DNA from: a virus | Strand: one strand, 5' to 3' | IMG/VR virus record: IMGVR_UViG_3300028809_000051 | Span: 1 to 30,274 of that record | DNA: 30,274 nucleotides | Shown here: piece after piece, positions 1-30,274 of the stretch | Layout of the letters: each line of letters starts with the position of its first letter | Position numbering within the stretch: the stretch's first letter is position 1 | The notes under the pieces: model-generated | Database searches by the model: none | The model's input: only the letters and a program-made list of their open reading frames with translations | What the model was told of the DNA's origin: nothing | Position numbers and translations under genes: made by a program

Positions 1-1176
1 GTTGTACGCGGCCACCGTTGTCGTTCCGTATGCCCCGTCCGAGGCGTACGACTTCGAGAGGAAACCCAGCTTCAGCAGCGCGGCTTCCACCGGCTTCACA
101 TCCGCCGGATGCGACGCCTTGCCCTGAGCTGCGGACGGGTCCTTCCGGGACGCCGCGATGACGTTGGCCAGGGACACCACCGGCTTCTTCGCAGGCGCGG
201 CAGCCGGAATGGACTTGCCCTGACCCGTCACGAGCAGACGCCAGGTAGCCTCGCCGGGGATCCCGTCCGCGTCGCTTCCCGTCCAGCCCTGCGCCCGCTG
301 GAATGCCTTCGTGGCGTTCCGGTCCGCGTCGCCCCAACGGGGTCCGGGACCCTCGGTATAGAAGCGGCGACCGCCACGCTTCACGAGCATTTGCCCGAGA
401 CGCGTCACGTAACTGTTGTTCGCGCCGGCGCCGAACTTCGAGACGCCGGGGAAGGCGTCAGGGTCCGAGGGCTGCTCGGGCTTCGGCTGCTCGGGCTTCG
501 GCTGCTCGGGCTGCTCGACGTCGTCCCCGTCCCCGTCCGCCCACGACTTGAACGGCGTGGCGTTGGGCTTGCCCTTCAGGATGGTGGCGATCCGGGACCG
601 CATCCTGTTCCAGTCCACACCACGCGGATCCGACTTCCAGTCGGACCAGTCCAGGTGACGGATCACGCTGTCCACGGTCCAGCCGTAGTGGCGGCAGACG
701 GCCGCGCAGGCGCGCGCGATGGCTTCGAGCTGAAGCGCCGGCCACGGGTCCTTCCCGTCACCCTTGTTGACGCACTCGTACCCCACGAAGTGCGGGTTGC
801 CGTCCACCGAGCCGTTCGACCCGTCGTGCTCGTTGGTCTTCGGCACCGGCCACTGCTCGGCCTGGACCGCGCGCAGGACGTCAGGGTCACCCCCGCCCGC
901 GTGGTTGGCGCGGCCCCAGCCGATCAGGACCACGGTCCCCGACTTCTCGATGAGCCCCTGGCACAGCGGGCCCGGCAAAGCAGACGTACCGTTCGACACG
1001 TACGACTCGATGCCGTCCGAGCCCGAGGCGGTGTGGTGGACCATGACGCCATTGAGTGGCCCCCACTTCCCCTTATGGTTCCGGTTGTGGGTGCGCCATC
1101 CCTTGCGCTCACGGACCGGGACACCTTCAGCCTTCAGCGCCGCAAGGAACTGCGCGGCAGTCATCATCTTCGCCAT
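1..1176 (-). CDS. Endolysin: N-acetylmuramoyl-L-alanine amidase with peptidoglycan-binding repeats (C-terminus beyond the left edge)
   Basis: Translating the minus strand from ATG at 1176 gives 392 codons without a stop, running off the left edge. Residues about 40-200 look like an Amidase_2/PGRP zinc amidase: MVHHTASG (H47/H48), then H174 and D183 in HLDWSDWKSDPR are the likely zinc ligands. This family cuts the amide bond between MurNAc and the stem peptide to lyse the host. A Pro-Glu-Gln-Lys linker (about 221-236) leads to a peptidoglycan-binding module (about 250-315, FQRAQGWTG then GIPGEATWRLL) and the start of a second module (about 355-392, VEAALLKLGFLSKSY). A GGAAGGG ribosome site precedes the ATG. 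No signal peptide is seen, so a holin outside the recognised genes would be expected. It lies downstream of the tail genes and is divergent from the 1271 gene. The function is firm; the true length is unknown. Confidence 0.9.
   Translation of the reverse strand, partial: MAKMMTAAQFLAALKAEGVPVRERKGWRTHNRNHKGKWGPLNGVMVHHTASGSDGIESYVSNGTSALPGPLCQGLIEKSGTVVLIGWGRANHAGGGDPDVLRAVQAEQWPVPKTNEHDGSNGSVDGNPHFVGYECVNKGDGKDPWPALQLEAIARACAAVCRHYGWTVDSVIRHLDWSDWKSDPRGVDWNRMRSRIATILKGKPNATPFKSWADGDGDDVEQPEQPKPEQPKPEQPSDPDAFPGVSKFGAGANNSYVTRLGQMLVKRGGRRFYTEGPGPRWGDADRNATKAFQRAQGWTGSDADGIPGEATWRLLVTGQGKSIPAAAPAKKPVVSLANVIAASRKDPSAAQGKASHPADVKPVEAALLKLGFLSKSYASDGAYGTTTVAAYN
471..517 (-). repeat. 15-bp tandem repeat coding the Pro-Glu-Gln linker of the endolysin
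   Basis: The plus strand shows GCTGCTCGGGCTTCG at 471-485 and again at 486-500, followed by a partial third copy. On the coding strand this gives repeated EQPKP units, a flexible linker between the catalytic and cell-wall-binding domains. Such in-frame repeats can change copy number by slippage. Confidence 0.8.
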
Positions 1177-1211
1177 CTCGTCACCCTTCCGGTGGTAGTT
1201 GGTGCCCGGTC

Positions 1212-1237
1212 AGTTTATGCCCGCGCGCATCTAGACT
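1212..1237. promoter_or_regulatory. Divergent promoter region between endolysin and the 1271 gene
   Basis: Between the two divergent starts lie a plus-strand TAGACT (1232-1237), a plausible -10 box about 33 bp before ATG 1271, and a minus-strand TAAACT (1217-1212), a plausible -10 box for the endolysin. No good -35 box is seen for either. TAGACT followed by G recurs before the tape measure and the 298-residue structural gene, which supports it as a real -10 element. Confidence 0.45.
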
Positions 1238-1270
1238 GAGACCAGCAGACAGCGACGAAGGGATTCCACC

Positions 1271-1828
1271 ATGGGCCGGTGCGGTTGCGGCAGTGATCAG
1301 CAGTGCCTTTCTACCAATCCCGGCAACCTGGCGTCATACGACGAAACCGGCTGCCTGTACGTGGCCGAGTTCACGCCGATGTTCGATCAGGCAAACCTTC
1401 CGGCAGCCGTGGACCTGGTCCCGCTGACCTCGGGGGTGTGGACCAACACCGGGCTGTCCCTCACGATCCCGGCAGCAGGTACGTTCGAGATGGTCTTCGA
1501 TGCGTACACCGTTGTTCACGCAGACATCGCTGCGGACGGTGGATCCGCTCAAGTACAGGCGCAGGTGCGGATGCGGAACGAGACCACCTCGGCCGTGGTG
1601 CCCAACACGCAGGTGGTGGCCAACTCTGCGGGAAGCAACCGGGGCGGCCGGTACCTGAGTTCCAGCGGCTGCACCGTTCACACCAACATCGTGACCACCG
1701 GGCCGACCATCATACGCATGCAGGTAGCACGGGTGGACTTCTCATCCGGCGCGGCCATCGCCAGTGCTGTGTCCCTGTCCACGCTGCGCGCCGAAGGCAC
1801 GTCCATGCGATACAACCGGCTGGCCTGA
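1271..1828 (+). CDS. Plus-strand tail/fibre-like virion protein, Cys-rich N-terminus
   Basis: The 185-residue protein starts at ATG 1271 behind a GAAGGG ribosome site. The N-terminus MGRCGCGSDQQC resembles in style the starts of the minor tail proteins at 2801 and 3541 (MARCDCAG, MARVCVD). The remainder is rich in alternating beta pattern (LSLTIPAAGTFEMVFDAY, VQAQVRMRNETTS, STLRAEGTSMRYNRL), as in C1q-like or head/tail-fibre jelly rolls that trimerise. This fold is inferred from pattern only. The gene faces opposite to all tail genes, with a shared terminator behind it and its own putative promoter. It may be an accessory receptor-binding, decoration or fibre protein. I do not recognise a specific family. 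Confidence 0.7.
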   Translation: MGRCGCGSDQQCLSTNPGNLASYDETGCLYVAEFTPMFDQANLPAAVDLVPLTSGVWTNTGLSLTIPAAGTFEMVFDAYTVVHADIAADGGSAQVQAQVRMRNETTSAVVPNTQVVANSAGSNRGGRYLSSSGCTVHTNIVTTGPTIIRMQVARVDFSSGAAIASAVSLSTLRAEGTSMRYNRLA

Positions 1829-1835
1829 CGACACC

Positions 1836-1863
1836 GGCCCCGGACGCCGAAGCATCCGGGGCC
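1836..1863. terminator. Bidirectional hairpin terminator
   Basis: GGCCCCGGA (1836-1844) and TCCGGGGCC (1855-1863) form a perfect 9-bp stem with a 10-nt loop. It sits between convergent genes (plus gene ending 1828, minus gene ending 1878), so it probably stops both. No strong U tract, as is usual in actinobacteria. Confidence 0.75.
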
Positions 1864-1877
1864 GAGAGGTGTAGCGG

Positions 1878-2801
1878 TCAGCGGAACATCTCGATGACCA
1901 CGGCACCGGGGCCACCCGCACCACCAGTGACCGCAGCCGCGTTGACTGAGAGAGCCCCACCACCGCCACCGCCGGGACCTGACCCTGTCTGCGCGCCCGT
2001 ACCGGGGATGCCACCCCGTCCCCCGGTGCCCATGCCCGAGCCCGCCCGCCCGCCGTTACCGCCAATCCCTACTGTGCCGGACCACCAGATGCCGCGTTCG
2101 CCACGGTTGCCCAGTGAGTAGAACTGTGCGGTGCCGAGCCCGCCGGACCCACCGGACTCACTGACCCCGGACGTACCGGACACGGCCGTGGCCACAGCCC
2201 CGGTTCCGCCCTTCGCCACGACCACGGCACCGAAGCTGGAATCCCCACCGGTTCCGCCAGCCCCGTTGGCTGCCGCGCCTGCGGTCCCGCCGGCCCCCAC
2301 TGTAATCGTGGTGGACGCGGCCAGTGTCGATACTTCCACCCATGATTCTGAGTAGCTGCCGCCACCACCACCGCCCCGGGCGATGACCTGCGACGCGGCC
2401 GACGTCGCACCCGCGCCACCCCCACCGCCACCGATCACACGCACCCGCAGCCAGTTCGCGTCAGGGTTCGCGGCCTTCGTCCAGGATGATGTCCCGGCCG
2501 CGATCGTCACGAGCATGCCGAGGAACGAGGACGCGGCTGCGACAGGGGCGGGTGTGGGTACGAACAGGCCACCGTCACCGCCGACCGCCAGCGTGTTGCC
2601 CGCGTCCGAGGACAGGTCCACGCTGATCACGTTGCCCACGATGTCGATGGCCGTACCCTCGGTGTACGGGGCCGCCAGGATGCTGTTCACCACCCACGGG
2701 TCCAGTGCCTGACCGGTGCCGGTCACCGTCACGTTCTCACCAGCGGTCAGGACACACATGCACCCTTCGGTTCCGAGTCCCGCACAGTCGCAGCGCGCCA
2801 T
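1878..2801 (-). CDS. Glycine-rich minor tail protein (probable tail-tip adhesin), copy A
   Basis: The 307-residue protein starts at ATG 2801 with an AAGGGGCAGGAAC leader. The N-terminus MARCDCAGLG ... GCMCVLTAGENVTVTGTG is a type often seen at the start of actinophage tail-tip proteins. From about residue 125 the chain is dominated by glycine runs (RVIGGGGGGAGA, ARGGGGGGSYSESW, GAGGTGGDSSFG, GPGGGGGG) and ends in GGAGGPGAVVIEMF. Such glycine-rich domains form polyglycine-II type sandwiches in known phage adhesins (for example the gp38 adhesin of phage S16) and display receptor-binding loops. It is last in the tail operon, 11 bp after the paralogue at 2813-3541. The receptor is unknown. Confidence 0.75.
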   Translation of the reverse strand: MARCDCAGLGTEGCMCVLTAGENVTVTGTGQALDPWVVNSILAAPYTEGTAIDIVGNVISVDLSSDAGNTLAVGGDGGLFVPTPAPVAAASSFLGMLVTIAAGTSSWTKAANPDANWLRVRVIGGGGGGAGATSAASQVIARGGGGGGSYSESWVEVSTLAASTTITVGAGGTAGAAANGAGGTGGDSSFGAVVVAKGGTGAVATAVSGTSGVSESGGSGGLGTAQFYSLGNRGERGIWWSGTVGIGGNGGRAGSGMGTGGRGGIPGTGAQTGSGPGGGGGGALSVNAAAVTGGAGGPGAVVIEMFR

Positions 2802-2812
2802 GTTCCTGCCCC

Positions 2813-3541
2813 TTAGTTGTAGACCGAGATGCGGACGATACCCGCACCGCCGGACCCGCCGGACCAGCTGCCGTTGAAGGCTGCCGCACCGCCACCGCCA
2901 CCGCCCGCGAAGGTCTGGCCGGCGCCGCCGTTTTCGTTGTTGGCCGCGCCCTTACCGCCAGCGCCGGGCCAGCCGGACGCGCCGCCATCACCGCCGATCT
3001 TGTGGAAGGCCGTGACCAGTACCGCCGAGCCACCGGGCTGTCCCTGACGCCGTATCTGACCGGTCCCGACCGCACCGGATACGGCACCCTTCCCGATGCC
3101 GCTCGTGCTGCTGGCCAGCATCTGCACCGTGGCGCCAACACCACCGGGGCCGACCACCAGCGTGCCGAAGGTGGAATCCCCACCGTTCGCCCCCGCCGCG
3201 TTGAAGGTGCCGCCGGTCCCGCCGTTGCCACCGGCCACCGGGACGATCGGGGGAAGGCTGGACGCTTCGAGCCACGACGCGCAGTACGTTCCGCCCGAAC
3301 CACCGCCCTGCGCGATGCCCGTAGTGCCGCTCGTGTCCTGGGCGCCCGCGCCACCGCCACCGCCACCGATACACTCGACGAAGACCCAGGCTGCACCGGG
3401 GTAGTCCGCAATCTGGAAGTTCAGAGGCACCAGGTACGAAACCGTGATCGTGGTCTGGTATCCGACCGAACCGGGCTTCAGTGTCAGCTGCCCCGTATCG
3501 TCCACGTTGAAGTAAGTGCTGTCTACACAGACGCGCGCCAT
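2813..3541 (-). CDS. Glycine-rich minor tail protein (probable tail-tip adhesin), copy B
   Basis: 242 residues from ATG 3541, ribosome site GGGGAAGGA. The N-terminal 45 residues are beta-like and differ from copy A. The rest aligns by eye with it: IGGGGGGAGA, GGGSGGTYCASWLEASSLP against GGGGGGSYSESWVEVSTLA, GANGGDSTFGTLVVGPGG against GTGGDSSFGAVVVAKGG, and a common GGAG-hydrophobic C-terminus. The two are tandem paralogues with different connecting loops, as expected for adhesins under host-range selection. A possible -10 box TAGGAT overlaps the stop codon of the upstream gene (3580-3575). Confidence 0.75.
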   Translation of the reverse strand: MARVCVDSTYFNVDDTGQLTLKPGSVGYQTTITVSYLVPLNFQIADYPGAAWVFVECIGGGGGGAGAQDTSGTTGIAQGGGSGGTYCASWLEASSLPPIVPVAGGNGGTGGTFNAAGANGGDSTFGTLVVGPGGVGATVQMLASSTSGIGKGAVSGAVGTGQIRRQGQPGGSAVLVTAFHKIGGDGGASGWPGAGGKGAANNENGGAGQTFAGGGGGGAAAFNGSWSGGSGGAGIVRISVYN

Positions 3542-3577
3542 GTTGCGGTCCTTCCCCTCGGGTTGCTGCTCTGAATC

Positions 3578-4108
3578 CTACGGCCAGCGTGCTGCGACAT
3601 AGACCGTTGCACCGGGCACCGGCTGGCCGGACAGGTCCCACACGTGCACGGTTATGGCCGTTGCAGTGCGCGCACTCACCGTTGCAACGGCCGGCTGGTC
3701 CGCGTCCACCGTCGCAACGACCACCGGGACCGTGCCACGGTCTTCGTACTGCCACGTTGCGCGGCCGTCGCCGTCCACCATGAAGGCCGCCGAGTCCTGC
3801 AACGGCTGCGACACGGCCACGCCCTCGGCCGCAACGAACGTTGCGACGCCTTCGGACGGCTGCGACGCGGCATACACCTGCACCGCTTCGGCCTTCGCCA
3901 TCGCGCTGGCCATCGACTCGGGCGCAACGCTCATCGTGGCGCCCGTTGCAGCTGCTTGAGCAGACACGGCAGCCGCAGCCGAGTTGGTCACGGTGGTGAC
4001 GTCGGACCTGCGACGGTTGCTGTACCGGGCCTGATACGCGACGGTCCGCAGGATGCCCGCCAGCGGTTGGCCGGGGATCCTGCGTGAAGGACTGTTGCGC
4101 TGCGCCAT
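3578..4108 (-). CDS. Minor tail protein with Ala/Val-rich middle and C-terminal beta domain
   Basis: The 176-residue protein starts at ATG 4108, which shares one base with the upstream stop (TGATG); a GTG one codon earlier is an alternative. The N-terminus is basic (MAQRNSPSRRIPGQPLAGILR). Residues about 40-95 are Ala-rich, probably helical (SAAAAVSAQAAATG ... MASAMAKAEAVQVYAA). The C-terminal part, ending DLSGQPVPGATVYVAARWP, looks like a small Ig-like beta domain with the transthyretin-like pattern 'G.PVPGATV'. Its place in a coupled operon between the Gp37-like protein and the adhesins argues for a tail-tip part. No precise family is recognised. Confidence 0.7.
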   Translation of the reverse strand: MAQRNSPSRRIPGQPLAGILRTVAYQARYSNRRRSDVTTVTNSAAAAVSAQAAATGATMSVAPESMASAMAKAEAVQVYAASQPSEGVATFVAAEGVAVSQPLQDSAAFMVDGDGRATWQYEDRGTVPVVVATVDADQPAVATVSARTATAITVHVWDLSGQPVPGATVYVAARWP

Positions 4109-5136
4109 CACGTCACCACCAAGTCATCACCAAGCGCGGACACCTGCAACACGATGCGTTCGGCTTCACCGTTCTCGGATACGGCCAAGCCCGTAATCTT
4201 CATGCGCTGCGTGATCTCGCGGCAGGTCTGGCCCGAGGTGATGTCTACGCACCAGCCAGGGACCAGCTGCTCGATTATCACGGGCGCGGTCGGGGACAGG
4301 GTGACGTCCTGCGTGTCGATGAAGACCGGCACGTTCAGGGACCCGTCCAGCTTCGCCTGCGCGGCCTGGTCCGCATCAGACAGGGTCTTCAGCGTGTTCT
4401 GCTCGGTGTAGATCTCAAGCAGCCCGTAGTAATCATTGATCCCGCCGGCCACCCCCACGTACCCGGTGTCTTCGTCGGCGGCCACCACCTGCCGGGTGGC
4501 AAGCGAGGCCCCGTCCTCGGTGACCTTCAGGCCCTGCGGCAGGTCATCGTCCGACAGGCGCCCGATGGTCTCGGCGTAGTCGTCAGGCAGTAGCAGGATG
4601 TTCTGCCCGATGGCCGTGAAGTCCAGACCTGTTTCCGCCAGGTCGCGCAAGTGGTCCGCCGTCTGGCCGATCCACGCCTGATAGGTCCGCCCGCCCGTTG
4701 ACACGGTGGGGGCCACGATGGTCACGGCGTGGCCGGGGTCATCGGGCCGTAGACCGTCTTCGATCAGGGTGGACGCGATCGTGGACAGCGGCGCCCGCGC
4801 GAATGTGATCTGCCGGTGGACCACCCGCCGGTCCAGCAGCCCGATCAGGTCCGTCGCGTTCACGGTGACTTCGTCACGGGACCACGTCGCGGTCACGATC
4901 GGCCCGGACCAGACGAAGGCGCCGTTGCGGAAGATGTTCAGCCAGTGCCGCCAGGACCGGATGTTGCCCAGCTCATCGCAGCAGTCCAGCCCTTCCACCC
5001 CGATCGTCACCGAGGCGTCGGACGAGTCGTTCAGCAGACGGTTGTAGCTCACGTCCGTGAGGCGGCCGGACGCGGCCACGTGGCCGCCCGTACGGTCCGT
5101 GATGGTGTACCCGTGGGTGGCGCAGCCGAGCGGCAT
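4108..5136 (-). CDS. Minor tail protein, Siphovirus Gp37-like
   Basis: 342 residues. ATG 5136 overlaps the upstream stop by one base (TGATG), which fixes the start. The pattern MPLGCATHGYTITDR ... LTDVSYNRLLNDSSDASVTI ... WRHWLNIFRNGAFVWSGPIVTATWSRDEVTVNATDLIGLLDRR is that of the actinophage tail-hub family named after Gp37 of phage ReqiPepy6. Members sit after the distal tail protein and build the baseplate hub. Later parts (LETGLDFT-like region, LVPGWCVDITSG, MKITGLAVSENG) are typical of the hub C-terminal beta domains. Translational coupling to both neighbours supports a single tail-tip operon. Confidence 0.75.
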   Translation of the reverse strand: MPLGCATHGYTITDRTGGHVAASGRLTDVSYNRLLNDSSDASVTIGVEGLDCCDELGNIRSWRHWLNIFRNGAFVWSGPIVTATWSRDEVTVNATDLIGLLDRRVVHRQITFARAPLSTIASTLIEDGLRPDDPGHAVTIVAPTVSTGGRTYQAWIGQTADHLRDLAETGLDFTAIGQNILLLPDDYAETIGRLSDDDLPQGLKVTEDGASLATRQVVAADEDTGYVGVAGGINDYYGLLEIYTEQNTLKTLSDADQAAQAKLDGSLNVPVFIDTQDVTLSPTAPVIIEQLVPGWCVDITSGQTCREITQRMKITGLAVSENGEAERIVLQVSALGDDLVVT

Positions 5137-6476
5137 CAGTACCCCTTCCCGAGGACGCTGACGCGGACCAGCGCGTCCGCTGCCGGGGGCGAGTCGCTGT
5201 CCGTCTCGATGCACACGCAGTACGTGGCACAGGTCAGGTCCGTGACTTCCACCGGCCCGCCGTTCTGGTTCCCGTACGCCGTGGACGCGGTCCGGCAGCC
5301 GAGGCCACCAGCTGTCACCACGGCGCGCCCGATGGACCCGTCCAGGGTGAGCGTGCCGCGCGGCGGGATGTACGTCACCGTGAAGTCCTGTATGTAGTTG
5401 CACAAGTTGCTGTCCGCCAGGTCGCCACAGTCCCCCACGAAGCCGGCAGGCCGCTCGTACCACGTCACCCGGATGTTGCGCAGCTCGTACGCGCCCGCGT
5501 AGATCTCAATCAGCGGTGCGTCGCTGGCCCACTGCGGCCGGGCGGACAGGTTCACGCTGTAGCAGGCGCGATCAGGTACGAGCGGCGCGCAAAAGCTGCC
5601 TGCCGGGACGGTCGGCTGCGGCGGCAACGGCACCCGGTTGCGGGGGTCCGCGTACGGGTCACCTGGCGTGACGCACGACTGAAACAGGCACTCGGCCGGG
5701 TCGCAGTTGTGGTCCGGATCCGCGTTGTCGGACACGCACCAGTCCACGCAAACGTCCTGGTCCGCGATGGGCGGGACGACTTCGAGCACCGGGATCGGAT
5801 CGGTCCACGCCCACGGGGACGCGGCCACCAGGACAAATTCCACTTCGATCAGCTCGGCGCCGGCAGCGCAGGCGGACCTGCCGCAGGCACCCGTGGACCG
5901 GCGGCCGGTCTCGGTGGGACCGTCCACCAGGGACGTGCGGCGGAACGTCCGGCGGTGCGCGGCGTTGAACTGTGCCGGTGTCATCCCGTCGTCGGGGCAG
6001 CAGTTGTAGAGCGTGAAGCAGTCGCCGTCGCACGTGTCGCCGGTGCACCCGTTCAGCAAGTCGGACAGGAACTGCATGCCGTACTGCGCGCCGCAGCACG
6101 TGGCACCGATCAGTACCCCGGTGACCACGATGCTGCGCGGCTGCTCACGCGTCGGACCGAAGACACCGCCACCACCCACGGCGTTGCTCACCGAGCGGCG
6201 GCGCGGGTTGTCGTCCGTCCCGCTCATGGTGAGCGGCAGGAAGCCCAGGAACTCGGCGGACTCTGGAACGGCCGGGTCGTACCAGGGCGCCGGTTCCACC
6301 TCGGCGTCAGGAACGGTGTACGGGCCCTCGGCCCCGAGGACTTCGGCGGTCAGGCTCGGACAGTGGCAGATGTCCGGACCGGTGTCGAACGGACTGCCCA
6401 CGGTGCGCAGGTACGTTTGAAGCCGGGTGGTGTTCCAGACCTCGGTCCCGTTGGCGCTGGCGTAGTCGATCAGCAC
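5136..6476 (-). CDS. Cysteine-rich minor tail protein (distal-tail-like)
   Basis: 446 residues from GTG 6476, the first start after an in-frame stop, overlapping the end of the upstream gene by 7 bp. The first 200 residues carry LGFLPLTMSG, SNAVGGGGVFGP and RSIVVTGVLIGATCCGAQYGM, as in actinophage distal-tail/minor tail proteins that join the tail tube to the tip. Cysteines are unusually frequent: CHCPS, CCGAQ, CTGDTCDGDCF, NCCPDDG, and in the C-terminal third CRTASTAYGNQ and CATYCVCIETD. A Pro-rich segment (NRVPLPPQPTVPAG, about residue 285) separates two beta-rich halves. The assignment rests on gene order and pattern. Confidence 0.7.
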   Translation of the reverse strand: MLIDYASANGTEVWNTTRLQTYLRTVGSPFDTGPDICHCPSLTAEVLGAEGPYTVPDAEVEPAPWYDPAVPESAEFLGFLPLTMSGTDDNPRRRSVSNAVGGGGVFGPTREQPRSIVVTGVLIGATCCGAQYGMQFLSDLLNGCTGDTCDGDCFTLYNCCPDDGMTPAQFNAAHRRTFRRTSLVDGPTETGRRSTGACGRSACAAGAELIEVEFVLVAASPWAWTDPIPVLEVVPPIADQDVCVDWCVSDNADPDHNCDPAECLFQSCVTPGDPYADPRNRVPLPPQPTVPAGSFCAPLVPDRACYSVNLSARPQWASDAPLIEIYAGAYELRNIRVTWYERPAGFVGDCGDLADSNLCNYIQDFTVTYIPPRGTLTLDGSIGRAVVTAGGLGCRTASTAYGNQNGGPVEVTDLTCATYCVCIETDSDSPPAADALVRVSVLGKGY

Positions 6477-6769
6477 GCTTCATCGCCCCTCTCGCGGCGC
6501 CGCAGCGGGGTGACGTTGTCCGGCACCCGCTGGACCGTGCGGGCCCCGTACGCGTCCGCCTGCGGCTTCAGGTTGCAGCACGCCAGCTGGCACGCCGCGA
6601 CCTGCCGGTTCCATGGGCAGCAGTCCCCGGTGCAGTCGGGGGCGTCATAGAACCGGTGTTTGCCCGTGGCGTTCAGGGCCCACCGGGGCGGCAGCGGGTA
6701 CGCGCCGCTCGGGCTGATCACGCCCAGCAGGCGGAACAGTCCGTACTTCAGCCGAGTGGTAACGCGCAT
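6470..6769 (-). CDS. Small Cys-rich protein at the head of the minor tail operon
   Basis: 99 residues from ATG 6769. The basic N-terminus is followed by GVISPSGAYPLPPRWALN and a cysteine cluster (DCTGDCCPWNRQVAACQLACCNL, residues about 45-68; seven Cys) that could bind metal or form disulfides. The C-terminus is Arg-rich. It is the first gene after repeat element R1 and has a -10 box about 30 bp upstream. It overlaps the next tail gene by 7 bp, so it is probably a minor virion or tail assembly protein. Family not recognised. Confidence 0.7.
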   Translation of the reverse strand: MRVTTRLKYGLFRLLGVISPSGAYPLPPRWALNATGKHRFYDAPDCTGDCCPWNRQVAACQLACCNLKPQADAYGARTVQRVPDNVTPLRRRERGDEAC

Positions 6770-6798
6770 CGGGTCCCCTTCAAGTGGTTGCTGAGCAC

Positions 6799-6804
6799 AG
6801 CTTA
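6799..6804 (-). promoter_or_regulatory. -10 box (TAAGCT) for the minor tail operon
   Basis: On the minus strand GGTAAGCTGTG lies 30 bp before ATG 6769. The same GGTAAGCTG occurs before the DUF1360 gene (19473-19468). In both places it lies just left of an R element. No convincing -35 is seen. Confidence 0.45.
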
Positions 6805-6857
6805 CCCGTGGACAGAAACGGCTGACGTTCCGTCACCGGGCCTGGCAGAGCGCGACC

Positions 6858-7107
6858 GTGGCAGAAGTGGGCAGAAACGGCCGTCGCATCGTCGCAGGTC
6901 AGGGCCTTATGGCAGCAAATACCAACCTTCGCGTATAGAGACACTTCTGGTGTGGCAGGTGCGTCACCTTCCGTACGCGGGCCCGCGCGCAACGTAGTGC
7001 CACCCATGCCTGACCACATACCCGCCTAATACGAAAGGTTTGGTTCCAGCTGCCACAAGGCCCTGACCTGCGGTTTCTCTCGGCTCGTTTCTGCCCACTT
7101 CTGCCAC
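6858..7107. repeat. Repeat element R1: about 250-bp imperfect palindrome of two outward-facing units
   Basis: A 341-bp stretch without a gene. Outer arms 6858-6879 and 7086-7107 are perfect 22-bp inverted repeats containing GGCAGAAGTGGGCAGAAACG. Inner arms 6893-6916 and 7049-7072 match over 24 bp with one mismatch. Each half also has CCAACCTT-type sequence at its inner border, and the AT-richer centre contains TATACG (minus) and TAATAC (plus) followed by GAAGG/GAAAGG. Thus each half reads outward as GAAAGGTTGG, then GCTGCCACAAGGCCCTGACC, then CGTTTCTGCCCACTTCTGCC. The left inner arm is identical over 34 bp (6897-6930) to element R2. It lies between the neck operon end and the tail operon promoter. 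Candidates are a divergent promoter/leader pair, an ncRNA locus, a replication or recombination site, or a MITE-like element. Confidence 0.85.
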
Positions 7108-7120
7108 TCTGCACACAGTG

Positions 7121-7498
7121 TCACCCCGCGTCACGCAGCGCATTCGTCAGGAAGGGGTCACCCCGGTAACCGGGGTGGTTGACCACCTTCGCGAAGACGA
7201 CGCGGCCCCCTACCTCGAAGCGCAGCACCCCGCCGGAACGCCTCGGCCTGATCAGGTGCCGGGGCGTTCCGTCGTGCACGAACTGCGTGGCGGGGTGCGT
7301 GCTGATCACCTCGATGCGCTTGTCCTGGTAGGGGCCCACCACGATGCCGTCCGCCATGCTGCCGTGCGGCGCCGCGTACCGGCGGGCCAGCGCCGCCACC
7401 CGTTCGGCCTTCCGCTGCAACAGCCGCTCACCGGGCCCGCCCACGGCGGACAGCAGCCGCTGGAAGCGGGACGGATCGATGGACACCCGAGCGGGCAT
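7121..7498 (-). CDS. HK97 gp10-like neck/tail completion protein
   Basis: 125 residues. ATG 7498 overlaps the upstream stop by one base (TGATG). The N-terminal half is helical and basic (FQRLLSAVGGPGERLLQRKAERVAALARRYA). The middle has HPATQFVHDGTPRHLI and the end has HPGYRGDPFLTNALRDAG. The 'HPG....PFL..AL' ending is characteristic of the HK97 gp10/minor tail component family, which sits at the head-tail joint and helps connect the tail tube. It is the last gene of a coupled neck operon (9020 to 7121). No strong hairpin follows; R1 begins 14 bp after the stop. Confidence 0.75.
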   Translation of the reverse strand: MPARVSIDPSRFQRLLSAVGGPGERLLQRKAERVAALARRYAAPHGSMADGIVVGPYQDKRIEVISTHPATQFVHDGTPRHLIRPRRSGGVLRFEVGGRVVFAKVVNHPGYRGDPFLTNALRDAG

Positions 7499-8160
7499 CA
7501 GAAGGACCCGAGGGTGGCGCTCTCAACGGCCACCAGAGCGGCCACGGGGACGGGCGGCAGGGAATCGTCCAGGGCGACCGTGACGCGCGTCTGGAAGCCT
7601 ACGCAGGCCCCTGCGGGGCCGATCGTGGTGGTCTGCCCCATGACGTAGCGGCGGCCGTTACGGCGGGACGTGTCTGTCCCCGCGAAGCAGCACAGCACGC
7701 CCTGCTGCACCGCCAGCATGTCCGCGTGATACTGCATGGCCGCCGCGTCCAGTTCGGCCATGCTCGGCGGGCAGCCTTCGTCGGTCGGACCCGGCACACA
7801 GCGGAACAGGGTCACGAGCAGTTCCACGGCGGTGACTTGCGGCATGGCGCAATTCTTCAGCGACCGCACCCCGAGGCCGGTTCCGGCAGACGCGGACGGG
7901 CCCACCTCACGCGGGAAGGTCTGCGCGTCCGTGGCGAACAGCCGCACCACGTTCACGGTGAGCTGCCCCGGCCACTCACCGGGGCCGACCGAACAGCCAC
8001 CGTCGCAGCCGTCCGCAGCGGGCGCGGCAGGCACCACACCGACGCGGCACGGGCAGCCGGCCAGGCCGGGCAGGGACAGCGGCAGCGCGTCCACGGCGGT
8101 GCAGACACAGTCCAGCAGGTTCTGCGCGGCTTGGTGGATCGCCAGCATGGACAGCGTCAT
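7498..8160 (-). CDS. Probable tail terminator/neck protein
   Basis: 220 residues from ATG 8160, one-base overlap (TGATG) with the upstream adaptor gene. The N-terminus is helical (AIHQAAQNLLDCVCTAVDAL). The middle VRLFATDAQTFPREVG and AVELLVTLFRCVPG is followed by a short helix HADMLAVQQGVLCCFAG, and the end TIGPAGACVGFQTRVTVAL is beta-like. This helix-strand order and its place between adaptor and gp10-like gene fit a tail terminator or head-closure protein. It is cysteine-rich (CPCRVG, CDGGC). The role is inferred from position and pattern. Confidence 0.65.
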   Translation of the reverse strand: MTLSMLAIHQAAQNLLDCVCTAVDALPLSLPGLAGCPCRVGVVPAAPAADGCDGGCSVGPGEWPGQLTVNVVRLFATDAQTFPREVGPSASAGTGLGVRSLKNCAMPQVTAVELLVTLFRCVPGPTDEGCPPSMAELDAAAMQYHADMLAVQQGVLCCFAGTDTSRRNGRRYVMGQTTTIGPAGACVGFQTRVTVALDDSLPPVPVAALVAVESATLGSF

Positions 8161-9020
8161 CAGAGTCCCGTCCCCGAGTACCAGATACGGGGCGCCTTCG
8201 GGGCGTCCGGGGACAGCACCCGCATGGCGCGCGGCAGCCCCGAGGGGTTGACGGCATGGATGAACTGGTCCACCAGCGGCAGCCCGGTACGTCCGTCCGT
8301 CAGCACCTGCTGCGCGTCCACGAACTGAAGGTCCACACCCTGCCGGGACAGCCGGGACAGGTTCTTCTGTGCGGTCGCGCCACAGCCGCAGCCCGCACAC
8401 CCCCGGATGTAGTGGGCGGCCAGCTCGGTCAGCGCGGCGCGGCCCATCGCGGGCAGCGGGATGCCGGTCCGGTAGACCACGGTGAAGGTGTTCGGGTTGC
8501 CCGGGACCAGGGACATGTCCTGGCACTCGGGCCAGCAGGTCCCGCCCGCAGCGTCTTCGGCGGTCGCGCTGCTGCGCACCAGGTAGCGTCCGTCCAGAAT
8601 GCCGTACGTGGCGGGGTCCACGACTTCCCCGTCAATGTCCACCGACACGATGTCGTACACCGGCCCCGGCAGGAAGACTTCGCAGAGCTGGCCGCCGCAC
8701 TGGCAGTCGCCACGGCACCCGCAGATGGACGCGTTGTACATCAGCCCGTTCCGCATGTACGGGATGAACGGGCCCGTGGACTGGACCGCCTGCCCCTGGA
8801 ACAGGAACGAGCGGAAGCCGTCGAAGCAGCTTTTCAGGCAGGGCCGGACCGTGACGGGACAGGACGGGCCAAAGCGGCTGCCGGTCAGCGTGAACAGCAG
8901 CTCGGCCGCAACTTGCCGCCACTTCTCGATCGTCGCCGGATCGGTCCCGTCCGGGATGTTCAGGCAGTCCTGGTCCAGTTCCCACCCGTCCAAGCTGCAT
9001 AGTCCCGAGGACAGCGGCAT
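8160..9020 (-). CDS. Head-to-tail adaptor
   Basis: 286 residues from ATG 9020 with an AAGGAAGGA ribosome site. The helix AATIEKWRQVAAELLFTLTGSRFGP-like start (about residues 25-55), VRPCLKSC, LPGPVYDIVSVDIDGEVVDPATYG, LVRSSA and WPECQDMS, then TFTVVYRTGIPLPAMGRAALTELAAHYIRGC, match the common actinophage head-to-tail adaptor pattern (gp6/gp15-like connector proteins that bind below the portal ring). The C-terminal part, SRLSRQGVDLQFVD ... TGLPLVDQFIHAVNPSGL ... VLSPDAP, is also typical. Many Cys pairs are present (CGCRGDCQCGGQLC, CAGCGCG). First gene of the coupled neck operon; a terminator separates it from the upstream major tail gene. Confidence 0.8.
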   Translation of the reverse strand: MPLSSGLCSLDGWELDQDCLNIPDGTDPATIEKWRQVAAELLFTLTGSRFGPSCPVTVRPCLKSCFDGFRSFLFQGQAVQSTGPFIPYMRNGLMYNASICGCRGDCQCGGQLCEVFLPGPVYDIVSVDIDGEVVDPATYGILDGRYLVRSSATAEDAAGGTCWPECQDMSLVPGNPNTFTVVYRTGIPLPAMGRAALTELAAHYIRGCAGCGCGATAQKNLSRLSRQGVDLQFVDAQQVLTDGRTGLPLVDQFIHAVNPSGLPRAMRVLSPDAPKAPRIWYSGTGL

Positions 9021-9063
9021 GGCGTTCCTTCCTTCGGTGGCGGTGCGGGTTGCAGCAGGTGGT

Positions 9064-9101
9064 GCAACGGGGTGCGACACCGAAGCGTCGCACCCCGTTG
9101 C
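9064..9101 (-). terminator. Terminator after the major tail protein gene
   Basis: GCAACGGGGTGCGAC (9064-9078) and GTCGCACCCCGTTGC (9087-9101) form a perfect 15-bp stem with an 8-nt loop, 8 bp downstream of the stop at 9109. It separates the highly expressed tail tube gene from the neck operon. The palindrome could act on either strand. Confidence 0.85.
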
Positions 9102-9108
9102 GGTCAGG

Positions 9109-9873
9109 TCACGGCGTCGGCGTCGGGACCGTGGCGAAGTCGCAGAGGGGGTCCGGCACGGGCGGCGCGATCGTAGTGATCTGCATCCGGCGGTGACAGG
9201 TGTCCCCGAGCGGCGTCAGCATCGGACCGGCCACCGGGGCGGCCGGCGGGACGGACACGTCCACCACGTCGTACGGGCCGACGCCCCACTGTCCCCCGGC
9301 CTTCGAGTTGCCCACCAGCTGGAAGGTGACCGCTTCGTTTCCGATGGACAGGTCCGAGATGTACGCGTTACTGATCCACGGCAGCAGCACGTACAGGTAC
9401 CGCTGCTGGCCCGTCTCGGTGCAGTTCTGGCCCACCAGCTCAGCCCAGAACTCAAGGGCGAAGCCACCCGCGCACTGGATCGCACAGTCATCGAAGCCGA
9501 CCAGTTCCCCACCCGCGTCCAGCACCTCGGGCTGGTTGGTGAGCACGGACGTCAGCTGGGGCGAGACCTGGAAGAAGTTGAATTCCAGGTCGTAGCCGAG
9601 CAGTGTGGGGCAGCCACGCTTCACACCGCAGAGGGTGCCATTGGCCGCGCGGTAGATGACGTCATCGGCCACGTCCACGTTCGGGTTCATGGCGACGGAC
9701 GCCACGCACTCGGACACGAACGCGTTCTCGCCGGGAATCGGAAGCCCGCAGTTATCGACGCGGGTAGCCCGGACAACGTCCAGATTTGCGATCAAGTCAC
9801 ACGAGATGATAGCCTCACAGGTATTCGGACGATGGCCCAACGGCTTCACGCCACGCGGCACCCGGCCTAACAC
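9109..9873 (-). CDS. Probable major tail (tube) protein
   Basis: Up to 254 residues if GTG 9873 is used. Other in-frame starts are GTG 9861, GTG 9849 and TTG 9840, and none has a good ribosome site, so the start is uncertain. The folded region starts near CEAIISCDLIANLDVVRATRVD. Segments LLGYDLEFNFFQVSPQLTSVLT, LEFWAELVG, QRYLYVLLPWISNAYISDLSIGNEAVTFQLVG and GVGPYDVVDV, and an MQITTIAPPVPDP ending, fit actinophage major tail proteins (a beta-barrel tube subunit). Being monocistronic behind its own terminator fits high expression. It stands before, not after, the neck genes, which is unusual. The upstream flank carries a motif shared with the capsid gene and an inserted HNH gene. Confidence 0.7.
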   Translation of the reverse strand: MLGRVPRGVKPLGHRPNTCEAIISCDLIANLDVVRATRVDNCGLPIPGENAFVSECVASVAMNPNVDVADDVIYRAANGTLCGVKRGCPTLLGYDLEFNFFQVSPQLTSVLTNQPEVLDAGGELVGFDDCAIQCAGGFALEFWAELVGQNCTETGQQRYLYVLLPWISNAYISDLSIGNEAVTFQLVGNSKAGGQWGVGPYDVVDVSVPPAAPVAGPMLTPLGDTCHRRMQITTIAPPVPDPLCDFATVPTPTP

Positions 9874-9897
9874 CAGCAGTTACCAGACATGATAACC
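9860..9897 (-). promoter_or_regulatory. 38-bp motif before the major tail gene, shared with the capsid gene
   Basis: The plus strand begins ACCCGGCCTAACACCAGCAG and ends ACATGATAACC; 32 of 38 positions equal the site at 13759-13796. On the minus strand it reads GGTTATCATGT ... GTTAGGCCGGGT and leads into the tail tube gene. An inner dyad is present (AGTTACC/GATAACC). It could be a phage late promoter, an operator or a structured leader. Confidence 0.6.
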
Positions 9898-9909
9898 GTG
9901 GGGGGAACC

Positions 9910-10536
9910 ATGCCTAAGCACTACAATCTTGGCCCAGTCAAGCCGGACTGCACCTTCAAAGGGTGTACCAACCCGCAGTACGGAAACGAACTGTGCAACG
10001 GGCATAACCAGCAGCGCCGCCGGGGTGCAGAGTTGAAACCACTGCGGGCCAAGGTGATCATGGGTGCCTGTGCCGTGTGCTCGGACGGAACGCGCGGGGC
10101 GCTTCGGTCCAGCGGTGAGCCGTTGTGTCGTCGCCACCACAGCATCTGGCAACGCCACGGGGACGCGCGCTACGTGACGCGCAACCAGATACGGCAGCTG
10201 GCCACAGATGCCCTGTCATACATGATCGAGAACCGGGACCGGTCCGAGTGCTGGACCGACTGGGAAACGTGGCCCTGCTGGGAAGGTTTGAACGGCTACG
10301 GCGGGACGGTCACCGTGGGCTACCCCACCGTAGGCCGCGACAGGTTCATGCACACCGCGCTGGAATTGGACGGGCGCCCGAAGCCACCGGCCCCGAATAA
10401 CCACGGGCTGCACTCGTGTGCTCAGAAACTGTGCCTGAATCCTGATCATCTGCGGTGGGGTTCCCACCGGGAAAACATGCTGGATCTTCAGGCTGAGCGG
10501 GGCTACTGCAAACACTGCGCCCACTGCAACGGCTAG
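9910..10536 (+). CDS. HNH endonuclease (probable free-standing homing endonuclease)
   Basis: 208 residues from ATG 9910, behind GGGGGGAACC. The N-terminal part has two zinc-knuckle-like Cys/His groups (C14, C19, C29, H32 and C54, C57, C73, H76/H77). The C-terminal part carries an HNH core: HTALELDG, then LHSCAQKLCLNPDHLRWGSHRENMLD with H168, C170, C175, N177, H180 and N189. The tail CKHCAHC adds three Cys. This family makes DNA cuts and often spreads by homing between phage genes. It is on the opposite strand to all neighbours, wedged between the structural genes and the major tail gene, with its own terminator, as expected for an inserted selfish gene. It could alternatively assist packaging, as some HNH proteins near terminases do, but it is far from them here. 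Confidence 0.85.
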   Translation: MPKHYNLGPVKPDCTFKGCTNPQYGNELCNGHNQQRRRGAELKPLRAKVIMGACAVCSDGTRGALRSSGEPLCRRHHSIWQRHGDARYVTRNQIRQLATDALSYMIENRDRSECWTDWETWPCWEGLNGYGGTVTVGYPTVGRDRFMHTALELDGRPKPPAPNNHGLHSCAQKLCLNPDHLRWGSHRENMLDLQAERGYCKHCAHCNG

Positions 10537-10546
10537 GTACAACGCC

Positions 10547-10585
10547 AGCGGCTGCGCACCCAGTGTATCCGGGTGCGCAGCCGCT
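10547..10585. terminator. Bidirectional terminator between HNH gene and the 145-residue gene
   Basis: AGCGGCTGCGCACCC (10547-10561) and GGGTGCGCAGCCGCT (10571-10585) form a perfect 15-bp stem with a 9-nt loop. It lies between two convergent genes ending at 10536 (plus) and 10592 (minus). Confidence 0.85.
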
Positions 10586-10591
10586 GCTGTG

Positions 10592-11029
10592 CTACTCGCT
10601 GGCGCTGTCCGTGCTGCTCGTGCTGTCCGACGCCGCTGCCACGTCGGGCACGGTCTCGGCCGAGAGTTGTTCGGCCGTCAGCTTGGACGGGGCGGCCTTC
10701 CGGGGCCGCCGGGCGGCACGCTTGCGCGGCTTCTTCGCGGCGCCGCTGGTGGCCGTCTGCGGGCCGCTTGCAGCCTTCCGGGCCGTGGGTGCCGTCTCGG
10801 TCTTCGGGGCGGCCACAGCGTCCGGCTGCGGCGCCTCGGGGCCACCGTAGCGGTACCCGTCCACGAAGGCGCCTTCCAGCAACTCGGGCGGTACGTCGGG
10901 GTACAGGTCCAGCGGGACGTCCGTCCCGGTGCTGCTGGACGTCTGCAACTTCGGCGTCTGCGCCAGGGCCCACCGGGCGAAGGCGCGCCGCTGCTCGTCC
11001 GCCGGTTCGATGTGCACTACGCCGCTCAT
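10592..11029 (-). CDS. Hypothetical virion-operon protein with basic Ala/Lys/Arg-rich tail
   Basis: 145 residues from ATG 11029, overlapping the upstream stop by 4 bp (ATGA). The N-terminal 60 residues (HIEPADEQRRAFARWALAQTPKL ... DLYPDVPPELLEGAFVDGYRYGG) look folded. Residues about 70-125 are low-complexity and strongly basic (AAKKPRKRAARRPRKAAPSKL), like a histone tail or a DNA-binding arm. The end is Ser/Thr/Ala/Asp-rich. It may bind DNA or RNA in the head or act in assembly. No family recognised. Confidence 0.7.
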   Translation of the reverse strand: MSGVVHIEPADEQRRAFARWALAQTPKLQTSSSTGTDVPLDLYPDVPPELLEGAFVDGYRYGGPEAPQPDAVAAPKTETAPTARKAASGPQTATSGAAKKPRKRAARRPRKAAPSKLTAEQLSAETVPDVAAASDSTSSTDSASE

Positions 11030-11922
11030 GCTGCCACCGGCCCACAGAAGCAGGGGTCCAGGGACACGCGGACGGCTGCGGCCATGCAGCACGAGACCTC
11101 GGCAACGAACGTGGACTCTGCGACCGCGCGCCGGTCGTTGGTCACCGTGTTGACCCCCTGCCACTCAGCGGACAGCGCCAGGCTCGGCACGTCCCGGCGA
11201 ACCCGCATGGGCGGTGTGACGTACAGCCACGCTTCCCCGGCCGGGGCTGCCGCGCCCGGCGTCTGCGGCGCGGTGTACGGGCCGACGCTGGCCGCGTAGC
11301 CAGCACCGAGGACCACCCCGTTGCCGGCAAGCGTGGTCGGGCAGGTCTCGTCCGAGGCGAACGGCACGAGGTAGTTGGTGGACAGCAGCGAGGCCGCACC
11401 CACCGGCACGTGAAGCAGTCCGGTCCCGCCGAAGTTCCGGGCCAGCCAGTCTTCCAGCAGCCCGATGGCGCTGACGATGTGGACCGCGCCACCCGCCGGG
11501 GTCAGGTCGCTGCCCAGCGCCATCTTCGCCAGGCCGCGCTGCATGAAGAACGCTTCCAGCGTGAACTGCTCGCCCATGCGCAGCTGGTCCAGGGCGCGCG
11601 ACTGTGCCTCGGGGAAGCTGACGCCGAAGGTGGAACACTCGACACCCGCGTACGCGGTGACCGGTTCGAACGAGCACGCCTCGGGGCGGTCGAACAGCTT
11701 CTCGGCCGGGTTGACCCACGGCACCAGGATGTTGTCCGGATCCGGGGCCGGGCAGTCCTGCCACGGGTTGGACTCAGCGCAGGACATGCTGATCATGTCC
11801 GTGCCGTTCAACTCGTGCATGTCCGTGGTGGTGACCACGTCCACGCAACCGCCCAGCAGACCGTTGGGCAGCGGATCGGACGTGATCGGCGGAACGAGTG
11901 CCCGCAATCCTGCACTGGGCAT
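11026..11922 (-). CDS. Structural protein downstream of the major capsid gene (minor capsid/head protein candidate)
   Basis: 298 residues from ATG 11922 behind a GGAAGGGG ribosome site. Visible blocks: VPPITSDPLPNGLLGGCVDVVTTTDMHELNGTDMIS, DNILVPWVNPAEKLFDRPEACSFEPVTAYAGVECS, ALDQLRMGEQFTLEAFFMQRGLAKMA, LLEDWLARNFGGTGLLHVPVGAASLLSTNYLVPF, and a C-terminal AWLYVTPPMRVRRDVPSLALS with VNDRRAVAES-like and FVAEVSCCMAAAVRVSL parts. The order helix, loop, beta, and the place after the capsid gene with its own terminator-promoter, suggest an abundant head-associated protein. I do not recognise the family. A -10 box TAGACT lies 32 bp upstream. Confidence 0.7.
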   Translation of the reverse strand: MPSAGLRALVPPITSDPLPNGLLGGCVDVVTTTDMHELNGTDMISMSCAESNPWQDCPAPDPDNILVPWVNPAEKLFDRPEACSFEPVTAYAGVECSTFGVSFPEAQSRALDQLRMGEQFTLEAFFMQRGLAKMALGSDLTPAGGAVHIVSAIGLLEDWLARNFGGTGLLHVPVGAASLLSTNYLVPFASDETCPTTLAGNGVVLGAGYAASVGPYTAPQTPGAAAPAGEAWLYVTPPMRVRRDVPSLALSAEWQGVNTVTNDRRAVAESTFVAEVSCCMAAAVRVSLDPCFCGPVAA

Positions 11923-11953
11923 GGTGGCCCCTTCCTGGTTGGGTGGCGCTGCC

Positions 11954-11959
11954 AGTCTA
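11954..11959 (-). promoter_or_regulatory. -10 box (TAGACT) for the 298-residue structural gene
   Basis: The minus strand reads CCGCTAGACTGGCAGC between the capsid terminator and ATG 11922. Nearly the same string (CCGTAGACTGGCCGC) precedes the tape measure gene. No clear -35. Confidence 0.5.
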
Positions 11960-11970
11960 GCGGTGCAAAG

Positions 11971-12004
11971 GGAACGGCCCCCGCCGTCAAGCGGGGGCCG
12001 TTCC
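11971..12004 (-). terminator. Terminator after the major capsid gene
   Basis: GGAACGGCCCCCGC (11971-11984) and GCGGGGGCCGTTCC (11991-12004) make a perfect 14-bp stem with a 6-nt loop, 18 bp after the capsid stop. On the minus strand it is followed by CTTTGC. Confidence 0.9.
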
Positions 12005-12022
12005 GAGGCTGCTGACTGACCC

Positions 12023-13729
12023 TTACGGGACGACGGGGCAGAGTTCCACGGCGTTGCGGCGGCCGACCGAGCCGTCCGGGCAGACGTCCACGGTGACGAG
12101 ACGCGCGAGGCCGAGACGGTCGATGAGCATGACCGCTTCCTCGCTGAAGATCTTCTCGTCGTTGGTGGCCACGGTCACCGAGTCGATGATGACGCCGAGG
12201 TTAACCTCGGGGCCACGACCCAGCTGGAAGTTGCCGGACGGGTAGATCATGAACTCGACCGCGTCCGGCCACGTGGTGGCCAGCGCGGTACCGCCGATGT
12301 CCGTGGGGACCGCAGGCGCGAGACCACGGGCCCACTGGACCTGGACGCCGAGCCGGGCGAACGCGGTGGTGAGCCGGGACACGTCAAGGTCTTCGAGCGC
12401 CACGCCTTCCTGCCGCGCCAGGTCGGACAGGAACAGGTTGCGGGTCCACCAGGGGAAGACCACTTCGAGCTGTGTCGAGTCGCAGAGGTTGTAGCGCTCG
12501 ATCATGTCGGCGGCCTGAAGGGCGACCGCTTCGTACACCGCCGAGAATGCGGCGAAGGACGCCCGGACGGTAACCGCGCGCGTCGGGACAGCAGCGATGA
12601 TCGCGGCACGGGCCGTGTCGTACGCCTCGGTCTTGATCCGGATCTCGTGCGCCACCATGGCGTTGCGCACGTACCAGTCGATCAGCTCGGGGAAGAACCG
12701 CTGCGTGAGGATGCCGGCCGAGAGGCAGACGCCCTGCGCCTGCGCGCGGACGTCGATGGGTGCCGGGCACGGGATCTCGAAACACGGCTTCGTGTTGCCC
12801 GCGATGTCGTCCTGTTCGGTGTGCACCCACGTGAGCGCCGCGACGTCCAGCGCGGGGGTGCGGAAGAACCGCAGCCCGCCCCGGTTGATCTGGACCTCGG
12901 GAAGGTCCCAGAGCATGTCCGGGCACGCGATGTCCGTGATGTCGTAGACGGTCTCGGACGGGGCACACCAGCCACCGGCCGCCACGAGGTCCCCGCCGTT
13001 CAGGCGCCGCTGGTCCGCCGCGTGCATGAGCGCGGTGGATCCCTCGGGGGCCGAGGACGAGTCCTTCACGATCAGCTCATCCGGGAACGGCAGCTTGTAC
13101 GACGCCACCAGACCGGTACCACCACCGGCCGTCTTCAGCCCGGTCGCGCGCCGCATGACGCCGTCCGTGATGTCCGAGAGGTTGACCACCTCACCGGGGC
13201 GGAAGCCGGGGACGTCCACGGACGCCGTGATCTCGATACCGTCCGGGACCTCGGGGGCCAGGTAGCGCGCCATCCCGGTGCCGGTGCCGGACTGCTTCGC
13301 GCGGACAGCCGCCAGGTTCAGCGACGTGCGGCGGACACCGGACGCGGTGACGACCTCGGTCGGTTCGATCACCTCGGGCGCGGCCGGCGCAGCCTCGGTC
13401 TCGGCAGCAGCTGCCACGTCCTCGGTGGCGGCCGGGTCACCCTCACCGGAAGCGGACACGTCCTCGGTGGCTTCGTCGCCGAACACGTCGGCGGTCAGAG
13501 CGTCGATCTCGGCAGCGGCGGCCTCGGCCGCAGCGGTGCGTGCCGCGCGCTCGTCCTTCAGCGTCTGGATGGACGCCTTCAGGGTGCGAAGGTTCGGCAG
13601 CGTCTGCGGGGTCACCACGGTTGTCTTCGAGACGGTCTGGAAGGACCGGACCGCTGCGGCCAGGTTACTGTCCAGGTCTTCGTCCGTCAGCGCGGTGACG
13701 TCCACCGGAAGTTCGTACATGTCAGCCAT
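12023..13729 (-). CDS. Major capsid protein with N-terminal scaffold (delta) domain
   Basis: 568 residues from ATG 13729. Residues about 1-170 are a charged coiled-coil, then Ala/Glu/Thr-rich linker (LRTLKASIQTLKDERAARTA, EAAAAEIDALTADVFG), as in HK97-type capsid precursors where this part is the scaffold removed by the maturation protease. From about 175 comes the capsid fold: PGFRPGEVVNLSDITDGVMRRA, LPFPDELIVKDSS, CPDMLWDLPEVQINRGGLRFFRTPALD, FFPELIDWYVRNAMVAHEIRI, LEVVFPWWTRNLFLSDLARQEG, and a C-terminal EFMIYPSGNFQLGRGPEVNLGVIIDS with FSEEAVMLIDRLG. The HIK-type spine and P-domain pattern are typical of actinophage capsids. The gene has its own upstream motif and terminator, fitting high late expression. 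Confidence 0.93.
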   Translation of the reverse strand: MADMYELPVDVTALTDEDLDSNLAAAVRSFQTVSKTTVVTPQTLPNLRTLKASIQTLKDERAARTAAAEAAAAEIDALTADVFGDEATEDVSASGEGDPAATEDVAAAAETEAAPAAPEVIEPTEVVTASGVRRTSLNLAAVRAKQSGTGTGMARYLAPEVPDGIEITASVDVPGFRPGEVVNLSDITDGVMRRATGLKTAGGGTGLVASYKLPFPDELIVKDSSSAPEGSTALMHAADQRRLNGGDLVAAGGWCAPSETVYDITDIACPDMLWDLPEVQINRGGLRFFRTPALDVAALTWVHTEQDDIAGNTKPCFEIPCPAPIDVRAQAQGVCLSAGILTQRFFPELIDWYVRNAMVAHEIRIKTEAYDTARAAIIAAVPTRAVTVRASFAAFSAVYEAVALQAADMIERYNLCDSTQLEVVFPWWTRNLFLSDLARQEGVALEDLDVSRLTTAFARLGVQVQWARGLAPAVPTDIGGTALATTWPDAVEFMIYPSGNFQLGRGPEVNLGVIIDSVTVATNDEKIFSEEAVMLIDRLGLARLVTVDVCPDGSVGRRNAVELCPVVP

Positions 13730-13758
13730 CGTGGCAGTCTCTTTCTCAAGTGAAAGGG

Positions 13759-13796
13759 ACCCGGCCTAACGCCAGCAGCTATCGCACATGATAGCC
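13759..13796 (-). promoter_or_regulatory. 38-bp motif with dyad before the capsid gene
   Basis: The plus strand begins ACCCGGCCTAACGCCAGCAG; 32 of 38 bases equal the site before the major tail gene. It contains CTATC and GATAG around GCACAT, a perfect dyad, with an outer GCCAGC/GCTGGC pair. In the other copy the T-A pair replaces the C-G pair at one stem position, a compensating change. It lies about 30 bp before ATG 13729. The tape measure leader shares only ACCCGGCCTA and CAGCAG (22928-22948). Probable late promoter, operator or leader structure. Confidence 0.6.
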
Positions 13797-13825
13797 GCTG
13801 GCGTGGACAGGTCCGGGCAGGTTGC

Positions 13826-14011
13826 TTAGACGCTCTGGCCGGGGGACAGGATGGTGGCCGAGGCGAAGCGCGCGGCCACGGTGTCGGCCGCGTCCGAGTT
13901 GGTGGTTTCGTAGACCTGACGTCCGCTCACCATGACTCGATAGGTGCCGGACGGGGCGGGTGTGCCGGTGCCGGTGGCACGGGCGCGGTTCTTCGAACAG
14001 GCGCAGGCCAT
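13826..14011 (-). CDS. Small protein upstream of the capsid gene
   Basis: 61 residues from ATG 14011 (MACACSKNRARATGTG ... SGTYRVMVSGRQVYETTNSDAADTVAARF). GAAGGGAAC precedes it, and it starts 5 bp after the polyprotein stop. Short proteins with a CxC-SKNR start and a YRVMV...VYET strand directly before the capsid gene are common in actinophages; their role is not known to me. It ends 30 bp before the 38-bp motif, so it probably closes the portal-protease operon. Confidence 0.75.
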   Translation of the reverse strand: MACACSKNRARATGTGTPAPSGTYRVMVSGRQVYETTNSDAADTVAARFASATILSPGQSV

Positions 14012-14015
14012 CGCG

Positions 14016-17000
14016 TCAGTTCCCTTCTGTTCCGGTGGTGTCAGGGCCCATCGTACGGGCTTCCGCCAGCAGTGCTTCCAGCTCTGCCGCTTCGTCCCGC
14101 TTGCGCGCTTCCGCCTTCTCGGTGGCGGCCACCAGGGCTTCGGCCAGCCGGTCATAGTCGATGGACGCAGCCAGGTCCGCCGTAACGTCCAGCAGCGGCA
14201 GTTCCTCGGCCGCCTGGCGGGCTGTCTCGGTCTGGATGACCGCTTCCACCTCGGCCATGGTGGCGGACGCCGTCAGCGCCATCTGGGACCGCTCGACGAC
14301 TGCCGAGGCGAGCAGCGGGGACGAGTGGCCGGGCACCGGCACGGCGAGCACCGCGCGCAGCTGCCAGTTTCCCGAAGGGCCCTTGCGCATGTGGTAACTC
14401 GGCTGCGTGGCCATGAAGACCGCGCGGTCCCACTCGGACAGCCACGGGGCCGCTGCGCCGCTGAACCACATGCCGCGCTCGTTCATGCCCACGGTGACGA
14501 TGCCCGCCACGGTGCGGGTGTCGTCGAACTGGCACGCGGACGTCTCGCACTCGGCGCCGTCCCGGTGGTGCCCCGCGTTCATGGTGAACGCCCCGGCCTT
14601 CACGGTGGACCCGTCGTTCAGGGTGAAGCGCTGGCGCAGGAAGTGCGTGGTGTCGATGCGACCAAGACCGTCGATCGTGATCTTCTTCGCGAAGCCCGCG
14701 TGAGCTTCGCCGGCCTGCGCCACCCAGCCGAAGATCCGGCCGTTCGAGTAGTTGACACCGGGGCCGCCGGGCGGCAGTTCGTCCACGGTCGGTTCGGCGA
14801 ACCACTCGGCCGGGAAGGCAGGCGCTTCCTTCAGCGTCTCAAAGGCACTGGCGATCAGGTCATCCATGTTCTGGTCCTCGGTTTCCTCGGTGTCGGACGC
14901 CACCATCCGGTCGTCCCCGTCCGCCAACCGGTCATCGGTCATGACGTGGTCGGCCCGGACCGAAGTGGTCCGGTCGGTGTAGAGACCGCGCGCCAGCCGG
15001 ACCACTTCGCCGCGCTGCGCCGCGCGGGCCAGGTGGCGGTGCACGGCGGTCAGCGGGACCTTCAGGAACTGCGCGACGCGTGCCGCACCAACAGGGGTGT
15101 TGCTGCGACGCACGTGGCGTAGCACGCGCTCGTAGTCGCTCGACTGGGACGCGGTCAGCGTCTCTTCCCCCACAGCCTCGGCCGAGGCGAACATCTCGGC
15201 GTCGTCCAGCACGATGCGCGCGTTGGCGTAGGCCGGAATGCTCACGAGCGTTGCACCACGGACGCGGCCACGCGTGATGCGGACCAGGTAGTCCCCGCTG
15301 CGCTGCTCGTCCACCACCACCCCGTCCGGTGCGTCCGGCTGTCCGGCCGCTGCGGTGAGCACCGAGGCCGGGACCTTCCCGTCCGCCGCAACGAGCATCG
15401 CAACGCGCTGCGACGCGATCACGGTGGACGTCCCGGACGCGGTCAGCGTCGGCTGAGTCTCGCCGTCCAGGGACCAGCCGCCATCCGGCAGCGGCATGAC
15501 GGACGCCGTGATCAGCTTGGTGGTGAAGGCTTCGCCGCCCGTGGCGTCCACCATCTGAATGTCCACGTCGTCCAGGTCCACGCTGACGCCGAGCGGGGCA
15601 CCCTGGGCAAGCAGCATCGCGGCTTCAGCCCCGGCCTGCTGTGTCAGGTACAGCACCCCTTCACCCGGGATCCGGTCGCCATCGCGGCCGATGGTGTGGA
15701 TCGCGCCGGCCAGCTCTGCACCGTCGTGGCCGCCGCGCATCTCGTCCGCGTACTGAAGCGGCCACGGGCCCGGACCGTCCCAGAAGAGCGCACCGGGCGT
15801 GAACAGGCGGCCGTCCCCGGTCTGCTGGTTCTCGAAGGCCAGCGCGGTGTCACCGGGGGTGGACCAGGTGACCAGCGCGGGTGCTGAGTCCACAGCCAGT
15901 TCCGCCATCGGTTCATCCGCGAAGTCGTCCGGCACGTCGGACAGCGTCAGTGGAAAGTCGGTGTAGTCACCGCCGAAGGCCACCCGGATCCGGTCGAACG
16001 TGAGCGGCCCGGTGCCGTTGTCCAGTGCTGCCTGGTCGGCCGCGCCATACGTCGCGGTGACGTGCGGGGACCACGGGGTGTGGTTCATGGGCAGCTCGTA
16101 CCCGAGGTCACCCACCTGGTAGCGGATCTCACCGTGGACGTCGGCCAGCCGAACCGTGTCGGCGTCCTGATCGTCCCCGATGTTCCACACCCATGCCGGC
16201 TCGGGCCCGCTGCTGTTCCAGCGGGCCACCCCGAAAGCACGTGCCTGTACCGGGGACAGCCAACCGGCCGCGCGGCCCACGGCGTTGATCAGGTTCACCC
16301 GCTGCCGGTCGGTCCAGTCCGCCGCGTCCCCGAGGTAGGCCAGCGTCACGTGCAGCTGGTCCACCGGCTCACCGCCTTCGATGGCCATCCGCTCGGCGTC
16401 CGCCACGCTCGGCATGAGCGCCACCATCGCACCCGTGTGCACGTCAGCGGCTGCTGACAGGTCGTCGTCCCGGTTCATGCTTGCGGTCCCTTCGATGGCA
16501 GGCGCGGCCGGTACAGCCGCACGCATGATGCAACGGCACTGTATCGTCAGGTCCGCCGGGGCGGCCGGGTCACCGGGGTACATCATCGGCGTACCGCCCA
16601 CGTCAAACGGATCGTCCAGCAGCTGAAGCTGACCGTTCGCGTCACGGTGCGCCTGCCGCACCCTCTCGTCATTGCGCGTCAGCCACTGCTTCACCAGCGG
16701 CCGGTCCGGTCCGGTGAGCACCTGCGCGGCAGCCAGTGCACCGGCGTTCCACGCGCGGGTGGACTCGGTCTGCGCGATGCGCTCGGCGCGCACCGGCCCC
16801 AGCTGCGCCCCGGTGTCGTTGAACGCGGCGATCATCCGGGCCTTCAGCTCGGGCAGCGACTCACCCGCACCAACACCCTCGGCAAGCACCTGGATCGCGT
16901 CGGCGGCCAGGTGGTCCCCCACCGCGTCCACCAGCATCGTCGTGGCTTCCAGGTACGGTGCCAGCTGCCGGTCCAGTTCCTCGGGCGCGGGGACCGTCTC

Positions 17001-17249
17001 GTCCAGTTCCTCGGCGGCCACCGCTGCGGACCTGCCGGCCAGCGACCGCAGGCGGCGCATGAGCCCCGGTACCCGCTTCGTCCACATGTCTTTGATCCGG
17101 GACACGCTAAAGGCTGCTGCCACCAGTTCGGTTGACGCGGCCACCGCGTCAGCGAACTCGGACGCGGTCAGCGTCAGCGCCGCCTGGACGTCCTCACGAA
17201 AGCCTGCTTCCAGCTCTTCCAGCAGGGCTTCCAGCTGCTCGTCCGTCAT
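14016..17249 (-). CDS. MuF minor head protein fused to 2H phosphoesterase and capsid maturation protease
   Basis: 1077 residues; ATG 17249 overlaps the portal stop by 4 bp (ATGA). Residues 1-255: MuF-type head protein, helical, with RAERIAQTESTRAWNAG (about 154-170) and the C-terminal QWLTRNDERVRQAHRDANGQ to TIQCRCIMR block. Residues about 268-440: 2H phosphoesterase (LigT/2'-5' RNA ligase superfamily) with both HxT motifs, H300-V-T302 (HVTLAYLG) and H396-V-T398 (HVTATYG). Residues about 470-690: a prohead-protease-like region (GRLFTPGALFW, GHDGAELAGAIHTIGRDG, GVSVDLDDVD, GATLVSIPAYANARI). Residues about 703-760: a winged-helix-like segment. Residues about 835-985: a second region resembling actinophage capsid maturation proteases (GRIFGWVAQAGEAH, MNAGHHRDGAE, GMWFSGAAAP, PSGNWQLRAVLAVPVPGH). 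The C-terminus is coiled coil. The fusion order is seen directly; the activities are inferred. Confidence 0.88.
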   Translation of the reverse strand: MTDEQLEALLEELEAGFREDVQAALTLTASEFADAVAASTELVAAAFSVSRIKDMWTKRVPGLMRRLRSLAGRSAAVAAEELDETVPAPEELDRQLAPYLEATTMLVDAVGDHLAADAIQVLAEGVGAGESLPELKARMIAAFNDTGAQLGPVRAERIAQTESTRAWNAGALAAAQVLTGPDRPLVKQWLTRNDERVRQAHRDANGQLQLLDDPFDVGGTPMMYPGDPAAPADLTIQCRCIMRAAVPAAPAIEGTASMNRDDDLSAAADVHTGAMVALMPSVADAERMAIEGGEPVDQLHVTLAYLGDAADWTDRQRVNLINAVGRAAGWLSPVQARAFGVARWNSSGPEPAWVWNIGDDQDADTVRLADVHGEIRYQVGDLGYELPMNHTPWSPHVTATYGAADQAALDNGTGPLTFDRIRVAFGGDYTDFPLTLSDVPDDFADEPMAELAVDSAPALVTWSTPGDTALAFENQQTGDGRLFTPGALFWDGPGPWPLQYADEMRGGHDGAELAGAIHTIGRDGDRIPGEGVLYLTQQAGAEAAMLLAQGAPLGVSVDLDDVDIQMVDATGGEAFTTKLITASVMPLPDGGWSLDGETQPTLTASGTSTVIASQRVAMLVAADGKVPASVLTAAAGQPDAPDGVVVDEQRSGDYLVRITRGRVRGATLVSIPAYANARIVLDDAEMFASAEAVGEETLTASQSSDYERVLRHVRRSNTPVGAARVAQFLKVPLTAVHRHLARAAQRGEVVRLARGLYTDRTTSVRADHVMTDDRLADGDDRMVASDTEETEDQNMDDLIASAFETLKEAPAFPAEWFAEPTVDELPPGGPGVNYSNGRIFGWVAQAGEAHAGFAKKITIDGLGRIDTTHFLRQRFTLNDGSTVKAGAFTMNAGHHRDGAECETSACQFDDTRTVAGIVTVGMNERGMWFSGAAAPWLSEWDRAVFMATQPSYHMRKGPSGNWQLRAVLAVPVPGHSSPLLASAVVERSQMALTASATMAEVEAVIQTETARQAAEELPLLDVTADLAASIDYDRLAEALVAATEKAEARKRDEAAELEALLAEARTMGPDTTGTEGN
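14865..14882 (-). promoter_or_regulatory. Possible internal ribosome site and start (Met795) before the second protease-like region
   Basis: The coding strand reads CCGAGGACCAGAACATGGAT, with ATG at 14867. GAGGA is spaced 7 bases from the ATG. Met795 (MDDLIASAFETLKEAPAF) sits in an acidic linker just before the C-terminal domain. This is weaker than the Met258 site. Confidence 0.3.
16476..16490 (-). promoter_or_regulatory. Possible internal ribosome site and start (Met258) before the 2H domain
   Basis: Inside the polyprotein the coding strand reads GAAGGGACCGCAAGCATGAA, with ATG at 16478. The SD-like GAAGGGA is as good as those at proven-looking gene starts in this window. Met258 falls exactly between the MuF and 2H domains, so an 820-residue 2H-protease protein could be made separately. 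Confidence 0.45.
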
Positions 17250-19054
17250 ACCGTCACCGCCGTACGGTCGGCCACCTTCAGCTGCGCCAGCAGCCGAGGC
17301 ACGTTGTCGAAGTCGTGCGCGGCACCGGTCACCAGCAGCGCGCTGACGTACTCGTCCAGTGCTGCGGCCAGCGCCACCGGGTCCTGCCCGTACCGCGCCG
17401 CAATGTCCGGCACCCGGACCCATGCGTCTTCCAGCAGCCGGTGCGCCACGATGTTCTCGCGCGGCACCGGGTGGCGGGTGTGCACGGTGGCCGAGGCCAG
17501 CAGCTCACGCGCCGCTGTACGGGCCGGACGCGGCACGGCAGGTGTCAGCAGCAGCTTCCGGCCAGCCACGCCGAGCGCAGCCCACACGAGCCCGTCCACG
17601 GCTTCCGCAAGAGCGGCGCTGGTGTCCGCCGTGAAGCTGTCCAGCACCGCGTTGCCGGTCGGGTTCAGCAGGGACAGGCTGGTGGCCGTCTTCACGGCTG
17701 CCGCCAGTTCGACGTCCGACACGGACGACTCGGCAGGCGGCGCCTGGGTCTCGTTCACGGGCAGTGTCCCTTCCTCGGTGGCGGTGTTCTCGCGGCTGCG
17801 GCGCGGTGCGCCCACGGTCGGTGCGTCCTTCTCGGTGAAGCCCAGCTCACGGCGCGCGGCCTTGGCGCTGATCAGCCCTTCCCGGAACGCTTCCAGCGCG
17901 CTGGCGCTCTTGTTGCTGGACGACCGAAGGCCGGACGTGTCGTACCAGACCATCCATTCGTCGGCGTCGGGCACCTTGTCGAATTCCAGCAGGGGCTGAA
18001 GCCACTCGGTGGTGAGTGCCTGGCAGACCAGCGCCAGCTTCGGTTCCGCACCCATGCGCAGTGCCTCGGCGGTGAGGGCCCATGCGCCCCAGTGCGACGC
18101 GTCCCCGAGCCCCAGCAGCACTTCCGCCGGGACGTCCGCCCCGGTGGCGAAGCGGCGGATGGCTTCGTCCCGAAGCTGAATGGCCATCGCGTCGAACTCG
18201 GACGTGAACTGCAACCACTTCACGCCGCTGATCAGGTCGCCCGGAACCTCAATCACGATGGGCACCGTGGCCGCCGCTGACTCGGGTTCCCGGATCGCCG
18301 TGGAAGCCACTTCAATGAAGGTTTCCAGCAGGCTGTCTTCCGCTTTGTCCTGACCGGGCGTCGTGGGGAAGCGGGCCCCGGACGGCACGAGCAGCAGCCC
18401 GCGCCCGGTGATGCGCGACCGCGCGATGGCGGCCACCGCAGCGTTCAGCAGCCGCAGTTCTTCCAGGATGACCAGGGACCTGATCACGGGGCTGGTGGCC
18501 TGTTCCCGGCGGCGCGGGGACGGCTTCCACACCCGCATTGCCACCGGGGTGTCCGGGCCCATGTTCGGATCGTCAGGGTCGTACTCGGGGATGTCCAGGT
18601 CTTCGCCTTCGATGGTGGCGCGCACCTTGCCCCGCTGGACCTTCACTTCCTCGGTGGACAGCACCACCCACTTGTCCCCCGCGAAGCTGTCCGACTCTGG
18701 GTTAGGGACGATGATCAGCCATGAGTCACCGGCCACCGCAAGCTGCGTGCCGAAGTCGGACAGCAGGTTGGACTGGCCGGTGGCGCCGCCCGCGATGGAC
18801 GCCACCAGCTCACTGGCGCGGCTGCCCTCGGGTGCGGCTTCCACTGATCCGTCCGGGCCGCGCTTGCCGGCGAACAGGGTGGCGCCGGACATGGCGTTGG
18901 ACACCCAGTCCGCGTAGGTGCCCACCTCGGGGACCGTCTCGAAGAAGTCCCAGGCCAGCGCGGCCTGGCCGCTGTTCTTACCACCGCCGCCGCCGCCCTT
19001 GCTTTTTGTCAGGATCCGCGTGGCTGCGGCCGTGATGCTCTCGATTGCACCCAT
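17246..19054 (-). CDS. Portal protein
   Basis: 602 residues from ATG 19054. After a Gly/Lys-rich N-terminus the core shows FFETVPEVGTYADWVSNAMSGATLF, LLSDFGTQLAVAGDSWLII, DKWVVLSTEEVKVQRG, PVAMRVWKPSPRRREQATSPVIRSLVILEELRLLNAAV, SRITGRGLLLVPSGARFP, GDLISGVKWLQFTSEFDAMAIQLRDEAIRRFATGADVPAEVLLGLGDASHWGAWALTAEALRMG and SALEAFREGLISAKAARRELGF. These are the clip/wing/stem features of actinophage portals, the 12-fold ring through which DNA enters and leaves the head. The C-terminal about 170 residues are an extra helical, Ala-rich extension that could form the barrel. It is coupled to the MuF polyprotein (ATGA), the usual partner. Confidence 0.9.
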   Translation of the reverse strand: MGAIESITAAATRILTKSKGGGGGGKNSGQAALAWDFFETVPEVGTYADWVSNAMSGATLFAGKRGPDGSVEAAPEGSRASELVASIAGGATGQSNLLSDFGTQLAVAGDSWLIIVPNPESDSFAGDKWVVLSTEEVKVQRGKVRATIEGEDLDIPEYDPDDPNMGPDTPVAMRVWKPSPRRREQATSPVIRSLVILEELRLLNAAVAAIARSRITGRGLLLVPSGARFPTTPGQDKAEDSLLETFIEVASTAIREPESAAATVPIVIEVPGDLISGVKWLQFTSEFDAMAIQLRDEAIRRFATGADVPAEVLLGLGDASHWGAWALTAEALRMGAEPKLALVCQALTTEWLQPLLEFDKVPDADEWMVWYDTSGLRSSSNKSASALEAFREGLISAKAARRELGFTEKDAPTVGAPRRSRENTATEEGTLPVNETQAPPAESSVSDVELAAAVKTATSLSLLNPTGNAVLDSFTADTSAALAEAVDGLVWAALGVAGRKLLLTPAVPRPARTAARELLASATVHTRHPVPRENIVAHRLLEDAWVRVPDIAARYGQDPVALAAALDEYVSALLVTGAAHDFDNVPRLLAQLKVADRTAVTV

Positions 19055-19060
19055 GGGCGG

Positions 19061-19435
19061 TCAGTGTCCCCTCGGTTCGTGACCGGGGCGCGAGTCGTCC
19101 CAGCGGTTCAGCAGTGCCTGGATACCGGCGACCGCCCAGCACTCGACGGCGTGGACTATCAGCGGTGCCTTGCCCCACTGGCCGGCTGCGGTCAGGTAGA
19201 CCAGCGTCGTGATCATCGACAACCACCAGCCGGTGCAGTACGGGCAGCTGATGAGCTGACGGACGAAGGTGCGGAAGCGGTTGGACCGGCCCGGACGGAT
19301 GCCGTCCATGTACCAGCGTTCCAGCCAGCTGTCCGGGGTCCCCCGTAGCTTGTCCCCGATGGTGTCCCACACCACCAGCTGCGTAGCGCGGTAGGCGGCG
19401 AATCCCAGTGCGGCCAACGTCATGAGGTTCTGCAC
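19061..19435 (-). CDS. DUF1360-type small membrane protein
   Basis: 124 residues from GTG 19435, chosen because AAGGAAAG lies at proper distance; the inner ATG at 19423 would be too far from it. An N-terminal hydrophobic helix (LMTLAALGFAAYRATQLVVW), a middle RTFVRQLISCPYCTGWWLSMITTLVYLTAAG with the CPxCTGWW motif, and a third hydrophobic stretch (AVECWAVAGIQALLNRW) fit the DUF1360 family. Its function is not established. It stands just before the portal gene (6 bp) and just after R2, with its own -10 box. It may act at the host membrane. Confidence 0.75.
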   Translation of the reverse strand: MQNLMTLAALGFAAYRATQLVVWDTIGDKLRGTPDSWLERWYMDGIRPGRSNRFRTFVRQLISCPYCTGWWLSMITTLVYLTAAGQWGKAPLIVHAVECWAVAGIQALLNRWDDSRPGHEPRGH

Positions 19436-19467
19436 GTCTTTCCTTCCGTCAGTCCCGGTGTGTGGCC

Positions 19468-19473
19468 AGCTTA
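19468..19473 (-). promoter_or_regulatory. -10 box (TAAGCT) for the DUF1360-portal operon
   Basis: The minus strand reads CCGGTAAGCTGGCC 33 bp before GTG 19435, the same GGTAAGCTG as before the minor tail operon. Both lie just beyond an R element. No clear -35. Confidence 0.45.
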
Positions 19474-19529
19474 CCGGGGTTGCGGGGCGGCCCCAGATAC
19501 GGGCTGAGACCCCAGGACGTTGCGGGTGC

Positions 19530-19770
19530 GGCACTTATGGCAGAAACGTCTTCGCTGGTCAGGGCCTTATGGCAGCAAATACCAACCTTCCCTATGTGAA
19601 CGGTTTTTGTGTACGGGGCCCTAGGTACCACGCAGCGTGCGCGCGCGGGCACATGTAGTAGTGCCGTAGGTGCCTGACGTAAAAACACGTACGTATAGAA
19701 AGGTTGGCTGGCGCTGCCACAACGGCCTGACCTGCAACGATGCCCCGGCCGTTTCTGCCCACTTCTGCCG
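19530..19770. repeat. Repeat element R2: second copy of the R1 palindromic element
   Basis: Lies in the 398-bp gene-free stretch between the tape measure and DUF1360 genes. Inner arms 19557-19576 and 19713-19732 are inverted repeats with two mismatches; outer arms include GGCAGAAACG (19539-19548) and CGTTTCTGCC (19750-19759). Positions 19557-19590 are identical over 34 bp to R1 6897-6930. CGTTTCTGCCCACTTCTGCC at 19750-19769 is identical to R1. The centre differs from R1 but keeps GTAGTGCC and TGCCTGAC, with TATAGA before GAAAGG on the plus side. Conserved borders around a diverged centre mean the arms, not the middle, are under selection or recently copied. Confidence 0.85.
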
Positions 19771-19782
19771 CACACGCAACGT

Positions 19783-19824
19783 CCGGGGGTCCTGATCACC
19801 CGTCAGAGTGGCCCGGACCCCCGG
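19783..19824 (-). terminator. Terminator after the tape measure gene
   Basis: CCGGGGGTCC (19783-19792) and GGACCCCCGG (19815-19824) pair perfectly over 10 bp with a long 22-nt loop, and flanking CAAC/GTTG may extend the stem. It lies 10 bp after the tape measure stop and cuts R2 off from that transcript. Confidence 0.65.
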
Positions 19825-19833
19825 TTGTTGGCG

Positions 19834-22800
19834 TCAGCCAGTGACCAGCGCCAGGCCGGACGCGGACGCCAGCCTGTTCAGGACCCGGTTGGCGGTTGCT
19901 TCGCCGTCCCCCACCTCGTTGATCGTGATGTTCGCGACCAGCCCGGCCGCTTCCTTCACGCGCCGCTTCGCCCCGTTGGCGATGGCCCGATCCTTGGACT
20001 CACGCGACCAGATGTGCCCTTCGTCGAACGGGTCCCCCGGCTTCCACCCCTGGGTCACGCCGGCCGCAGTGGACATCACCGAGGGGATCGGGCTGGTGAA
20101 CCCCTCGGCCACGCTGCTCGCCATCTGCTTGGACGCGGACGTGACCGCCGCGCCCATCGAGTCGATGCCGTTGACGAGACCCTGGCCGGTGTTCTGTCCG
20201 ATTTCGTAGAACAGCTTGGACGGGGACGCGATGCCCAGGAAGTTCTTCGCAGACTCGACTGCATCTGATACGGTGTTGCGTACCGCGTTGATCAGGTTCT
20301 GTGCTACCGAGATGACGCCGTTCTTGAGCCCGTTCAACAAGTCTTTGCCCGCGTTGTACAGGGTCGTCCCGAGGTCCCCAAGCCCCGTTTTGATCCGTCC
20401 CGGAAGTTCCTTGAAATACTTCAGGACGTTGCTGGCCGTGGTGGACACCACGGTGATGATGCGGTCCTTCGCATCGTCGAACTTCTGCTTGGCCGCGATC
20501 ACGAACATGGCCAGCTGGAAGACCACATCGTCCTTCAGGTCCCGGAAATACTGGACGATATCGGTCCAGATGTTCGAGACCGTCTCGGTGGCGTTGTCGT
20601 ACAGGTCACTGAAGTACCCGACCACGTCTTCCCAGAGCTGCTTCACCCACCCACTGGCGTCAGACCAGAGCTGTTCGAAGAAATCAGCAACCTTGGCCCA
20701 CATTTCGGACACCGTCTCGATGGCGCTGTCCTTCATGTCCGTGAAGTTGTCTTTGAAGTCGGTGACGAAGTCCACGATGGACGTGATGACGTCCGTGGCC
20801 TTTTCGATGATCTTCGTCAACACCTTCACGATGCCTTCGATGACCGGGACCACAGCAGTCAGCGTCAGCCACTTGATCACCTCGGCCGCGAACTGGATGA
20901 TCGGCGCGATCGCTTCCACGATCAGGACCACCAGCGGCGCCAGCGCTTCCACCAGTCCGATGATGGGATCGATCAGCGGCAGGATCGCGCCCAGTACGGC
21001 CAGGAAGGCATCGATGATCGGCGGCAGGATCGGCAGCAGCGCGTCCACCAGCGCCGTGATCAACGGGGCGAAGGCTTCCACCAGCCGCGCGATGATGGGT
21101 GCGATGGCTTCCAGAATCGGGGCGAAGCCTTCGATCAGCTGAGCGATGAGCGGCGCCAGCGCGGTCGCGATGGTGCCCACGGTCTCGGCCAGCGTGAGCA
21201 GCAACGGCGCCAGTGCCGTGATCACGCTGCTGAGCACATCACCCAGAATCGGGATCAAAGGGGACACGGCCTTCACGAGCGTCAGGAAGGCGTCCACCAG
21301 CGGCGGCAGGATTGGCAGGATGGCGTCCAGCGCGGCCGTCAGGACGTCAGCGATCACGCCCGCCACCTGCGCGATGATCGGGGCCAGACCGGACGCCAGC
21401 TGACTGATCAGGCTGGCCACCACCGGCAGGATGGGGGTGATCGCGTTGACGATCTGGGTGAAGGCCGGGGCGACCGCCTTCACCACGGTGAGCACCGCAC
21501 CGAGGGCAGCACCCAGCACGCCGCTGACGCCGGCCAGCAGGCTGAAGATGGATTCCAGAATCTGCGTCCCCTCGGCGGACGCCAGGAAGTCCGCCAGCTG
21601 GCCCGTCAGCATTTCGATGTTGGCCAGCAGTCCCCCGCCGGCTGCCGCTGCCTGGCCGAAGACGCTGGACAGGATGGACCCCACGTTGCCGACGATGGCG
21701 CCCAGCTGCTGGAAGACAGCCAGTGCGCCTTCCACCCATGCCACCGCCTGGCCGCTGCTGGCCGCGTTCTGAAGGAAACCCCCGAGGGACTGCCCCGCGC
21801 CTGCCAGTGCCGCGCCGAAGCGCTCGCCGAAGGCATCCGACACCGAGGCGGCCACCTGAAGGAACCCTGCGGTCAGCTTGTTGGTGGTCCCGGCCAGACC
21901 GTCCACGGCCGATTCGGCGCCGCCGAGGATGCTCGTCACGTTGCTGACGCCGGCCGAGCCCTGAACGTACCCGAGCACCCCTTCCGCAGCGTTGCCCCAC
22001 TCGGTGGCGATGCCGGACAGCCCCTTCTTCAGCGGCCCTTCCAGCGCCTCGGCGGTGCGGGTAATGTCGCCTTCGATCTGCTCGAAGAAGCTGTCCTGCA
22101 CCGTGGCCCGCAGCGCTTCGAACTCGGGCTTCAGCGCGCGGACTTCCTTGGCAGCAGCCTGCGCGGCCGGGGACAGGTTCTCGATGGCCTTGTTGAACTC
22201 GTCCGCGTCGCCCGTCAGCCCCGCGCTGAAGGCTTCCCCCACCCCGGTCAGCGCCAGCTTCAGCCCGCCCAGTGCGGCTTGGTACCCGAGGATCACGGCG
22301 GGCCCGGCAGCGATCAGACCGGCAGCGGGTGCCAGCGCAGCGCCGAGCGCGACAACACCCGTGGCCGCGCCTGCCGCAGCGGTGCCGAGCGCGGCAAAGC
22401 TGGCCGCAGCGGACGCCAGTCCGCCGAGGCTGCTCAGCGCGCGGCCGATGCCGCTGATCGCTCTCTCGGCCCGGTCGGTGTCGGCGTCCACGTCCACGGT
22501 GACCGTGGGTGCGTTGTGCGCCCGGATGGCGGCGTCGAAACCGTCCAGGTTCGGGATTGTGTTCACTGCCACCGTGGCGCCCACAAGCGCCGCCTGGATG
22601 GCGTTGATGAACTGGTCCCGGTCGATCTCGGGGGTCACCCGCACGGTGGTGGCGTAGCCGGCCAGCGCGTCCAACTCGGCGCGCGCCTCGGATACGTCCA
22701 GGTCCACGTACGTCGTCAGCGGGGTGATGCGACGGATAGCCGCGTTCAGCTGACGTTCCATCCGCCGGGCACCGTCACGAGCGGCTTGGTCCAGGGACCT

Positions 22801-22896
22801 TTCGATCCGGTCTGCGAGCCGGGTCAATCCGGCGTCTGCCGCCGAATCGTCCAGGGTGATGGTGACGCTGCCGGTACCGAGTTCTTCATCTGCCAC
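19834..22896 (-). CDS. Tape measure protein
   Basis: 1020 residues from GTG 22896 with a GGAAGGGACGGGAC leader. It is the longest tail gene. The N-terminal part is helical and charged (AGLTRLADRIERSLDQAARDGARRMERQL). Around residues 160-200 lies an Ala/Gly hydrophobic stretch. Roughly residues 430-690 are a run of repeated hydrophobic helices with LAPI, ILPLI, ILPPLVDAFL and ALAPLI units, the pattern of tape measure proteins that fix tail length and insert into the host membrane. From about 700 come Trp-spaced amphipathic helices (MWAKVADFFEQLWSDASGWVKQLWEDVVGYF). The end (AKNFLGIASPSKLFYEIGQNTGQGLVNGIDS) is a very common tape measure C-terminal motif. It follows the chaperone pair but is split from it by two plus-strand genes, and it precedes the portal operon. 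Confidence 0.93.
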   Translation of the reverse strand: MADEELGTGSVTITLDDSAADAGLTRLADRIERSLDQAARDGARRMERQLNAAIRRITPLTTYVDLDVSEARAELDALAGYATTVRVTPEIDRDQFINAIQAALVGATVAVNTIPNLDGFDAAIRAHNAPTVTVDVDADTDRAERAISGIGRALSSLGGLASAAASFAALGTAAAGAATGVVALGAALAPAAGLIAAGPAVILGYQAALGGLKLALTGVGEAFSAGLTGDADEFNKAIENLSPAAQAAAKEVRALKPEFEALRATVQDSFFEQIEGDITRTAEALEGPLKKGLSGIATEWGNAAEGVLGYVQGSAGVSNVTSILGGAESAVDGLAGTTNKLTAGFLQVAASVSDAFGERFGAALAGAGQSLGGFLQNAASSGQAVAWVEGALAVFQQLGAIVGNVGSILSSVFGQAAAAGGGLLANIEMLTGQLADFLASAEGTQILESIFSLLAGVSGVLGAALGAVLTVVKAVAPAFTQIVNAITPILPVVASLISQLASGLAPIIAQVAGVIADVLTAALDAILPILPPLVDAFLTLVKAVSPLIPILGDVLSSVITALAPLLLTLAETVGTIATALAPLIAQLIEGFAPILEAIAPIIARLVEAFAPLITALVDALLPILPPIIDAFLAVLGAILPLIDPIIGLVEALAPLVVLIVEAIAPIIQFAAEVIKWLTLTAVVPVIEGIVKVLTKIIEKATDVITSIVDFVTDFKDNFTDMKDSAIETVSEMWAKVADFFEQLWSDASGWVKQLWEDVVGYFSDLYDNATETVSNIWTDIVQYFRDLKDDVVFQLAMFVIAAKQKFDDAKDRIITVVSTTASNVLKYFKELPGRIKTGLGDLGTTLYNAGKDLLNGLKNGVISVAQNLINAVRNTVSDAVESAKNFLGIASPSKLFYEIGQNTGQGLVNGIDSMGAAVTSASKQMASSVAEGFTSPIPSVMSTAAGVTQGWKPGDPFDEGHIWSRESKDRAIANGAKRRVKEAAGLVANITINEVGDGEATANRVLNRLASASGLALVTG

Positions 22897-22927
22897 GGGG
22901 TCCCGTCCCTTCCGGTGGTGTGGCGGG

Positions 22928-22999
22928 ACCCGGCCTAGCGCACAGCAGTCGCGGCCAGTCTACGGGCCGTTGACACCGAGACCCCCGTTAGTGCATGAT
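22928..22999. promoter_or_regulatory. Divergent promoters: lipoprotein (plus) and tape measure (minus)
   Basis: Plus strand: a perfect -35 TTGACA (22970-22975), an 18-bp spacer and CATGAT (22994-22999), about 39 bp before ATG 23038. This is the best sigma-70-type -35 in the window. Minus strand: TAGACT (22962-22957) about 60 bp before GTG 22896, followed by a GCTAGGCCGGGTCCC leader resembling that of the capsid gene. The two promoters nearly overlap and may interfere. Confidence 0.65.
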
Positions 23000-23037
23000 G
23001 GTGGCAACGCAACCACACCAATGAAGGGCCACCACCC

Positions 23038-23400
23038 ATGAGGAAGACGCACACCACAGCCTTCGCCACGGTGACCGCCGCCGCGCTCGGTGTCGTGCTG
23101 CTCACCGGATGCGGCACCGAGGACACGGACGACGACTGCCGCTCGGCGGCGCCCGTCGTGATGTTCCTCGGCGCTGACCACCACTACCACTACGGCAGCC
23201 CGACCGGAAAGATCGTGCCGGCCACGCAGGTCCCGAAGTCCGCGCGCTCGGCCAGCGGGTACAAGGCGCCGTCCGCGAAGGTCGCGCCGCCCCCGAAGGT
23301 GGACCTGAAGAAGCCGGGCACGAGCGGCAGCGTCAAGCAGCCGTCCGCCCCGCGTCCGGCCGCACCGGCGCCACGTCCGGCCCCCGCTGGCCGGCGGTAA
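23038..23400 (+). CDS. Small secreted lipoprotein (probable moron)
   Basis: 120 residues from ATG 23038 behind GAAGGG. The N-terminus is a classic lipoprotein signal: basic MRKTHTT, hydrophobic FATVTAAALGVVLL, lipobox LTGC with the lipidated Cys at 25. The mature part has an acidic start (GTEDTDDDC), a His/Tyr patch (ADHHYHYGSP) and a long Pro/Lys/Ala/Arg-rich, probably disordered tail (KVDLKKPGTSGSVKQPS, PRPAPAGRR). It would be anchored outside the host membrane and could reach into the cell wall. It is on the opposite strand to the tail genes around it and has a host-like promoter. This suggests expression in a lysogen or early infection, as for superinfection-exclusion lipoproteins. The role is inferred. 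Confidence 0.85.
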   Translation: MRKTHTTAFATVTAAALGVVLLTGCGTEDTDDDCRSAAPVVMFLGADHHYHYGSPTGKIVPATQVPKSARSASGYKAPSAKVAPPPKVDLKKPGTSGSVKQPSAPRPAAPAPRPAPAGRR

Positions 23401-23405
23401 CGGAC

Positions 23406-23759
23406 ATGGGCTTCAGCCACAGCACGTACCACGCGTTCGGCGTTCACGTGCCGCGCGGGCAGTACCAGACCGGCCACCTGAACAGCGAGTGTGAGTGGGT
23501 GGACGCGGTCATCCGTCACACCGAGGGGCTGGACAACCGGCTGCTGGGCCACCTGCCCGCAGGCGACTACGACCGGGACCAGCTGTTCCTGGTCGCGTCC
23601 GAGCCGGGCGAAAAGCTTCAGGTAGAACTCGGTTCCTTCCGGGTGCTGTCCGAAGTGGACGTGACCGGACGGGCCGAGGCGATCAAGGCGCTCGCCGAAG
23701 CCGCCGGGTACACCATCACGGCCGAGCCGGGATGGCTGGTCGTCCCGGATTGCAGCTGA
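23406..23759 (+). CDS. Hypothetical partner of the lipoprotein
   Basis: 117 residues from ATG 23406, 5 bp after the lipoprotein stop and with only a weak ribosome site, so probably translated by coupling. It reads MGFSHSTYHAFGVHVPRGQY ... WVDAVIRHTEGLDNRLLGHLPAGDYDRDQLFLVAS, then an alternating beta region and a helix AEAIKALAEAAGYTI. It has no signal peptide or membrane segment, hence is cytoplasmic. Family not recognised. Forming a two-gene operon with the lipoprotein suggests immunity, signalling or regulation linked to it. Confidence 0.75.
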   Translation: MGFSHSTYHAFGVHVPRGQYQTGHLNSECEWVDAVIRHTEGLDNRLLGHLPAGDYDRDQLFLVASEPGEKLQVELGSFRVLSEVDVTGRAEAIKALAEAAGYTITAEPGWLVVPDCS

Positions 23760-23769
23760 CACGGTACAG

Positions 23770-23803
23770 AAAGGGGCCCCTGCCGCGATGGCAGGGGCCC
23801 CTT
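23770..23803. terminator. Bidirectional terminator between the plus-strand moron operon and the chaperone genes
   Basis: AAGGGGCCCCTGCC and GGCAGGGGCCCCTT form a 14-bp perfect stem with a short loop (GCGAT). It is placed between convergent genes ending at 23759 (plus) and 23811 (minus), with A/T runs on both sides. Confidence 0.9.
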
Positions 23804-23810
23804 GGTGTGT

Positions 23811-24529
23811 TCACCCGTACTGTGCGTCCGAGGCCGCGAAACGGGCGAGCATGGCTTCCGCGTCGTCCAGCGTCATCCGCCCCGGTGCCTCGGGCGGGGG
23901 TGCACCGGCCGCTGCCGCCGCTTTCGCCTCGGCCAGCCGCGCGTCCCGTACTTCCTTCGGCTCGGCGGTCAGCGCCGCCAGCGTCCGATTCCAGGCCGCT
24001 TCGTCCTTCGAGTGCTGCCGCAGAGTGGCTTCGAACGCGGCGAGCAACTGGCCGAGGTCCCACGTACGGGGGTCCACGCCGGACAGCGTGAGCTGGCCGA
24101 ACCAGTCGTCCCACGTGTCCGCCAGGGTGGCCGTCAGTCGGAAGACTTGCCACCAGCGGCGTCCCGGTTTCCCGAACCACCGCCGTACAGCTCAGCCACG
24201 TATTCCATGAGCTGGACCAGCACCCTGTCCGGGACGCGCATCCCGTCGAACACGGTCTGCGAGTCGGGCAGCATGAACTTCCGGACGAAGGCGCGCATGG
24301 CCTCGGACAGCTCGGTCAGGACGTCGGCGTCCAGCCCGTCCGCCTTCGTGTGCTTGGTGCTGGTGGCCTTCCCGCCCTGCGCCGACTTCACCTTGCCCTG
24401 GACTTCCCGCAGCTGCGCGTACGCCTGCGCGAACTCGGCCCCTACCACCTCGGGTTCGAGCATGAGCACGTGCGGACCGATCACGGCTTCGTGCGGCTCG
24501 GTCCTGATCTCAAAAGTCTTCGTGGCCAC
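23811..24529 (-). CDS. Tail assembly chaperone, -1 frameshift (G-T type) product
   Basis: A GGGAAAC slippery site at 24173-24167 allows ribosomes to leave the 131-residue frame after residue 121 and continue in the -1 frame to the stop at 23811, giving about 239 residues. The added part (about 118 residues) is open throughout, without any stop between the site and ATTVD-independent start codons: RRWWQVFRLTATLADTWDDWFGQLTLSGVDPRTWDLGQLLAAFEATLRQ, ending in a Pro/Ala region and DDAEAMLARFAASD. DPRTW-LGQLLAAFEATL is the usual pattern of the T domain in actinophages. Long and short forms together recruit the tape measure protein and tail tube subunits during assembly; they are not in the mature virion. 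The GTG at 24077 is only an internal codon. Confidence 0.85.
24134..24529 (-). CDS. Tail assembly chaperone, short (G) product
   Basis: 131 residues from GTG 24529 with GGAAGGGG upstream. The sequence (VATKTFEIRTEPHEAVIGPHVLMLEPEVVGAEFAQAYAQL..., a Lys/Gly linker, then LDADVLTELSEAMRAFVRKFMLPDS and MRVPDRVLVQLMEYVAELYGG) is the common actinophage chaperone shape: small beta start, helical end and Gly-rich tail. The slippery heptamer covers codons 120-121. Most ribosomes should stop at 24134. It follows the terminase by 44 bp rather than the major tail gene, an unusual location. Confidence 0.88.
   Translation of the reverse strand: MATKTFEIRTEPHEAVIGPHVLMLEPEVVGAEFAQAYAQLREVQGKVKSAQGGKATSTKHTKADGLDADVLTELSEAMRAFVRKFMLPDSQTVFDGMRVPDRVLVQLMEYVAELYGGGSGNRDAAGGKSSD
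24167..24173 (-). promoter_or_regulatory. -1 ribosomal frameshift site GGGAAAC
   Basis: The coding strand reads TCG GGA AAC CGG, placing G-GGA-AAC exactly in the X-XXY-YYZ register of canonical -1 slippery heptamers. It is 11 codons before the zero-frame stop, and the -1 frame is open to 23811. GC-rich sequence follows that could form a stimulatory structure. Confidence 0.88.
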
Positions 24530-24573
24530 GGGGCCCCTTCCATTGTTCCGGTGGTTTGTCTCGCGGGACCAGA

Positions 24574-25947
24574 CTACCGTCCCACGGGCGCGGACCAGGG
24601 CGACCCGTTCGCGGCCGGCACGGACTGCGGCTGCGCGGCGGGGTTGCCGATGCGGGACTCTTCGTTCCAGTCCAGGTGCGCGACCGCGTACCGGCCGGCG
24701 TCCAGGCTGTGATTGTTCCGGTCCACGGGCACTTCCTTCGGGATCCCGTCCGTGCCCCGGACCGTCTGCCACACGTACCCCGGCAGTTCCGCGCACCAGC
24801 CGCGCGGGGTGTTGCGCACCTTTGCCGCGTCGTCCCGCCCCACCACCGCGCCCCTGAAGGCGTACAGGCGCGGCTTCCCGTCACCCTGCTTGCGGATGCG
24901 CGCCTGCGTGAGCTGGATCCCTCGGCTGATGCCCTTCTTAGCGGGCACGGTCGGCATCCGCAGATGACGTTCGAGCGTCTTGCGGTCTTCCAGCTGGTGG
25001 TCACAGACCACCGCGTACGGGACCGGCTCGGTGTCCTCGTTCTCTTCCATGATGCTGCGGATGTTCGCGGCGTGGTCTTCCACCAGCACCTGCGACCGGT
25101 GGATCTCACGGGTCAGGTACATCCGGCCGTCAGGGTCGGTGCGCCACCACTGGCAGACGAAGGCGTCGTTGTACCCGAAGTCCACCGTGAGGAACAGGGG
25201 CCAGTCCTTCGGCACCGGGAACCAGTCGATGACGTTGACGTCCTCGCGCCAGTCCTCGTAGACCATGCCTTCAGCGGCAGCCCAGATTCCCTTCAGGTAC
25301 CGCAGCTTCCGCACCCCGGTCAGGGCACCGAGCCGCGCCAGGTACGCGGCCCCGGCCTTCGTCGGCGTGCCGTCCCGCTCGAACAGGTACGGGTTGTCCT
25401 CGTGCAGCGAGTGGATATGCCGGGCCCGGCCTTCCTTCGCCATCTGCAACAGGTGGTGGTCCGGGTGGTCCGGGTTGGTGAGCAACACCATCTGCTTGTA
25501 CGTCGGCGACTTCCCGCGCAGACGCGTGGCCACGACTTCCACCCCGGTCACGGACACCTGGTTGGACTCGTCGATCAGCACGCGGTCAACGTCCATGGAC
25601 AGGAACTTGCCGGGCCGGTCCATGCCACCGGGGATGATCAGGGACCCGTTGCTGTAGCGGTAGGCGGCAGGCTTCGAACCGCTGCCGCCGAACCACGACA
25701 CGTGGCCGGACGCCAGTTCCTGTGCGGCCACGAACTGTTCGTACGTGCGCAGCGTGGACGCACCGAGCGACGCGGCAGTCTGGCGCAGCAGCAGCGTGAC
25801 GAGACCCGGCACCAACAGGCTGGTGGTGTGGATCTTCATCAGAGCGGCCACGCTCTTTCCCGTGCCGGCCGGACCGGACACGAGAACCGTTTCGTCCCGG
25901 GCGCGCATCAGTTCGAGCGCGCCGCCGCGCGGCTCGTACGTGGTCAC
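24574..25947 (-). CDS. terL: Terminase large subunit
   Basis: 457 residues from GTG 25947, overlapping the small subunit stop by 4 bp (GTGA). Residues 24-32 SGPAGTGKS are the Walker A of the packaging ATPase; VLIDE (123-127) is Walker B, followed by SNQVSVTGVEVVATRL; LLTNPDHPDH is coupling-motif-like. The C-terminal nuclease has LTVDFGYNDAF (first acidic residue), a middle VCDHQLEDRKTLERHL region, and NNHSLDAGRYAVAHLDW with the last metal ligand. It pumps DNA into the prohead through the portal and cuts the concatemer. The size is normal for the family, and no intein or truncation is seen. Confidence 0.93.
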   Translation of the reverse strand: MTTYEPRGGALELMRARDETVLVSGPAGTGKSVAALMKIHTTSLLVPGLVTLLLRQTAASLGASTLRTYEQFVAAQELASGHVSWFGGSGSKPAAYRYSNGSLIIPGGMDRPGKFLSMDVDRVLIDESNQVSVTGVEVVATRLRGKSPTYKQMVLLTNPDHPDHHLLQMAKEGRARHIHSLHEDNPYLFERDGTPTKAGAAYLARLGALTGVRKLRYLKGIWAAAEGMVYEDWREDVNVIDWFPVPKDWPLFLTVDFGYNDAFVCQWWRTDPDGRMYLTREIHRSQVLVEDHAANIRSIMEENEDTEPVPYAVVCDHQLEDRKTLERHLRMPTVPAKKGISRGIQLTQARIRKQGDGKPRLYAFRGAVVGRDDAAKVRNTPRGWCAELPGYVWQTVRGTDGIPKEVPVDRNNHSLDAGRYAVAHLDWNEESRIGNPAAQPQSVPAANGSPWSAPVGR

Positions 25948-26405
25948 ACGAGATCCTTCGGATCCATGCCGATGATCCGGATGGTCGGGACGTCGTCCCC
26001 GTCCCCCGCGTCCTTCGCCGGCTTGTCCACGCCGTTCAGCTTCGTGATGTCCGTGACCAGCCGACGCGCTTCGTCCACGGCGCGCAGCTTCACGGCCCGG
26101 TCGTCCGAGGGCAGCTCGTTGCCGTCCGCGTCGTACTGGATGGGTGCGTCCGCGTCCAGCATGTCCAGCGTGGACTTCAGCAGGTGTTCCAGCCGCAGGT
26201 TAGCCGTGTCCCGCATCTGGTCCGCCGTCTCTTCGGCGCGCAGCGTGGCGTCAGCCATCGCGGCCCCCACGGCGCGCAGCGCGGCAGCGGGCGACGCGTA
26301 CCCGCATGCGTCCGCGATCTCGGACCAGTGCGCGCCGCGCACCCGCAGCCGGATGGCGCGGTCCAGGTTCTGCTGGTCCAGGACTTCCTGCGCAATGCTC
26401 GTCAT
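25944..26405 (-). CDS. terS: Terminase small subunit
   Basis: 153 residues from ATG 26405 with a GAAGGGACGGACC leader. The N-terminus has a helix-turn-helix (LDRAIRLRVRGAHWSEIADACGYASPAAALRAVGAAM, residues about 14-50) for binding the packaging site. A long central helix (LRAEETADQMRDTANLRLEHLLKSTLDMLDAD) probably oligomerises. A second helix (DDRAVKLRAVDEARRLVTDITKLNGVD) and a short tail (VPTIRIIGMDPKDL) probably contact the large subunit. The 4-bp overlap with terL confirms the pair. Confidence 0.88.
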   Translation of the reverse strand: MTSIAQEVLDQQNLDRAIRLRVRGAHWSEIADACGYASPAAALRAVGAAMADATLRAEETADQMRDTANLRLEHLLKSTLDMLDADAPIQYDADGNELPSDDRAVKLRAVDEARRLVTDITKLNGVDKPAKDAGDGDDVPTIRIIGMDPKDLV

Positions 26406-26434
26406 GGGTCCGTCCCTTCATCGGTGGCGCCACC

Positions 26435-26440
26435 AGCGTA
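26435..26440 (-). promoter_or_regulatory. -10 box (TACGCT) for the terminase operon
   Basis: The minus strand reads CTCGGTACGCTGG 30 bp before ATG 26405, just after the upstream terminator. It shares the GGTA...T form seen before several genes of this window. The -35 is not recognisable. Confidence 0.4.
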
Positions 26441-26454
26441 CCGAGCGGCAGACA

Positions 26455-26498
26455 CAGTTCGGCCCCCGTTGGACGTAACGCCAACGGGGGCCGAACTG
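26455..26498 (-). terminator. Terminator upstream of the terminase operon
   Basis: CAGTTCGGCCCCCGTTGG (26455-26472) and CCAACGGGGGCCGAACTG (26481-26498) make a perfect 18-bp stem with an 8-nt loop, the strongest hairpin in the window. It ends the DUF6197 transcript (stop at 26565). The 66 bp between hold nothing else visible. Confidence 0.9.
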
Positions 26499-26564
26499 CG
26501 CAACCCACCAACCGAGGGACCACCGGAACCGCAAGGAAGGACGGGACGCGTCCAGGGTACCCGC

Positions 26565-27095
26565 TCAGAACAGCAGCCGTAGGACGTCCTCGGCGTCGTG
26601 TTGCCGGTCGTTCCATCCGGGCACCGAGAGACCAGGGCCGAACTCGTGCGCGATGCGGTCCAGCAGCACCAGAACGGCTTCCTGTTCACCGGCAGGCACG
26701 GGCTGATACCACCAGTTGTCACCGCGCGTCGCGGTGCGGATAGCGCCCATGGCGCACATCGCGGTGCCGTTGTCGAACGCGCCAGTGGTCCAGCCGCGCG
26801 CCCGGATCAGGTCACCGGCCGCCTTCAGGATCGGGTTGGGGCGGTACGCCTCGGGCTGCTGTGCGGCCCGCTCGTGCTCGCCCAGGATCCCAGCGACCGC
26901 CAGGCCGTCAGCTTCCTTCAGCGCGCCGGACAGCGCCGCCTGCGTGTCCTCGGGGATGTCCAGCAGGACGTTCATGGCCGCGTGCGACAGTTCGAGTCGC
27001 ATTTCGAAGGTGATGGGCGGCAGCGCCTGGAAAGTCTCGGGCGGGGTCGTGGCGGCGATGGCGGCCACAGTCTCTTCGTGCGTCGCAGTTGTCAT
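26565..27095 (-). CDS. DUF6197-like protein, probably from a leaderless mRNA
   Basis: 176 residues from ATG 27095 (MTTATHEETVAAIAATTPP). The C-terminal half has the DUF6197 pattern: LIRARGWTTGAFDNGTAMCAMGAIRTATRG, an acidic-hydrophobic helix (AVLVLLDRIAHEFG) and a final VPGWNDRQHDAEDVLRLL. The family is common in actinobacteria and their phages; its function is unknown. The N-terminal 75 residues are less conserved-looking. There is no ribosome site; a -10 box TACAGT ends 6 nt before the ATG. It is monocistronic between two strong terminators, upstream of the terminase genes. Confidence 0.8.
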   Translation of the reverse strand: MTTATHEETVAAIAATTPPETFQALPPITFEMRLELSHAAMNVLLDIPEDTQAALSGALKEADGLAVAGILGEHERAAQQPEAYRPNPILKAAGDLIRARGWTTGAFDNGTAMCAMGAIRTATRGDNWWYQPVPAGEQEAVLVLLDRIAHEFGPGLSVPGWNDRQHDAEDVLRLLF

Positions 27096-27101
27096 GTTGC
27101 A

Positions 27102-27107
27102 ACTGTA
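27102..27107 (-). promoter_or_regulatory. -10 box (TACAGT) placing transcription start at the ATG
   Basis: The minus strand reads TGCGGTACAGTTGCAACATG: the hexamer ends 6 nt before ATG 27095, so RNA would start at or very near the A of ATG. The same GGTACAGT precedes the FtsK-like gene. The -35 region overlaps the preceding terminator arm. Confidence 0.55.
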
Positions 27108-27113
27108 CCGCAA

Positions 27114-27160
27114 CACGACGAAGGCCACCAGGGGAACGGGTCCCGGTGGCCTTCGTCGTG
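27114..27160 (-). terminator. Terminator after the FtsK-like gene
   Basis: CACGACGAAGGCCACC (27114-27129) and GGTGGCCTTCGTCGTG (27145-27160) pair perfectly over 16 bp with a 15-nt loop. It lies 10 bp after the stop at 27171 and just before the next gene's -10 box. Confidence 0.9.
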
Positions 27161-27170
27161 CGGGCGATTT

Positions 27171-29219
27171 CTACCTTACCGGGTGCCAGCAGTTGTCGTC
27201 GTCCCGAACCACCAGCCCGTCCACTTCCATCTGATCCAGCCGGCGCTTCACGACGGACTTGCTCGCACCGATCACGCGGGCCAGCTCGGACAGCGTCTTG
27301 CACGGGTCGTCTCCCAGGGCCCGGATGATCTGGTCGTCCCGGTCCTCGGCGGACACGCGGTTCCTCGGGCCTTCCAGCAGCGGCAGCGTGATCGTGTCGC
27401 CCACGGTCTCGTCCCACGGGTCCGACGCCGTGGTGGCCGCCAGCGCCTTCCCGTCCGCTTCGATCGCCTTGCGGGCGACCACGTCCGCGCTCGACGCGCG
27501 CCCGGTCTCGCGGCGCCAGATGGGACGGTCCGGCAGCGCGATGACGTCCGCCGGGGACATGGCCCGCATCTTCATCATCTGCGGGATGGACTTCGAACCG
27601 AGGTCCTGGTTCCGGAACAGGGCGAAGCCAGGCATGGGCAGTTCGTTCGCCTTCCACCCCTTCTCGATGGCGTCGTTGCCGAAGACGACCTGCGCGTCCG
27701 TGGTGGTGGCGAGCGCCAGGGACAGCCGGTGCACGAGCTGGCCCGCAATCTGCGAGTCCAGGCCGTGTCCGTCACCGGACAGCGCAGGCTTCTGGGTGCA
27801 CCAGACCAGGATGATCTCGGCCGCCCGGTACTTCCGGGCGATGGTCCTCAGAGACGTCATGATGTCCTGGTAGTCCGAGCGCCCGTCTTCGTCCTTCGGG
27901 TACTTCGTCTTGCTGTCGCTGATCAGCTCACCGCCTTCGTCCACGAAGACCGTGATGCGCGGCCGGCTCGGGCTGATGCTGACCACGTCCTGGCCGCGCG
28001 GGATGAGCTGCAACCGCGACTCGCCCTCGGCGATCAGCTCATCGCAGAGTTCCCGCATCTCGTCCAGCTCACTGGCGATGCGGGCCCGGTGGTTCCAGGT
28101 CTTCGCTTCGATGTACTTCCGGTCGAAGATGACCAGCCGGTGGTCCTCGTACTCGGACGCCTCGGCCATGAGCGGCCGGGCGGACCAGGACTTGCCGGAC
28201 CCGGTGGTCCCCGCGAACAGGATCCGCTTACCGAGCGGGACCGGGACTGTCTCGCCAGTGATCGTGTTGACCGCCCACGCGTCGCCCGGCTTCCAGCCGG
28301 TCATGTCCAGCCCGTCCGCAGAGCTGCGGGTGCGCAGCGTCATCCGGGCGTGACCGCCGGTCTTCCCCTCACGCAGTTCCAGGCGCGTCCCCTCACGCAG
28401 CCGCAACGCGGCGCGCAGCTGCGCTTCCTTCTTCCGCAACGCGTCCAGGTCCAGCGTCCCGTTCAGGGTCAGCTTCACCTGGATCCCCGAGTTGGTCAGC
28501 GTTGCGGCCCCTGCAACGACGTCGGACAGGCCGCGCGGTTCCGCAACGCCGTGCCACACCTTCGGGTCCAGCCGCTGCAACAGGTCGCGCTCTTCCTGCG
28601 ACGGCTGCAACGCTTCCAGCACAGGGTCCACGGCGTCGCGCGACACGTGGCGTCCGCCGAGCAACACCGTTGCGATGTTGAGCGCGATCGCTGCAACGCT
28701 CGTTCCAGCCGCAACGTCCGATGCGGCGCTGTCCGACACGAGCCACCACAGACCCGTTGCAGCGGTGTGCACCGCGTGGCACCGCACGGCCAGCTGCGGC
28801 AGCGTCAGCGGGTAAGCGCGACGCGCCTCAGCGCGTACCGAGGACGCCTCGGCGGCCAGCTGCTTCGTGTCGCGGACCACGATGCGCGCGGCACGGCGCT
28901 CGCCGTTGAAGACGTTCCACCACGCCACCTCACCGCGTGCGTTCTCGAACGCCTTGCGGTCGCGGCGCAGGTCGCGCATGGCGTCACGGTGCGCCCTGTT
29001 GGCTTCCAGCAGCGCCTTCCGGGCGTCCTCGGTACGGGCCTCGGTACGGGCGTCCGCCACCTCGAACCAGCGCTGTGCGGGCATGGCCAGCGGCTTGCCC
29101 GCCAGGTCCAGGCCGCGCGCCAACGTGTCGCCGGCCGAAGCCAGACGGTCCGTCAGCGTCGGTCCCGGGGGCTGCGGTTTCAGCTCTGGGATGAGCGCTG
29201 GTGTGTCGAATGCGTCCAC
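27171..29219 (-). CDS. FtsK/SpoIIIE-like DNA translocase
   Basis: 682 residues from GTG 29219, chosen because AGGAAGGACAGGACC directly precedes it. Residues 55-135 are charged helices; about 150-190 may hold one or two membrane segments (AATGLWWLVS, VAAIALNIATVLLGG). The motor domain has Walker A GTTGSGKS (337-344), GDAWAVNTITGETVPVPLG before it, FDRKYIEAKTW after it, and Walker B ITVFVDEGGELI (423-431). The end (about 630-682, TLSELARVIGASKSVVKRRLDQMEVDGLVVR) is a winged helix like the DNA-reading gamma domain of FtsK or the TraB/SpoIIIE-type translocases of Streptomyces plasmids. Such proteins pump double-stranded DNA. In a phage it could act in DNA transfer, segregation or plasmid-like maintenance. 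The exact role is unknown. Confidence 0.88.
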   Translation of the reverse strand: MDAFDTPALIPELKPQPPGPTLTDRLASAGDTLARGLDLAGKPLAMPAQRWFEVADARTEARTEDARKALLEANRAHRDAMRDLRRDRKAFENARGEVAWWNVFNGERRAARIVVRDTKQLAAEASSVRAEARRAYPLTLPQLAVRCHAVHTAATGLWWLVSDSAASDVAAGTSVAAIALNIATVLLGGRHVSRDAVDPVLEALQPSQEERDLLQRLDPKVWHGVAEPRGLSDVVAGAATLTNSGIQVKLTLNGTLDLDALRKKEAQLRAALRLREGTRLELREGKTGGHARMTLRTRSSADGLDMTGWKPGDAWAVNTITGETVPVPLGKRILFAGTTGSGKSWSARPLMAEASEYEDHRLVIFDRKYIEAKTWNHRARIASELDEMRELCDELIAEGESRLQLIPRGQDVVSISPSRPRITVFVDEGGELISDSKTKYPKDEDGRSDYQDIMTSLRTIARKYRAAEIILVWCTQKPALSGDGHGLDSQIAGQLVHRLSLALATTTDAQVVFGNDAIEKGWKANELPMPGFALFRNQDLGSKSIPQMMKMRAMSPADVIALPDRPIWRRETGRASSADVVARKAIEADGKALAATTASDPWDETVGDTITLPLLEGPRNRVSAEDRDDQIIRALGDDPCKTLSELARVIGASKSVVKRRLDQMEVDGLVVRDDDNCWHPVR

Positions 29220-29262
29220 GGTCCTGTCCTTCCTGGTGGTTCCGTTTAGGGGTTGCCAGGCG

Positions 29263-29268
29263 ACTGTA
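29263..29268 (-). promoter_or_regulatory. -10 box (TACAGT) for the FtsK-like gene
   Basis: The minus strand reads CGTGGTACAGTCGCC 44 bp before GTG 29219. The octamer GGTACAGT equals that before the DUF6197 gene. The upstream GGAACGG repeats would lie where an activator or repressor could bind. Confidence 0.45.
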
Positions 29269-29309
29269 CCACGGTGTTGCCCCGTTCGCACAGACCAGCA
29301 GGTGAGGGG

Positions 29310-29433
29310 CCGTTCCCGTGGCCGTTCCAACGCCCGTTCCCGATCATGTTCGGGCCCGTTCCTACGTGCGAGAACGACCGATTTATGATCTTTTGCCGGG
29401 GGTGGATAGGGGGTCTGCCGTTCCAGCCGTTCC
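29310..29433. repeat. Six short direct repeats CCGTTCC (GGAACGG) upstream of the FtsK-like gene
   Basis: CCGTTCC occurs at 29310, 29322, 29334, 29356, 29418 and 29427, all in one orientation. The first three are spaced exactly 12 bp. Between 29366 and 29400 lies an AT-richer patch (ATTTATGATCTTTTG). This fills most of the 321-bp gene-free stretch 29220-29541. Such iterons could be operator sites, a replication start, or loading sites for the adjacent translocase. The last is attractive because FtsK-type and TraB-type motors read short repeated octamers, but it is only an inference. Confidence 0.7.
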
Positions 29434-29490
29434 AACCGTCGTACCCGCGTGCACCCGTACGCCTTCCGGGTGCTGCAACTTTCGAACAAA

Positions 29491-29524
29491 GCAGCAGCCC
29501 CCGCCATGTGACGGGGGCTGCTGC
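29491..29524 (-). terminator. Terminator after the 57-residue gene
   Basis: GCAGCAGCCCCCG (29491-29503) and CGGGGGCTGCTGC (29512-29524) form a 13-bp perfect stem with an 8-nt loop. On the minus strand a TTTGTT tract follows, as in intrinsic terminators. Confidence 0.9.
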
Positions 29525-29541
29525 TGGGATTCCGCTTAGGT

Positions 29542-29715
29542 TCAGTCCTCGGGGGTGAGGTGCACGCCGATCAGCGAGAGTCCCCGGTCGTCAGCCATGT
29601 CCGCGACGACCCGGTGGGCGTCCTTCTCGGTCTTCGCTTCCACCCTGCCCGTGGCCTTCACGGTCACGTCGGTGTAGGGGACGTTCCCGTGAGCCTTATA
29701 CGTGAAGCGCGCCAT
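29542..29715 (-). CDS. Small protein of 57 residues
   Basis: Starts at ATG 29715 and ends at TGA 29544-29542: MARFTYKAHGNVPYTDVTVKATG, then RVEAKTEKDAHRVVADMADDRGLSLIGVHLTPED. The layout is two strands, one helix and one strand, a compact alpha/beta fold. AAGGAAGCAGG precedes the ATG. It has its own promoter (29755-29783) and terminator, so it is expressed as a single gene. Family not recognised. Confidence 0.75.
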   Translation of the reverse strand: MARFTYKAHGNVPYTDVTVKATGRVEAKTEKDAHRVVADMADDRGLSLIGVHLTPED

Positions 29716-29754
29716 GATGTCCTGCTTCCTTCGTCGCGGTTGCCTACGAGACCG

Positions 29755-29783
29755 ACTCTACACACTCTGGGCCTACAGCACAA
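29755..29783 (-). promoter_or_regulatory. Promoter of the 57-residue gene
   Basis: On the minus strand TTGTGC (29783-29778), a 17-bp spacer, then TAGAGT (29760-29755). This is a good sigma-70-type pair, placed directly after the preceding terminator. It matches the layout of the promoter at 30183-30211. Confidence 0.65.
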
Positions 29784-29813
29784 CACCCCGGCAGGAAGTT
29801 CCCGCCGGGGTGT
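29783..29813 (-). terminator. Terminator after the 105-residue gene
   Basis: ACACCCCGGC (29783-29792) and GCCGGGGTGT (29804-29813) pair perfectly over 10 bp, with a loop that also has partial AGGAA/TTCCC pairing. It lies 12 bp after the stop at 29826. Confidence 0.85.
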
Positions 29814-29825
29814 CATCGTGGCTGG

Positions 29826-30143
29826 TCAGCCCTGGTGCATCGCGTGCGAGCAGCGGCCCCAAGCCGGGTCACAGTCCGGAACGTTGCGCGTCCTGCCGTC
29901 CAGGCAGATGTCACACAGCACGTAGTTCGGATTGTCCAGCGCGGCCTGCGTCGGAAAGCCGAAGTCCGGGATCATGCTGCTCGGTGCGGCGGCGCCGCAG
30001 TGGCGGTAGGTCTCGCCCCGGCCAAACCAGGTCCAGACGCGACCGTGGTCGTCGGTGATGTCCGGGTGACCGGCTGCCTCGGCCGCGTGCATCTCGGCCT
30101 CGGCACGGGTCCAGTTGGTGATGAGTCGCGTAACGGCGTCCAT
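29826..30143 (-). CDS. Small Cys/His-containing protein of 105 residues
   Basis: Starts at ATG 30143 with AAGGAAGCAGGGCAGC before it. An N-terminal helix (VTRLITNWTRAEAEMHAAEAAG) leads to VWTWFGRGETYRHCGAA and a C-terminal NYVLCDICLDGRTRNVPDCDPAWGRCSHAMH. The Cys and His spacing (H-C, C-x2-C, C, C-S-H) could bind zinc. It may be a DNA-, RNA- or protein-binding early regulator, but no family is recognised. It is a single-gene unit with its own promoter and terminator. Confidence 0.75.
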   Translation of the reverse strand: MDAVTRLITNWTRAEAEMHAAEAAGHPDITDDHGRVWTWFGRGETYRHCGAAAPSSMIPDFGFPTQAALDNPNYVLCDICLDGRTRNVPDCDPAWGRCSHAMHQG

Positions 30144-30182
30144 GCTGCCCTGCTTCCTTCGCTGCGGTTGCTTACAAGGAAG

Positions 30183-30211
30183 ACGATACAGGCCGCACCC
30201 TGACAGCGCAA
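30183..30211 (-). promoter_or_regulatory. Promoter of the 105-residue gene
   Basis: On the minus strand TTGCGC (30211-30206), a 17-bp spacer, then TATCGT (30188-30183). The leader GCAACCGC...CGAAGGAAGCAGG that follows is nearly identical to that of the 57-residue gene. Confidence 0.65.
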
Positions 30212-30213
30212 CA

Positions 30214-30239
30214 CCCCGGCAGAAAGTTCTCTGCCGGGG
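30214..30239 (-). terminator. Terminator of a gene entering from the right edge
   Basis: CCCCGGCAGA (30214-30223) and TCTGCCGGGG (30230-30239) pair perfectly over 10 bp with a 6-nt loop. It has the same sequence style as the hairpin at 29783-29813 and the same place before a TTG-type promoter. Confidence 0.8.
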
Positions 30240-30264
30240 CGTGCAACGCGGATGAAACGGCTGG

Positions 30265-30274
30265 TCAGTCCAGG
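30265..30274 (-). CDS. Possible last codons of a gene entering from the right edge
   Basis: The minus strand ends ..CTG GAC TGA (Leu-Asp-stop) at 30273-30265, 25 bp before a terminator. The context GGCTGGTCAG equals that at the stop of the 105-residue gene (29821-29830). Only three codons are visible, so this is a guess from architecture. Confidence 0.35.

Follow-up and report, generated by a model that had tools for sequence, protein, structure and literature searches.

The stretch of DNA at positions 6858-7107 raises the question of what purpose a 250-bp dyad serves in an intergenic gap of a phage genome. The window analysed here, i.e. the whole 30,274-nt IMG/VR record IMGVR_UViG_3300028809_000051, contains genes that match, in reverse orientation, those of the late region in Woodruffvirus (cluster BG) phages of Streptomyces, and as a fragment it lacks both the primase-helicase gene and a third element, C, described below. 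A preliminary description of the dyad, R1, had favoured a divergent promoter pair making two RNAs with the same leader, and had named a replication or recombination site and a non-autonomous mobile element as alternatives; it is the replication or recombination site that the evidence favours. The palindrome is most likely a docking site at which the phage DNA-copying machinery starts or stalls, which would mean several start points. Judging from sequence comparison, R1 and a second palindrome, R2, probably belong to a set of three dyad-symmetric elements that a lytic Woodruffvirus uses as replication origins (initiator-binding sites), with a primase-helicase of the SaPI5-Rep/D5 type acting on them.

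Two large palindromes in the window

No other dyad in the whole window is as strong as R1 (score 86) and R2 (score 98); 300 first-order Markov shuffles gave a mean of 14-15 and never more than 26, and among unrelated 360-bp windows the best reached 37. The outer 22-bp arms of R1 are perfect, as originally described, and the inner 24-bp arms (6893-6916/7049-7072) contain one mismatch and sit within a 44-nt, 80% pair. The 130-bp centre had been taken to be unique, but it carries an imperfect GC-rich palindrome that is found again in other elements. Likewise, the count of four copies of one unit holds for the window (both sides of R1, and in R2 a left copy at 19530-19600 and a right one at about 19695-19769) but not for a complete genome, which has six units in three elements. 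The parts of both elements are listed in Table 1.

Table 1. Features of R1 and R2, in window positions
Feature	Position	Strand	Remark
Element B (R1), whole palindromic element	6858..7107	.	Dyad score 86, shuffle maximum 26; syntenic in relatives
Genes flanking R1	gp19, stop at 7121; gp20, ORF 6470-6769	-	
R1 left outer iterons, GTGGCAGAAGTGGGCAGAAACG	6858..6879	-	Two GGCAGAA repeats at 10-bp spacing; perfect inverted partner 7086-7107
R1 left CTGACCTGC box	6894..6902	-	+ strand reading GCAGGTCAG
R1 left inner iteron, GGCCTTATGGCAGC	6903..6916	-	
R1 left AT-richer box, outward ...CTATACGCGAAGGTTGGTATTT	6917..6940	-	Candidate unwinding segment; cross-element alignment, GC dip
R1 central GC-rich imperfect palindrome, TACGCGGGCCCGCGCGCAACGTA	6974..6996	.	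Alignment
R1 right AT-richer box, CTAATACGAAAGGTTTGGTTCCA	7026..7048	+	Alignment
R1 right inner iteron, GCTGCCACAAGGCC	7049..7062	+	
R1 right CTGACCTGC box	7063..7071	+	
R1 right outer iterons, CGTTTCTGCCCACTTCTGCCAC	7086..7107	+	
Element A (R2), upstream of gp9/portal operon (minus strand)	19530..19769	.	Dyad score 98, shuffle maximum 26
R2 left outer iterons, GGCACTTATGGCAGAAACG	19530..19548	-	
R2 left box, outward CTGACCAGC	19554..19562	-	One mismatch
R2 left inner iteron, GGCCTTATGGCAGC	19563..19576	-	
R2 right inner iteron, GCTGCCACAACGGCC	19713..19727	+	
R2 right CTGACCTGC box	19727..19735	+	
R2 right outer iterons, CGTTTCTGCCCACTTCTGCC	19750..19769	+	
GGTAAGCTG, -10-like promoter motif for gp20 operon	6798..6806	-	Outside R1
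GGTAAGCTG, -10-like promoter motif for gp9/portal operon	19467..19475	-	Outside R2

Three syntenic sites per genome

Exactly three elements occupy the same loci in all seven complete reference relatives (TP1604, YDN12, Geonosis, Abt2graduatex2, Xkcd426, Mischief19 and phiSAJS1). Element A, R2 in the window, is located between the tape measure gene and gp9/portal, upstream of the portal operon; element B, R1 in the window, lies between gp19 and gp20, upstream of the minor-tail operon; and element C separates the leftward primase(-helicase) gene from the rightward gp50 operon. In TP1604, YDN12, Geonosis and Abt2graduatex2 alike, a profile made from the four unit sequences of the window finds exactly six units, which form three divergent pairs. 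The profile is weak on the elements of Xkcd426 and misses those of Mischief19 and phiSAJS1; large palindromes are present in the same three intergenic gaps of these phages.

IMG/VR contigs were also scanned for dyads, independently of sequence, upstream of their homologues of primase, portal and gp21. Nearly every close relative whose upstream DNA extended far enough had a palindrome (scores 45-160, as against 56 at most in coding controls), whereas phages with a portal about 50% identical or less had none. In one exception, contig L047, the box and iterons are placed further upstream than the scanned stretch. Element C was present in six IMG/VR contigs in addition to the seven reference genomes, and as a half element in contig L022. 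A close relative, L106 (IMGVR_UViG_3300042698_000010), seems to lack the palindrome at B (around 3000-4000), which counts against a role as origin. The same contig encodes a helicase with a C-terminal domain of the TTCCCGC type (see below) and carries iteron hairpins elsewhere.

About 20 relatives carry the unit, which is thus not peculiar to the window. Among viral contigs, the element patterns matched only within this phage lineage, and the one TTCCCGC-type pattern that was searched matched none of 84,980 prokaryote genomes; this confinement, together with the three syntenic places, speaks against a non-autonomous mobile element. The genome description of Geonosis contains neither the word 'repeat' nor the word 'promoter', and we found no description of the elements in the papers searched on this phage group, which include the announcement of the cluster BG genomes; as most subscription papers were outside the search, priority is not established.

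A constant layout with genome-specific iterons

The 43 elements share a constant layout that reads from the centre outward on both sides: GC-rich centre, AT-richer box, inner iterons, CTGACCTGC box and outer iterons. The AT-richer boxes (e.g. CTATACGNNAAGGTTGG) have a GC content of approximately 45-55% in a 69% GC genome and lie off-centre, adjoining the inner iterons. The dyad centre itself is GC-rich rather than AT-rich, and this argues against an origin. The CTGACCTGC box (9 bp, at most one mismatch) occurs in 86/86 half-elements in one or the other orientation, the chance level for one orientation being about 5% of random windows; 73 halves have it in the usual orientation and 13, from Geonosis, Abt2graduatex2 and Mischief19, have it inverted.

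The iteron type differs between phages and is identical at all sites within one genome. GGCAGAA iterons are found in the BG phages, Xkcd426 and some contigs, the TTCCCGCG type in phiSAJS1 and most IMG/VR relatives, and GCATGCTGAGTGAA/GAGCATGCA in Mischief19, while element B of contig L103 (2069-2335), a phage for which no primase-helicase was found, displays a further type, AACTCGGGTAACTGTC/GAAACCCATAACTGCCC. The iterons are concentrated at the elements: the three sites account for 8/8 copies of GCATGCTGAGTGAA and 6/6 of AACTATCTCG in Mischief19 and for 16/16 of TTCCCGCGAA in phiSAJS1, and every match to the hairpin iteron of a 62-kb IMG/VR phage falls at three places.

Do the elements serve transcription?

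The divergent promoter pair initially proposed would yield a pair of small or antisense RNAs that share their leader, and the BG phages do have TATAC or TAATAC adjoining GAAAGG at the inner edge of the unit. This edge is, however, not common to all relatives, a scan for sigma-70-like sites revealed no such promoter around R1 (6700-7300), and the promoter-like sequences that exist are located outside the element. Nor did the units fold beyond shuffles as RNA: z ranged from +0.40 to +1.40 for the four units, the four copies fold differently, and there was no Rfam match at the gathering threshold. No single-subunit RNA polymerase (PF00940) was found, but this search is uninformative because the control genomes were also silent. 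The orientation of both the iterons and the CTGACCTGC box flips between phages, which disfavours a leader RNA, since such flips are possible for DNA sites but are not expected of leader RNAs; furthermore, the element is symmetric even where a gene to transcribe exists on one side only. We consider it highly improbable that the elements are promoters of this kind.

The main rival to an origin is that the elements are operator or enhancer modules, in which a phage DNA-binding protein on the iterons at three operon heads would switch or couple transcription of late A, late B and early C, perhaps by looping. There are only two copies of GGTAAGCTG in the window, one beside each element, and in most relatives the motif occurs at those two places only, roughly 14-70 bp beyond A and B; a TTGACN-(16-18)-TANNNT sequence lies beside C in Geonosis, Abt2graduatex2 and Xkcd426. 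That A and B are always just upstream of a promoter-like motif counts against an origin, as a transcriptional role also fits. In the same direction, A and B retain their downstream genes even where those upstream differ, a leftward gene is present on the other side in some phages, and small HTH proteins (gp45, gp69) are encoded. On the other hand, the spacing between element and motif varies, gp8 is in some phages preceded by a related motif that is not accompanied by an element, and the left arm is equally well kept where the leftward gene is absent. It is, moreover, a domain of the initiator helicase that tracks the iteron type (see below), gp45 and gp69 having been compared less systematically. 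On balance, we find an operator function unlikely.

Exchange between sites within a genome

The longest identical stretch between different sites of one genome is 80 bp in TP1604, 58 bp in YDN12, 75 bp in Geonosis, 142 bp in Abt2graduatex2, 70 bp in Xkcd426, 64 bp in Mischief19 and 106 bp in phiSAJS1, and it often joins opposite sides; in Abt2graduatex2, A and C share identical arms of 142 and 139 bp in inverted orientation. The same site in different genomes usually has only 6-45 bp in common, with 100 bp for the left side of C in TP1604 and YDN12. We conclude from this that the sites exchange sequence within the genome and change in concert. The tape-measure and major-tail/adaptor blocks of phiSAJS1 (L018) are on exchanged sides of A and B when compared to BG phages such as TP1604 (L008), a swap that recombination at the elements could have helped.

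Such exchange, between sites and sides in Abt2graduatex2 and phiSAJS1 and of whole blocks across A and B in the latter, might indicate that the elements are chiefly recombination, segregation/DNA-partition or packaging sites for a RuvC-like resolvase, an exonuclease or an FtsK-like translocase, and RuvC- and FtsK-like proteins are indeed encoded. However, repeated origins with recombination-dependent replication would also display exchange between sites, phage-specific iteron arrays call for a sequence-specific binder, and octamer signals of the FtsK kind would be spread and polar. We regard this as distinctly unlikely to be their main function. The window itself encodes an FtsK/SpoIIIE-like translocase (27171-29507), here in a lytic phage; the C-terminus of this protein gives a weak MarR-like (winged-helix) match, which recalls the DNA-reading domains of FtsK and Streptomyces TraB.

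The primase-helicase gp49 as candidate iteron binder

The early gene beside C encodes, in TP1604, gp49, which has a TOPRIM-like N-terminus, D5_N, an SF3-type AAA core and a C-terminal winged-helix-like domain; the Pfam domains D5_N and DUF5906 were found in gp49 from relatives, as the window stops short of the gene. The best solved relative is the SaPI5 primase-helicase (7ola, E 4.5e-12 by sequence), which was also matched by fold (E 1.7e-5) from a partial low-confidence model. AlphaFold models of the initiator and of its C-terminal fragment are confident for the N-terminal part only, and the fragment model (pLDDT 53), consisting of three helices and two short strands, is compatible with, without proving, a winged helix. 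In the SaPI Rep helicases it is the C-terminal domain that recognises the origin iterons, with the protein apparently acting as two hexamers; similar behaviour in vitro has been described for the related Cch2 (PMC7581432).

The C-terminal domain of gp49 covaries with the iteron type. Its recognition helix/wing (region about 591-665) separates the GGCAGAA from the TTCCCGC types without exception, at N629Q, M634, V642, a one-residue wing insertion, G645 and S646R: GGCAGAA phages have N629, M634, G645 and S646 and no wing insertion, and TTCCCGC phages have Q629, I/V634, one inserted wing residue, D/Q645 and R646. In the rest of gp49, the TTCCCGC phages are as distant from each other (0.63-0.70) as from the BG phages, the L023/L024 and L026/L028/L031 groups excepted. 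In the case of L022, the helicase placed the contig in the GGCAGAA type before the upstream DNA was read, and the half C element at the contig end has TTCTGCC iterons. In L030 the C-terminal domain is unrelated (24% identity versus 65% in the AAA core), and no dyad, box or iteron was found upstream of its primase gene. It should be noted that the helicase tree needs two changes, that it provides one independent pair, and that a single origin of the TTCCCGC type was not rejected (AU test, p-AU 0.157); the association of iteron and helicase may thus rest on few events.

Other products were also considered as iteron binders. No DNA-binding domain was recognised in gp50, of which only the N-terminal third is kept across types, or in gp52, and gp46, considered alongside them, was set aside.

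Three putative origins and comparison with known systems

For the elements as origins, we infer binding, melting, firing, bidirectionality and a division of labour between C and A/B, which might proceed as follows. gp49 would bind the iterons on both arms via its C-terminal domain and assemble two oppositely facing helicase complexes, melting would follow at the AT-richer boxes next to the inner iterons, and two forks would start from the element. In the late region, the role of A and B would be that of secondary origins or of fork barriers that promote concatemer formation, as proposed for SPP1 oriR. Element C is close to the detrended GC-skew minimum in three of the four BG genomes, a measure confounded by gene orientation, and there is no such minimum near C in YDN12, Xkcd426 or Mischief19. 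Woodruffviruses are circularly permuted (PMC5511901).

The Bacillus phage SPP1 has two origins (oriL/oriR) some 12-13 kb apart, one of which is intergenic in the late region, and the same initiator binds both; fork stalling at oriR has been proposed to start concatemer synthesis with a resolvase and an exonuclease (PMC6316719, PMC3485210). SPP1 and the Woodruffviruses are alike in being lytic headful siphoviruses whose initiator-binding sites, putative ones in the Woodruffviruses, lie both in the replication region and between genes of the late region, in combining direct repeats with an AT-rich or, in the Woodruffviruses, AT-richer region, and in encoding a Holliday-junction resolvase and an exonuclease; the RuvC-like resolvase and exonuclease encoded here are what the SPP1 scheme needs. 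C, A and B share iterons and box and may be sites for a common initiator, as in paired origins of the SPP1 type. SPP1 differs in having two sites rather than three, which have not been described as large dyads with mirrored arms, and in using the initiator gp38 with a separate loader and a DnaB-type helicase instead of a D5/SF3-type primase-helicase. With three matching sites per genome, of which two lie in the late region, the Woodruffviruses would take further the notion, derived from SPP1, that concatemer synthesis is set off by a secondary origin.

The SaPI and SCCmec replicons (SaPI Rep, Cch2; PMC7581432) resemble the present system in their D5_N/Primase_Cterm initiator helicase, SaPI5 Rep being the closest solved structure, and in an origin that adjoins the initiator gene, as does the iteron array of C. 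These elements, however, have one origin each, downstream of the gene, and are satellites or cassettes, in contrast to an autonomous lytic phage whose structural region holds two more copies. In the alpha protein of satellite phage P4, primase, helicase and origin recognition are united in one D5-type protein (PMC8628076, PMC9611036). An iteron origin with a self-loading initiator helicase is of a known kind, and what appears to be new is the three-fold mirror-symmetric arrangement with a coordinated change of specificity. P4 also has two separated iteron regions, ori and crr, similar to the elements described here, but these are not 250-bp dyads and do not lie in a structural gene region. Herpes simplex virus has three palindromic origins (oriL/oriS), one of them between divergent replication genes; as its initiator is unrelated, as is the virus, and its origin centre AT-rich, the analogy is architectural only.

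To our knowledge, replication origins are known for few actinophages. The sequence comparison points to a specific pair of origin and initiator in a family with cultured members (Geonosis, DSM 114972; PMC11536984), and the natural iteron variants with matched helicase variants constitute a ready-made specificity series. More broadly, and tentatively, we suggest as a possibility that three matching mirror-symmetric origins are used for replication in a family of lytic phages, that the two in the structural region serve as late origins or fork barriers in concatemer formation, that recombination between sites keeps their specificities alike, and that iterons and the DNA-reading domain of the initiator switch together, resulting in replication incompatibility groups between related phages.

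Other repeats in the window

Two further repeats were observed. A 42-bp repeat, TATCATG..TAgCTGCTGG.gTTAGGCCGGGT, at 9857-9898 and 13756-13797 (minus strand) is located upstream of the gene at 9109-9873 and of the major capsid gene, and in TP1604, YDN12 and Xkcd426 its motif likewise stands directly before the capsid gene; it may represent a leader or hairpin that belongs to highly expressed genes. A 51-bp repeat at 29712-29762 and 30140-30190 (minus strand) directly precedes start codons (GCAACCGCGACGAAGGAAGCAGGACATCATGG) and has a TAGAGT -10-like hexamer in one copy, and similar leaders recur at several places in the relatives.
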